In this document: piece after piece, positions 1 to 42,385 of the stretch
How the letters are laid out: each line of letters begins with the position of its first letter
Position numbering within the stretch: the stretch's first letter is position 1
IMG/VR virus record: IMGVR_UViG_3300048772_000284
Coordinates: 1-42,385 of that record
Length of the DNA stretch: 42,385 bases
From: a virus
Strand: one strand, 5' to 3'
The notes under the pieces: model-generated
Told to the model about the DNA's origin: nothing
Database searches by the model: none
The model's input: only the letters and a program-made list of their open reading frames with translations
Position numbers and translations under genes: made by a program

Positions 1-493
1 GGCTAAAGGGGTTGCCGAAAACAAGCCGGATGCCGTTGCATTGGGCGGCCCTGGCGGCGGCCCTGGCGGCGTCCCTGGCGGCGTCCCCGGCGGCGGCGGC
101 CCAGGCGGCGGCGGCCCTGGCGGCGGCCCCGGCGGCGGCGTCCCTGGCGGCGGCCCCGGCGGCGGCCCTTTCTTGGTCAGAAATTAGTCCGTTAGCGAAG
201 TCTCGCGCAGCTTTGATAGCAAGCTCTGGCCGCTTATCGTTTGAGTATTTCTTCCAGATGGGTAAGACTTCTTCGGAGAAATCAGCCGCCATGAGCCGTG
301 CGATATTGTCGCAGTTTTCAACGGTCGCGCAGAGCGCCCAAAGCGCATCATCTAGGCCGTTGGATTGGAGAATGGTGAGCAGGTTGATCGGCTCGGTATC
401 CTTCACGCCCTTTAACGCGGCGCGAAGGAATTTGTACCGAGTCTCGCAAGCGCCCGCGTTCTGCAAGCGTTTGAATGTGGTGGTCAGTGTCAT
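1..493 (-). CDS. Phage protein with alanine-rich repeat tail, 3' truncated
   Basis: The gene starts with ATG at 493 behind GGAGG (GGAGGCGCT-ATG), overlaps the stop of the upstream gene by ATGA, and runs off the left edge. The first ~110 residues are ordinary protein (for example LLTILQSNGLDDALWALCA and LMAADFSEEVLPIWKKY). After that comes a low-complexity stretch of Ala blocks separated by Arg, Asp, Gly or Trp (AARDAAAGAAARAAAAWAAA type), encoded by GGC/GCC-rich 12-base units at about 40-175. This arrangement resembles phage and prophage proteins annotated as immunity-like, which carry the same N-terminal text and AARAAA repeats; that name is a family label, not a demonstrated function. The repeat would form an amphipathic or coiled helix. 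Last gene of the leftward block in this window. Confidence 0.75.
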   Translation of the reverse strand, partial: MTLTTTFKRLQNAGACETRYKFLRAALKGVKDTEPINLLTILQSNGLDDALWALCATVENCDNIARLMAADFSEEVLPIWKKYSNDKRPELAIKAARDFANGLISDQERAAAGAAARDAAAGAAARAAAAWAAAAGDAARDAARAAARAAQCNGIRLVFGNPFS

Positions 494-702
494 AGCGCCT
501 CCAAGGAACCGCAGCAGACCATTCCGATGAACGCATCGGTATCGGGATCTACAACGTAGCAATGGTTCATGGTGTTTGCAGGCGGGCAGCCGGGAAGGTT
601 CTTTACACGAATCACGTCGCCCTTTCGTAAACTGGTGCGCCCATCAATAATGTCGATGAGCGCCGGATCATACCTGTACAACTTGCCAACTCTGACCTTC
701 AT
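490..702 (-). CDS. Small hypothetical phage protein (70 aa)
   Basis: Starts at MKVRVGKLYRYDPALIDIID, overlapping the upstream stop by ATGA (699-702) and ending in ATGA overlap with the next gene. The longer frame upstream is a shadow of the zinc protein. The sequence looks like a small beta-barrel or SH3-like fold: GDVIRVKNLPGCPP near residue 30, then a HCYVVDPDTDAFIGMVCC strand pair. I do not recognise a family. Position inside a run of translationally coupled accessory genes suggests a small regulatory or DNA-associated role, but nothing in it shows which. Confidence 0.75.
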   Translation of the reverse strand: MKVRVGKLYRYDPALIDIIDGRTSLRKGDVIRVKNLPGCPPANTMNHCYVVDPDTDAFIGMVCCGSLEAL

Positions 703-1466
703 TCGCCCACCTCGTTGTATGCCGCGCTCAACACTTCGACTGCCGGCAAATACATCGGATGATCGTGCATGTGTTCGATTGCGTGGTTGAGAATCTCCCG
801 CGCCTGCGCAACGGCGTAGACCGTGATCTGCACATCTTCGGCGAAGCCCTTGCCGTTGCACCGCCAGCAAGTGTTGCCGGCAATATCCTTGCCGCTGTAG
901 CAGCCGCACTTTACATCCACGCGGTCAGCGCACACCATGGCGTTGTCGCTCACACGCCACACCGGGTAGGGCGCGATCTCACCCTCGAACCAATCATGGC
1001 CCAGCGCGTAGCACTTGGCTCCGTCTGCCATGGGGTTGTCCAGATTGCCGGCCCCAGGAACGCAGGGAGAGCAGAACTGCGCGAAAGTGTAGTAGTTGGA
1101 CTTCAACACGAAGATGTCGGAGTCCAGGCACTGCGTCAGCTTGTAGCCGTCACTGTCGTAGGTAAACCCCTTCGGTTCGGCGCCGAACACGTCGCTGGAA
1201 TCGAGTGTGTGCTTGCAGGTGTGGCAGATGTAATCCGCACAACCATGCTTCGTGTACTGCGGATAGTCTTCGTCGGAGTCGCTCTCCATTGTCAGCTCAA
1301 CAACCTTGTTGCAGCACTGTGGGCACGCCGGCTCCCCATAGTCCGGCTCCAAGTCATTCAGCGCGTCGCCGCTGACACTGTGTAGTGCGATCACGCCGAA
1401 GCGAATCCCGGTTTCCAGGTCGATGTTTGTAACACATCTTCCGTAATCAATACCAGCGTTTCCCAT
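699..1466 (-). CDS. Cysteine-rich zinc-binding phage protein (255 aa)
   Basis: ATG at 1466 is chosen over the upstream in-frame codon because GGAGG lies 7 bases before it (GGAGGTATTGGC-ATG). The protein begins MGNAGIDYGRCVTNIDLETG, an opening shared by a family of phage accessory proteins of unknown function. It carries several CxxC-type pairs: CPQCCNKVVEL near residue 48, YICHTCKHTL near 79, CGCYSGKDIAGNTCWRC near 191-207. These would bind two or three zinc ions in rubredoxin/DnaJ-like knuckles. No catalytic motif is visible. It may be a nucleic-acid or protein-binding factor; this is inference from the zinc knuckles only. Confidence 0.85.
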   Translation of the reverse strand: MGNAGIDYGRCVTNIDLETGIRFGVIALHSVSGDALNDLEPDYGEPACPQCCNKVVELTMESDSDEDYPQYTKHGCADYICHTCKHTLDSSDVFGAEPKGFTYDSDGYKLTQCLDSDIFVLKSNYYTFAQFCSPCVPGAGNLDNPMADGAKCYALGHDWFEGEIAPYPVWRVSDNAMVCADRVDVKCGCYSGKDIAGNTCWRCNGKGFAEDVQITVYAVAQAREILNHAIEHMHDHPMYLPAVEVLSAAYNEVGE

Positions 1467-1683
1467 GCCAATACCTCCGTCTTGCCGCGCCCAACTCCTT
1501 GGCGCGGCTGGTTCGTGTTGAGTCAGGATGCTTCGCGTGGTCAAGTGCGCGACGGACAGCGGAAAGAATAACCTCTCTCAGCCGTCGCTCATGCCTTGCC
1601 AACAGGACACGCGCTTTTTTCACGGCGCTTCCACAGACCTCTGCTATTGCGCATACGCCACCGCCTACGTCAAGTCTGACCAT
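1447..1683 (-). CDS. Small basic hypothetical protein (78 aa)
   Basis: The frame opens at ATG 1683, overlapping the end of the upstream gene by 19 bases, and ends 20 bases inside the following zinc protein gene. A shorter start at GTG (MKKARVLLARHERR) is also possible and has a weak GGAA upstream. The product is rich in Arg and Lys (LLARHERRLREVILSAVRRA; C-terminal ARRRYWHGKRWY) and mostly helical, which would suit nucleic-acid binding. No family recognised. The double overlap and compact operon context support reality, but the start is uncertain. Confidence 0.6.
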   Translation of the reverse strand: MVRLDVGGGVCAIAEVCGSAVKKARVLLARHERRLREVILSAVRRALDHAKHPDSTRTSRAKELGAARRRYWHGKRWY

Positions 1684-2327
1684 GCCATCGGCACGGCCTG
1701 TACGAATGAGACGCCGCCGCGAACGCCGGCACGAAGCTCGATCAAGGTGCGGCCAATCTTGATCAGTGCTTTGAAGGTCCGGCCGCACCGCACGTTGATG
1801 ACCTGGATGCGGTACCACTTCCACGCCTTGTCGCGGAAGAAGTTTGCGTAAGCCTTGTACCGAGTCTTCATCGCCAGGCTCAGGGTGCGCTTCAAGCCGG
1901 GCGTGTGCTTGAGCAGGAAAGGGTCAACCGTCTCAGGAGTCCACGTCGCTTGCTCGCGCAGCGTTGCCAGCAGACCACCGGCCTTGGAAACCACGCGGTC
2001 TGCGTCAATGACCGGGGTTATCTTCTCAAGTGTGGGCTTGGCCGGGGCGGGGAGCGTGATTGAAGGGATCAGCTCGAAGGCCATGCGGCGACGGGCGTGG
2101 GCCTCGTTGCGCGCGGCTCTCAGTGTATCGTCGTCCACGAACTTGCGTGTGCAGCGCGAACCGCGGCGGACGTTGATGCCCCGCTCTTTCAGCAAGTCTT
2201 GCAGAGGTACCAAGTGCGCGCTGGTCTGGTCTGTTTGCAGCGCGTTCCACAACAAAACCAGCCGATAGTTGGAGTGATTCTGCATCTGGGCTTTCAGCTG
2301 CTCGTAAGTAGTTTGCCTATTCTTCAT
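1665..2327 (-). CDS. Hypothetical phage protein (220 aa)
   Basis: ATG at 2327 is preceded by GAGGA at 8 bases, whereas the further upstream ATG at 2393 has no ribosome site, so the shorter form is preferred. The protein begins MKNRQTTYEQLKAQMQNHSN, contains a basic patch around ERGINVRRGSRCTRK, and a helical middle. No catalytic motif is recognised. It is the first gene downstream of a 470-base non-coding gap with a putative promoter and three inverted repeats, so it heads the left-most transcription unit. Confidence 0.7.
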   Translation of the reverse strand: MKNRQTTYEQLKAQMQNHSNYRLVLLWNALQTDQTSAHLVPLQDLLKERGINVRRGSRCTRKFVDDDTLRAARNEAHARRRMAFELIPSITLPAPAKPTLEKITPVIDADRVVSKAGGLLATLREQATWTPETVDPFLLKHTPGLKRTLSLAMKTRYKAYANFFRDKAWKWYRIQVINVRCGRTFKALIKIGRTLIELRAGVRGGVSFVQAVPMAWSDLT

Positions 2328-2795
2328 GGTACGATTCCTCGTTTTCTGCCTTGCGGCGGGTTGCAGTTTCGACTCTAAGCTGTGAGTCTTCATCAGCGAT
2401 GGAGCATTACCATCGGACTGCCATGGGTTTTTGTGTCTACTCTACAACCGCTCGCTCAAGTTGTCGGCTCTGAATTAAACTTCGCTGGTCGTATAGCCCA
2501 CCCTGTCCTCAGTTTCATTTTCTGTCTCACGACAGTGCCGACAGTATCGAACTCCAGCGCCGCATTTAATTTGTATTGTCCTAAAGAGTAGGGGTTTACT
2601 TTGTGCCCCATGCCTTGCAGTATTTCAATCAACTTTAGGTGCTTGCCTGGGCAAGTCTGAGCTATTGCTCAACTATGAATAGTGTACCATAACCAAACGG
2701 TTATGAACAACTAAATTTGAACTATTTTCACCTTTAGAATCAACAACTTACAGGCATTTTGCCTAAAAAATCAGCCAAATACGAGATTTTCCCGC
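2328..2795. other. Non-coding gap between leftward genes
   Basis: About 470 bases with no convincing gene on either strand. It is more AT-rich than the flanks (especially 2690-2780). It holds three consecutive inverted repeats (2642-2655, 2658-2671, 2688-2705), a further dyad AGGCA-TTT-TGCCT at 2752-2764, and a plausible leftward promoter at 2681-2710. Short frames here lack ribosome sites and look random. Confidence 0.6.
2681..2710 (-). promoter_or_regulatory. Putative leftward promoter with operator-like dyad in spacer
   Basis: On the minus strand TTGTTC (2710-2705), 18-base spacer, TACACT (2686-2681). The hexamers match consensus 3/6 and 4/6. The spacer is filled by a perfect 7-base inverted repeat CATAACC-AAAC-GGTTATG (2688-2705), the right place for a repressor site. 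Two more perfect dyads, CTTGCC-TG-GGCAAG (2642-2655) and TGAGC-TATT-GCTCA (2658-2671), lie just downstream in the leader. It would drive the genes from 2327 leftward. Confidence 0.4.
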
Positions 2796-3128
2796 TCAGG
2801 CACGGCCTCTACCGGCACATGACCGGCAGGGCGACTCTTCGCGGTGCGTGAAGTTGCGCATCTGATAGACCACGCCGGACCCCTCACACTCAGGGCAGGC
2901 AGCGGTCAGCAGCGCCAGGGTGGCGTCGTAGGCGCGACGGCGGTCAGGGTCTTTCAGGACGGCGTAGGCTTCCGTAACATCGGCGAAGAGGGCTGCGTTC
3001 GACGCAGAGCCGGTGTCCGGGTGGTGCTTCAGCGCCAGGGCCAGGTACGCCGCCCGGAGGTCTGAGACCAAAGCTCCGGGCGGGACACCAAGCACGTCGT
3101 AATGCGTCTTCTCGATCACGGTTTTCAT
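2796..3128 (-). CDS. J-domain protein with DnaJ-type zinc knuckles (110 aa)
   Basis: Starts at ATG 3128 behind AAAGGA; begins MKTVIEKTHYDVLGVPPG. Residues ~8-70 form a J domain: HYDVLGV, helix II, then the hallmark HPD (KHHPDTGS), helix III and a DPDRRRAYD motif. After it come two DnaJ-like zinc motifs, CPECEGSG and CRSCAGRG, but only two of the four repeats of full DnaJ. There is no Gly/Phe region or C-terminal substrate domain. J domains stimulate Hsp70 ATPase, so this is probably a phage co-chaperone recruiting host DnaK; the zinc pair may position a client. Alternative: a redox or nucleic-acid role for the zinc part. Translationally coupled to the tiny upstream frame through TGATG. Confidence 0.9.
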   Translation of the reverse strand: MKTVIEKTHYDVLGVPPGALVSDLRAAYLALALKHHPDTGSASNAALFADVTEAYAVLKDPDRRRAYDATLALLTAACPECEGSGVVYQMRNFTHREESPCRSCAGRGRA

Positions 3129-3208
3129 CACTGTCCTTTGCAGATGTTGTCGATCTGGCGAGCTTCCGGCGCGATGTCCTCGTACAACACAGGCTGTACG
3201 ATCTTCAA
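3128..3208 (-). CDS. Candidate 26-residue micro-ORF with TTG start
   Basis: Between the 112-residue gene and the J-domain gene lies a 27-codon frame. It opens with TTG overlapping the upstream stop (TTGA, 3208-3205) and closes in TGATG overlap with the next ATG. It reads MKIVQPVLYEDIAPEARQID and continues six residues to the stop. The exact tiling is what this operon does elsewhere with GTG and TTG starts. It could simply maintain translational coupling. Too short for family recognition. Confidence 0.35.
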   Translation of the reverse strand: MKIVQPVLYEDIAPEARQIDNICKGQ

Positions 3209-3543
3209 TCCAACTCATCCTTGCCCTTCACCACGCGGCCAGAAATCAGCGCGGCCCCCGGCGACCCGCTCTTGTCTGTCGGTTTGAAGTATGCCTTGCG
3301 GTCGTTGGGGTATGTAAACTCCAGCATGGCGTAGTTCGCAGCGTCAATGAGGTTCTCCGTGTTGTGCGTCTCCCGGTAATGTGTAAGCCGCATCCTGAGA
3401 GACTTCATCCAGTTGTAGCCGCCCTTCTTAGCCGGCCCGTAGTTGTGATAGCCCACAGCAACACGATTCAGCATCCCTTGCAGGAAGTCCTTGCTGAACT
3501 GAGTTTGCGGAATCGACGACGGCCAATTGAGTTCAATCTTCAC
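3205..3543 (-). CDS. Conserved phage hypothetical protein (112 aa)
   Basis: GTG start at 3543 in a GTGA overlap with the upstream stop. The text ENLIDAANYAMLEFTYPNDR followed by KAYFKPTDKSGSPGA resembles a widespread family of small phage proteins (pattern T-x-N-x-x-x-L-x-D-x-A-N-[FY]-A-M-x-E-F ... F-x-x-T-D-S-x-x-S-P-G) that usually sit among accessory genes. Function of that family is unknown. Mostly alpha-helical; no zinc or catalytic residues. Confidence 0.85.
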   Translation of the reverse strand: MKIELNWPSSIPQTQFSKDFLQGMLNRVAVGYHNYGPAKKGGYNWMKSLRMRLTHYRETHNTENLIDAANYAMLEFTYPNDRKAYFKPTDKSGSPGAALISGRVVKGKDELD

Positions 3544-3818
3544 TTCGCACTAACCTCCTCACGAACAGCGTACCAGCGGATCTGACCACGATTGACAGAC
3601 ACGACGGTGTGCACCACTGGCGAGTTGGCAAGCCCGTTGGCAAGCTCGCGCAACTTTAACTGCACCTCATTGGCGCTCCTTTCGACTTCAACTACGCTGC
3701 CGAACGTCTGCGCGCTCCCGTCGGTGAAGACAATCTTGGCGCTCTTCACGCTGGGCTTCTTTTCCTCCGGTGCCTTGAAGTTTGCAGGCAGCGGGGCTTC
3801 TCCAATGTTGCTTGGCAC
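3540..3818 (-). CDS. Small hypothetical phage protein (92 aa), GTG start
   Basis: The start is GTG at 3818, because AAGGAG lies 7 bases upstream (AAGGAGAATCACA-GTG); the longer frame to 3932 overlaps a real gene and reads as random basic sequence. The protein begins MPSNIGEAPLPANFKAPEEK, then KSAKIVFTDGSAQTFGSVVEV and a helix ELANGLANS, ending with strands HTVVSVNRGQIRWYAVREE. The beta-alpha-beta order suggests a small compact fold. Family not recognised. Confidence 0.75.
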   Translation of the reverse strand: MPSNIGEAPLPANFKAPEEKKPSVKSAKIVFTDGSAQTFGSVVEVERSANEVQLKLRELANGLANSPVVHTVVSVNRGQIRWYAVREEVSAK

Positions 3819-3829
3819 TGTGATTCTCC

Positions 3830-4267
3830 TTAGTTGACGGTGTACTTCTTCACAAGCGCCCTGGCAGCGGCGATCCAGTTTCCGTCCTCTTCCACGGTAA
3901 GTGGCCGGCGAGGCATCCTCATGGCGACCCACTTATCGTGCAGCAGCCTGGTGGTGACGTGATTCGCCAGAGCAACGGGCATGGTAACGCGGTAGGCGCA
4001 CATTTCCTTGGTCTCCGCGTTGATCATGTGATCTTCGTGCGCAATCTCATGCCGCATCTGTATCCCAAGATGACAGATGCGGCACGTTCCCTGCCCTGGC
4101 CTCTTCTGCTGATCCGGCTGTTCCTGATACGACGAGCGCAGATCCGTGCCGCACACCGGGCAAAAGAACGTAGGAATGGTGTAGTCGTGAATGCTGCGAA
4201 TGAAAGCCTCAAGCCTGTTTCGCAGACCATCACACCGCGTGTGTTGCAGCGCCTCCATGAGGTTCAT
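3830..4267 (-). CDS. Zinc-ribbon hypothetical protein (145 aa)
   Basis: Start ATG 4267 overlaps the upstream stop by ATGA. Two CxxC pairs separated by ~27 residues (FFCPVCGTDLRSS and GTCRICHLGI) form a zinc ribbon in residues 35-70. A histidine-rich stretch follows (MRHEIAHEDHMINAET), then a helical C-terminus with DKWVAMRMPRRPLTVEEDG. The HEIAHEDH string loosely resembles a zinc-protease HExxH (HEIAH) but lacks the rest of that family's context, so no protease call is made. Likely a small nucleic-acid-binding accessory protein. Confidence 0.75.
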   Translation of the reverse strand: MNLMEALQHTRCDGLRNRLEAFIRSIHDYTIPTFFCPVCGTDLRSSYQEQPDQQKRPGQGTCRICHLGIQMRHEIAHEDHMINAETKEMCAYRVTMPVALANHVTTRLLHDKWVAMRMPRRPLTVEEDGNWIAAARALVKKYTVN

Positions 4268-4422
4268 TGCTTCCTCACCTCCCGCTCTTCCCGCAGCTTC
4301 CGCTGAACTGCCGCCACCTGCTGCTCGACAACCGCCATGTACGCAGGGCGTTCTGCTGCGGGCACAGCTTGAGGAGCGGGCGGCGGTGTTTGCATAGGGT
4401 GGTCGTCAGGAAGGATGCTCAC
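4264..4422 (-). CDS. Small hypothetical protein (52 aa), GTG start
   Basis: GTG at 4422 overlaps the upstream stop by GTGA and has AAGGAGG five bases before it, so the longer upstream frame is rejected. The product has a proline-rich N-terminus (MQTPPPAPQAVPAAERPAY) followed by a charged helix with QRKLREEREVRKQ, likely a coiled coil. Unknown function. Confidence 0.65.
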   Translation of the reverse strand: MSILPDDHPMQTPPPAPQAVPAAERPAYMAVVEQQVAAVQRKLREEREVRKQ

Positions 4423-4637
4423 GCACCCTCCTTGGACTCCGGTTTGCGCAGCGCGAGCATCAACTTTGACATCCTCATGGAGAGTTTGCGAACGTCTGTT
4501 ACGTTGCGAGTGTTGCGCAGCGGTGTACACAGATCCCCGCTGCTGCGGTCAACCGTCTGCTCGTCGAGGCACTGCCGTGCTTGCGTAGCAAAAACATCGG
4601 CGAGTTTCATTGCATCTGCCAAATCAGATCGTTTCAT
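4419..4637 (-). CDS. Small helical hypothetical protein (72 aa)
   Basis: ATG 4637, four bases after the stop of the primase-helicase gene, with AAAGGG upstream. Sequence MKRSDLADAMKLADVFATQA suggests a helix, with a basic C-terminus (SMRMSKLMLALRKPESKEGA). Lies directly downstream of the replication gene, so it may be an auxiliary factor; this rests on position only. Confidence 0.65.
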   Translation of the reverse strand: MKRSDLADAMKLADVFATQARQCLDEQTVDRSSGDLCTPLRNTRNVTDVRKLSMRMSKLMLALRKPESKEGA

Positions 4638-4641
4638 TGAA

Positions 4642-6732
4642 TCACCCTTTCACAAACTTCGGTTTTGGCTGCCCCTTGCGAGACCGCTCCTGGTTGTACA
4701 TCTCGCCGGCCTGCTTCGCAGACAAGCTGGCGAACTTATCCGGGGTGCGGACTGCCCACACCCGCTGCTTCCTGCCCTTGGTGGTCTCCACCGTCGCACC
4801 ATCAGCGACCAGCCTGAACCCAGCATCCTTCAACGCCGCGCTCATTGCTTTCCCGCTCAACGGGTACTTGTGGCGGCTCACTTCATTCTCCGGCTGATAG
4901 AACGCCAGCAGATCATCTGTTGTATACAGCGCGTAAGGCACCACCACGTCGCCCGCCCGCAGCTTGTTGTCCGGCAGCTCTCGCAGCTCGGTACACCAGG
5001 CCAGATGCTCGCTCTTGCCCGCGTCCACCATCTCACTCCGCGCCTTGGTCCTTGGCGCTTCGGCCATGGGGTTGAAGCCCTTCAGGTCGATGCTCAGCAG
5101 GTAGTCGAAGAGCGCGTCGGTCGCCGCCTGGGTTTTGAACCACTTGTCGTACCGGGCAAAGAACCCATCGGGCGCCTTCTCTGACACCTCATGGATGAAG
5201 TAGCGACGGTCCTCCGTGGTAATGAAGAACGCATCCTGATGCTGTGAGGTGAACATGTAGTTGCAGTGGTTCTCAACGGAATACTCCGGCTTGAACTTCT
5301 CATTCACCGTGACCACGGGGGCGGTGATGATGCTCTTCAACTGGTCGGCAACCTCACGGCTGTCGCCCCCGGTGATCTCGTCACCCAGCACAAACTGCTT
5401 GTTGGCTTGCCAGGCGTTGAATGACCCAACCAGGTTGGCTTTGCTCACCTCAATATAGTTCCGGCCGTAGATCCGCCCCAGCGTGTAGCCCAGCAAACTC
5501 TTCCCCACGCCCTGCAACACAGACCAGAAAACTACCGCGGTATTCAACTTCACGCCTGGATGCTGCACCGGGTAGGCGCACCACTGCAAAAACCACTTCC
5601 GGTGCCCTGCGTCGGCGCCAGAGAAAGCATAATCGAGCAGCTCAACGAACAGGCTCACGTCACCCTTGACCGGCTTCGCACCCCAACCTTCCCACAAATT
5701 ATATTGCAGGTTGTTTACGAACAGCTCAGAGCCGGGCGAATAGGCGATGGAATCAAACGCGCGACGCGCCGGCCACTTCATCCAGCTCTCCGCCGTCTGG
5801 TGGAGCGTCAATTTCCCGTTTGTCTCTGTGGCGAGGTGCTGCCTGTCTGCGTAGACCTCATTCTTGAACGATGCCACCAGCATCATCCGATTCTGCGGCT
5901 GGTCCACCGGACGATGCGGCTTTGGCAACTCCACCACCATTGATGGGTGGCGGATGTATACCACCTCCGTGTTTAGTTGGTGGAGCGCCTTGCTGGCTGA
6001 ATACTCATCGGAATCGCTCGCCAACTCGTCCAGCTCCTTGGGGCCGTACTTCAGCAGGTAATCGTCAAGGCCAATCTTTTCCTTACCCACTTGGGGCAAC
6101 CGAACGATGAAGACCACGGCCCCTCGGTCAGTCAACGCCGCCGCCAGCCGCATCTCGGCCAGCAAGACCTGCGGATTGGTGATGGCGTCAGAGTCAAACA
6201 CGATGGACACCGACCGGCCATCCCACGCAAACTGCTCCAGCGCAGGCACCAGCACCTGATGCTTCGCCTTGGACCCGAAGTTGAAGACGCCACCCAGCCC
6301 GAGCGTGGGCAGATACAGCTTGCAGCCACACGCTCCTTTTTTCTCTCCTTCGGTTATCAGTATTGGTTTAGTGGGGTCGCCGATGATTGCCGGCCAGTCG
6401 AGCAGAGGCGGCAGGTAAATTTCCGGCGCCGTGTCCTTTGGCTGATCATACTTCCGCAGCTTCTCGCCCTTCGTAAAACCCGTGGCGACGGCGGTGTCAC
6501 GAAAGCGGTAACGAAACATCTTGAGAGGCGCGCCGTCTGCGTCGCAGTAAGGAATGACGTACCCAACGCCAGGACGGGAGAGGTTGAGCTTTACAGAGTC
6601 GGCCTCGGTACAGGGTTTGAAGCCGAGTGTTTTTGCGTCAGCCGCGTCAAGGCCGGATTTGGCAAGGTCTGCCAGCATCCAGTCGCGAGGGGATAGAACT
6701 TCGGGTGTAGGTGTTGCAGCTTTCTTCTTCAC
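4642..6732 (-). CDS. Primase-helicase: DUF3854-like TOPRIM plus SF3/VirE-like helicase
   Basis: This 696-residue protein is the replication initiator/primase-helicase of the phage. Residues ~1-260 are DUF3854/TOPRIM-like: YVIPYCDADGAPLKMFRYRF, then KPILITEGEKKG (EGE motif) and SVSIVFDSDAI (DxD) and GLDDYL. Residues ~350-600 are the DUF5906/SF3-type ATPase: Walker A GVGKS at 408-412, Walker B-like QFVLGDEI ~35 residues on, and sensor-like NYMFTSQHQDAF and EDRRYFIHEV. A C-terminal ~100-residue segment with a WAVRTPDKF strand is probably a winged helix. The order matches phage primase-helicases that unwind the origin and work with a replicative polymerase; no polymerase is in this window. Second gene of the coupled series after the methyltransferase (4-base gap). 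Confidence 0.9.
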   Translation of the reverse strand: MKKKAATPTPEVLSPRDWMLADLAKSGLDAADAKTLGFKPCTEADSVKLNLSRPGVGYVIPYCDADGAPLKMFRYRFRDTAVATGFTKGEKLRKYDQPKDTAPEIYLPPLLDWPAIIGDPTKPILITEGEKKGACGCKLYLPTLGLGGVFNFGSKAKHQVLVPALEQFAWDGRSVSIVFDSDAITNPQVLLAEMRLAAALTDRGAVVFIVRLPQVGKEKIGLDDYLLKYGPKELDELASDSDEYSASKALHQLNTEVVYIRHPSMVVELPKPHRPVDQPQNRMMLVASFKNEVYADRQHLATETNGKLTLHQTAESWMKWPARRAFDSIAYSPGSELFVNNLQYNLWEGWGAKPVKGDVSLFVELLDYAFSGADAGHRKWFLQWCAYPVQHPGVKLNTAVVFWSVLQGVGKSLLGYTLGRIYGRNYIEVSKANLVGSFNAWQANKQFVLGDEITGGDSREVADQLKSIITAPVVTVNEKFKPEYSVENHCNYMFTSQHQDAFFITTEDRRYFIHEVSEKAPDGFFARYDKWFKTQAATDALFDYLLSIDLKGFNPMAEAPRTKARSEMVDAGKSEHLAWCTELRELPDNKLRAGDVVVPYALYTTDDLLAFYQPENEVSRHKYPLSGKAMSAALKDAGFRLVADGATVETTKGRKQRVWAVRTPDKFASLSAKQAGEMYNQERSRKGQPKPKFVKG

Positions 6733-6735
6733 ACT

Positions 6736-7761
6736 TCATCCCCTGACGAGGTTGCTGTTTGCTATTCTATGCCGCGCCATCGCCGCGTACTTTGGGTTCA
6801 GATCAATTCCGATGAAGTCACAACCCCACTTCTTCGCTACTACACCCACCGTACCTGAACCACAGAACGGATCAAGCACCGTGCTGCCCTCTCCCGTCCC
6901 GGCAAGCAAGCAAGGCTCGACCAGCTTCACGGGGAAGGTGGCGAAGTGCGCTTCTTTGAAAGGTTGTGTGGCGATGGTCCACACATCACGCTTGTTGCGA
7001 GTCTCTTTCGCAGGAATCCCCAAAGACGACCGCTCGGTGCCCCCACTTATTAAGCCTTCTGTGCGCACGATAGCCTGTTCTGCCAATTTGCGCGAGGCGG
7101 GGCCACCTACGGCCTTCATCGGGCCGTTGGACTTGCCCGGAACCCGGTCAGACCCTCGCTGGTTCTCTACATCCTGATCCCAGCGCGCCACCGACGAGGC
7201 CGCCGCCGGCTCTTTGATCGCCTCCGCGTCGTAGAAGTATCGCGCGCTCTTGGTCAACAGGAACAGGTACTCGTGGCTCTTGGTGCAGCGGTCGGTCACG
7301 CTCTCCGGCATCGGATTCGGCTTGGCCCAGATAATGTCCTGCCGCAGATACCAGCCATCGGCGCGCAGTGCGAAGGCTAAGAGCCAGGGGATGCCTACGA
7401 GGTCTTTGTTCTTCAATCCATGATCTCTAAGTCCTGCGCCGGGTTCGATGTACTTCCGCGCTTGCTGGCGCTCTGTCTCAAGTCCAGTACCGCGCTGGTT
7501 TGCCATGTAGCCGTTGTACGAATCCCCGATATTCAGCCACAACGTTCCATCGTCGCGCAGCACGCGCCGCACTTCCGCGAACACGGCTACCATCTTGGCT
7601 ACGTACGCATCTGGCGTTTTCTCCAAACCGTACTGACCCTTCACTTGATAATTTCTTAATCCCCAGTAGGGGGGTGATGTTATGCAGCATTGAATCGAAC
7701 GGTCAGGCAACTCCCCAAGCCGCTTTAGAACATCTCCGGTCAACACACGGCTTGTCATCAC
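6736..7761 (-). CDS. Orphan site-specific DNA methyltransferase, beta class
   Basis: A 341-residue SAM-dependent methyltransferase modifying adenine N6 or cytosine N4. Motif IV TSPPYWGL is at residues 28-35, and motif I DPFCGSGTVG at 297-306 comes later, the permuted beta order. LWLNIGDSYNGYM and DIIWAKPNPMPESV are the usual flanking motifs of this phage/RM family. SPPY favours N4-cytosine or N6-adenine; the sequence cannot decide. No restriction endonuclease gene is adjacent, so it is probably an orphan enzyme protecting phage DNA or marking it for packaging. Start ATG 7761 in ATGA overlap with the upstream gene. Confidence 0.93.
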   Translation of the reverse strand: MMTSRVLTGDVLKRLGELPDRSIQCCITSPPYWGLRNYQVKGQYGLEKTPDAYVAKMVAVFAEVRRVLRDDGTLWLNIGDSYNGYMANQRGTGLETERQQARKYIEPGAGLRDHGLKNKDLVGIPWLLAFALRADGWYLRQDIIWAKPNPMPESVTDRCTKSHEYLFLLTKSARYFYDAEAIKEPAAASSVARWDQDVENQRGSDRVPGKSNGPMKAVGGPASRKLAEQAIVRTEGLISGGTERSSLGIPAKETRNKRDVWTIATQPFKEAHFATFPVKLVEPCLLAGTGEGSTVLDPFCGSGTVGVVAKKWGCDFIGIDLNPKYAAMARHRIANSNLVRG

Positions 7762-7988
7762 TTGCTCCTGTAAACCCGAATACTGGATTTGCTGACGCGC
7801 AGAACCGAGAACTTCCGCCCCATTTGCCGCCCGCGCAGACAGGCGTAAGAAACCATGGAGCGCAGCGTGGGAGTCCCGTCCCGCACCGGCACGTTGAACC
7901 CTTCGCCGCGCTTCATTGTTGCGAAGGGGTACTTTGGCTTGGGCCCGCGGCGAGGCTTCACGAAAGGCTGCTTAGTTGGTTTGAGCAC
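7758..7988 (-). CDS. Small conserved phage protein (76 aa), GTG start
   Basis: GTG at 7988 is preceded by GGGAGGGG (five-base spacing), better than the ATG seven codons upstream, and overlaps the preceding gene by 17 bases. The text KYPFATMKRGEGFNVPVRDG, then LRSMVSYACLRGRQMGRKFS and an RVSKSSIRVYR strand match a common small phage protein pattern (YPF-x-x-M-x-x-G-x-x-F ... G-K-x-F-x-V) of unknown function, often near DNA methyltransferases and single-strand binding genes. Probably binds DNA. Confidence 0.75.
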   Translation of the reverse strand: MLKPTKQPFVKPRRGPKPKYPFATMKRGEGFNVPVRDGTPTLRSMVSYACLRGRQMGRKFSVLRVSKSSIRVYRSK

Positions 7989-8184
7989 GGCCCCTCCCGT
8001 CAACAACACCCCACGAAACAGGTTTCGCAGATGGGTCTTCTACGTGACTACAACGCCAACAAATAGACATGAACTCCCATTGGCGCTTTTCACGCACAGA
8101 CTTGCAGCGCGTCAAGGGCGTGCCACCACACGAAACCTTGAACCACAAAGACCACCACTTACGAACTCTATTCTGACAACCCAT
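7972..8184 (-). CDS. Small cysteine-containing protein (70 aa)
   Basis: Start ATG 8184 has GGAGG seven bases upstream; the longer frame to 8253 does not. It overlaps both neighbours by 17 bases. The protein begins MGCQNRVRKWWSLWFKVSCG, is basic and tryptophan-rich, and contains cysteine pairs (SCGG..TRC and SICWRC) that could bind one zinc. It looks like a rolled zinc knuckle. No family recognised. Confidence 0.65.
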   Translation of the reverse strand: MGCQNRVRKWWSLWFKVSCGGTPLTRCKSVREKRQWEFMSICWRCSHVEDPSAKPVSWGVVDGRGRAQTN

Positions 8185-8473
8185 CAACAACCTCCACAAC
8201 GATCTTCGTCGCAGCAACAACAGGGAACACCCTCTTCGCCAACAGTGCGTCATAGAACTCGTTCAGCTCGCGATGCCCGCAGTCCTGCCCGCAGAGCAGC
8301 ACCACTCCAGAGGCGCCCAGCAGCCGACGACGCACGGCGGCAGCCCAAGGAATAAACTCTAAGACAACCCCACGCCGTCGCGCTACGGTCCAGTGGTTCG
8401 TCGTCTGCTTGCGCTTACCGCACTTACAAAACCACGGGTGTGCTTCGATCTGCTCAATCTCCTGCTGCTTCAT
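8168..8473 (-). CDS. Zinc-binding hypothetical protein (101 aa)
   Basis: ATG 8473 behind AAGGAG. Cysteine pair CKCGKRKQ at residues 16-20 and a second site CGQDCGHRELNEF near 61-68 suggest one zinc. The middle is basic (VARRRGVVLEF, AAAVRRRLLGA). Unknown role. Starts just after the stop of the frameshifted winged-helix gene, so the two were probably a coupled pair. Confidence 0.7.
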   Translation of the reverse strand: MKQQEIEQIEAHPWFCKCGKRKQTTNHWTVARRRGVVLEFIPWAAAVRRRLLGASGVVLLCGQDCGHRELNEFYDALLAKRVFPVVAATKIVVEVVDGLSE

Positions 8474-8475
8474 TG

Positions 8476-8743
8476 CTACTCCTTGGTCGCCGCTGCGAAG
8501 TCTTCCGTGAGATGCAGATGACTTGATCCTTCGATGAGCCTTCGTGTACGCAGTGCTGACAGCGAGTTTGAAAATCCGCTGCTGGTAATGCTGTAGCCGC
8601 TGCGCTCAGCCACCTCGCCGCGACTCAACGCCGCACCCTGCACAGCCAACACAGAGAGAATCGTACGTTCAGCTTTGCCCAGTTTGCCGTACCAATACTC
8701 AAGCAGCGCACGACCACTCCGCTGATACCGTGTTTATGTTCAC
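8476..8743 (-). pseudogene. Winged-helix gene apparently broken by a +1 frame change
   Basis: No intact frame is present, yet translating the minus strand from about 8700 to the TAG at 8476 gives convincing protein: LEYWYGKLGKAERTILSVLA, then GAALSRGEVAERSGYSITSS and SLSALRTRRLIEG, a typical winged-helix with its wing, ending HLTEDFAAATKE. This frame has no ATG, GTG or TTG start before the helix. A coupled GTG start (GTGA, 8743-8740) opens the neighbouring frame MNINTVSAEWSCAA and stops where the winged-helix frame begins to read well. One missing or extra base near 8700 would join them into ~88 residues. Either a real frameshift mutation, a sequence error, or a non-standard start. Confidence 0.55.
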
Positions 8744-8943
8744 TTGCTCTCCCCCACGTTCTCTGCGTAACAGGAGCCGGGAGCAGCTTGCGTTATCGCC
8801 TGACGCAGCGTTCTACAAACAAATCCTGGGCGTAATCCCAAACCTAAGATGTGGTATGGGTTCGATTTCCCGTCGTGCAGTAAAATCGCTCCCTCTTTGT
8901 TAATCACCGCTTCCAACCAATCAATCATCTCAGTATCGCTCAC
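8740..8943 (-). CDS. Small hypothetical protein (67 aa), GTG start
   Basis: GTG at 8943 lies behind GAGGAGGG and overlaps the upstream stop by GTGA; the longer frame to 9084 overlaps a real gene and is rejected. It reads MSDTEMIDWLEAVINKEGAI, then LLHDGKSNPYHILGLGLRPG and a helix CRTLRQAITQAA. Family not recognised. Its stop overlaps the GTG of the broken winged-helix gene. Confidence 0.65.
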   Translation of the reverse strand: MSDTEMIDWLEAVINKEGAILLHDGKSNPYHILGLGLRPGFVCRTLRQAITQAAPGSCYAENVGESK

Positions 8944-9107
8944 ATTCCCTCCTCTGGCGCATCGTTGCCGCCCGCCTGCGCCTTCTCCGTGGGATCCGGT
9001 GTGCTGGTTTCCTCGCCATCTCCCTCGTCGTATGGAAGAGGGCCATCGTAGATTGAATGGCAGGTGTGGCAAGGATAATTCCATCCCTCACATAAAGTGC
9101 ATCTCAT
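8940..9107 (-). CDS. Small zinc-knuckle protein (55 aa)
   Basis: A short gene starting at ATG 9107, one base after the upstream stop and behind AAGGGGGAA. It reads MRCTLCEGWNYPCHTCHSIY and then an acidic tail (GPLPYDEGDGEETSTP...). The CTLC and CHTC pairs make one zinc knuckle. It ends with ATG-TGA overlapping the next GTG. The tail is disordered and acidic, as in small phage inhibitors or DNA mimics, but no function can be assigned. Confidence 0.65.
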   Translation of the reverse strand: MRCTLCEGWNYPCHTCHSIYDGPLPYDEGDGEETSTPDPTEKAQAGGNDAPEEGM

Positions 9108-9108
9108 T

Positions 9109-9582
9109 TCATTCCCCCTTGCCCTCTTTTTCAGGCGTCAAACCCCACACTCGCCGGTAGCTGTGAGTGTGAAGCTCCAGCTTCTCAGCCGGCGCCACCA
9201 CACCAGCCTTCTCTAGCGCGTCCAGCATGTGCGCCGCCTCGGTGTAGGAGATCGCCATACGTTCCATGAACAGTGTGGTGTAGGCGATACCCCTCTCGGT
9301 GACCAGCTTGATGGCGTTCTCAAGTGTGGCGTCGAGAGTTGGAAGCTCTTCGCGGAAGAAGGTCTCGGCGGTGGGGCGCGCGGCCTGCTTCAACTCCGGC
9401 GAGTCGTCGATGTCACACACAGGGAACCTTGTGGTCTCAATGCGCCTATGCTTCGGGTTCTCCGGCACCACGGTATTCGACGCGTGGACCACCTTGGTCT
9501 GTATGAGCACTCTGTGCACCGGCTTGTGTTTCACGGGCACGGCCTGCTTTTTCAACGCTGCAATCTTCGCTTTGATGTTCAA
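9109..9582 (-). CDS. Protein with FtsK-gamma-like winged helix (157 aa)
   Basis: TTG start at 9582 overlaps the upstream stop by TTGA and has GGGAGGG six bases ahead. The first ~70 residues are basic (MNIKAKIAALKKQAVPVKHK). The C-terminal third, GIAYTTLFMERMAISYTEAA then HMLDALEKAGVVAP, follows the pattern of the FtsK gamma domain, the winged helix that reads KOPS sequences (x-I-x-Y-x-x-A-A-x-x-x-D-x-L-E-x-x-G-[IV]-V-x-P). There is no ATPase motor. It may bind phage or host DNA in a sequence-specific way or interfere with host chromosome segregation; this is inference from the domain alone. Confidence 0.75.
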   Translation of the reverse strand: MNIKAKIAALKKQAVPVKHKPVHRVLIQTKVVHASNTVVPENPKHRRIETTRFPVCDIDDSPELKQAARPTAETFFREELPTLDATLENAIKLVTERGIAYTTLFMERMAISYTEAAHMLDALEKAGVVAPAEKLELHTHSYRRVWGLTPEKEGKGE

Positions 9583-9938
9583 CGAACCCTCCCATATCTG
9601 CGCCATATACACCACTCACCGCCGACCACGATGTCCTGGCACCCATAAGGCACGAGCTTCCGCCACTGACGGCGGAGCCAAAGCACCAGTCGGCCGCGCT
9701 CCGCCGTAATGCCCAGCCCAACGAGCCGAGTCAGACCCGCGTATTCCGGCAACTCCTGCCGCACCTGAGTCAGCTCCTTGAAGCGGTAGCCCTTCTTGAT
9801 GAGGGGCAGGGTCCACCTGACCAACCGCTCATTGTCCTCGCGGCGCCGCGCTTCGACCTCCGTTGTGTGGGTGTGGACCCCAGGCTCGTTGTTGGGGCGC
9901 GGCTTGAACGTGAGCAGCTTCGGTGTTTCATTGTCCAT
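9579..9938 (-). CDS. Hypothetical protein (119 aa)
   Basis: ATG at 9938 is preceded by AAGGAG (AAGGAGACCCACA-ATG). Begins MDNETPKLLTFKPRPNNEPG, contains RWTLPLIKKGYRFKELTQVR and a basic C-terminus with several tryptophans (VLWLRRQWRKLVPYG, GEWCIWRRYGRVR). Probably nucleic-acid binding. Family not recognised. Confidence 0.7.
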   Translation of the reverse strand: MDNETPKLLTFKPRPNNEPGVHTHTTEVEARRREDNERLVRWTLPLIKKGYRFKELTQVRQELPEYAGLTRLVGLGITAERGRLVLWLRRQWRKLVPYGCQDIVVGGEWCIWRRYGRVR

Positions 9939-10629
9939 TGTGGGTCTCCTTGCGCGCGGCGAGCAATAATTCACTCACAAGTTCATCGCTGGGTTGTAGC
10001 TTGCTCCCGCTGATATAGACATGCTTTATAAGCACATCTTTAACGCGCTCTTCCGCTGTCTTCGGCTTCGACTTGGGATGGAGGCAGCCAAATAACAAGC
10101 TGAGATTATAATCCTGTCGCGCTCTGTCGTCAGTGTAAAACTCTTTTCGATACGCCGCCTCAATCTGCTCCAACGTATACGACGCGGGGCGCTTGGCGAG
10201 TACGGCTGCAATGTCTACTCTTACCATGTTCAGGTTGTATTCGACCAGTGGTGTGTTACCGTAACGCTGCCAGATGTTTATTATTTCGATTAGCTCCTCG
10301 TTGCTCAGCGTCCCATTCGCGTGCTGCTCAGTTGTCATGTGGTGCCTCCTGTTTGTGTTCCATGAACCATCAGCGGCGTACCCAACTTTCTCTGGTCCGA
10401 TGTGGTGCTCCACCTGTACGATGGTTGACGCTCGCATCGCGTCCAAGTACCTGTCCACATCGGCAAACGGAACGTGAATCGTTGTCACCGCTTCAGGCAC
10501 TTCAGGGTTGCCAATGGCGGCCATCGGCACACCGCCCCCAACGTGGTACACCTGTCGAAGCTGGACCACGTAACAAGTTCCGTGAACGCCGGTGAAGGAT
10601 TTAACCGCAACTACAACGTGGTCGACCAC
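9928..10629 (-). CDS. Two-part hypothetical protein with strong internal start (233 aa)
   Basis: One frame runs from GTG 10629 (GGAGG six bases upstream, overlapping the DUF2130 gene by 19 bases) to 9928. The first ~95 residues read as a small domain (TTIHVPFADVDRYLDAMRAS then GYAADGSWNTNRRHH). The rest begins MTTEQHANGTLSNEELIEII and is helical, with EYNLNMVRVDIAAVLAKRPA and DRARQDYNLSLLFGC. The second part has its own ATG (10338) behind a perfect AGGAGG at seven bases, so a 136-residue short form may also be made from the same mRNA. No family recognised for either part. Confidence 0.65.
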   Translation of the reverse strand: MVDHVVVAVKSFTGVHGTCYVVQLRQVYHVGGGVPMAAIGNPEVPEAVTTIHVPFADVDRYLDAMRASTIVQVEHHIGPEKVGYAADGSWNTNRRHHMTTEQHANGTLSNEELIEIINIWQRYGNTPLVEYNLNMVRVDIAAVLAKRPASYTLEQIEAAYRKEFYTDDRARQDYNLSLLFGCLHPKSKPKTAEERVKDVLIKHVYISGSKLQPSDELVSELLLAARKETHNGQ

Positions 10630-11831
10630 TTCACGCCTCCATCCGTAAGCCGCAGCCCGGCCGGCTCCGGCAACGCGCTGCCCGCGATGCCTTGCAGGTC
10701 GCCAAGCATCCCCGATGTCGAGGTCAGCACACGCTCGATCTGCACGGCGCGCTTGGCCCACTGCCTCTGCGCGGCCTTCTGCTCAGCGGTGAGGTCTTCC
10801 TGCATGGCGGTGAACGCCTCCACCAACGCCTCGACCCGATGCCGGAACTGTGAGCCGGTAACATACTTGTACACCTCTTCGGCGGTGGTTGCCATACCAG
10901 CCTGCACCTGCTTGGTGTTGTGCACCGCAAGCAGAATGGAGCGCAGCGCCACAGCGACAGGCAGCGCCGTCTTGGGGGAGCACACCCACACGTTGTCGGA
11001 GAAGTCGAAGGTCTCAACGCTCTCAGGCAGCGCAGCGGAGACGATGACAAGAATGTCGGCCTGGGCCTTGCGCCCGTCCTCACGGAGCTTGGCGAGCCAG
11101 CCGTCTGACCAGTGCTTGGTACGCTTGGACTCCCACAGGATCAACCCGGTGTGGTGACCCGATGAGGCGCAGACGTTCTGTGTGATGTCAGCGCCGTTCA
11201 CGCCCTTGGCCACTTCGCCGATCACATCGAAGGGGAACTTCGCGCGAAGCTGCTGCTCCAGGTCGAGTTCTTGCACCTCACCCTGAAGTTGCTGACTGCC
11301 CTGCTCGGCTTTCTGCTTCAGCTCGTCGATCTTGGTCTGCATGGATTGGAGCAGTGTGTCCTTCTCCAGCAGCTTGAGCCGGTTCGCCTCATCAGCATCG
11401 CGGCGCGCCGCCTGCCGGGCTGTGTCGATGCCGAGAGAGACCTGCTTCTCAATGGTAAGGTTCAGCTCACGCTCACGGTCACCCAACTCACGCTCGTGTT
11501 TGACCGCGGCGGCCTGGGCCTGTTGGGCGGTGGCGAGCTTCACCTCAAGCTGGCGGTGTGAGTCTACCGCCGCATCGGCCAATCGACGGGCCTCTTGAAG
11601 TTCGTCGGCTGCGCGCTTGGCCGCATCCTCTGTCTTCTTCAACTTGTCCGCCACACGCGCGGCGGCAGCCTCGTACTGCGCAGTCTGAGCATCAGCCACA
11701 GCGGCTTCCACGGCCAGCTTCAACCGCTTCTCATTCTGTTGTTCAACTTGTTTCAACATAGGTGCCGCGAGCGCGGCATCAAGGGCGAAGGCTGCCCCGC
11801 ACTTGGGGCAGTTAATAGTTTGATCCGGCAT
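10611..11831 (-). CDS. DUF2130 family protein (406 aa)
   Basis: Three parts are visible. Residues 1-25 are a zinc-ribbon half (INCPKCGAAF). Residues ~26-195 are a long charged coiled coil (EKRLKLAVEAAVADAQTAQY onward). Residues ~200-400 are the DUF2130 domain: LRAKFPFDVIGEVAKGVNGAD, then HTGLILWESKRTKHWSDGWL with an E-x-K in the place expected of a PD-(D/E)xK nuclease-like core, then ADILVIVSAALP. Members occur in bacteria and phages as predicted restriction-like or DNA-binding proteins; function is not established. It has its own promoter (TTGACA-17-TAGTAT) and ribosome site AGGAG. Confidence 0.88.
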   Translation of the reverse strand: MPDQTINCPKCGAAFALDAALAAPMLKQVEQQNEKRLKLAVEAAVADAQTAQYEAAAARVADKLKKTEDAAKRAADELQEARRLADAAVDSHRQLEVKLATAQQAQAAAVKHERELGDRERELNLTIEKQVSLGIDTARQAARRDADEANRLKLLEKDTLLQSMQTKIDELKQKAEQGSQQLQGEVQELDLEQQLRAKFPFDVIGEVAKGVNGADITQNVCASSGHHTGLILWESKRTKHWSDGWLAKLREDGRKAQADILVIVSAALPESVETFDFSDNVWVCSPKTALPVAVALRSILLAVHNTKQVQAGMATTAEEVYKYVTGSQFRHRVEALVEAFTAMQEDLTAEQKAAQRQWAKRAVQIERVLTSTSGMLGDLQGIAGSALPEPAGLRLTDGGVKWSTTL

Positions 11832-11862
11832 GTTGTCTCCTGACAGGTGACGCTGATTTCAG

Positions 11863-11891
11863 ATACTACTCTATAGCAATTACTGTGTCAA
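11863..11891 (-). promoter_or_regulatory. Sigma70-type promoter for the DUF2130 gene
   Basis: On the minus strand: perfect -35 TTGACA (11891-11886), 17-base spacer, -10 TAGTAT (11868-11863, 4/6). The -35 overlaps the stop codon of the upstream regulator gene. Predicted start is ~25 bases before ATG 11831, leaving room for the AGGAG site. It probably drives the long leftward block. Confidence 0.7.
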
Positions 11892-12616
11892 GCGGGCGGC
11901 TTGGAGCGCTTCCTGGGCGCGGGCTTGGACTCCTCAACCTCTTCAACGATTCTCTGCTGCAACAGAGCGTGAAGCTCCGCCGCTGCCTCTAGTTGCTCAG
12001 GGGTGTCGGGCTTGGCATCCGGCTTGGCATCCGGCATGGGCGTGCGATGAAAGTGGTGCTTGGCCCAGTGCTCCTCGTTCATTCTGAGTGTCGCCTCTAC
12101 GGCCAACCGCTTGCGCGCCATGATACGCTCCACAGGAGTGACAGCAGCGAACTCGGCACGACGGCCGGCGCGCTCCTCTTTAAATGCTTGTGCCTCTACT
12201 ACTCGCAACACAGACGCAGGGGTGGTGTTGAACTGTTCCGCAATCGCCTCGTCGCTGATACCCTTCTTGTGGGCATCTACTATAAGAGGGTGCAGGTGCG
12301 TTTTTACGTTGCTCAGCACGCGCGGCTTTGAGTTGTCGATGATGCGCTGCACAGAATCCACGCGCAGCCGCAGGCGCTCGCCGATCTCCCCGGCTACGAC
12401 ACCCTTGGCGTGGAGTGCGACGATCTCCGCCTTATCGGCGTGAAGCACGTTGCTGCGTGCGGCGCTGGTCGCGCCAACCTTCCACCCGTAGCGATGACAA
12501 CGAGGGCACTGCACAGGGTTCGGCTTGCGAGGCGCCCAGTAAGCAGCGCAAAATTGGCACGGACCCACCTCTCCAGGCTGAGTTTTATGCGCCTCGAGTT
12601 TCGGCTTTACACTCAT
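11888..12616 (-). CDS. Zinc/HTH regulator-like protein (242 aa)
   Basis: ATG 12616 behind AAGGAGG (eight bases); the upstream extension to 12682 would cover the promoter. Near residue 20 a zinc ribbon CQFCAAYW...CPRCHRYGW is visible. Two helix-turn-helix segments follow: KGVVAGEIGERLRLRVDSVQ and KGISDEAIAEQFNTTPASVL, both of the resolvase/sigma4-like tri-helical type. The tail has short repeats PDAKPDAKPD and a basic end (APRKRSKPPA). It is the first gene left of the 12.6-13.3 kb control region, so it is likely a transcription regulator of the flanking operons. Confidence 0.8.
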   Translation of the reverse strand: MSVKPKLEAHKTQPGEVGPCQFCAAYWAPRKPNPVQCPRCHRYGWKVGATSAARSNVLHADKAEIVALHAKGVVAGEIGERLRLRVDSVQRIIDNSKPRVLSNVKTHLHPLIVDAHKKGISDEAIAEQFNTTPASVLRVVEAQAFKEERAGRRAEFAAVTPVERIMARKRLAVEATLRMNEEHWAKHHFHRTPMPDAKPDAKPDTPEQLEAAAELHALLQQRIVEEVEESKPAPRKRSKPPA

Positions 12617-12653
12617 GTTGAGGCCTCCTTTTGGGCTGAAATGCCCAGAAACC

Positions 12654-12682
12654 AATTTAACAGAAAAAGTTGCAAAAGTCAA
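12654..12682 (-). promoter_or_regulatory. Sigma70-type promoter for the zinc/HTH gene
   Basis: Minus strand TTGACT (12682-12677), 17-base spacer, TAAATT (12659-12654). The 14-base block TTGCAAAAGTCAAT (12670-12683), which contains the -35, is repeated exactly at the PP-loop gene promoter (15560-15573). The leader holds a TGGGC-ATTTCA-GCCCA hairpin (12632-12647) just before the ribosome site. Confidence 0.6.
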
Positions 12683-13278
12683 TATAGGAGGAGCGACGAC
12701 TCCAAGCTAATAGTATAAATTTTCAAACAAAATTCAAAAAACACAACTTTTCACCGAAAACGGCGTTTCGAGCTTGGGCAGCAACACACCCCGCACCACA
12801 AATACCCCAAGCAGGGATGCCGTTTCACGACTCCACCATCGCGCCCAAACCCCAGGTACAATACAGTACAAAATAAAGTGTAAATAAATAAAAAATAAAT
12901 ATAATATCAATAACAACCATAATAGTAATATACATATATTTATTTTTTTCTAAAGAAATTTCTCAATAATATAGCTTCCACCATATAGCGTATTACACAA
13001 CCAGTAAACATCGCCCGAAGCCCTATGCCTGTTGGCCGTTTCTATTTTACCCTCCAACATCGCCTACTCCCCGGCGGAGATGCGCCGCACAGGGCTCAAA
13101 GGTGCGTGAACACTGGCGATTCGTTGTGGTGTACGCTTGAAGTACCATGATGCTGACAAAATTCGGGTGTTGTACAATTGGTAAACAGCAAAGCGCGTGG
13201 TTCGTAGACCATAAATTGAGCGCATCTCGTTGTGCGGCGGCTAAAAAGCCGCGCACTCCGCAGTTTGAATTGCAACCC

Positions 13279-13290
13279 TTGTGCTATCCT
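13279..13290 (+). promoter_or_regulatory. Putative extended -10 promoter for the lysine-rich peptide gene
   Basis: TTGTGC-TATCCT, that is TGC directly before a 4/6 -10 hexamer, giving an extended -10. No good -35 is found. The same TTGTGCTAT string precedes the small terminase gene (15618-15629) and the antisense endonuclease gene (minus, 23786-23775). Predicted leader is about 45 bases. Confidence 0.4.
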
Positions 13291-13341
13291 GTTTTTGTCC
13301 GGCACTCGCCGGCACAACATGTTGTGAAAGGACAGAACACC

Positions 13342-13449
13342 ATGGCAACAAAGAAAAAGCCGACCGTGAAGAAGGCCGTTCCCAAGAAGGGGAAGAAAGC
13401 CCCCAAGCGCGGGGTCCGTGGCAAGAAGCCGCAGGCACCCGGCACCTAA
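13342..13449 (+). CDS. 35-residue lysine/proline-rich basic peptide
   Basis: ATG 13342 behind AAAGGA. Reads MATKKKPTVKKAVPKKGKKA and then PKRGVRGKKPQAPGT. Fourteen of 35 residues are Lys or Arg, with no Cys and no hydrophobic core, so it is disordered and resembles a histone tail. Two readings are possible: a small DNA-binding/condensing protein, or the substrate peptide of the radical SAM/SPASM enzyme encoded immediately downstream. A hairpin lies between the two genes. The latter idea is inference from gene order only. Confidence 0.6.
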   Translation: MATKKKPTVKKAVPKKGKKAPKRGVRGKKPQAPGT

Positions 13450-13470
13450 GCAGCACACCACCAAAACATC

Positions 13471-13505
13471 GCGCCTCACACCTAAGTGTGAGGCGCTTCG
13501 TTTAA
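13471..13505 (+). terminator. Strong stem-loop between peptide gene and radical SAM gene
   Basis: Perfect 11-base stem GCGCCTCACAC (13471-13481) / GTGTGAGGCGC (13486-13496) with CTAA loop, followed by TTCGTTT. It could act as a leaky intrinsic terminator, making more peptide mRNA than enzyme mRNA, or as an RNA processing/stability element. The T tract is interrupted, so partial termination is more likely than full. Confidence 0.6.
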
Positions 13506-13513
13506 GGAGCACA

Positions 13514-14323
13514 ATGGCGATCACGGTAAACCTCGAACTCACCACCGCCTGCAACTTCGCTTGTTTCTGCTGCCCGCTTCCCGCCCTGAAGCGCAAGCCT
13601 GCCACACTCCCCACCGCCAAAGCGATTGCACTCATCAAGGAAGTCGATGAGGACAAGCTGGCCGTGGGCTTCTCGTTTCATCAAATGGGCGAGGCTCTAC
13701 TCCATCCTGACTGCGTGAAGATCGTTCGCCGCGCACACGAACTTGGGCTGCACACACGCCTCGTGACCAACGGCTCACTCCACGACAAGCGCAAGCTCAC
13801 CGCTCTGTTCGATGTGTTGGATGTGCTTGACATCAGCTATCGCTATGAGGGCGGCGCCGCGAAATCCGGCAACTTGACCGCAGCACAATATAAGAAGTCT
13901 ATGGAGTCCACCATCGAGCTTCGGCGCAGCCTGCCCGGCGCCATCACCGCGATTAGAATGCGGGTGTTTGACGACGCCAACAACCTCGCCGCGCCCTGGT
14001 GGAGGATCACCGACCCGTGGTTCGTTCTGGTGCGCGACCAGCAATTCGTGTGGCCCAGCGCCGTGGGAGAAGTCCGGCCGCCTGCCCACCCAGTGAAGTG
14101 CGCACGCATGGATACCCGCATCTCCATCTTGGCTGACGGGTCTGTGACAACTTGTTGCTGGGACGCGGAAGGCGGGAACACATTCGGAAATATATTCAAT
14201 GCTCGCTTGAAGGACATACTCAGCGGACCTGTGCCCACTGAGTATGCTCGCTTGCTGCGACGGGGCGTGATGCCCACCGCGACTTGCCGTGCCTGCGTGG
14301 CCGAGTCGTCAGATGATGCCTAG
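13514..14323 (+). CDS. Radical SAM enzyme with SPASM-like C-terminal domain (269 aa)
   Basis: ATG 13514 with AAGGAG ten bases before it. The Fe4S4-binding CxxxCxxC is formed by C13, C17 and C20 (ELTTACNFACFCC), followed by a compact radical SAM half-barrel with GEALLHPDCVKIVRRAHELG and TRLVTNGS. The C-terminus has the SPASM signature: C-A-R-M-D..., SILADGSVTTCCWDAEG, GNIFNARLKDI and a terminal CRAC pair, for auxiliary cluster binding. SPASM enzymes modify ribosomal peptides, proteins or other substrates; some phage radical SAM proteins act in nucleotide chemistry. Substrate is unknown here. Ends tail to tail (15-base overlap) with the leftward gene at 14309. Confidence 0.9.
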   Translation: MAITVNLELTTACNFACFCCPLPALKRKPATLPTAKAIALIKEVDEDKLAVGFSFHQMGEALLHPDCVKIVRRAHELGLHTRLVTNGSLHDKRKLTALFDVLDVLDISYRYEGGAAKSGNLTAAQYKKSMESTIELRRSLPGAITAIRMRVFDDANNLAAPWWRITDPWFVLVRDQQFVWPSAVGEVRPPAHPVKCARMDTRISILADGSVTTCCWDAEGGNTFGNIFNARLKDILSGPVPTEYARLLRRGVMPTATCRACVAESSDDA

Positions 14324-14785
14324 CTCGTTCGCCCAACTGGAATCGTTGCGCGAGACTGACCACTTCACCCGCGGCGACTTCATTTGAATGCCCAGCTTCT
14401 TTGCCAGCTTGAATCCGCTTACGAACATGGTTCGTTCGTCAACGTCCATGGACACGTTCAACTTCTTCAGGAACTCGGCTTTTTGCTCTGAGTTCTCGAA
14501 GATGACGCAGAAGTAAAACCCCACGTCCATGATCTCTTCACGCTGTGCCGTCTCTCGTTTGCGCGCGATTCTGAATGTTTGTTGCGTGGCGGTCAGCTCA
14601 GCGCGCGTGTCGTGCTCCGCCTTGCCGGTGTACTTCACATTCTTGAAGTGCTTCACATCGTCGCCACCACCGTCAATTCCAAGTCCATCCAACGCGTCCG
14701 TTTTGTCGGCCGCGCCTTTGGACAGCCCGTCGAGTCCGTCGAGAAAGTTGTACTCGCCAATGTTTAAGTCGTCCTTCTTCTTCAC
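14309..14785 (-). CDS. Phage protein paired with the PP-loop gene (158 aa)
   Basis: ATG 14785 overlaps the stop of the PP-loop gene by ATGA. The first ~45 residues are Gly/Asp-rich and flexible (NFLDGLDGLSKGAADKTDAL). The remainder is a folded domain with DVGFYFCVIFENSEQKAEFL and ERTMFVSGFKLAKKLGIQM. I recall proteins of this kind beside PAPS-reductase-like genes in other phages, but no function is known to me. The tight coupling suggests a partner or regulator of the PP-loop enzyme. Confidence 0.75.
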   Translation of the reverse strand: MKKKDDLNIGEYNFLDGLDGLSKGAADKTDALDGLGIDGGGDDVKHFKNVKYTGKAEHDTRAELTATQQTFRIARKRETAQREEIMDVGFYFCVIFENSEQKAEFLKKLNVSMDVDERTMFVSGFKLAKKLGIQMKSPRVKWSVSRNDSSWANELGII

Positions 14786-15537
14786 AGATGCCTCCGTACA
14801 AGGTCCAGGTTTGCAAGTGGAAACCAGTCGAGGATTCGCTGGTAGTCTTTCGGGAAGTGTTCTTTGATGGGCGCCAGGTACTCCAAGTGCACGCCGTCAA
14901 AGCTGCGACCGAACATGGTGTAGTCAGCCGGCAGCCTCAGACCGCTCTGCTTGAGGCGCTCCATCAGGTACGCCTTCTTCCAATCCCAAATGGGGTAGAA
15001 GGTTTTAGTGCGCTCGATAATCACACCATGTTTTCGCACCGTGGTGTAGCGCACCAGCCCATCGGTTGCGCGTATGCCGATGGCGTTGTAGATGCTGGTG
15101 GGATCTTTCACATTGGTGTCGTGCTCCAGCACCAGCGCGCGCATCTCTTCTTTCGTGGCGGTTGGCAGTTGCAGCTCATCAATGATGCTCCAACGCTCGG
15201 GTGGTTGAAGCGTGTAGCTGCTGAGTGCTTTGTACAACCCTGGGTGCGGCACCGAGTAGATGCGGGTTTTGAATGCGTTCTGGTAGTAGTCAAGCGCCTC
15301 GTCCACAAAGCTCAAGTCCGGCACCAGATAAAAGTGAACAGGGATAATTCGCTTGAACTTTCCCCACAAAGCCAGCCACGCACCAATGCTGTCCTTGCCA
15401 CAAGAGAAGCTCAGGGACACGGTGTCGTATTTGCGCGCAAGAGACCTTATGACCTCTTCACCGCTGGGCACCATGGTGATCTGTCCGATCTGCGGTTGCT
15501 TCGCTGCCACGACTTTAGTGATGCACAATTTGCTCAT
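14782..15537 (-). CDS. PAPS-reductase-like PP-loop ATPase (251 aa)
   Basis: Starts at ATG 15537. The PP-loop SFSCGKDSIGAW is at residues 43-54; it matches the S-x-G-K-D-S that binds and adenylates substrates in the PAPS reductase/adenine-hydrolase superfamily. KRIIPVHFYLVPDLSFVDEA and the C-terminal FYPIWDWKKAYLMERLKQSG (truncated family motif P-I-x-x-W) support this family. Phage members occur near DNA modification genes and are suspected to act in nucleotide or thio-chemistry; sulfate reduction is unlikely. Its promoter places the predicted transcript start on the A of the ATG, and there is no Shine-Dalgarno, so the mRNA may be leaderless. Confidence 0.85.
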   Translation of the reverse strand: MSKLCITKVVAAKQPQIGQITMVPSGEEVIRSLARKYDTVSLSFSCGKDSIGAWLALWGKFKRIIPVHFYLVPDLSFVDEALDYYQNAFKTRIYSVPHPGLYKALSSYTLQPPERWSIIDELQLPTATKEEMRALVLEHDTNVKDPTSIYNAIGIRATDGLVRYTTVRKHGVIIERTKTFYPIWDWKKAYLMERLKQSGLRLPADYTMFGRSFDGVHLEYLAPIKEHFPKDYQRILDWFPLANLDLVRRHL

Positions 15538-15543
15538 AAGTAT

Positions 15544-15572
15544 ATTATAACTCAACGACTTGCAAAAGTCAA
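15544..15572 (-). promoter_or_regulatory. Strong leftward promoter, probably leaderless transcript
   Basis: Minus strand TTGACT (15572-15567, 5/6), 17-base spacer, perfect TATAAT (15549-15544). Six bases separate the -10 from ATG 15537, so the expected start nucleotide is the A of the ATG itself. A dyad GACTT-GCAA-AAGTC (15557-15570) overlaps the -35 and could be an operator. Confidence 0.8.
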
Positions 15573-15587
15573 TGTGGTAAAACCCCA

Positions 15588-15609
15588 GTGTTTACGGGGT
15601 GTTTACGGG
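15588..15609 (+). repeat. Tandem 11-base direct repeat in divergent promoter region
   Basis: GTGTTTACGGG occurs at 15588-15598 and again immediately at 15599-15609, with a partial third copy (GTGTTCGG) after. The second copy supplies the -35 of the small terminase promoter. Spacing of one helical turn suggests side-by-side protein binding. Confidence 0.6.
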
Positions 15610-15629
15610 GTGTTCGGTTGTGCTATTAT
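15602..15629 (+). promoter_or_regulatory. Rightward promoter for the terminase gene, probably leaderless
   Basis: TTTACG (15602-15607, 4/6), 16-base spacer, TATTAT (15624-15629, 5/6) preceded by TGC (extended -10). Six bases then separate it from GTG 15636, so the predicted start falls on the start codon, mirroring the divergent promoter. Confidence 0.6.
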
Positions 15630-15635
15630 TCTGTT

Positions 15636-16202
15636 GTGCAAGCGAAGAAGAAAAAACCCGTGTCTAAGCAGGCTGCGCTAAAATCCGCGCTGGTTGCGAA
15701 GAGCGAAGCCAAAGGGCATACCGCGGTGAAGCCCCCACCCCCGAAGAAGAACAACGGCAATACATCGAAGCGCGGAGTTGTCGGCGAGGGGCATCCGTTT
15801 GTCAAAGTCGATGTGGACCAGCTCGCGCTCCTGGTGAAGATCGGCTGCACCATGGACGAGATCGCCGAAGTTCTCAAGGTTGCCAAGGACACCATCGAGC
15901 GGAATTATATGCCTGTGGTCGTAGCCGCACGCAAAGAGCGCAACGTCGCCATTCGCCGCAAGCAATATCAGCTTGCAATGGACGGCGACCGTACCATGTT
16001 GGTGTGGCTTGGCAAGCAGTGGCTCGGGCAGACCGATCAACTTCAACTGGGCAACAACCCTGACAATCCTCTAACGCCAGGGGGTTCGGTGCCAGTCATT
16101 GAGATTATCTTCGTCGAGTCCGATGGCGATGGGCACCCGAAAACCATAGAAGGCATTGTTGAACCAAAGAAGCTGACGGGTGGTAGCAATGCTTCAAAGT
16201 GA
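15636..16202 (+). CDS. terS: Terminase small subunit (188 aa)
   Basis: GTG start at 15636; no better start and no Shine-Dalgarno precede it. The first ~60 residues are Lys/Pro-rich and flexible. The centre is a HTH of the TerS type: KIGCTMDEIAEVLKVAKDTI, then ERNYMPVVVAARKERNVAIR and the typical end of this family MVWLGKQWLGQTDQ (here MLVWLGKQWLGQTDQ). The small subunit recognises the packaging site on concatemeric DNA and loads the motor encoded next, which overlaps by 14 bases. The C-terminal acidic tail probably contacts the large subunit. Confidence 0.92.
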   Translation: MQAKKKKPVSKQAALKSALVAKSEAKGHTAVKPPPPKKNNGNTSKRGVVGEGHPFVKVDVDQLALLVKIGCTMDEIAEVLKVAKDTIERNYMPVVVAARKERNVAIRRKQYQLAMDGDRTMLVWLGKQWLGQTDQLQLGNNPDNPLTPGGSVPVIEIIFVESDGDGHPKTIEGIVEPKKLTGGSNASK

Positions 16203-17502
16203 ACAAGCAGTGCGCGATGAACAGCGGTTTCAAGAGCAGCGCGAAGTTGTCGGCAACCCTCGCGCCTACTTCCCAGCAAAGTTCAAAGCGTTGTTCCAGC
16301 CTGCACGCTACAAATCCATGCACGGCGGTCGTGGTTCAGGAAAGTCGTGGGCGGCTGCGCGCGCACTGGTTTTGCTCATGGGGAAGAAGCCATTGCGCGT
16401 GCTCTGCGCCCGTGAGTTGCAGAACTCCATTGCGGAATCAGTGCATCGGCTGATAAGCGACCAGATATTCGACCTGGGCCTGCTCGGCAAATTCATCATT
16501 ACAGAGAAGTCCATCCGCTGTATCAACGGAGGAGAGTTCATCTTCGCCGGCATTCGCTCCAATCCAATGAAGATCAAGTCCATGGAAGGTCTTGACGTGT
16601 GTTGGGTTGAGGAGGCATCGGTCATCTCGGAGCGAAGCTGGGAGTTGCTCACCCCCACCATCCGCAACGGCAAGGTTTACACGGGACGCGACGGTGTGCG
16701 GGAGCCGGAGATCTGGCTGACGTGGAATCCTGACCAGATGGACGACCCTACCTACGTTCGTTTTGCCAAGAACTTGCCACCAGGCTGCGTTGACATTGTT
16801 GTCAACTGGACAGACAATCCATTCTTTCCAAACGTACTCCGCCGTGAGAAGGATTACGACTACAGCCGCGACCCTGACCTGGCAGCTCACGTGTGGGGCG
16901 GCGAGTGCCGCGTCAACAGCGAGGCACAGATTTTCAAAGGCCGCTACATTGTCGATTTGTTTGCACCACCAGATGATGCCCGCTGGTATCACGGCATGGA
17001 CTTCGGGTTTGCCAACGACCCATTCGCGCTCACCAAGATGTACATTACCGGCGACGAACCCACGCTTCAAGAGTTGTGGGTTTACGACGAGCGCAGCGGC
17101 GTAGGCATTGAACTAGATGATTTGCCCACACACGTTCGCTCTATGCCCACGGCTCTGAAGTGGCCGTGCAAAGGCGACAACTCTCGGCCGGAAACGATCA
17201 GCTACCTGAAGCGCGTGGTGCCAATGAATCTCGTCGCCGCTGAGAAGTGGGGCGGTTCAGTCGAGGATGGCATCACGCACATGAAGGGCTTTCGTAAGAT
17301 TCACGTGCATTCAGTGAACTGCCCACGCGGTCAAAAGGAGTTCCGTCTTTACCACTACAAGGTGGACCCGAAGACAGAAGAGGTTCTGCCGATCATCGTC
17401 GATGCCTGGAACCACACCATTGACGCCGACCGCTACGGCCTGGATGGCCTCATTCATCGTCGCGGCGCCGACAAGGTTTGGTCGCGGTTTGCAGGGCACT
17501 GA
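16189..17502 (+). CDS. terL: Terminase large subunit, PBSX-type (437 aa)
   Basis: Packaging ATPase and headful nuclease. ATG 16189 is preferred, with GTG 16180 possible. The ATPase half has Walker A GGRGSGKSW (K52), the adenine-binding ARELQNSIAESVH, and Walker B DVCWVEEA (136-143). The nuclease half carries GMDFGFANDPFAL near 268 and DGLIHRRG near the end, with acidic residues of an RNase H-like fold. Length is usual for terminase_3/3C proteins. Family members of this type often package by headful, which would fit a circularly permuted genome, but the window cannot show it. Confidence 0.95.
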   Translation: MLQSEQAVRDEQRFQEQREVVGNPRAYFPAKFKALFQPARYKSMHGGRGSGKSWAAARALVLLMGKKPLRVLCARELQNSIAESVHRLISDQIFDLGLLGKFIITEKSIRCINGGEFIFAGIRSNPMKIKSMEGLDVCWVEEASVISERSWELLTPTIRNGKVYTGRDGVREPEIWLTWNPDQMDDPTYVRFAKNLPPGCVDIVVNWTDNPFFPNVLRREKDYDYSRDPDLAAHVWGGECRVNSEAQIFKGRYIVDLFAPPDDARWYHGMDFGFANDPFALTKMYITGDEPTLQELWVYDERSGVGIELDDLPTHVRSMPTALKWPCKGDNSRPETISYLKRVVPMNLVAAEKWGGSVEDGITHMKGFRKIHVHSVNCPRGQKEFRLYHYKVDPKTEEVLPIIVDAWNHTIDADRYGLDGLIHRRGADKVWSRFAGH

Positions 17503-17513
17503 GCGATAATCGC

Positions 17514-17541
17514 TTGTATTTGGGTTGGGCTAGGGTATACT
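17514..17541 (+). promoter_or_regulatory. Possible promoter ahead of the portal gene
   Basis: TTGTAT (3/6) at 17514-17519, 16-base spacer, TATACT (5/6) at 17536-17541, in the only gap between the terminase and portal genes. Leader would be about 10 bases and contains GAGG. Confidence 0.4.
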
Positions 17542-17558
17542 GATTTCGAGGTTTGGGC

Positions 17559-19508
17559 ATGACCGATAAGCTCAGCATCAAATCCTTGGTGCGCGACACC
17601 AAACGCGAAGAAGCGCAATCCCGCAAGGCAATCACCAAGGACTCCTTCCAAAATTTCAGCGCCAAGCTGGGCATCGGCACCGACAATCTCTCCTCAACAT
17701 CTACCTACGGCTTCAACCCCATCACCCGAATACGCATCATGCTGGAGTGGATTCACCGCGGCTCCTGGCTAGGTGGCGTTGCGGTGGACGCTGTGGCCGA
17801 TGACATGACCCGCGCCGGTGTGAAGATTGAAAGCGAACTAGAGCCAGACCAGGTTGAGCGCATCGAAGAGGTCGCCACAGAGCTTCACGTATGGGACGAG
17901 ATCAGGGACAACATCGCATGGAGCCGCCTGTACGGCGGCTCTATTTGCGTCTTCCTCATCGAAGGGCAGAAGATGTCCACGCCACTGCGCGTCGAGACCG
18001 TGGGCAAGGGGCAGTTCAAGGGGTTGGTCACGCTTGACCGCTGGATGGTGGAACCCTCGCTGGGCGACCTGGTGACAGATTACGGCCCTAACCTGGGCAA
18101 GCCAAAATTCTACACCGTCAACGCCAACTCCCCCGCGCTCATCGGCGAGAAGATTCACTACTCTCGCGTGATTCGCATGGAGGGTGTGCGCCTGCCCTTC
18201 CAGCAGCGGATGACGGAAAACCTGTGGAGCATCTCGATCTACGAACGCATATACGACCGTATGGTGGCCTACGACTCAACCACCACGGGCATGGCGCAGT
18301 CAGTCTACAAGTCGTACCTGCGCACCGTGCGCATGAAGGACTTGCGCGAGAACATCGCTGCCGGGGGCAACCAGATGGATGGCGTTGTCCAGTATATGCA
18401 GATGATGGCCCGCTTCCAGTCTATCGAAGGCATTACCCTGCTCGACATCGAAGATGAGTTCCAAGAGGGCGGCGCGCAGAACTTCGCCGGCCTGCGCGAA
18501 GTTCTCATGTCCGTGGGCGAGCAGATCGGCGGCGGCATGGACCCCGCCATGCCGCTGGTTCGCCTCTTCGGTATGAGTCCAGCAGGGTTCTCCAGCGGCG
18601 ACGCTGATCTTCGGATGTGGTACGACTCTGTGAACAAAATGCAGAAGACCAGGCTCCAGGTGCCGGTCACTGCCATCTATCGCTGCATCGCGCAGAGCGA
18701 AGGCTACGAAGTGCCCGAGGGTTTCGCAATCGAGTTCGTTCCGTTGTGGCAGCTCACCGATGTAGAGAAGTCGCAGATCGCCAACACCGTCACAACATTC
18801 GTTTCACAAGCGCGAGAGCAGGGTGTAGTGAAGCCAGATCTTGCGCTCCAGGAGTTGAAGCAGAGTTCCAAGACCACGGGTTACTGGTCCAACATCACCA
18901 CCGACGATATAAAGGAAGCGGAGGAACAAGGCCCTCCGCAGCCTGCCAACGTCGAGACTGCTGAGGCTGGTCAAGGTGTTGCACCAGGGGAGAAAGCTCA
19001 ACCGGGCAAGGCTGCGCCGCAAAAAGCGAAAGCTCCCGGCGCGTCAAAGGACTCTGCTTCAACAGTTGCCGAGCTGCACCGCTTGTACGGGTTGCAGGTG
19101 GTCATCGAGAATATGGCCGGCACTATCCGCCGCGGCGTCGGGTGGGAGTCGCTCATGCCCGACGACTACGGATACATTCGTCGTCACGAGGGCGCTGATG
19201 GAGATGCTGTCGATTGCTTCGTGGGCAAAGACGCACGTGCTCTCAATGCCTACGTCATCGACCAGAGAGATTTACGAACGGGTCTATTTGACGAGCACAA
19301 GGCCATGCTTGGATTCAAGACAGCCGGTGATGCCGTTGAAACCTACCTGCTCGCCTATGACAGTGGAGACGGCGACCCCCAGCGCATCATGGCCTGCACT
19401 TCGATGACGGTGCCGGAGTTCCGGTTATGGCTGGAGTCGAGTGACAAGACTGTTCCCTGCATCGAGGGCGTGCGCGATGTTCCTGGCGTTGAGGCCATTG
19501 ACCTGTGA
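17559..19508 (+). CDS. Portal protein (DUF1073 type) fused to a pyrophosphatase-like domain
   Basis: The 649-residue protein has two parts. Residues ~30-440 are the portal of the DUF1073/phage_portal group: SWLGGVAVDAVADDMTRAGV, VRLPFQQRMTENLWSISIYE, LVRLFGMSPAGFSSGDADLR. It forms the dodecameric DNA entry ring. A Pro/Ala/Lys linker (~445-505) leads to residues ~512-640, which match the InPase-like domain found in polyvalent and head-associated phage proteins: ENMAGTIRRGVGWESLMPDD, YGYIRRHEGADGDAVDCFVG, then DEHKAMLGF. The acidic D-x-x-D and E/D cluster expected for metal binding is present (DYGYIRR, DGDAVD). Role of the domain on the portal is unknown. ATG 17559; ends in GTGA overlap. Confidence 0.9.
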   Translation: MTDKLSIKSLVRDTKREEAQSRKAITKDSFQNFSAKLGIGTDNLSSTSTYGFNPITRIRIMLEWIHRGSWLGGVAVDAVADDMTRAGVKIESELEPDQVERIEEVATELHVWDEIRDNIAWSRLYGGSICVFLIEGQKMSTPLRVETVGKGQFKGLVTLDRWMVEPSLGDLVTDYGPNLGKPKFYTVNANSPALIGEKIHYSRVIRMEGVRLPFQQRMTENLWSISIYERIYDRMVAYDSTTTGMAQSVYKSYLRTVRMKDLRENIAAGGNQMDGVVQYMQMMARFQSIEGITLLDIEDEFQEGGAQNFAGLREVLMSVGEQIGGGMDPAMPLVRLFGMSPAGFSSGDADLRMWYDSVNKMQKTRLQVPVTAIYRCIAQSEGYEVPEGFAIEFVPLWQLTDVEKSQIANTVTTFVSQAREQGVVKPDLALQELKQSSKTTGYWSNITTDDIKEAEEQGPPQPANVETAEAGQGVAPGEKAQPGKAAPQKAKAPGASKDSASTVAELHRLYGLQVVIENMAGTIRRGVGWESLMPDDYGYIRRHEGADGDAVDCFVGKDARALNAYVIDQRDLRTGLFDEHKAMLGFKTAGDAVETYLLAYDSGDGDPQRIMACTSMTVPEFRLWLESSDKTVPCIEGVRDVPGVEAIDL

Positions 19509-21196
19509 CCGACTACCCGCCAACTCGGTTCTGCTCCACCCGCGCTGCGCTTGCCAATGGGGTGACGCGGGACGCGCGTTTTGTGGAGCAGGAGCTGCCC
19601 CGCGTGCGCAAGAGCCTGCACGATAGGATGTTGGAGGCCAGAGACGAAGTAGGCATGGCCGAAGATTCTTTGTTTGACACACACGACAAGAAAGACGCCG
19701 AGGGCCGTGAGCACGTTCCCGCAGGCAGCAGTAAGGGTGGGCAGTTCGGCAAGGGTGCAGGCAGTTCGTTTTCTAAAGCGCCGATGGAAGCACGGAAGAA
19801 GGCTGTGCTGAATCAGATTGAAAGCAAAGGGTTCTCGGAGATTTCCGGCAACGCGGGAAAAGAACTGATCGCCGCAATGCGCGAAGATGGCTACAAAGTG
19901 GAGAGCGCGGGAAATGGTGTTGTTCGCGTGACCGCCAAAAAAGCAACCCCAGCCCCTCCATCGCAGCGCGCGGCTAAAGTCACCATGACCCCTGCGCAGA
20001 GCAAGAATAACATCGCGCAGCTTGAGAAGTTGTCGGGTGTTGTCGCTAAGAAAATGTCAGCCATCTACGAGCGAATGGAGGCGGCAAAGCCTAACAGCGC
20101 CGAGTACAAACAAGCAGTGCGTGAGTATGAGGCAGCAGGGCAAGAGCCAGGCGCTGAAGTAGGGTACGGGAACCCTGGTGCAAGCGAGGAGTCGCAGAAA
20201 AAAGCAATGGCGCGCGTTGCCGCGAAGGACAAAGAGCGCGGTTTTGATTGGGATAAGGACTGCCAGCGGTTTAACGTAATCGCTCCCGAAGACCGCAGTA
20301 CGTGGCCCGCGCACTGCCTTCGCATCCCAGCCAAAGCGAAAGGCCCAATCTATTTGGGAATCTATCCTGAGAGCGCTTTTTGGGGCTCGTACATGCCGTA
20401 TAACGGCGGCCCACGAAAACCGCTCTATAATCCAGCCTACAGAATAGAAGGTAACTCAGGTAAGTTGGCCCGTGGAAGAAGTCTGCGCAAAGATGAGAAG
20501 GCGATTGACGCTGCGCTTGAAAAGGCGAACGCTGATCCGAGCAGCATAGCGTTCATGTATGCTTCGGCAATGTGGGCTTTGGCTATTCGCAGCGGCGCAA
20601 AAGAAGGCAAGTCTGCGAATAAAGTTGACTACGAAACCGGCGAAGTAGAAGAGACGAACGAGCTGACCTTCGGTACGCTCACCATGCGCGGAAAACACAT
20701 TCGTGTGCGACAGGGCGGGGTGTACATCGCCATGCCGGGCAAGAAGGGCTCTGTCATTGATCTGCGTGTGCCTGACAAATTCGCAAAGGGATACTCAAAC
20801 AGTGATCCAAAACACCCCGGGCTTAAAGAGAAGGCCGGCTCTAATGGCAAGGTGTTCGGCGATCACATTTCATACAGCGCACTGCGCAAGTGGATGGACT
20901 CTGTGAAACTTGGCGAGGGTCGCGCCCTGGGAGACTACATTCCGCACGACGTGCGTATGCTGCGCGCAACGAACGAGGCCAAGCGCGTGATTGCGGGGAT
21001 GAAGCCGCCTGAAGGCTATGTGCAGTGGAAGATGCACTTCAAGGCAGTGAAGGCCGCGGTTGGCAAGGTGCTAACCGATACACCAGGCGCTTTTATGTCG
21101 TACATCGACCCTGGTGTATGGAAGCCTTGGGCGAAATGGCAGGACAAAAAGACAATGGAAAAGATTGCGAAGTTTTGGGGTGGAGACGATGAGTAG
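19505..21196 (+). CDS. Topoisomerase IB-like protein in head operon (563 aa)
   Basis: GTG 19505 overlaps the portal stop by GTGA. Residues ~70-90 (REHVPAGSSKGGQFGKGAGS) are a flexible glycine patch common in head-associated phage proteins. Residues ~270-545 follow the type IB topoisomerase layout: LRIPAKAKGPIYLGIYPESA and Y-containing strand, an active-site-like R362 in ALAIRSGA, FGTLTMRGKHIRV, K413/K414 in PGKKGSVIDL, H481-D-V-R484 in PHDVRMLRAT, and the Tyr533 in SYIDP. All residues expected of the R-K-R-H/N-Y set can be placed. It could relieve supercoils during packaging or ejection. Sequence divergence means activity is not certain. Confidence 0.82.
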   Translation: MTDYPPTRFCSTRAALANGVTRDARFVEQELPRVRKSLHDRMLEARDEVGMAEDSLFDTHDKKDAEGREHVPAGSSKGGQFGKGAGSSFSKAPMEARKKAVLNQIESKGFSEISGNAGKELIAAMREDGYKVESAGNGVVRVTAKKATPAPPSQRAAKVTMTPAQSKNNIAQLEKLSGVVAKKMSAIYERMEAAKPNSAEYKQAVREYEAAGQEPGAEVGYGNPGASEESQKKAMARVAAKDKERGFDWDKDCQRFNVIAPEDRSTWPAHCLRIPAKAKGPIYLGIYPESAFWGSYMPYNGGPRKPLYNPAYRIEGNSGKLARGRSLRKDEKAIDAALEKANADPSSIAFMYASAMWALAIRSGAKEGKSANKVDYETGEVEETNELTFGTLTMRGKHIRVRQGGVYIAMPGKKGSVIDLRVPDKFAKGYSNSDPKHPGLKEKAGSNGKVFGDHISYSALRKWMDSVKLGEGRALGDYIPHDVRMLRATNEAKRVIAGMKPPEGYVQWKMHFKAVKAAVGKVLTDTPGAFMSYIDPGVWKPWAKWQDKKTMEKIAKFWGGDDE

Positions 21197-21332
21197 TCCA
21201 ACAATGAAAGAAGCTGCCGAGTACGGGCGTACGCACGCCTTCGACCCTGATTTCGCGGAGCAACTGGAAGAAGACTGCGACAATGGCGGTCTTGATTTTG
21301 AAGACGACGACGAAGAGACAGACGAGGACTGA
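21189..21332 (+). CDS. Small acidic protein (47 aa)
   Basis: ATG 21189 overlaps the end of the topoisomerase-like gene by eight bases, with GGAG before it. Reads MSSPTMKEAAEYGRTHAFDP and then a strongly acidic tail (about 15 Asp/Glu in the last 25). Could be a DNA mimic or packaging/capsid clamp; no family recognised. Confidence 0.6.
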   Translation: MSSPTMKEAAEYGRTHAFDPDFAEQLEEDCDNGGLDFEDDDEETDED

Positions 21333-21334
21333 CC

Positions 21335-21601
21335 TTGGCAAAGCGCGGCGTGAAGAGCTACGAGGAGAGCACCACAGCCAAAGTGGTTCCATTCCGCGTC
21401 ATCGCTGCTCAGCTTCACACGTCGCCGCGCGTGGTGGAGCGTGAGTTCCACTCAGGCGTGAACAAACTGAAGGCCGTGCCAGGCGCGTTTGATGCCATGC
21501 TCACCCTGCTCCGCATCAAATCTGTTGAGCGGCGAATGGGCACACGATGCGGCTCGGTGGAGTGCAACCAGGATTTTATCAGGGAGAACGGAGGTCGCTG
21601 A
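21335..21601 (+). CDS. Small HTH protein, sigma-region-4-like (88 aa)
   Basis: TTG start at 21335, two bases after the previous stop, with GAGGA ahead. The segment FRVIAAQLHTSPRVVEREFH then SGVNKLKAVPGAF follows the pattern of a tri-helical HTH such as sigma70 region 4 (I-A-x-x-L-x-x-S-x-x-x-V-x-x-x-x-x-x-x-x-x-K-L). It has no other sigma domain. It may regulate late genes or bind DNA in the packaging complex. Unusual place, inside the head operon. Confidence 0.6.
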   Translation: MAKRGVKSYEESTTAKVVPFRVIAAQLHTSPRVVEREFHSGVNKLKAVPGAFDAMLTLLRIKSVERRMGTRCGSVECNQDFIRENGGR

Positions 21602-22041
21602 CGCTCTACACAGACGAAGCAGGACTTGATTTTATCGCAGCCAATGAAGGGCTGGTGCTAACCATTAGCAACGACAACGGACACCCTGTCATCGGCCACG
21701 GCCACGACCTCACTCATCAAGAGATTGCCGGCGGTATATACGCCAACGGAATCACCACACTCCAAGCACAACTGATTCTTGAGCGTGACTGTCGCGAGTG
21801 GGATGCTGCGATCAACGCTCTCAACTGGCCCTTGAACCAGAATCAACATAACGCCCTCTGCGACTTTACACACAACCTGGGAGTGGGCAAGTTGCAACGG
21901 CTCGCGGCGCATGGACAAGAGCAGGTGTGTGTTCAGCTGCCGCGCTGGGTGTATGAGAAGCAGAACGGTGTTGAGGTGGTGAGCAAGGGGCTCGTCGCGC
22001 GACGCGCAAAGGATGTAACGCTGTATCAGACTCCATGCTGA
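21547..22041 (+). CDS. Endolysin, T4-lysozyme-like GH24 (164 aa)
   Basis: Peptidoglycan-degrading muramidase. The active-site region is ANEGLVLTISNDNGHPVIGH then GHDLT: Glu and Asp (E-x8-D) match the T4 lysozyme E11-D20 pair, but the residue aligned with catalytic-like Thr26 is Val. The remainder (QAQLILERDCREWDAAINAL, NQNQHNALCDFTHNLGVGKL) fits the C-terminal GH24 helices. No signal peptide, so it needs a holin, which is not seen. The true start is unclear: ATG 21547 overlaps the previous gene by 55 bases and GTG 21562 is an alternative. Its place between head genes may point to a virion-associated form. Confidence 0.8.
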   Translation: MRLGGVQPGFYQGERRSLTLYTDEAGLDFIAANEGLVLTISNDNGHPVIGHGHDLTHQEIAGGIYANGITTLQAQLILERDCREWDAAINALNWPLNQNQHNALCDFTHNLGVGKLQRLAAHGQEQVCVQLPRWVYEKQNGVEVVSKGLVARRAKDVTLYQTPC

Positions 22042-23825
22042 AAACCGAAGACGCCAAGCCGGTGAAGCCCACGCCACAGCAACTACGCAAGCTGGGGCGT
22101 GAACGGTTTATCCGCGCACGCCGCGCCGGCTCCGCCTTTCAGCGTCAGCTCTCCAAGCTGGGCAACCACATCGGCGCGCTTGTAAAGAAGCACGCTCCTG
22201 GTGGCGTGGTTTCTGACTGGCGCGCTTTGCGCAAGGCGCTCAACGATTACGCCGCGCAAATTCGCCCCTGGGCAGAGTCCATCACAGAAAGCCTGCACAC
22301 CGAAGTCGCGCAACGCGATGCACAGGCGTGGTTCCAGGCTGGCCGCGAGATAGGGCAACACCTACGCGAAGAGATTGCCTCCGCGCCCACAGGCAAGATG
22401 ATGAAGTCGCTGCTCGCGGAGCAGGTAGACCTAATCACATCGCTGCCCACTGAGGCGGCAGAGCGTGTGCACAAGCTCACTCTGCAGCGCATCGCCCAGG
22501 GGCGCAGGCCGGAGTCCTTGGCTCAGGAGATTCTGAAGACCGGCGAAGTGACCGTCGCGCGCGCCCGTATGATCGCGCGCACCGAGACTGCACGCACAGC
22601 AGCGGCGCTCACTGAGGTTCGCGCAAAGCACATCGGCAGTGAAGGATACCTGTGGCGCACTGCAAATGACAGCGACGTTCGTCCCGCAATCGGCACACCA
22701 GGATTTTCGCAGCTCAACACCCTTGCGATGGGAAGCCATCGAAAACTTGAAGGTACTTTTCACCGTTGGGACGAGCCGCCTATCGCAGCGCCCACTGGCG
22801 AGCACGCACACCCAGGAAGCATATGGAACTGCCGCTGTTTTTCGTCTGATACGCTTGTGACTAAAGTCACAGGAATTGAAAAGTTATATCGGTCGTACTA
22901 CCGAGGTGATCTTTGCCGCGTTACAATTGGAGACGCCGAGTTTACAGCGACACCGAATCACCCGATGCTCACGCAACGTGGTTGGGTGCATGTATGCGAA
23001 CTCCAAGACAGCGATTACCTCGTTCAGGTGCTCCGTGATCCACACATCTTCGTCGAAGCCAACGTAGATAGTTTTCACGCCACATTTGGCGAGTTGTTTG
23101 GATCGTTGCCTGGACGCGTGGATGTGGCACCGGGAATTTTGTTTGATCTCTATGGCCGTGTTCCCGATGGCGATGTCCACACAAAGATCATCAATCAACT
23201 TCTGACGTGTGACAACGTAGCCAAGAGTCTCAAGCGCAGTGGCAATTTCACACTCGCCAAACCCAACAGCGGGGTTGAAGGTGCCATTTGTGGCGGCGGT
23301 GCGCATGTTGCTGAAACGTCGAGAGCGTGCAGCAGCGACGCGCTTCTTTCGCCGTTCCAAAGTCATTCTCCCCATGCTGATTTCGTTGGCACTGCTGACG
23401 CCTCTTCGAGTGATGCCGGCCTCATTGAGTCGCTGAGTGATGGTCCAACGATTGACGTGGTAGAGCGCAGCGAGTTCGAGTTCGCTAATTCCAGAAAGGT
23501 ACTTGGCGACGATCTTTTCAGCGGGGAGGTTTTTGCGCCCGTTGCCATGACCGACCGCAGGCGCCCAATGTTTGACGACGCCACCAGCAGCACGAATCGC
23601 TTTGCTGAGATTGTCCGGGCTAACTTTGAGCAAGGCCGCAACGTCTTTAAGACGGGTGCCGGCATCTATGCGCTGCTTCCCTTCAGAAACGACTTCATTC
23701 GTAAGTTTCCGTTTTCGGGCCATGTTTACACGCTCCAAACTGACGTTGGTTGGTATGGGGTATCAGCTATGTCTATTATAGCACAAAACTGTTGGGCAGA
23801 GCCAGTTTTACCGGATCGTATTTGA
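22035..23825 (+). CDS. MuF-type head morphogenesis protein interrupted by an intein
   Basis: SPP1 gp7/Mu F-type minor head protein that binds the portal. ATG 22035 overlaps the lysozyme stop by seven bases. Extein residues 1-267 show the family text: LAQEILKTGEVTVARARMIA then RTETARTAAALTEVRA, SEGYLWRTANDSDVRP, and the conserved HPGSIWNCRC. The family motif should continue CWAEP; instead residues 268-585 are an intein, after which CWAEPVLPDRI ends the frame. The spliced protein would be 278 residues, the usual size for MuF. Without splicing the NCRC-W motif is broken, so splicing is expected to be needed. Confidence 0.92.
   Translation: MLKTEDAKPVKPTPQQLRKLGRERFIRARRAGSAFQRQLSKLGNHIGALVKKHAPGGVVSDWRALRKALNDYAAQIRPWAESITESLHTEVAQRDAQAWFQAGREIGQHLREEIASAPTGKMMKSLLAEQVDLITSLPTEAAERVHKLTLQRIAQGRRPESLAQEILKTGEVTVARARMIARTETARTAAALTEVRAKHIGSEGYLWRTANDSDVRPAIGTPGFSQLNTLAMGSHRKLEGTFHRWDEPPIAAPTGEHAHPGSIWNCRCFSSDTLVTKVTGIEKLYRSYYRGDLCRVTIGDAEFTATPNHPMLTQRGWVHVCELQDSDYLVQVLRDPHIFVEANVDSFHATFGELFGSLPGRVDVAPGILFDLYGRVPDGDVHTKIINQLLTCDNVAKSLKRSGNFTLAKPNSGVEGAICGGGAHVAETSRACSSDALLSPFQSHSPHADFVGTADASSSDAGLIESLSDGPTIDVVERSEFEFANSRKVLGDDLFSGEVFAPVAMTDRRRPMFDDATSSTNRFAEIVRANFEQGRNVFKTGAGIYALLPFRNDFIRKFPFSGHVYTLQTDVGWYGVSAMSIIAQNCWAEPVLPDRI
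22884..23723 (-). CDS. Homing-endonuclease-like gene encoded antisense within the intein
   Basis: A 279-residue protein, ATG 23723 behind GGAG. It has two HTH motifs (residues ~24-46, TRLKDVAALLKVSPDNLSKA; ~80-104, ELELAALYHVNRWTITQRLN), a linker ISMGRMTLERRKKRVAAARS, and a Vsr-like PD-(D/E)xK nuclease core at ~154-240: GFGECEIATALETLGYVV, D183, E192-x-K194 in AIEIK, H200 and H202, then GVKTIYVGFDEDVW. These are features of phage homing endonucleases of the Vsr/EDxHD-like group. Its codons are in register with the sense intein codons. The last ~40 residues lie over the intein N-block and look less protein-like. Own extended -10 promoter at 23775-23783. It would cut intein-free MuF alleles to spread the intein. 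Confidence 0.85.
   Translation of the reverse strand: MARKRKLTNEVVSEGKQRIDAGTRLKDVAALLKVSPDNLSKAIRAAGGVVKHWAPAVGHGNGRKNLPAEKIVAKYLSGISELELAALYHVNRWTITQRLNEAGITRRGVSSANEISMGRMTLERRKKRVAAARSRRFSNMRTAATNGTFNPAVGFGECEIATALETLGYVVTRQKLIDDLCVDIAIGNTAIEIKQNSRCHIHASRQRSKQLAKCGVKTIYVGFDEDVWITEHLNEVIAVLEFAYMHPTTLREHRVIRCRCKLGVSNCNAAKITSVVRPI
23775..23783 (-). promoter_or_regulatory. Extended -10 promoter for the antisense endonuclease
   Basis: Minus strand TGC-TATAAT (23783-23775): perfect -10 with TG extension. A good -35 is not present (weak GGCTCT at the right distance). The same bases encode S-I-I-A of intein block G on the plus strand. Predicted leader is about 45 bases to ATG 23723. Confidence 0.65.
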
Positions 23826-23923
23826 GGGTTAGGTGCTGCCGGACAGAATATAGGTCCGCCGTGGTATCGTGAAAAATGAAGTGAAACCTGTGCTGGCGAG
23901 CCCAGCGCAACAAGGGAGAAAAT

Positions 23924-24727
23924 ATGAACAGTCGCATCTTTCGAGTTCTGACAGCGGCGCTCGTGGCGCTTGGGCTTGCGAGCTTCGCTTCAGCGCAGTA
24001 CACTCCCGGCGCGCAGCCGGTTGTGTACCCCACGTACCAGCCCGCCGCGTCAGCGTTCACGGCCGCCAGTCAGACTGGCACCGCCTTTACCAGCTCAGGG
24101 CTTCGTAGCGCGGTGATTGTGGCCGTGCAGAACGGGCCAACCCCCGCCGCACTGACCGGAGTTGTTTCGGGCACCACCACATCGGTTGAGACCTGGACGC
24201 TCGCAGGCACCGCAGACACTTTCGGCGGCACCATCAATGTCACGCCCTCAACGAAATCGTTATGTTCGATTACCATTCCTCCGTACACAACGCTGGCTGC
24301 GGCGGCCACCCTTTTCAACGCCAACACCACGTGCTTCACCACCGATGGGCTTACAGCAACTACAGGCTCCGGGACGTTCATTCTCACGCAGGGCGGTGTC
24401 AGCCTAACCATCACCGATAACGGCAGCACGCTGGTGGACTACAAGGCATCCACTGCAACGTGGAATCTGCAAGGCAGTATCGACGGTGTGAACTGGTTCT
24501 CCGTGCCGACCGCCGCCCTGCCCACCACATCGGTGCCGATTACAACCACCGCCATTACGCAGGCCACGGCCACCACCACACAGACGGCGGCAACGATGGG
24601 GTACGCTTACGTCGCAAATGTGGCCGGTTGGAATCATTTCAGGCTCAGCACCACGTCGGCTACGTTCACGGCAACCTCTACACTTTCGCTCGCGTTCTCC
24701 GGTTCGCCGCTTCAGTCTTTCTTTTAA
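23924..24727 (+). CDS. Secreted Thr-rich protein with signal peptide (267 aa)
   Basis: ATG 23924 behind GGGAG. Residues 1-25 are a Sec signal peptide (RIFRVLTAALVALGLASFAS then A-Q cleavage). The mature part is Thr/Ala/Ser-rich and beta-like. Residues ~88-168 (WTLAGTADTFGGTINV..., TTLAAAATLFNANTTCFTTD, GSGTFILTQGGVSLTITDN) resemble a segment of the tail sheath at 31166. The C-terminal ~100 residues with STATWNLQGSIDGVNWFSVP look like a galactose-binding/beta-sandwich seen in secreted phage proteins. Unusual between a head morphogenesis gene and the protease/scaffold gene. Function unknown; a decoration or host-surface protein is possible. Confidence 0.75.
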   Translation: MNSRIFRVLTAALVALGLASFASAQYTPGAQPVVYPTYQPAASAFTAASQTGTAFTSSGLRSAVIVAVQNGPTPAALTGVVSGTTTSVETWTLAGTADTFGGTINVTPSTKSLCSITIPPYTTLAAAATLFNANTTCFTTDGLTATTGSGTFILTQGGVSLTITDNGSTLVDYKASTATWNLQGSIDGVNWFSVPTAALPTTSVPITTTAITQATATTTQTAATMGYAYVANVAGWNHFRLSTTSATFTATSTLSLAFSGSPLQSFF

Positions 24728-24736
24728 GGAGCTTCC

Positions 24737-26134
24737 GTGGAAGCCACAGCATTTCGTGTAAGCGAGAAGATCGGGCCAAACATGGCGTGGACAGATGAGC
24801 GGTTTCTCGTCTGCTACGGCGTGCCGATTGCTCGCACCGGAGTGCTGATCTACGGAGCCGGCGAACGCCCCGAGGTGCAGCCTGGGCCTGACGGCCTCAT
24901 TCGCATCGAGCGACTGGACGAGGATGTGTTTGCAGAGGAGAGTCTCAAGAGCCTGCAAATCAAGCCGCTGCTCAACGAGCATCCCGCGTTCGACGTGAAC
25001 CCTGAGAACTATCAAGAGCTAACAGTGGGGTCCGTTGTCAACCCTCGTCGCGGAGAGGGCATCTTCGATGATTGCATCATTGCCGATGTAGTGGTAATGG
25101 ATCGGCAGGCTATTGAGGATGTGCTCAGTGATAAGCGTGAGGTAAGTTGTGGGTACGACTGCAAGTATTTTGACCTGGGCGAAGGCCGAGGGCGGCAGAC
25201 CAACATCATTTACAACCACGTGGCGCTGGTAGAAAGTGGTCGCTGTGGCCCACGTTGCAGCATCAAGGACCACGCCATGCGAAAGGAAACAACGATGAAG
25301 ACGAACAGAGTGCGTCCGTGGTTGGACAAGCTGCGCTCGCTGGGCAGCGCCATTACACAGGACAAGAAGGCCACCTTTGACGAGGCTGTCGAGGAGGCGG
25401 AGCGCGAAGCCAAAACCAAGGATGCCGAGGAAGAGGCCGAAGAGCGCGAGAAGAACAAAACCAAGGACGACGACCTGTCGAAGCGCATGGAGGAGCTGGA
25501 GGCCAAGCACGAGGAGCATGGCAAGCAGCTCGAAACCCACGACGCCAAGCTGAAGACCCACGACTCTGACATCGCCGAGCTGAAGGACAAGATCGGTGAA
25601 GGCGACAAAACAGCCGACGCCGAAGAGGACAAGGAGATCGAGGGTGAGCTGAAAGAAGAAGCTCCTCCGGGCAGTGGCGACAGCGCCATGAAAGCCAAGG
25701 ACTCGGCGTACCTCGCTCCGACCTGGCAGAGCACCAAAGCTCTGGCCGAGATCCTCGTTCCCGGCATTCACATGCCCACCTTCGACAGCAAGGGTGACCC
25801 GAAGATCACATACAAGGGCATCTGCGACTTCCGGCGCCGGGCGTTGAGCATGGGTCTGCTGACCGCGGACACCAACCAGGTCATCGCCGAAGTTCGCGGT
25901 GGCCGCACCTTGGACTCCAAGGACATCGCAGCCATGAAGTGCGGCGAAGTTCGTCAACTGTTCTACGCGGCCGGCGCGGCCAAGAAAGCAGCCAACACCA
26001 GCGACGCGCACTCCGCAGGGCACTTCACCAATCTCGAAGGTTCAGGCGGCGGAGTTGGCGTTACCAGCAAGCTGAAGACGCCCGCCGACATCAACGAGGA
26101 AAACCGCAGGCGGTACGCCGCTGGCGACAAGTAG
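24737..26134 (+). CDS. DUF2213-type head maturation protease/scaffold fusion (465 aa)
   Basis: GTG 24737 behind AAGGAG. Residues ~1-190 match DUF2213, the prohead protease-like domain of phages with DUF2184-type capsids: LNEHPAFDVNPENYQELTVG, DDCIIADVVVMDRQAIEDVL, KREVSCGYDCKYFD and NHVALVESGRCG with His and Ser in protease-like positions. Residues ~200-310 are a very acidic/basic coiled coil (KDAEEEAEEREKNKTKDDDL), as in scaffold cores. Residues ~330-465 form another domain ending TPADINEENRRRYAAGDK. It would act as scaffold and cleave itself during capsid maturation. Confidence 0.85.
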   Translation: MEATAFRVSEKIGPNMAWTDERFLVCYGVPIARTGVLIYGAGERPEVQPGPDGLIRIERLDEDVFAEESLKSLQIKPLLNEHPAFDVNPENYQELTVGSVVNPRRGEGIFDDCIIADVVVMDRQAIEDVLSDKREVSCGYDCKYFDLGEGRGRQTNIIYNHVALVESGRCGPRCSIKDHAMRKETTMKTNRVRPWLDKLRSLGSAITQDKKATFDEAVEEAEREAKTKDAEEEAEEREKNKTKDDDLSKRMEELEAKHEEHGKQLETHDAKLKTHDSDIAELKDKIGEGDKTADAEEDKEIEGELKEEAPPGSGDSAMKAKDSAYLAPTWQSTKALAEILVPGIHMPTFDSKGDPKITYKGICDFRRRALSMGLLTADTNQVIAEVRGGRTLDSKDIAAMKCGEVRQLFYAAGAAKKAANTSDAHSAGHFTNLEGSGGGVGVTSKLKTPADINEENRRRYAAGDK

Positions 26135-26148
26135 GAAGGGAGCCACAG

Positions 26149-26760
26149 ATGTTTCGACTCATTCGCAATTTGTTTCACAAGACACGTGAGGTGGGGTCGT
26201 ATGTGGGCACTTTCCGTACCCATGACGCCGCGTTCGCGTTTCGCATGAATACAGGCTTTCCGGGCACTGTGAATCGCACACACCCGGCAAGCATCGAGCC
26301 TTGCCTCATCGACCCTAACGCCACCATCGCTGCTTACGGGATGGGTGTGATTGTGGACTCGGCGACGCAGGGCGTTCGCACACTCGTCGCTGGCGACGGT
26401 GCTGTGACCAACCTTTACGGAATCGCCGCGCGCCCCTATCCGGTGCAGGCAGCCTCCGCGTCAAGCTACGGAGCCACCACATTCGGCTCCGGCGCGCCGC
26501 CCCCAAGCCAGCCTCTCGACGTTCTCAAGGGCGGCTACATTCTGGTCGCGCTCAACAACTTCGCCGTGAACAACTCGGTCAAGAACGGCCCAGTGTACGT
26601 CAACATCAGCACCAGCACAACCAACCACGTGCAGGGTGGCTTCGAGGCCGCAGCGAACTCGGGCTGCACCACCATCGAGATCACCAACGCGTATTCACAA
26701 AACTACTTCAACGGTCCTGCCGGTCCCGATGGTGTCGTTGAACTCGCGTTCAACCTGTAG
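26149..26760 (+). CDS. Head decoration/cement-like structural protein (203 aa)
   Basis: ATG 26149 with GGAAGGGAG upstream. No signal peptide. The sequence is beta-rich with TVNRTHPASIEPCLID, PNATIAAYGMGVIVDSATQG and VLKGGYILVALNNFAVNNSV, a layout typical of head cement/decoration proteins placed just before the major capsid gene in phages of this type. Identification is by position and general character. Confidence 0.7.
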   Translation: MFRLIRNLFHKTREVGSYVGTFRTHDAAFAFRMNTGFPGTVNRTHPASIEPCLIDPNATIAAYGMGVIVDSATQGVRTLVAGDGAVTNLYGIAARPYPVQAASASSYGATTFGSGAPPPSQPLDVLKGGYILVALNNFAVNNSVKNGPVYVNISTSTTNHVQGGFEAAANSGCTTIEITNAYSQNYFNGPAGPDGVVELAFNL

Positions 26761-26775
26761 GAGAGGGAGTCTTTC

Positions 26776-27843
26776 ATGTTGACATTCGATAACAGCCACC
26801 AGACGCAGGATTCGCAAGGCAACCAGCTCGGCGTGAGGCTTCCGCACGCTTGCACAACCCATGACGGGCGCACCGTGGACTCCACGGGCGCTTTCATGGT
26901 TGGTGAGTTGGAGCGTTTGGATCAGAAACTCCACGAACCGTTGGTATCGGTTACGTGGGGTCGTGACATCGACTTGCGCGAGGATGTAACCATCGCGGAC
27001 GAGGTGTCGTCATTCACCATCAGCACCTATGGCTCAGCCGGCTCGCTCGGCGCTGGAAACAGCATCGGCAACGGCAAGGCGTGGGTAGGCAAGACCACCA
27101 ACCAGATCGGTGGCGTCGATCTGGACATCGCCAAGACCACGCATCCGCTGCTCCCCTGGGCGCTCGAACTCAAGTACACCATCATGGAGCTTGAGTCGGC
27201 GGCCAAGATGGGCCGCCCCATCGACCAGCAGAAATTCCAGGCGCTCCAACAGAAACATCAGATGGACATTGACGAGCAGGTGTACATCGGTGACACGTCG
27301 ATCAACGCTACGGGACTAATCAACAGCACTGCGGTTACGCCGCAGAACGTGGTGAAGAGTCCGGTGTCAGGTTCGACTTTGTGGGCGCAGAAGTCTCCAG
27401 ACGAAATTCTGCTTGACTTCAACACCGCGCTTACTACCGTGTGGGCGGCTTCGGCCTGGGCTGTGCTGCCCAGCCGGGCGCTGATTCCTCCGGCGCAGTT
27501 CGGTCTGCTCTCGACGCAGAAGGTGTCTCAGGCTGGCAACATATCGACGCTGAAGTACATTCAGGAGAACAACGTCCTGACAGCATCGGGGCAGGGCAAG
27601 CTGGACATCTTCCCGTTGAAGTGGTGCATCGGCGCCGGCCAGGGTGGCACGCTCGGAACCATTGGCGTTGACCGTATGGTGGTCTACACCAAGGACCAGG
27701 AGCGAGTTCGCTTCCCCATGACCATGTTGCAACGCACCCCGGTGCAGTACGACGGGCTTTACCACAAGACGACTTACTTCTGCCGCTTGGGGCAGGTGGA
27801 GGTTGTCTACGGGGTTACATTGGGGTATTTTGACCAGATCTAA
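26776..27843 (+). CDS. Major capsid protein, DUF2184 type (355 aa)
   Basis: ATG 26776 behind AGGAGAGGG. Features of DUF2184 capsids: LVSVTWGRDIDLREDVTIAD, DEVSSFTISTYGSAGS, GKTTNQIGGVDLDIAKTTHP, WALELKYTIMELESAAKMGR, DEQVYIGDTSINATGLIN, and C-terminal DRMVVYTKDQERVRFPMTML. The HK97 fold is inferred from family. Followed by a strong stem-loop. Expected to be the most abundant virion protein. Confidence 0.93.
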   Translation: MLTFDNSHQTQDSQGNQLGVRLPHACTTHDGRTVDSTGAFMVGELERLDQKLHEPLVSVTWGRDIDLREDVTIADEVSSFTISTYGSAGSLGAGNSIGNGKAWVGKTTNQIGGVDLDIAKTTHPLLPWALELKYTIMELESAAKMGRPIDQQKFQALQQKHQMDIDEQVYIGDTSINATGLINSTAVTPQNVVKSPVSGSTLWAQKSPDEILLDFNTALTTVWAASAWAVLPSRALIPPAQFGLLSTQKVSQAGNISTLKYIQENNVLTASGQGKLDIFPLKWCIGAGQGGTLGTIGVDRMVVYTKDQERVRFPMTMLQRTPVQYDGLYHKTTYFCRLGQVEVVYGVTLGYFDQI

Positions 27844-27854
27844 ATTTGTGTTCC

Positions 27855-27888
27855 GCACCAGCCCGCGTTGTTCGGCGTGGGCTGGTGC
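27855..27888 (+). other. Strong stem-loop after the major capsid gene
   Basis: A 13-base stem (27855-27867 with 27876-27888, one G-T pair; GCACCAGCCC / GGGCTGGTGC core) and eight-base loop, twelve bases after the capsid stop. No T tract follows, so it is more likely an mRNA stability or processing element, or a partial terminator dependent on another factor, than a simple intrinsic terminator. Confidence 0.6.
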
Positions 27889-27914
27889 GCCCACATTTGA
27901 GAGAGGAATCAAGC

Positions 27915-28427
27915 ATGGCAGTCGATGAAAAAACAACACAGCCTTTTGGCCTAGGCCCAAGGGATTTACCAGCCAAGCCCGGCGAGGTGCTCGGCAAGGG
28001 CGAGGGAACCATCACCATGGTCTTCCCCCGCAAAGTGATTCTCAACACCGACGACGGCAAGCGCGTGGAGTTCCTGCCTGGCGTGCAGGAAGTTCCGGCG
28101 CACCTTGCCGGCCATGACTGGCTGCGCCTCAACGGAGCCACAGGGTACAGCGCAGAGGCCGCCGCGAAGGTAGTGGAGCAATCGGTACAAGAAGCGCAGA
28201 CGGCGTTTGATGTTGCCCTGGAGAACCTCAACGCAGCCAAGCAGCGTGTGGCTGACGCGAGACCGGCTCCGGCAGTGTTAAATGATGCCCCGGTAGATCT
28301 CTCCACCATGACCAAGGCACAGATCATCGCACACGCCGCTGAGGTTCACGACCTGGATCTGGACCAGCGCAACAGCAAGGATGAACTCATCGCTGCGGTC
28401 GAGGAAGCTCGCGCAGCCAAGGAGTAG
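27915..28427 (+). CDS. Head-associated protein with LEM/SAP-like C-terminus (170 aa)
   Basis: ATG 27915 behind GAGAGG. N-terminal strands TMVFPRKVILNTDDGKRVEF and LPGVQEVPAHLAGHDWLRLN, a helix with VEQSVQEAQTAFDVALENLN, then the C-terminal TMTKAQIIAHAAEVHDLDLD ... SKDELIAAVEEA. This last element resembles the HeH/SAP/Rho-N type helix-extended-helix common at the C-terminus of phage head-tail proteins. Probably a minor head or connector component. Confidence 0.7.
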   Translation: MAVDEKTTQPFGLGPRDLPAKPGEVLGKGEGTITMVFPRKVILNTDDGKRVEFLPGVQEVPAHLAGHDWLRLNGATGYSAEAAAKVVEQSVQEAQTAFDVALENLNAAKQRVADARPAPAVLNDAPVDLSTMTKAQIIAHAAEVHDLDLDQRNSKDELIAAVEEARAAKE

Positions 28428-28430
28428 TCC

Positions 28431-28799
28431 ATGCCACTTGAGAAGGGCGATACGCCCGCGATCATCGGACACAACGTGAAGATCGAGGAGCGGGCAGGCA
28501 AGCGACCTGATGTCGCTCAAGCCATCGCCCTTCACACGGCTAAGGACAGTAGCCTAAGCGCACCAGCGTACACTGACCACTACGAGGAGCAGAGCGAGAT
28601 GGGTGCAAACAGCAATCACATCAAAGTGAATGTGGAGCCTGTCGCCAGCGACTCCAAGGACTCCGATTACGCGACGGCCACAACCGGAATGACCATCGCG
28701 GAAATCAACGCCAAGAATCGCTCCTACTGGGAGCGTGGCGGCAAGAGTCCAGAAGTAAAGGACTGCGCACGGACCGACAAGATGCAGAAACGGGGGTAG
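28431..28799 (+). CDS. Small conserved phage protein (122 aa)
   Basis: ATG 28431, three bases after the previous stop. The opening MPLEKGDTPAIIGHNVKIEE then AGKRPDVAQAIALHTA is a common phage motif (MPL-x-x-G-x-S-x-x-x-I-x-x-N-I-x-x-E-x-x-A-G-K-x-x-x-Q-A-x-A-I-A) of unknown function. The C-terminus carries TIAEINAKNRSYWERGGKSP, a short motif also seen in the scaffold and next-but-one gene. Confidence 0.8.
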   Translation: MPLEKGDTPAIIGHNVKIEERAGKRPDVAQAIALHTAKDSSLSAPAYTDHYEEQSEMGANSNHIKVNVEPVASDSKDSDYATATTGMTIAEINAKNRSYWERGGKSPEVKDCARTDKMQKRG

Positions 28800-28802
28800 T
28801 CG

Positions 28803-29318
28803 ATGTCATCACCTACGTGGCCGCCGACTCCCGCTCCGCTCGCCGCCGTTACCTACGCATCGTTCATTGTTGACTATCCAGAGTTCTCCAACGCCGCCAC
28901 CTACCCGGAGGCGGCGTTCACCTTGTTCGCCAACGAAGCGGCAACCATGATGAACGTCGGTCGTTGGGGCGCCATGTACAACGACGGCTACGAGTTGTTC
29001 GTCGCCCACAAGCTCATGCTCTACAAGCGCCGGCAGGATACCGCCGCGCTCAACGCTTACCCCGGGCTGGGAAAGGGCGTGCTGAACAGTGAGTCTCCGG
29101 GGCAGGTCTCTCTCAGCTATGACACCACTGCCAGCACAGAAGAGCGTGGCGGCATGTACAACGAGACCGAGTACGGACGCGAGTTCTTGCGCAAGGCGCG
29201 GCTGGTGGGCATGGGCGCTGTACAGGTCAACCACGGCAACCCTGCTGGAGCAGTGGGCCAGGTGCAGAGCTTCATGGCATGGCCAGGACCGCCGACCGGA
29301 AACGGATATTCATTTTGA
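28803..29318 (+). CDS. DUF4054-type head-tail connector (171 aa)
   Basis: ATG 28803. ASFIVDYPEFSNAATYPEAA, then ANEAATMMNVGRWGAMYNDG and YELFVAHKLMLYKR match DUF4054 adaptor proteins that bind below the portal in myo- and siphophages; C-terminal GREFLRKARLVGMGAVQV. The stop overlaps the next ATG (TGATG). Confident from sequence pattern and from the neck genes following. Confidence 0.85.
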   Translation: MSSPTWPPTPAPLAAVTYASFIVDYPEFSNAATYPEAAFTLFANEAATMMNVGRWGAMYNDGYELFVAHKLMLYKRRQDTAALNAYPGLGKGVLNSESPGQVSLSYDTTASTEERGGMYNETEYGREFLRKARLVGMGAVQVNHGNPAGAVGQVQSFMAWPGPPTGNGYSF

Positions 29319-29620
29319 TGAAGACACTCGCTGAGATCAATGAAGCAAATCGCGCTCGTTGGGGGCAGACCAGTGATGCGTTCAAGGAGAGCGAGCACCC
29401 GCGCAAGGGAAACGGAGAGTTCGGCAGGAGTTCTGAAGGGGGGTACTCGACCAAGTTCTTATCGGAAAAAGCGAAAGTCGAGGGCCGTATAACAAACTTA
29501 AAAGCTAGGGCAGAAAAGTTGAGGGGGAAAGCTGGTTACGCTGATGCAGTACACGCGTGGATTTCTGCTATAAAAGCAGGCGAGAACCAGGGGTATTTTT
29601 TTGAGCGGAGCAGCAAATGA
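29318..29620 (+). CDS. Small basic phage protein (100 aa)
   Basis: ATG 29318 in TGATG overlap. Begins MKTLAEINEANRARWGQTSD, the same short motif as two neighbours, followed by EHPRKGNGEFGRSSEGGYST, a pattern (H-P-R-x-x-x-G-x-F) widespread in phage head fusion proteins. The C-terminal half is helical (KAKVEGRITNLKARAEKLRG). Function unknown. Confidence 0.65.
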   Translation: MKTLAEINEANRARWGQTSDAFKESEHPRKGNGEFGRSSEGGYSTKFLSEKAKVEGRITNLKARAEKLRGKAGYADAVHAWISAIKAGENQGYFFERSSK

Positions 29621-30147
29621 ACACGAGTGTGAACGTCCACCTGCATATTCCTGTGAGTAACCTCGACTCGCTGCGCTCTGCGCTCGACGCGCTGAAGGAA
29701 TACTCGTTGCTGGTAGGTGTACCCGCCGACGAGGACCGCACTGGCGAGGGTGGGCCAGGGAGCACCGCGCGCGACGATGGAGAGATCAACAACGCCGCGC
29801 TGGCCTACATCCACAACAACGGCAGCCCTTCGCAGAACATCCCCGCGCGGCCAACACTTGAGCCGGGGATCTTGGATGCCAAAGACAAGATCACCCACCG
29901 CTTCGAGGATGGGGCCAAGGGCGCGCTCGACGGTCGCAAGACGGCCGTGATCGACAACATGACCGCGGCAGGGCTTGAGGCACAGACCGCGGTGCGCAAT
30001 CGCATCAGGTCGAACACCCCGCCCCCGTTGAAAGAAGCAACACTTGCAGCGCGTCGCCGGCGCGGGCACACCAGCACGAACACGCTTCTGGAAACGGGCG
30101 CGTACCTGGCGAGTCATTCGTTCGTTGTGCGAAAGAATCGAGGCTGA
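29617..30147 (+). CDS. HK97 gp10-like / tail completion protein (176 aa)
   Basis: ATGA overlap with the previous gene. LDALKEYSLLVGVPADEDR followed by NNAALAYIHNNGSPSQNIPA and RPTLEPGILDAKDKI is the signature of the HK97 gp10-like family (VG-I/V-P ... A-Y-I-x-E-x-G ... I-P-A-R-P-x-L). It caps and seals the tail or joins the neck. C-terminus basic. Confidence 0.85.
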   Translation: MNTSVNVHLHIPVSNLDSLRSALDALKEYSLLVGVPADEDRTGEGGPGSTARDDGEINNAALAYIHNNGSPSQNIPARPTLEPGILDAKDKITHRFEDGAKGALDGRKTAVIDNMTAAGLEAQTAVRNRIRSNTPPPLKEATLAARRRRGHTSTNTLLETGAYLASHSFVVRKNRG

Positions 30148-30149
30148 CC

Positions 30150-30557
30150 ATGCCGATGATCGACATGCGCGTGGCGCTCCTGAATCCGTACACCGTGGAT
30201 TACTTCAACGTGGTGCGTCGCGTGGAGGTGGTAAACAGTTTAGGCGAATCGGTGCTCACGTCTACCACGACCGCTAACGTGCCGGGCGTGGTGGTCGCTG
30301 CACCCGAGTCCGCGCTCGACCGCCAGGCGAACATGCAGGTTGCTCCGAAGTGGATCGACATTGACACCACGTTTTTGCTGCGCTCTGAAAGTGAAAACGC
30401 TGCACACTCTGAGTTTCAACCAGACATTATTCAGTGGCGCGGTAACAACTATATTGTGCGCACGCTGGGCGACTACTCTTCATACGGCGCGGGGTTCGTG
30501 CACGCCGGTTGTGCAATGACCGACTCGCAGGCAGCACCACCGGGGAACTCAATATGA
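30150..30557 (+). CDS. Minor neck/head-tail joining protein (135 aa)
   Basis: ATG 30150. Contains AALLNPYTVDYFNVVRR-like start (RVALLNPYTVDYFNVVRRVE), VAPKWIDIDTTFLLRSESEN, DIIQWRGNNYIVRTLGDYSS and YGAGFVHAGCAMTD. A compact beta-barrel is likely. The position between gp10-like and neck terminator genes is that of neck/tail-completion proteins in this phage type. Family name not certain. Confidence 0.75.
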   Translation: MPMIDMRVALLNPYTVDYFNVVRRVEVVNSLGESVLTSTTTANVPGVVVAAPESALDRQANMQVAPKWIDIDTTFLLRSESENAAHSEFQPDIIQWRGNNYIVRTLGDYSSYGAGFVHAGCAMTDSQAAPPGNSI

Positions 30558-31156
30558 GCAACAACTCAGCAACAGGCGGCTATCTCGCTCCCACAACAAC
30601 CAATGGGAACACAGAGGACGTGCTATTCTCGCAGTTCCTTCAACCCATCATTGTTGGCATCACGGGGCTGCCCGGCGCGATGGTGCGCCCCCGTTGGCAG
30701 CCTGAGCCGCCCAACCTTCCTGACTACGCTACTGACTGGTGCGCTATCGGCACCGTGAAACGCACCCCCGACACACACGCCTTCGAGAGCCACGCCAGCG
30801 GTGCGGGCGAGACACCAGGCTCCGACAACGTATTCAGGGTACAGGAGTTGAGCCTTCTCGCCAGCTTCTACGGGCCGAACAGCGATGCCAACTCCGATCT
30901 GCTGATTCAAGGCTTCTCGCTTTCGCAGAATCGCGAGGCTATGCTGTTGGCAGGGTATGCTTTTATTGGGTGTGATTCGCCTATAATGACAGCAGACCTT
31001 TTGAACGAGAAGTGGACGCGCCGCGTGGATGTGAGTTTCCAAGTTCGCCGCGGACAGACCTACACTTACCCGGTGCTCGATTTGGAGGGGGCACAGGTCA
31101 CAATCGTAACCGACAACGGGCTGCCGCCTATCGCGGTGCTCGCGGAAGAGGAATAG
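30554..31156 (+). CDS. Neck terminator-like protein, LIC_12616 type (200 aa)
   Basis: ATG 30554 in ATGA overlap. LPGAMVRPRWQPEPPNLPDY then ATDWCAIGTVKR is the hallmark of LIC_12616/neck terminator proteins (P-R-W-Q-P-x-P-P-N-x-P). Later VFRVQELSLLASFYGPNSDA and RRVDVSFQVRRGQTYTYPVL. It forms the tail terminator at the tail/neck interface. Immediately precedes the sheath. Confidence 0.88.
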   Translation: MSNNSATGGYLAPTTTNGNTEDVLFSQFLQPIIVGITGLPGAMVRPRWQPEPPNLPDYATDWCAIGTVKRTPDTHAFESHASGAGETPGSDNVFRVQELSLLASFYGPNSDANSDLLIQGFSLSQNREAMLLAGYAFIGCDSPIMTADLLNEKWTRRVDVSFQVRRGQTYTYPVLDLEGAQVTIVTDNGLPPIAVLAEEE

Positions 31157-31165
31157 GAGAGCGTC

Positions 31166-32983
31166 ATGGCCGTGTCCACATTACCGATTTCAAGGCTCAT
31201 CAAGGTGTCGATCAGCCTGGCACCGCAGGCTGCGCAAGCGCAGAACCTTAACAGTCTGCTCGTGTTGGGCAGCTCAGTGGTCATCGACCCTGTGACCAGA
31301 ATGCGTTCTTACTCTTCTTTACAAGCGGTGGGCGCGGACTTCGGCACGACTGCACCGGAGTACCTAGCAGCGGTGTTGTGGTTCGAGCAAAATAGCTCGC
31401 CATCTGGTTCACCGGCCAGCATCCTCATCGGGCGCTGGGTGAACGCCGCTGCTCCTGCGCAACTCTTCGGAGCTCCTCTCACCACAGCCCAGCAAGCAGC
31501 ATCAAACTTCTCCGGCATCGCCGCAGGGTCGTTAGCCATAACCACCAGTAAACCTGTTCCAGCACCGACGATTGTCGCATCAGCAGTCGCCACCTATTCC
31601 ACGGCGACGTATACACTGGCCGGCAGCTCAGACACGTTTTCAGGTTCATTGAATCTCCAGGTGGGTGCGGGTGGGACGCCGTTCTCGGTGTCCATCCCCG
31701 CTGGCACAACTTTGGCCGCTGCTGTGACGCTGCTGAACGCCAACACAGCATTTTTCACCACGAACCTGCTCACAGCATCGACCGCTGGGGCGACGCTCAT
31801 CATTACTGGTGGCGCCTACGGCACGGGTGGCACGAAGACCATCATTGATACCTCAGTGCTGGTGGACGCAAAAGTGCAGTTGGTGACAGGCATTGTGCTG
31901 ACCGGCGTGGGGAACATGAATGCGGTGGCATCAGCCATCACTACTGCACTGAGCGGCGTGACCTGCACATGGAACGCAGTTTACGGTCAGTTCGTATTCA
32001 CTACCACAGCAACGGGCGTGAATGTTGGGGTCTCCTTTGTATCGGCGGCAGGAAGTGGCACGGACATCAGTACGCTGCTAGGCTGTTTATCGACGAACAG
32101 TGGTGCGTATGTAACGCCAGGGGCGGCAGCAGAGACCGCCTTGGCCGCCGTGCAGCTCTTTGACGCACAGTTCGGGCAGCAGTGGTTCGGCCTCACCGTG
32201 ATCGGCGCTTCGGACTCCGACCTTGAAGGTATCGCCCCCTACATCGAGGCAGACGCGAACTTCCACTACCACTTCGTCACCACACAAGAAGCGGGTGTTC
32301 TGGTTGCCAACTACACCACCGACATCGCCTCGATTCTCAAGGCTGGCGAGTACAGCCGCACGATGGTGCAGTTCTCGTCCACCAACCCCTACGCCGCGGT
32401 AAGCGCGGCGGCCGTGATTCTCACCACCGACTACACCGCCAACAACTCCGTCATTGACTTGATGTACAAACAGGAGCCGGGCATCACGCCGGAGAACCTG
32501 AACATTAACCAGATCGCCACTGCTGAAAGCAAGAACGCTTCTACGTTCGTGGCCTACGACAACAACACGGCGATCATCGACGGCGGAAACTCCTGCAATG
32601 GTCTGCCTGCTGCGCTTGTGATTGGCGCTATGGCGTTTGGCGTGACGCTCCAGACTGACCTGTACAATGCTTTGTATCTCGCGCCGACGAAGATTCCGCA
32701 GACTGATGCGGGGATGCACACACTGGGAACCATCATCACCAACGACTGCATCGAGTTCGTCAACAACGGATTCTTCGCACCGGGAACGTGGACAAGCGAC
32801 TACCTGTTCGGCACTTTGACGCTCGATCAGTATCTTGCCAAGGGGTACTACCTGTACACGCCGGCCGTAGCAACACAATCGCCGTCTACGCGCGCGGCCA
32901 GTCTGTCGGTGCCCTTCCAGCTTGCAGCGAAGTTCTCCGGCCAAGTCCGCGAAGTGAACCTTGCCGTAACCATCAACCAGTAA
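31166..32983 (+). CDS. Tail sheath protein, DUF3383 type (605 aa)
   Basis: ATG 31166 behind AGGAG. DUF3383 features: STLPISRLIKVSISLAPQAA, LGSSVVIDPVTRMRSYSSLQ, FGTTAPEYLAAVLWFEQ, then C-terminal LLMYKQEPGITPENLNINQI-like text (MYKQEPGITPENLNINQIAT), TFVAYDNNTAIIDGGNSC, QTDLYNALYLAPTKIPQTDA and PFQLAAKFSGQVREVNLAV. Residues ~140-215 are an insert (TYTLAGSSDTFSGSLNL, FSVSIPAGTTLAAAVTLLNA, FTTNLLTASTAGATLIITGG) similar to the secreted protein at 23924. It forms the contractile sheath; the phage is therefore a myovirus. Confidence 0.93.
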   Translation: MAVSTLPISRLIKVSISLAPQAAQAQNLNSLLVLGSSVVIDPVTRMRSYSSLQAVGADFGTTAPEYLAAVLWFEQNSSPSGSPASILIGRWVNAAAPAQLFGAPLTTAQQAASNFSGIAAGSLAITTSKPVPAPTIVASAVATYSTATYTLAGSSDTFSGSLNLQVGAGGTPFSVSIPAGTTLAAAVTLLNANTAFFTTNLLTASTAGATLIITGGAYGTGGTKTIIDTSVLVDAKVQLVTGIVLTGVGNMNAVASAITTALSGVTCTWNAVYGQFVFTTTATGVNVGVSFVSAAGSGTDISTLLGCLSTNSGAYVTPGAAAETALAAVQLFDAQFGQQWFGLTVIGASDSDLEGIAPYIEADANFHYHFVTTQEAGVLVANYTTDIASILKAGEYSRTMVQFSSTNPYAAVSAAAVILTTDYTANNSVIDLMYKQEPGITPENLNINQIATAESKNASTFVAYDNNTAIIDGGNSCNGLPAALVIGAMAFGVTLQTDLYNALYLAPTKIPQTDAGMHTLGTIITNDCIEFVNNGFFAPGTWTSDYLFGTLTLDQYLAKGYYLYTPAVATQSPSTRAASLSVPFQLAAKFSGQVREVNLAVTINQ

Positions 32984-32998
32984 CAAGGAGATCACACC

Positions 32999-33463
32999 AT
33001 GCAGGGAAACCCGGTTTACTCATTTCTTGATACCTATGCCAGCCTCACCGGCCCTGGCGGAGTGGTTGCACTTGCGAACGGCTCCGGCGCTGCGGAAGAA
33101 GGTGTGACCATCGAGCCGGTCGAGGACAACGTGGCAACACAGTACGGCGCGGACGGTTCTTGGGCACACAGCCTCAACCCTGTCAAGGCGTATCGCATTA
33201 CTTGCCGGCTGTTGAAAACGTCGCCCACCAACGCACTGCTCGACGCCATGTACGCGCTGCAGAAAACTTCATCGCTGCTCACAGGACAGAATTTTTTTCA
33301 CCTGAACAACGTGTCCTCTGGCGACGTGTTCACGGGCGTGGGCGGGGCGTTCGGCAAGCATCCGGCCAACTCTTATGCCAAGGTGGCAGGGATGCTTGAC
33401 TGGGAGTTCATCGTGGGCTCGGGCGACTGGACCTTGGGCGCCGGTGTAGGAGTGGGAGCGTGA
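32999..33463 (+). CDS. Tail tube protein, DUF3277/KPP10 ORF10 type (154 aa)
   Basis: ATG 32999 behind AAGGAG. Text YSFLDTYASLTGPGGVVALA, EEGVTIEPVEDNVATQYGAD, GSWAHSLNPVKAYRITCRLL and AKVAGMLDWEFIVGSGDW fits the DUF3277 tube family that polymerises inside the sheath. Gene order sheath-tube-chaperone-tape measure confirms. Confidence 0.92.
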   Translation: MQGNPVYSFLDTYASLTGPGGVVALANGSGAAEEGVTIEPVEDNVATQYGADGSWAHSLNPVKAYRITCRLLKTSPTNALLDAMYALQKTSSLLTGQNFFHLNNVSSGDVFTGVGGAFGKHPANSYAKVAGMLDWEFIVGSGDWTLGAGVGVGA

Positions 33464-33464
33464 C

Positions 33465-33869
33465 ATGGACGAATCAAGAAAAATCACAATCGGTGAGCGC
33501 ACCTATCTGATCGGCTCTCTGGACTGCTTTCAACAGTTTCACGTAGCACGCCGGCTAGGCCCGATGCTGCTCTCTGTACTTGCAGCGGCGGCGCAGGCTC
33601 CTGACGACGCAGATTTTGAGAGCCTGCTTTCTGGTCCTTTGGTCGAGCATCTTGCAACGATGAACCAGGAAGATGTGGATTTTGTTCTTTGCACGTGCCT
33701 CGGAGTTGTTCGTGTGCAGCTATCTGATAACGGCACCGCGCCGCTCTGGGACAAGACATCAAAACAGCTTCGCTACCAGGATTTGCAGATGCCTGCCATG
33801 CTGCAACTTACTATCGCAGTTTGCAAGGACAATCTAGGAAGTTTTTTTCCTACCAGGCAACCAGAGTAG
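33465..33869 (+). CDS. Tail assembly chaperone, short form (134 aa)
   Basis: ATG 33465, two bases after the tube stop. Reads MDESRKITIGERTYLIGSLD, helical throughout, ending NLGSFFPTRQPE. It lies between tube and tape measure where the G protein of lambda and its myophage counterparts lie. It carries a slippery T-TTT-TTT near its end, giving the longer GT-like form. Chaperones bind the tape measure during tail assembly and are not in the virion. Confidence 0.88.
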   Translation: MDESRKITIGERTYLIGSLDCFQQFHVARRLGPMLLSVLAAAAQAPDDADFESLLSGPLVEHLATMNQEDVDFVLCTCLGVVRVQLSDNGTAPLWDKTSKQLRYQDLQMPAMLQLTIAVCKDNLGSFFPTRQPE

Positions 33870-34060
33870 CATCAAGGCTGGATGAGTTGCCTTTGTTGTC
33901 GATGGCGAACGGAGAGGATTGGTTGTTGCGGCCAGTGTTGAATGGTTTGTGCCGCTACGAGTCGCTGAAGAACGGAGAACTGGATCTCGGTGACATTGCG
34001 CGTATGAACGACGCGCTTAACGTATCGAACGAGAATCAGGCGCGCATGGTTGCCGGATAA
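33465..34060 (+). CDS. Tail assembly chaperone, -1 frameshift form (198 aa)
   Basis: A -1 slip at 33842-33848 joins the first 128 residues to a frame running to 34060: ...GSFFSYQATRVASRLDELPL, then SMANGEDWLLRPVLNGLCRY and GDIARMNDALNVSNENQARM. The second frame has no credible start of its own and its protein-like text begins right at the slip site. This is the G/GT arrangement known in many tailed phages; the extension recruits the tape measure and tube subunits. Confidence 0.85.
33842..33892 (+). promoter_or_regulatory. Programmed -1 frameshift signal
   Basis: Slippery heptamer T-TTT-TTT at 33842-33848 in the zero frame, followed six bases later by a stem AGGCAAC (33855-33861) / GTTGCCT (33886-33892) with a 24-base loop. 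Stop of the short form is at 33867-33869, inside the loop. Both parts of a classical -1 signal are in place. Confidence 0.85.
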
Positions 34061-34071
34061 GCGAGGACACA

Positions 34072-35862
34072 ATGGCTACAGCGACGCCGCAGGACATGCT
34101 AAAAGAATACTTGATTGGTATTGGCTTTCAGGTTGATGAGCCAGGCCACAAAAAATTAGACGAGGGAATAAAGAAGCTCGACAAGGGAATTTTACAATAT
34201 CGTGACGACATCATTCTCACAGGAATAACTCTTGCCGCTGAAGTAAAGAGCATAGCGGGCGATTTGCAAAAGCTGTACTTTGCATCGCAGTTGACAGGCG
34301 CAAGCGCCACAGAACTAACGTCGTGGGGTTTGGCGGCACAGGCAGCGGGAATAAGCGCTGATGCCGCGGCACAAGCAACCAAGAACTTTGGCTCGTCGAT
34401 GCGCTCTCTGGGCAATCGTACTCTGGTGAGCATGATTCTAGGGCCAGGCAACATAACAGGCGACTCAGTAAAAGACCTGAATACGTTTCTAACCAAAATG
34501 GGGAAGATGGGCGCTCCGGGCTCGGTTGGATTTGAGGCCGCCAAGGGGATGGTCCAGCGTATAGCTGGGATGAACCCAGACGATTTTTACTTGTGGTTGA
34601 AGAATAAGCCTGCGCGCGACGCGCAGGAGAATGCCTTGGCAGCATCCAGAAAACGCGAGGGTTTATCGAGCACTACCTACGACAAAACTAACGCGGAAGC
34701 CAATGAATTTCTTCAGAAGCTCACTCTCATAGACACGGAGTTTGGGGATTTGAAGATGGTTCTTGAGTCCAAACTCTTGCCGCTGGCCCCAAGAATTTTG
34801 GATTTCATGGAGAATTTTGTGGCGTGGGTCAACAAGGCGGATGCAGGTTCTATGGCATGGGCAGCAGGGATTACTGCTATTGTGTCGTCGCTGGGCTTGC
34901 TTGGGGCGAGTAAACTTGCTCTGGGATTTGTCGGCCGTAATCTGGGTTTGCGTGGCGGCGGCGCGGCAGCGGTTGGTGAGGGCGAGGCTGTGGCGGGTGG
35001 CGGTATCGGCTTGTTTGGCGTTGCAGGAGCGGCTGCGGTGGGTGTGGCCGTTGGCATGGCTTTGGACTGGGTTGGACAGCACAAAGATGAGGTGCGAAAG
35101 GCTGTAGGAGCGCAGGTTTACACTGCCACAGGAGGCGCGTTGGGGCGTGAGCCTGGTTTGGGCGGTGGCGCAGCTGTAACACCGAAGCCGGGTGAGAAGT
35201 GGTACTTTCCCGTTGCACACAACACAATGCAGGCCGACACACGCGGTTGGTGGCGCCGGCACTGGGACGCCACCAACTCGAAGCTGTTCGGCCCCTCTTA
35301 CTCTGAAGCTGCTGCTTGGGCAGCTACAAACACCAGAGGCAGCGGTGCTAGCGGCGATCCTTCTGGTTTGGCGGACATTGTGCGTGGTGTTATTGGCGCT
35401 GAGTCCAACGGACATCAGACAGACGCCCACGGCCACACGCTCACAAGTAGTGCAGGAGCCCTCGGCCTGATGCAGCTCATGCCGGATACTGCTAAACAGT
35501 TGGGGGTGGACCCTAACGATCCGAAGCAAAACGTGGCTGGGGGTACCGCGTATCTTAAGCAGTTGTACGCCAAGTACGGTAACTGGAACCAGGCGCTCGA
35601 AGCGTATAACTGGGGTCCGGGTAAACTGGACGATGCACTCAAACACGGAACGCTGGTACCTAGTGGTGTGGTGGCCTACGCGAACGATGTTCAGGCGCGC
35701 GCAGGAGCCGCGCAACCGACCGCACAAACCGCCAATGTTGTTATCAACGGCGTGCCGGCAGGCGACGAACAAAAAGTTGGCGATGCGGCTAAGCACGGAA
35801 CCATGAGCGCCTTTTCAGAGTTGTTGCGCAACAATAACGACCTTGGGGCGGTGCCAGGATGA
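34072..35862 (+). CDS. Tape measure protein with SLT transglycosylase domain (596 aa)
   Basis: ATG 34072. N-terminal ~280 residues are helical (KLDEGIKKLDKGILQYRDDI; SSMRSLGNRTLVSMILGPGN). Around residues 260-345 lie two hydrophobic stretches (AWAAGITAIVSSLGLLGASK; GIGLFGVAGAAAVGVAVGMA) that could insert in the host membrane during ejection. Residues ~435-545 are a lytic transglycosylase (SLT) domain: VIGAESNGH with catalytic Glu444, GALGLMQLMPDTAKQLGV, AGGTAYLKQLYAKYGNWNQA, LEAYNWGPGKLDDA. It sets tail length and opens peptidoglycan. At ~0.15 nm per residue the tail would be about 90 nm. Confidence 0.92.
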   Translation: MATATPQDMLKEYLIGIGFQVDEPGHKKLDEGIKKLDKGILQYRDDIILTGITLAAEVKSIAGDLQKLYFASQLTGASATELTSWGLAAQAAGISADAAAQATKNFGSSMRSLGNRTLVSMILGPGNITGDSVKDLNTFLTKMGKMGAPGSVGFEAAKGMVQRIAGMNPDDFYLWLKNKPARDAQENALAASRKREGLSSTTYDKTNAEANEFLQKLTLIDTEFGDLKMVLESKLLPLAPRILDFMENFVAWVNKADAGSMAWAAGITAIVSSLGLLGASKLALGFVGRNLGLRGGGAAAVGEGEAVAGGGIGLFGVAGAAAVGVAVGMALDWVGQHKDEVRKAVGAQVYTATGGALGREPGLGGGAAVTPKPGEKWYFPVAHNTMQADTRGWWRRHWDATNSKLFGPSYSEAAAWAATNTRGSGASGDPSGLADIVRGVIGAESNGHQTDAHGHTLTSSAGALGLMQLMPDTAKQLGVDPNDPKQNVAGGTAYLKQLYAKYGNWNQALEAYNWGPGKLDDALKHGTLVPSGVVAYANDVQARAGAAQPTAQTANVVINGVPAGDEQKVGDAAKHGTMSAFSELLRNNNDLGAVPG

Positions 35863-36437
35863 CAGTCGTAGCCGAAACCTCAACGCAGCCCACGGCGATC
35901 ACCTTTAAGCGGTCGATGAGCACTTTTGTCGCCGATTGTGTGGTGGAGGAGCGCCACGACGATTCGTGGGTCATCACAGATCATCCAGTGGAGCAGGGCA
36001 CTACGGTCTCCGATCACGTGTACAAGCTGCCCGCCAAAGTGGTGCTCACCTATGTGTGGTCAATGTTGAGTCGGGTTAGTACGACGAAGCCTAACAACAA
36101 AACCAGCACTACATTTTTGCAGCAGCTTTACCAGCAGCTTCTCCAAATCCAAGCAGCGAACGCGGCAGGGATCGTGAGTCCGTTCAGTGTGTACACAGGC
36201 AAGCGTGTCTACCAAAGTATGCTGCTCGAAAATCTTATGGTGACAACCGACGCGAAAAATGAAAATGTGTTGTCGATCAGAGCATCGTGCAAAGAGCTGA
36301 TTATGGTTTCCACAACGCAGCCAAACAGCGGGACACCAGCCAACCCGAACAATAATGCGGCGCCAGTAAGTCAAGGTCCGATGGCCCTTCTTCCAGCGCC
36401 AACTTACACGCCGTCTATGGAAGGTGTCACCGGATGA
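35859..36437 (+). CDS. Dit-like baseplate protein (192 aa)
   Basis: ATGA overlap with the tape measure. Contains TFVADCVVEERHDDSWVITD, HPVEQGTTVSDHVYKLPAKV and VLTYVWSM, the N-terminal Dit-like domain pattern (D-x-x-x-x-E-x-H-x-x-x-x-x-x-I-T-x-H-P-V-E-x-G), followed by a helix and PFSVYTGKRVYQSMLLENLM. C-terminal 45 residues are Pro/Asn-rich linker. It forms a hub ring under the tail tube. Confidence 0.88.
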   Translation: MTVVAETSTQPTAITFKRSMSTFVADCVVEERHDDSWVITDHPVEQGTTVSDHVYKLPAKVVLTYVWSMLSRVSTTKPNNKTSTTFLQQLYQQLLQIQAANAAGIVSPFSVYTGKRVYQSMLLENLMVTTDAKNENVLSIRASCKELIMVSTTQPNSGTPANPNNNAAPVSQGPMALLPAPTYTPSMEGVTG

Positions 36438-36751
36438 GCACACCCTACACCATTCCGTTGATCGCCGCTCCGCAGACACTCGCGGTGACGCTGGGAGGAA
36501 ATCAGTACAACCTTCGCGTGCTCTGGAACAGCGCGGCATCGTGTTGGGTGCTGGACATCTATGACGCGTCGAATAATCCAGTGCTGTTAGGCGTAGCCAT
36601 CGTGACAGGCGTGGACCTGCTAAGACAGTTCGGGTATTTGAACTTCGGAGGGAAGCTCATTGCGCAGACCGACTTCAACACACTCGCACCACCCACGGCG
36701 GAAAACCTGGGAACAAACAGCAACCTGTACTTTGTGGTGGTGAGCGCATGA
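36434..36751 (+). CDS. Baseplate plug-like protein, Pam3 gp18 type (105 aa)
   Basis: ATGA overlap. MSTPYTIPLIAAPQTLAVTL, GGNQYNLRVLWNSAASCWVL and DIYDASNNPVLLGVAIVTGV match the cyanophage Pam3 plug family of small beta proteins found between Dit-like and hub genes. Confident from pattern and order. Confidence 0.85.
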   Translation: MSTPYTIPLIAAPQTLAVTLGGNQYNLRVLWNSAASCWVLDIYDASNNPVLLGVAIVTGVDLLRQFGYLNFGGKLIAQTDFNTLAPPTAENLGTNSNLYFVVVSA

Positions 36752-37725
36752 GCGGCGGAACACAATTCGGTCGCGCGTACAAGCTCATTGTGAGCAACAA
36801 CGTCGTCGAGCTAGACCTGTCCGCACTGCATTTTAAGTTCCTCGTAAAGAGCATGGACATACCAACACCCAACACACTGAGTGTTCGTGTCTACAATCTC
36901 ACACCAACCACAAGCGCCAGGATACGCGTTGGTGAGTTTTCAAAGGTAACACTCTCGGCAGGCTACCAAGCAGGCGTGAACTACGGACAAATCTTCACTG
37001 GTGACATCAAGCATGTTCACATCGGACGTGAGCGCAACGTGGACAACTACGTGGAGATTTTGGCGGGTGACGGCGACTCTCTGTATAATTTTGGCCTTAA
37101 CAATACAACAGTTGGGGCGGGGGCTTCTCCGGCTGATGTCTTCAATGTAGTGAGCCAAGCTGTTACACAGTTCGGCGTGGACATCGACGACCACGCGGCT
37201 GATGTGTTTAATAAGATGGGGGGCATCCTTCCTCGCGGTGCTGTAATATCAGGGTTGTTTCGTACAGAGATGTCGGGACTGTGCCGCACAGCGGACGCGC
37301 GCTGGTCGATTCAACAAGGAAGGCTGATCGTGGTTCCAAATACAGGCTGCCTTCAAAGTCCAATCGTTAAACTCAACTCGAAAACTGGTTTGATAGGTGT
37401 TCCAGAGGCTACCGACAATGGCATAAACATCCGAATGCTTTTGAACGGCAACTTGCAGATCGCTGGCCGCGTTCAAGTCAACGAAGGTGACATCAACGCT
37501 CAAATCGTTCAGCAGCAAAGCTATCCTAACCCTGGAGATGTTTACTTTCCGGCGCAAGTAACAACAGACGGGGTTTATCGTGTTGTTGTGCTGAATCATT
37601 CAGGCGACACGCGAGGTCAAGAATGGTACACAGACATTGTTGGTTTGTCGCTGGACGCTCCGACCAACACAACACAACAATATCCGGGCTCTACAAACGC
37701 GCCGGACGGCGCAATGATGGGGTAG
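36748..37725 (+). CDS. Baseplate hub protein (325 aa)
   Basis: ATGA overlap. MSGGTQFGRAYKLIVSNNVV, LHFKFLVKSMDIPTPNTLSV, RVYNLTPTTSARI, FTGDIKHVHIGRERNVDNYV, GINIRMLLNGNLQIAGRVQV and YRVVVLNHSGDTRGQEWYTD match the gp27/hub family with the internal R-V-Y-N-L strand typical of these phages. It forms the central trimeric hub with the spike encoded next. Confidence 0.88.
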   Translation: MSGGTQFGRAYKLIVSNNVVELDLSALHFKFLVKSMDIPTPNTLSVRVYNLTPTTSARIRVGEFSKVTLSAGYQAGVNYGQIFTGDIKHVHIGRERNVDNYVEILAGDGDSLYNFGLNNTTVGAGASPADVFNVVSQAVTQFGVDIDDHAADVFNKMGGILPRGAVISGLFRTEMSGLCRTADARWSIQQGRLIVVPNTGCLQSPIVKLNSKTGLIGVPEATDNGINIRMLLNGNLQIAGRVQVNEGDINAQIVQQQSYPNPGDVYFPAQVTTDGVYRVVVLNHSGDTRGQEWYTDIVGLSLDAPTNTTQQYPGSTNAPDGAMMG

Positions 37726-37729
37726 TTAC

Positions 37730-38410
37730 ATGGACCAGCGAGAGAAGATCGGCGATCTCGAAGAAGCTGTCAAGTCTTTAGTGCAGACGACGCTGCTTGA
37801 AACCTGGACCTGTCTTCCCGGCGTCATCCAGAGCTATGACCCTGTGAAGAAGTTGTGCGTTGTTCAGCCAGCAATAAAACTGCAAACGCTGACAATAAAT
37901 CCGACGCCAACGACAACCGAATCCAAAACCACGCCAACCACTATCTCTATGACACCCATCCCAAATGTGCCGCTTGTGTTCATGGGGGGTGGGGGTTTGG
38001 TTCTGGAGACAACACCCCAGAACGGCGACGAGTGCCTGCTTATATTTGCGTCGCGCAACATCGACGGTTGGTGGTCAAAGGGCGGTGTACAAAAACAGCC
38101 CATTCAGCGGCACCACAACTTGTCAGACGGTTTTGCAATCGTTGGTCCTTGGTCTACGCCGCGTCTTTTCGGCAGCTTGGGCGCTGGGATGCGGATGCGT
38201 ACCGTTGACGGAACCGCGTACATCGAGCTGTTGCCCACTGGGGTGGTGAACATCTGCGCACCGGGTGGTGTGAATATCATCGGCAACCTCGTCGTAACCG
38301 GAGATGTGGTGGCCGACCTTACCGGCAGCACCTTCAACGGCATCCCGTTTGCCACACACGTGCACACAGGAGTGACGACGGGTGGTGGGAGCACAGGAGG
38401 CCCAGTATGA
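37730..38410 (+). CDS. Baseplate spike, Gp138 N-terminal type (226 aa)
   Basis: ATG 37730. The OB-fold of the spike is seen in ETWTCLPGVIQSYDPVKKLC, VVQPAIKLQTLTIN, PLVFMGGGGLVLETTPQNGD, ECLLIFASRNIDGWW and RHHNLSDGFAIVGPWS; the family motif G-D-E-C-L-L-x-F-A-x-R-x-I-D-G-W-W is clear. The C-terminus forms a repetitive beta helix (GVVNICAPGGVNIIGNLVVT) and ends HVHTGVTTGGGSTGG, likely a metal-binding tip. It punctures the outer membrane. Confidence 0.92.
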   Translation: MDQREKIGDLEEAVKSLVQTTLLETWTCLPGVIQSYDPVKKLCVVQPAIKLQTLTINPTPTTTESKTTPTTISMTPIPNVPLVFMGGGGLVLETTPQNGDECLLIFASRNIDGWWSKGGVQKQPIQRHHNLSDGFAIVGPWSTPRLFGSLGAGMRMRTVDGTAYIELLPTGVVNICAPGGVNIIGNLVVTGDVVADLTGSTFNGIPFATHVHTGVTTGGGSTGGPV

Positions 38411-38820
38411 GAGTTCGCGCGCTGAGTCCGAGTGGTGATTTCCTGTTTGGTAACGGGGTGCAGAACTATCTGGTCAACAGCCCACAAGCAGTCGCGCAGT
38501 GCGTGTATACCGCGCTTCGTCTACTCCTTGGGGAGTGGTTCTTGGACACCACGGCTGGCGTTCCCTGGCTGACCAAAGTCATCGGTTTCGGAACTGAAAG
38601 CACACAGGACACGGTGGTCCGCAACGCCATTCTCGGCGTGCAGGGGGTAACTGAGATTCTCAGCTATAATAGTGAGCGAGTAGGTACGGTGTTCACCATC
38701 ACCGACCTAGTGGTGGCTACGCTCTACGGGCCTGCCACTGTTCCCCTGGTGGGCCTTCAAATACCACTAGGACCGGGCTACGGCGTAAGTAGTTCTGGCA
38801 ACAACGGGTACGGAGTTTAG
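38407..38820 (+). CDS. gp25-like baseplate wedge protein (137 aa)
   Basis: ATGA overlap. SPSGDFLFGNGVQNYLVNSP, QAVAQCVYTALRLLLGEWFL, DTTAGVPWLTKVIGFGTEST are characteristic of the gp25/DUF2634-type sheath-initiator wedge (A-V-x-Q-x-V-x-T-x-L-x-L-x-x-G-E-W-F-L-D). It anchors the sheath to the baseplate. C-terminal GPGYGVSSSGNNGYGV is a flexible tail. Confidence 0.9.
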   Translation: MRVRALSPSGDFLFGNGVQNYLVNSPQAVAQCVYTALRLLLGEWFLDTTAGVPWLTKVIGFGTESTQDTVVRNAILGVQGVTEILSYNSERVGTVFTITDLVVATLYGPATVPLVGLQIPLGPGYGVSSSGNNGYGV

Positions 38821-38822
38821 CC

Positions 38823-40046
38823 ATGCCAACATATCCACTGCCGACACTCGCCGTCACAGTTGCTCCGCAGGGGCCAAGCGCGCCCTCGTTCTCAGATATT
38901 CTTGCGTCGGCTTGGACCACGCTGCAAAGCATATTTGGAATCGACGTTATAAACACAGCAGACCAACAGGATACCGAGCTTGTCAGCCTGTTTGCGGAGG
39001 CAGTGAACGACTCCAACAACGCCACCATCGCAGGCATTAACAACTTCAATCCCGCATACTCGCAAGGCTCGGGCCAGGACACCACCTACATCATCAACGG
39101 CATTCAACGCGAGGCGTCCACCAACAGCACCATGCCTGTGACGCTCGTGGGCGTGGCCGGCACTGTGGTCGCATCACCAAACAACGTGGTGCAGGACGAG
39201 AACGGCTATCTCTGGAACCTCCCGGCCACCACCACCATCCCCAACAGCGGCGCCATCGGCGTAACGGCCGCAGCGCAGCAGCAGGGAGCCATTGCAGCAA
39301 TCGCGCAGCCGCTCATCATCTACACCCAAGTGCTCGGCTGGCAGTCAGCCACAGCCACGGCATCTGCCACGCTGGGAGCGCCTGTAGAACAGGACGGAGC
39401 TTTCCGGCAGCGGCAGCAGATCAGCACAGACATCACCGGCGAAGGTATTCTGGCGGTGGCGGGCGCGCTGGCAAATCTGACAGGGGTCATCAGGTCCATC
39501 GTCTACGAGAATGACACCAATGCTTATGGGACAGGCGCCGAAACGCCGCCGTTGGTGCCCCTGCAACCGCCGCACAGCATTTGCTGCGTCGTAGAGGGTG
39601 GCGACGAGACGGCTATTGCGCAGCTCATCGAACAGACAAAGGGGCCGGGATGCAGCACGTGTGAAGGCATGGCAGGCATCACCACAGTGCTTGTCTACGA
39701 CACAAAGGGCGTGCCCATAAACATCAACTTTTTCAACTTGGGCAGCGTGCAAGTTTACGTCTCACTAACGGTGAAGCCTCTCAACGGGTGGTTAGCATCT
39801 ACGACAACGGCGATCAGTGTTGCGATCATCGCGTACCTGAACGCGCTCGCCATCGGCAGCACCGTGTGCTACACATCGTTGTTCGGGCCAGCTTCCTTGT
39901 ACGGGTCATCGCTCAACGGAACTTTTGAGGTCACTGCACTCACGCTCGGGTTCACGCCAACACCACTGGGCACGACAGACCTTGTGGTCAACTTCAACCA
40001 AGCAGCCGCAAGTGTGGCTGGCAACGTAGTTGTTACGGTGCTCTAA
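38823..40046 (+). CDS. Baseplate J-like wedge protein (407 aa)
   Basis: ATG 38823. Core baseplate J motifs: DILASAWTTLQSIFGIDVIN, TELVSLFAEAVNDSNNATIA, GQDTTYIINGIQREASTNST, VVASPNNVVQDENGYLWNLP, LGAPVEQDGAFRQRQQ (with R-R-x-x-x-s in family) and ANLTGVIRSIVYENDTNA. C-terminal ICCVVEGGDETAIAQLIEQT is typical. It forms the wedge ring with the neighbouring genes. Confidence 0.93.
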   Translation: MPTYPLPTLAVTVAPQGPSAPSFSDILASAWTTLQSIFGIDVINTADQQDTELVSLFAEAVNDSNNATIAGINNFNPAYSQGSGQDTTYIINGIQREASTNSTMPVTLVGVAGTVVASPNNVVQDENGYLWNLPATTTIPNSGAIGVTAAAQQQGAIAAIAQPLIIYTQVLGWQSATATASATLGAPVEQDGAFRQRQQISTDITGEGILAVAGALANLTGVIRSIVYENDTNAYGTGAETPPLVPLQPPHSICCVVEGGDETAIAQLIEQTKGPGCSTCEGMAGITTVLVYDTKGVPININFFNLGSVQVYVSLTVKPLNGWLASTTTAISVAIIAYLNALAIGSTVCYTSLFGPASLYGSSLNGTFEVTALTLGFTPTPLGTTDLVVNFNQAAASVAGNVVVTVL

Positions 40047-40636
40047 TGCCACAGCTCTCAGACTATTTGTCGAAGATCCCCAGCCAGCATCGGCAGCAGC
40101 CGAAGTTCTTGGCGATAGTTTCCCTGTTCGTGCAGCCGTTCATCGACAATCAAAATCTGTGGGCGCAGATTCCAGCATACTTCAACCTCAACACAGCGCG
40201 TCAATGTGCTTGGCCGGAGACGAACTTCGTTTTCGATTGGATCGGAAAGTGGGTAGGCATCGCGCGCAATGGGTTGACCGACGCCGAGTACGCCGTCATT
40301 CTCAAGTTGCAGATCGCCCTCAATCACTGGGACGGGACAACGCCGGGAATCTATGCTATATGGAACACGGTATTCGGCGACGCCGTGTCACTACTGGTGC
40401 AGGATAACCAGGACATGACTATGTTCGTCACCTACGTCACGCTGCCGGCGATATTCAACAGCGTAGTTTTGGCCCTTCTTATTTCTGGGCAGTTTGACCT
40501 TCGCCGGCCGGGAGTAAAAATGCTGGGCCACTTTCAACCAAGCGTAGCAGGGCACCCGGTGTTTGGTTTAGACGTAGAGAACGACTCGATTTCAGGGATT
40601 GGCGTGGGCTACTTCGTAGAGCCCATCACAGCGTGA
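40046..40636 (+). CDS. Baseplate-associated protein, DUF2612 type (196 aa)
   Basis: ATG 40046 shares one base with the previous TAA. AQIPAYFNLNTARQCAWPET, FVFDWIGKWVGIARNGLTDA then EYAVILKLQIALNHWDGTTP and GIYAIWNTVFGDA are the DUF2612 pattern (W-x-G-x-x-x-G ... Y-x-x-x-L). It links the wedge to tail fibres in related phages. Confidence 0.88.
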   Translation: MPQLSDYLSKIPSQHRQQPKFLAIVSLFVQPFIDNQNLWAQIPAYFNLNTARQCAWPETNFVFDWIGKWVGIARNGLTDAEYAVILKLQIALNHWDGTTPGIYAIWNTVFGDAVSLLVQDNQDMTMFVTYVTLPAIFNSVVLALLISGQFDLRRPGVKMLGHFQPSVAGHPVFGLDVENDSISGIGVGYFVEPITA

Positions 40637-40646
40637 GGAGTGAAGC

Positions 40647-41264
40647 ATGGCAGCAGAAAATGACTTTTTGCCGATAGCGGCGACGCCCACCGCTAATGTG
40701 GACACGCAGGCGGACTACGCAGGCGCGGGCTACCAGTTGAACGGCTTCACGCCTGGGCAAACGCTGTCCACACAGTTCAACAAAACTCTGCGGCAGGGCT
40801 CCATGGGCATGGCTGTACTGGCGCAGTTCATTGTCAATGTTTTGAACGTGAATGTCCTCGACCAAGGTTATGCGAGCGCGGCTGCTGAGGTGTCCGCGCT
40901 CGTGGCGCAATTTGAGGCTGCGCTAACAACGTACATCAGCGGCGCGGGGGTAACGCCGTCAGTTGTGGTGGTGGCCTATTCGACTACGCCAGCGTTCAAC
41001 GCCGCAGCAGGGAGCATACTCACCCCGGTTTTTCAAATCACGCTCACCGGCAACGTGGTGAGTTCCACGTTGACGGGCGTGCTGCCTGGGCAGTTTGTCA
41101 CGTTCATCATCAAGCAGGACGGCTCAGGAGGTCATACGTTCGCGTGGCCTGCCGGGGTCAACAACTCCGGCGCCATCGACGCAACCGCTGGAAGCGTCAG
41201 TGTGCAGTCGTTTGTAGCCGACAGCACTGGAGCACTGCAAGCAGTCACCGGGATAACCGGGTAG
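40647..41264 (+). CDS. Tail fibre-like protein (205 aa)
   Basis: ATG 40647 behind GAGGAG. N-terminal half: LPIAATPTANVDTQADYAGA, NGFTPGQTLSTQFNKTLRQG, a phage fibre attachment pattern. C-terminal half: VFQITLTGNVVSSTLTGVLP, FVTFIIKQDGSGGHTFAWPA, a beta domain common in fibre tips of environmental phages (T-L-T-G-N-V-x-x-S ... Q-D-G-x-G-G-x-x-F-x-W-P). Probably distal tail, host-range related. Confidence 0.8.
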   Translation: MAAENDFLPIAATPTANVDTQADYAGAGYQLNGFTPGQTLSTQFNKTLRQGSMGMAVLAQFIVNVLNVNVLDQGYASAAAEVSALVAQFEAALTTYISGAGVTPSVVVVAYSTTPAFNAAAGSILTPVFQITLTGNVVSSTLTGVLPGQFVTFIIKQDGSGGHTFAWPAGVNNSGAIDATAGSVSVQSFVADSTGALQAVTGITG

Positions 41265-41272
41265 GAGAGCTT

Positions 41273-41773
41273 ATGTTTAAGAACGGAAATTGGAAAGCGT
41301 TGGTCGTTGCCGTTGTGTTGCTCGTGGGCATTGCCTGGGCATCCACGAAGATGCAAGACCTGATTATCGTGAACAGCAGCGGATCATTTTATTCGCTGGC
41401 AGACACGGCACTCGGCTCTTCACCAACACCCATCTGCACCACCACAGGGGGCGTACTCACCAACAGCGGTTGCACGGCTTCACAGACTCTTGCGCGTGTT
41501 TACTTCACAAGCTGCCTGGTGGGCGACGATGGAAATGCGGGTGAGGGGTGCACGGAGAGTAATCATTCGTGGGGAACAACGCTGCCAAGTACGTACTACA
41601 TTCACTGCCAAACAAGTGGCTGGCCTAGCGGCCCCACTATGGCTAACAGGGATGGTTGGTCCATAAACATTGACAGCCAGACAACCACAACCTTCACGTA
41701 CACGATTGATAATCGTAACGACGCAGGCCGTGGCTACGCCACGCTACAAATCACCTGCTGGGCCACCAACTAG
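41273..41773 (+). CDS. Signal-anchored or secreted hypothetical protein (166 aa)
   Basis: ATG 41273 behind GGAGAG. The N-terminus NWKALVVAVVLLVGIAWAST is a Sec signal or membrane anchor. The rest is Ser/Thr/Cys-rich with six or more cysteines (PICTTTGGV, NSGCTAS, TSCLVGDDG, EGCTESN, IHCQTSG, ITCWATN), suggesting disulfide bonds in an exported protein. Between fibre genes, it might be a receptor-binding accessory or a superinfection factor. No family recognised. Confidence 0.7.
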   Translation: MFKNGNWKALVVAVVLLVGIAWASTKMQDLIIVNSSGSFYSLADTALGSSPTPICTTTGGVLTNSGCTASQTLARVYFTSCLVGDDGNAGEGCTESNHSWGTTLPSTYYIHCQTSGWPSGPTMANRDGWSINIDSQTTTTFTYTIDNRNDAGRGYATLQITCWATN

Positions 41774-41781
41774 GAGGAGTG

Positions 41782-42385
41782 ATGAAACGACTTTTGGTTT
41801 TTGCAACCATGCTGACCGCGGCGCTCTCGATGGGTGCGCAGAGCTATACGCCCAACTGCAACTTATTCTTGCCGCCCCAAGGCTATCAGCCGTGGACAAC
41901 GCCGATGAACGAGAATCTCACTCTCATCGACGACTGTCTGGGTGTGCTGCAAAATGCCTATCAGGGTGTGTGGTCTGGGGCTACGATCTACGCAGAGTAC
42001 CAGCAGGTATCATACAACGGGGCGATTTACATTTCGCTGCAAAACTCCAACTACAACCAAGACCCTGCCACAGCAACAACGTACTGGCAATACTTCACGG
42101 GATCTGGCGGAGGCGGAGGCGGCACTCTCAGCGTGGACGGCACGGTAGTATCCAGCCCCAACCTGGACAGCACAACGCCGACGGCAGACTCAGGCTACGT
42201 GCTCGGCACGTGGAAGCACAGCGGCAGCAACATCAGCGTGCAATTCCCCACTAGCGGCGGCAGCACCGGGATCCTAGCTGGCGCGAACGTGGTGTTTACC
42301 TTCGACTCACAGGGGTTCGATGACAGTCTAAATACCGAGGGCGCTACCACAACCGTAACGGCAGTCAGTATTAGCTCATCCGGGG
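41782..42385 (+). CDS. Secreted fibre-like protein, 3' truncated
   Basis: ATG 41782 behind AGGAGG, open to the right edge (201 codons seen). Residues 1-20 (MKRLLVFATMLTAALSMGAQ) are a Sec signal peptide. LPPQGYQPWTTPMNENLTLI then DDCLGVL is a phage fibre N-terminal pattern; residues ~58-105 (YQGVWSGATIYAEYQQVSYN, GAIYISLQNSNYNQDPATAT, YWQYF) resemble a small carbohydrate-binding module. A Gly linker and a TLSVDGTVVSSPNLDSTTPT beta repeat follow. Likely a long tail fibre or surface protein. Confidence 0.8.
   Translation, partial: MKRLLVFATMLTAALSMGAQSYTPNCNLFLPPQGYQPWTTPMNENLTLIDDCLGVLQNAYQGVWSGATIYAEYQQVSYNGAIYISLQNSNYNQDPATATTYWQYFTGSGGGGGGTLSVDGTVVSSPNLDSTTPTADSGYVLGTWKHSGSNISVQFPTSGGSTGILAGANVVFTFDSQGFDDSLNTEGATTTVTAVSISSSG

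Follow-up and report, generated by a model that had tools for sequence, protein, structure and literature searches.

A virus record of 42,385 bases, the whole of which is called the window here, carries a gene for a very small Lys-rich peptide followed by a hairpin and a radical SAM gene, and facing these is a gene for a PAPS-reductase-like PP-loop protein together with a partner gene. The question raised by this arrangement is which of the two enzymes, if either, the peptide belongs to and what the locus does for the phage. An earlier note, made from the DNA letters alone, had taken the peptide, the radical SAM enzyme and the PP-loop protein for one module; both enzyme genes, the partner gene, the peptide gene and the hairpin are real and lie where that note had placed them. 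The explanation preferred here, to which a probability of about 0.5 is given, is that the locus is a PP-loop/partner/peptide cassette interrupted by an unrelated radical SAM gene and that the PP-loop/partner pair acts on the peptide.

The Locus and Its Phage

The window is incomplete. A longer assembly of the same phage (IMGVR_UViG_3300037449_000119, 64,281 bp, 99.99% identical), in which window positions 1-42385 are positions 17442-59826, exceeds the window by 17.4 kb at its left end and by 4.5 kb at its right end, and both added ends were read. The features of the locus, in window positions, are as follows.

13342..13449, plus strand: gene of the Lys-rich 35-aa peptide, candidate small-peptide component of the PP-loop cassette (by translation and coding score)
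13471..13496, plus strand: strong hairpin between the peptide and radical SAM genes, terminator- or attenuator-like, with a weak T-run
13514..14323, plus strand: radical SAM/twitch enzyme with a BtrN-like fold, probably an inserted accessory gene
14309..14785, minus strand: partner protein of the PP-loop enzyme (TDSEYW / GDKYLDG family, diverged in the window)
14782..15537, minus strand: PP-loop ATPase of the PAPS-reductase-like fold family, with no conserved Cys
15544..15572, minus strand: promoter-like site TTGACT-17-TATAAT, ending 7 nt before the PP-loop ATG
15636..16202, plus strand: gene at the position of the terminase small subunit, with a Lys-rich N-terminus (identity suggested by its place; no Pfam match)
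16180..17502, plus strand: terminase large subunit, beside which the cassette usually lies

The peptide, MATKKKPTVKKAVPKKGKKAPKRGVRGKKPQAPGT, has 35 residues, 12 of them Lys, and no Cys, as the earlier note had said. Its frame is open from 13147, and a longer form of 100 aa was also considered; the codon usage score, 0.46 for the 35-aa form against -0.10 for the upstream part, speaks against that form. The hairpin consists of 11 perfect pairs (-21 kcal/mol, z -6.5), and searches for RNA families and tRNAs near it gave none. About 65 bp separate the peptide stop from the start of the radical SAM gene, which is on the same strand and has its own ribosome-binding site. On the facing strand, the partner gene shares 4 bp (GTGA) with the PP-loop gene and, tail to tail, 15 bp with the radical SAM gene at the 3' end of the latter. 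Since TATAAT ends so close to the PP-loop ATG, the mRNA of this gene may be nearly leaderless. A box, TTGACTTTTGCAA, is identical at 12670-12682 and 15560-15572, both on the minus strand, in two minus-strand units.

Several other parts of this phage are also worth recording. Positions 12720-13000, which separate divergent genes, are AT-rich and apparently non-coding and may be an origin or a control region. A Mu F-like head protein (22035-23825, plus strand) contains an intein-like block (CFSSDTLVTKVTG ... SIIAQNC), and inside its gene lies an antisense ORF of 284 aa (22884-23738, minus strand) with HTH-like and endonuclease-like segments recognized by eye; Pfam and PDB searches with the block and the ORF gave weak or no matches. 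In addition, near-perfect IGYGA/IGNGA hexapeptide repeats of the left-handed beta-helix type make up a protein of the same phage (L013, 11902-12762, minus strand).

The PP-Loop Protein and Its Partner

The PP-loop protein matches phage "PAPS reductase" families in PHROGs (3e-21), and its description in the earlier note as a PAPS-reductase-like protein with a partner is borne out by other phages. A gene for a partner relative is present in each of the 86 viral loci that have a PP-loop relative, a count in which a few contigs are repeated or near-identical. The two genes nearly always overlap or lie a few bases apart, and in L006 and L007 they form one fused protein. PP-loop protein and partner are inseparable across the sampled phages. 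The pair occurs in dozens of unrelated phages and mostly adjoins the terminase. The only families that clearly recur around it are packaging and head genes, and the terminase large subunit was recognized within the fetched flanks of 46 of the 86 loci.

The radical SAM enzyme is not part of this association. A homologue stands beside the pair in only one of the 86 loci, that of the window's own phage, so that the trio claimed as a module is not supported, and among the loci sampled the radical SAM gene stands apart as an outsider. The nearest relative, L004, whose pair is 74% identical, has no radical SAM gene in its contig of 19.9 kb. After its partner gene, in the place taken in the window by the radical SAM gene, there is a resolvase-like gene (7353-7982, minus strand). 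With a resolvase-like gene in one phage and a radical SAM gene in the other, the junction on the partner side may be an insertion hot spot.

As for chemistry, S45, G47, K48, D49, G154, D159 and R163 of the PP-loop and the GxRxxxSxxR nucleotide-binding motif are invariant, and the family keeps the SxGKD loop and GxRxxDSxxR. No Cys is conserved: no alignment column exceeds 21 Cys in 56 sequences, and the window's protein (P0002) has only Cys5 and Cys46, neither of them conserved and neither a catalytic C-terminal Cys. Because no column is conserved as Cys, PAPS reduction or persulfide thiolation by this enzyme seems unlikely. Adenylation-type chemistry is the remaining common use of the PP-loop. 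The family profile gave only weak matches in the PDB, to GMP synthase, PAPS reductase and QueC. The partner family is characterized by conserved TDSEYW and GDKYLDG segments; its AlphaFold model (pTM 0.46) has no PDB match and no known fold was found for it, and searches of PHROGs, Pfam and NCBIfam gave nothing convincing, with weak matches in PHROGs only.

Small Basic Peptides Beside the Pair

When the loci were read by eye, a short basic peptide was seen between partner and terminase, typically ending in R-S-S-G-S or R-T-S-G-T. In most loci the peptide beside the pair has 20-60 residues, is basic and typically ends in R-[ST]-S-G-[ST], and such small basic peptides are regular companions of the pair. 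Among small basic ORFs with a ribosome-binding site, an end in [SG]G[ST] or SAT was found in 53 of 182 within 500 bp of the pair against 4 of 712 in the remainder of these loci (P = 5e-35), and this strict end occurs near the pair in 46 of 82 loci. The tail pattern had been chosen after viewing the same loci, so it was reapplied unchanged, with slightly looser limits on how charged and how long a small basic ORF may be, to 48 unused and more distant contigs, where the enrichment was weaker (8/136 near, 1/357 far, P = 2e-4). Both sets contain near-identical contigs and the P values consequently overstate independence. Furthermore, positions outside the selection are conserved, with Arg at C-5 in 39 of 53 peptides and Ser or Thr at C-4 in 43, in a list that also includes peptides picked by eye. 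About 40% of the loci of the first set and most of the distant set have no strict tail motif; a looser search by composition only, run without a control, gave a candidate within 400 bp of the pair in 71 of 82 loci.

In some pairs of related peptides synonymous changes are clearly in excess; those of L153 and L154, for example, differ by 12/27.3 synonymous against 2/65.7 non-synonymous changes, which indicates purifying selection, and more diverged pairs show a weaker synonymous excess. Small basic peptides accompany the PP-loop pair in dozens of phages in which no radical SAM homologue was detected. Such genes are annotated as hypothetical in Gordonia phage Morgana (gene 173) and Cutibacterium phage CA1NRNZ, and the record of Pasteurella phage Pm86 has no gene at the peptide position. 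Searches of PHROGs and NCBIfam with representative peptides, and of Pfam with the window's own, found no describing family. In L216 (3780-3946) and L249 (3775-3945), two small basic peptides just upstream of a distant PP-loop relative share another tail (-RASRK/-RAMRK, -STRK).

Several loci encode two different peptides with the same tail, and the bodies of the peptides vary freely. Because the body is variable, the tail constant and the tail shared by doubled peptides, the peptides look like cargo carrying a recognition tag, and we infer that they are substrates of the pair, the main rival being that they are its subunits. That rival belongs to a second explanation of the whole cassette, less probable than the preferred one but the strongest of the alternatives, according to which the pair modifies nucleic acid, phage DNA or tRNA, and the basic peptide is a third subunit or a DNA-binding helper by which the enzyme is guided to this target. 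PP-loop enzymes commonly act on tRNA or nucleotides, the peptides are strongly basic with only 0.9% acidic residues, and the cassette adjoins the terminase in many loci, all of which would suit such a role; however, free bodies, a kept C-terminus and doubled peptides with one tail are more cargo-like than subunit-like.

The Lys-Rich Peptide of This Phage

The Lys-rich peptide of the window is probably this phage's copy of the cassette peptide. No other small basic ORF of the 64-kb phage ends in [SGP]G[ST], a pattern to which Pro had been added so as to admit this peptide, and in composition it resembles the peptides of L122 and L164. Its position agrees in part. Where pair and terminase are opposed as in the window, the peptide is on the terminase strand and on the 3' side of the partner in five of six loci, two of which are near-identical, and the window's peptide is on this side and strand, but with the radical SAM gene intervening. 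It is 860 bp from the partner, against a few bp elsewhere, and directly precedes the radical SAM gene. Its end, QAPGT, departs from R-[ST]-S-G-[ST] and agrees only in the final Gly-Thr. No clear peptide was found in L004, the closest relative, and direct relatives are lacking: tblastn against phages gave no match and a degenerate DNA pattern matched the same phage only.

An explanation that can be regarded as improbable is that three unrelated things have met at this locus: the PP-loop pair, the radical SAM gene as an accessory, and the peptide as no more than an ordinary small basic protein. The lack of the tail motif in the window's peptide would fit this, as would the presence of Lys-rich stretches elsewhere, in a protein of L004 and at the N-terminus of the terminase-small-subunit-like protein; against it, small basic peptides accompany the pair regularly and the window's has the side and strand that are to be expected.

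The Radical SAM Enzyme

The product of 13514-14323 scores above the cut-off with the Radical_SAM and SPASM models of Pfam, which is in keeping with its designation as a SPASM enzyme in the earlier note. Across 49 sequences, however, the conserved Cys are C13/C17/C20 and C196/C214/C215/C258/C261, that is, five in the C-terminal part against the seven of strict SPASM proteins, which have two auxiliary clusters. Judged by these ligands, the C-terminal domain holds one auxiliary cluster and is of the twitch type, and that part of the designation which implies a full two-cluster SPASM domain has to be given up. CX3CX2C, one auxiliary cluster in a shortened domain and the BtrN fold, the features of the twitch (BtrN) type, were all found. 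BtrN is the best match of the AlphaFold model (pLDDT 86) by Foldseek (4.5e-11) and by VIA-align (Z 21.0, 2.9 A over 224 residues; next protein 17.4), and the two sequences align in both domains (1.3e-28).

The relatives of the enzyme are all distant (less than about 32% identity) and come from bacteria, mostly gut Clostridia, and from viral contigs; in IMG/VR the longer assembly of the same phage is the only close relative. Most viral relatives sit in sugar clusters, beside genes for Epimerase_2, NeuB, a hexapeptide transferase, a HisF-like protein, a nucleotidyl transferase or a glycosyltransferase. Some of the clusters, which are of sugar or nonulosonate type (L019-L023, L026, L028), have a second, unrelated PP-loop gene that is amidotransferase-like. 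A match in a GenBank "Bacteriophage sp." record (L011, MT835673.1) was rejected as a phage neighbourhood: its genes include housekeeping genes of bacteria, recognized by eye as MutY, thymidine kinase and HemW-like, and the contig has the look of a bacterial chromosome. Because its fold and cluster ligands resemble those of BtrN and its relatives have sugar genes as neighbours, the radical SAM enzyme would most likely carry out small-molecule chemistry, for example the oxidation or rearrangement of a sugar.

The gene order peptide, hairpin, enzyme had suggested in the earlier note a RiPP system in which the radical SAM enzyme matures the Lys-rich peptide and the hairpin sets the ratio of peptide to enzyme; the short spacing and the separate ribosome-binding site described above also speak for it. 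It is correct that a precursor-like gene adjoins the enzyme gene, but the peptide is not kept beside the homologues: a comparable Lys-rich peptide lies just upstream in 0 of 93 loci of bacterial and viral relatives, all of them distant. For the homologues available, this is the absence that the earlier note had itself named as counting against its reading. Moreover, neither PqqD nor an ABC transporter was found in the 64-kb genome, and the enzyme, of 269 aa, begins at the barrel and so leaves no room for an RRE domain; the RRE/PqqD element is absent from some peptide-modifying radical SAM enzymes and its absence is not decisive. Peptides of the cassette type also occur without a radical SAM gene. 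This explanation is judged unlikely, and it is retained at that level because EpeE, a peptide epimerase that also matches the model (Z 15.8), and SuiB, both of which act on peptides, share the fold of the enzyme, and fold alone is not decisive. Equally unlikely is the boldest combination, a phage system, widespread but so far undescribed, whose Cys-free PAPS-reductase-like ATPase would work with its dedicated partner on tiny cationic peptides, recognizing them by the conserved C-terminus and modifying or conjugating them next to the packaging genes, the twitch radical SAM enzyme having been added here as a second tailoring step.

Proposed Mechanism and Its Meaning

In the preferred reading, that of a cassette whose pair acts on the peptide, the pair would bind the peptide by its C-terminal tail and would use ATP to activate the peptide or a nearby group by adenylation. 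The product would be a cationic peptide, modified or conjugated, that serves late in infection, at about the time of packaging or lysis. The Lys-rich peptide would be this phage's version of the substrate, and the radical SAM gene, lodged between peptide and pair, would not act on it. The idea of a phage peptide-modification module survives in part, since an arrangement of peptide plus enzyme is probably present, and what finds no support is that the peptide is acted on by the radical SAM enzyme.

As a rule, "PAPS reductase" genes of phages are put down as metabolic strays, and the evidence indicates that one large branch of them is no reductase but belongs to a fixed unit with a partner and a tiny peptide, the last of which is usually missed by annotation. 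If the peptide is the substrate, this unit would be a phage peptide-modification system. The locus also illustrates that an inserted neighbour gene can make the wrong enzyme look like a peptide's partner. No paper on the PP-loop/partner/peptide cassette was found in the open-access literature, to which the search was confined.

Comparison with Known Systems

The radical SAM enzyme may be compared with BtrN, 2-deoxy-scyllo-inosamine dehydrogenase. The two are nearly equal in length (269 residues in the window, 270 in BtrN), both have CX3CX2C, and the auxiliary ligands are CX17C-X43-CX2C in the window's enzyme and CX17C-X44-CX2C in BtrN, whereas the identity is only about 18% and no aminoglycoside pathway genes were found around the window's enzyme. 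The virus-borne sugar modules contain members of this enzyme's radical SAM family, and the conserved Cys are identical; unlike the window's gene, theirs have Epimerase_2, NeuB and amidotransferase-like neighbours, none of which was seen beside the window's enzyme.

The cassette itself resembles ATP-dependent adenylating RiPP systems, of which lasso peptide cyclases are an example, in that a short ribosomal peptide with a conserved recognition segment lies beside an ATP-PPase-type enzyme; it differs from them in that the recognition segment would be C-terminal and no leader, protease or transporter was seen. Finally, the PP-loop protein shares the SxGKD PP-loop and the GxRxxDSxxR and P-x-x-D-W motifs with phage "PAPS reductase" proteins (PHROG 2302 and 424; PF01507), whereas, in contrast to the known PAPS reductase type, its family has no conserved Cys and is always paired with the partner protein.

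Follow-up and report, generated by a model that had tools for sequence, protein, structure and literature searches.

A phage MuF intein whose antisense strand carries a predicted homing endonuclease gene in codon register

Introduction

Where does a phage intein keep its homing endonuclease when the polypeptide that splices seems to hold none? To our knowledge, all known mobile inteins join the nuclease and the splicing domain in one chain, so that the two have to fold together and are produced only along with the host protein. The window analysed here, a virus record of 42.4 kb taken as a whole, raises this question with an insert in its gene for the head-morphogenesis protein MuF. An earlier note, made from the letters alone, had proposed that this insert is an intein and that the missing nuclease is encoded on its antisense strand. 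We examined this proposal using relatives from cultured phages and virus contigs, domain searches, structure prediction, and strand-specific comparisons of codons and substitutions.

Results

The MuF intein and the gene on its opposite strand

The MuF ORF (22035-23825, plus strand), which was recognized by Pfam, is interrupted by an insert that begins with C1 (TGT at 22836), ends with N318 (AAC ending at 23789), is followed by C+1, and contains splicing blocks A, B, F, and G (Table 1). The window copy thus has a nucleophilic C1, the TxxH of block B, and a terminal Asn followed by Cys. It has no penultimate His in block G, where it carries Gln-Asn; many relatives have His-Asn, and the copies at insertion site 1 have Gly-Asn. 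A penultimate His is frequent in inteins and no strict requirement. The Pfam family Intein_splicing (PF14890) matched the ORFs of 47 of 57 relatives, with the window copy scoring below threshold. By homology, we infer that the insert with its four blocks is a self-splicing intein. No endonuclease was found by Pfam in the sense frame of the window MuF ORF, nor was there a sense-strand copy of the nuclease, as expected of a classical in-frame endonuclease, at any of 80 related loci (the best 80 of 541 matches, see below). An ORF at 21547-22041 overlaps the MuF start and resembles a phage lysozyme by eye. Positions 18836-27822 of the window are identical over 8987 nt to the IMG/VR contig 3300037449_000119 (64,281 bp), which is therefore a longer record of this virus.

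The opposite strand of the intein carries a complete open frame in the same register. As MuF codons start and antisense codons end at coordinates divisible by three, position 1 of the sense codons is position 3 of the antisense codons and the reverse. Antisense stops correspond to the sense codons TTA, CTA, and TCA; conversely, MuF would be terminated by any of these three if they occurred as codons of the antisense gene. The antisense gene has a predicted promoter and translation start of its own opposite the host gene. The block F His codon, which supplies the antisense ATG, was CAT in 66 of 82 copies, with 31 expected from synonymous shuffles; for comparison, the block B His was CAC in 90 of 103. 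Among the 82 inteins, a Shine-Dalgarno match of at least 5 occurred in 54%, versus 23% of synonymous shuffles, and a -10 score of at least 6 in 43%, versus 6%; in some members, such as L014 and L018, no -10 element was seen. At the other end, the antisense stop falls at intein codon 2 in 51 of 115 copies, and the gene is thereby confined to the mobile segment.

The earlier note had read from the letters a MuF intein with blocks A, B, F, and G and no sense endonuclease, a complete antisense gene of 279 codons, and a Shine-Dalgarno sequence and promoter for it. All of this held up, the first by alignment to relatives and Pfam, the second by 116 relatives, and the third by the enrichment over synonymous shuffles.

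Table 1. Features of the MuF locus, in window coordinates
Feature	Position	Strand	Basis
N-extein, MuF head-morphogenesis protein	22035..22835	+	C-terminus GSIWNCR; Pfam Phage_Mu_F E=1.5e-12; PHROG 324 E=2.6e-50
Predicted intein, 318 aa, C1 to N318	22836..23789	+	Homologous blocks A, B, F, G across 116 distinct inteins
Splicing block A, CFSSDTLV	22836..22859	+	Alignment to relatives; C1 invariant
Splicing block B, TPNH (T39-H42)	22950..22961	+	T, P, N, H invariant across the block alignment
Splicing block F, GHVYTL	23718..23735	+	Alignment; CAT His codon doubles as antisense start codon
Splicing block G, IIAQN, then C+1	23775..23789	+	Alignment; antisense -10 box within block G codons
C-extein CWAEPVLPDRI and stop	23790..23825	+	Matches the NCRC(x)A(x)P-like end of MuF in relatives
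Predicted antisense homing-endonuclease gene, 279 aa, ATG to TAA	22884..23723	-	In codon register with the intein; homologues among relatives
Putative extended -10 promoter element TGCTATAAT	23775..23783	-	Inside block G codons; score compared with synonymous shuffles
Putative Shine-Dalgarno GGAG of the antisense gene	23733..23736	-	Complementarity in 82 inteins exceeds that of synonymous shuffles
First HTH unit, residues 9-45	23589..23699	-	AlphaFold2 model, pLDDT >90; HTH families among relatives
Second HTH unit, residues 68-101	23421..23522	-	AlphaFold2 model; PDB profile match 2lvs spanning both HTH units
Predicted PD-(D/E)XK (Vsr/EDxHD-like) nuclease domain, residues 157-245	22989..23255	-	3hrl and 3r3p profile matches; Foldseek
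Catalytic-site candidate E157	23253..23255	-	At least 90% conserved in 68 relatives; invariant in 15
Catalytic-site candidate D183	23175..23177	-	Invariant in 68 diverse relatives
Catalytic-site candidate E192	23148..23150	-	Invariant in 68 diverse relatives

Distribution of the two-strand layout

A tblastn search with the antisense protein returned 25 phage records, and most of the matches lay opposite a gene annotated as a head or MuF-like protein. Among them were the Edwardsiella phage MSW-3, Klebsiella phages of the Jedunavirus type, Vibrio PvVp04_M, Idiomarinaceae 1N2-2, Gordonia phages (Vividuovirus), Salmonella L223, and Pantoea AH01. In the phage record regions examined, the antisense gene was unannotated, except for free-standing copies in Acinetobacter phages. 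As the nuclease alignment A1 was too diverse for pattern scans, the closer subsets A2 and A3 were used; the scans with the two subsets found 21 and 44 virus contigs, and in nearly all of these, splicing blocks surround the nuclease on the opposite strand.

Relatives were also collected in the reverse direction, by splicing block B alone, which gave 541 matches in one virus collection. Scored with a nuclease profile that leaves out the overlap with the splicing blocks, 79 of the best 80 of these 541 carry the antisense nuclease in the identical register, and the contig of the lone exception, L129, ends 255 nt into the intein. The shortest intein in the set (L151, 2501-3214; 237 aa) has a broken or decayed antisense frame and likely represents a step towards nuclease loss. 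The nuclease of L021 had been taken as broken on the basis of fragmented profile matches, which was rejected, as its antisense frame is open over 286 codons.

A first scan of genome contigs gave zero matches, and a second one found the element in bacterial records, namely in Pseudomonas sivasensis P7 and in one Arcobacter MAG. In total, 116 distinct complete inteins of 237-377 aa and 33-70% GC were obtained from cultured phages and virus contigs. The two-strand layout is a widespread, unannotated class that is not confined to this virus.

The antisense protein resembles PD-(D/E)XK nucleases

Single-sequence Pfam and PDB searches with the window nuclease gave nothing useful, with no Pfam threshold reached, and domain matches were obtained only once the nuclease family was assembled. 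REase_MTES_1575 was matched by 29 of 68 family members, and DUF559 and HTH families were matched as well. Profile searches further matched the endonuclease-like protein of PDB entry 3hrl (E=1.2e-5) and PDB entry 3r3p (E=0.009). The match to phrog_664, a 'DNA binding protein', was restricted to the HTH region and leaves the function undecided.

The AlphaFold2 model based on 68 sequences, which superseded a weak earlier model (pLDDT 69), has a mean pLDDT of 82, with values >90 across most of the folded part. It contains a pair of HTH units and a nuclease domain of alpha/beta fold. The best Foldseek match of this domain was 3r3p, the catalytic domain of the homing endonuclease I-Bth0305I, with a probability of 1.00, a target TM of 0.66-0.68, and a modest E-value of 1.3e-3. 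Confidence is low in the C-terminal 28 residues, which for the most part overlap the sense block A-B stretch, as expected if the sense strand dictates that stretch.

With respect to the catalytic site, the nuclease core of D183 and E192-x-K194 named in the earlier note was correct in part. D183 and E192 are invariant in 68 relatives, but the lysine of the ExK motif is not conserved; K194 occurs in the window copy and L004, and relatives mostly have W, T, or F. The conserved set is E157, D183, and E192. A residue tally at D183 and E192 that was conditional on the residues searched for was left out of the invariance evidence. With regard to the EDxHD residue set, no conserved His/Asp was found beyond D183, and D183 itself is aligned with an Ala of the PDB chain. 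The sense-strand sequence FHGDG was considered as a motif of its own and rejected as a shadow of the antisense AVE core. From these matches and the model, the antisense protein is predicted to be a PD-(D/E)XK nuclease of the MTES_1575/DUF559/EDxHD group with the core E...D...E. The database similarity of the antisense protein on which the proposal depended was thus found, and the two HTH motifs noted before are seen in the model, in the HTH families of relatives, and in the 2lvs match.

Insertion sites and traces of mobility

The inteins occupy several insertion sites in MuF, chiefly the ARTE motif and the NCRC motif. The window copy lies two codons deeper in NCRC, and inteins at site 1 are located in the middle of MuF. 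Extra MuF sites lie after DDRTA, ESDEA, and LIAR in L120, L149, and L034, respectively. L007 (2036-4894), L133, and L169 have both common kinds of intein, at two sites of one MuF ORF, with an antisense nuclease in each. In L021 (1608-3014; Virus Rctr197k), the intein is located in a dCMP deaminase gene, between PCVA and C, and not in MuF. GenBank names this protein 'putative head morphogenesis protein', which is probably due to similarity to intein-containing head proteins (compare phrog_15127).

Alleles with and without the intein coexist among close relatives: MuF is intein-less in Klebsiella P5026 and Salmonella SF5, and the intein is present in their relatives KpTDp1 and BPS11Q3. The antisense gene thus has the homing-enzyme trait of lying within a mobile element for which empty alleles exist. 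In a quick nuclease tree with many weak branches, the insertion site (ARTE-type copies) changed 3 times, versus 27.5 times in shuffles, and as two rows scored as site 2 by +1 residue are really at ARTE, the true clustering by site is tighter.

The Acinetobacter Obolenskvirus phages P1068 (L023, 2390-3280) and IME285 (L012, 455-1345) have a free-standing nuclease relative that converges on an intein-less MuF. The MuF genes of P1068 and phage AB2 (L176) are near-identical over 500 nt and differ in the last ~220 nt, followed by the nuclease gene and then by 99.9% identity; upstream MuF and the downstream region, which flank the divergent stretch, are 98-100% identical. This pattern fits the expected trace of intronless homing beside the target gene. 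The recurrence of the element in phages might alternatively stem from ordinary recombination together with long-term vertical inheritance. A second nuclease relative that has no intein opposite to it (L055, 2995-3675) lies antisense between other genes.

A real antisense gene need not encode a homing enzyme, as a regulator or a nuclease that excludes competitor phages could be lodged in the intein. The two HTH domains and the free-standing relatives L023 and L055 would suit such a function, and phage homing enzymes can serve marker exclusion too, as in the T4 and SPO1 systems. However, the presence and absence of the intein among close relatives, the tracking of insertion sites by nuclease clades, and the confinement of the gene to the intein, over 97% of which the frame is open and at codon 2 of which it often stops, all fit homing, and we therefore regard a regulator or exclusion nuclease as unlikely.

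Selection on the two strands

Sense codons that correspond to antisense stops are avoided in one region only. Among Leu and Ser codons, TTA, CTA, and TCA reach 11.2% in the exteins (756/6758) and 12.1% within the splicing blocks (185/1529), whereas the intein middle has 0.05% (2/4296). In the AT-rich L140, they make up 29 of 56 Leu/Ser codons of the extein and 0 of 53 of those in the middle. At the median, a fraction of 0.97 of the intein is open in the in-register antisense frame; the other two antisense frames reach 0.31 and 0.23, and the in-register frame of the neighbouring extein reaches 0.64. Given extein codon usage, the open frame of the window copy alone is moderately unlikely (P ~0.004), and the log10 P summed over 116 relatives, with kin counted at full weight, is -295. 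Rather than having stops throughout, homologous inteins thus keep the antisense frame open, in agreement with the best 80 block B relatives.

Substitutions were compared in 10 disjoint pairs of relatives. At the two splicing ends, sense positions 1/3 differed 94/166 and 50/91 times, and in the intein middle 706/429 times (Fisher P = 1e-19); all ten pairs lean the same way. Protein identity at the ends was higher for the sense protein (0.84 and 0.82) than for the antisense protein (0.72 and 0.67), and in the middle it was higher for the antisense protein (0.74 versus 0.61). This shift of changes from position 3 at the ends to position 1 in the middle indicates that selection acts on the sense protein at the ends and on the antisense protein in the middle, where the sense frame is essentially an open linker. 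The mutual codon-by-codon constraint postulated in the earlier note thus applies with regard to the shared register, but the constraint itself is mostly partitioned, with the sense strand ruling the splicing blocks and the antisense strand the region between them. Codon usage, substitution position, and expression signals are three independent tests, and all of them argue that the antisense gene is real.

It was in principle possible that splicing has been lost and that the sense frame is just kept open, which would reduce the element to a nuclease gene near the MuF 3' end. The C-extein of some members, including the window copy, indeed has just ~10-20 residues, and the window copy has no penultimate His. 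However, selection on the sense strand of the splicing blocks (144/257 differences at positions 1/3), sense frames that are open with a length divisible by three in all relatives except the frameshifted L081, and site-1 inteins that split MuF in its middle make a loss of splicing highly improbable. The antisense frame might also be a mere by-product of in-register codon usage. GC-rich genes frequently leave this frame open, as in the upstream exteins, and the open frame of the window copy alone is just moderately unlikely. However, the stop-complement codons vanish solely between the splicing blocks, even in AT-rich copies, and the regional flip of substitutions, the invariant catalytic-site candidates, and the free-standing homologue all speak against a by-product, to which we give practically no credence.

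Discussion

The window locus is very probably a mobile intein with an antisense homing endonuclease gene that is expressed independently, and splicing, cutting, and homing are the predicted activities. This reading is supported by two separately selected frames, independent initiation signals, the nuclease fold, and the allele polymorphism, all of which are deduced from sequence. MuF would be made with the intein inside, and blocks A, B, F, and G would excise it and restore MuF, judging from homology. The extended -10 element in the block G codons and the ribosome site and ATG in the block F codons would drive separate synthesis of the nuclease, which probably binds and cuts the intein-less MuF gene of co-infecting phages at the NCRC codons, as here, or at the ARTE codons in others. 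Repair from the intein-plus copy would then insert the intein and the nuclease gene together. The host-type promoters suggest that the nuclease may be produced early, ahead of the late gene MuF. Owing to the Gln before the terminal Asn and to the nuclease being under Pfam thresholds, the window copy is possibly weakened in either function.

Beyond this virus, we consider it likely that the relatives form a class of mobile inteins in which splicing and homing are carried out by two proteins from opposite strands in the same register, with block F and G codons doubling as start, ribosome site, and promoter, and the nuclease uncoupled in time and amount.

The endonuclease of inteins has been described as a domain nested within the splicing chain (PMC8966425). 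Classical mobile inteins, such as that of VMA, share with the present ones the HINT splicing blocks, an endonuclease within the intein, conserved sites, and alleles with and without the intein, but their endonuclease is part of the splicing polypeptide (PMC8966425) and is not encoded by an in-register antisense gene of its own. Antisense homing genes are known from nuclear group I introns, namely I-DsqI and Dir.S956-2 (PMC9548176). As proposed here, these lie opposite the host gene and are independently expressed; however, they encode His-Cys enzymes of self-splicing RNA introns in eukaryotic rDNA (PMC9548176). There, no protein has to be encoded by the host strand, whereas in the present layout each of the two strands specifies a protein. 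I-Bth0305I, of the EDxHD (Vsr-like) type, has the same nuclease fold and an aligned E...AxE core; it is a mobile intron protein according to the PDB, whereas the present protein is antisense within an intein and has two N-terminal HTH units. Free-standing phage homing endonucleases that act by intronless homing are matched by the P1068 relative beside its replaced MuF 3' end, but unlike them, most members of the present family are nested in inteins.

Inteins in capsid-morphogenesis genes of Guernseyvirinae, e.g., of Snoke, as well as intein-plus and intein-less phages of this group, are already noted in the available portions of three reports (PMC6776784; PMC11162368, PMC8425127). They belong to the same intein family and occupy the same insertion site as here, and the antisense gene goes unmentioned in those portions (PMC6776784, PMC11162368, PMC8425127). 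It was annotated in none of the intein-bearing Guernseyvirinae records examined. An intein with an antisense endonuclease was not found in the open-access literature, and an earlier report elsewhere is possible. As far as can be told from that literature, mobile inteins are known and the opposite-strand nuclease layout is apparently undescribed.

In this layout, the nuclease and the splicing domain share DNA but not protein, and the homing gene could be expressed early despite a late host gene. It explains the apparent absence of an endonuclease from large phage MuF inteins, adds a family of nucleases that has two or more target sites in a conserved phage gene, and provides a large natural collection of protein pairs with complete overlap, in which selection on each strand can be followed column by column. 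It also illustrates that antisense genes can go unnoticed in well-studied phages.
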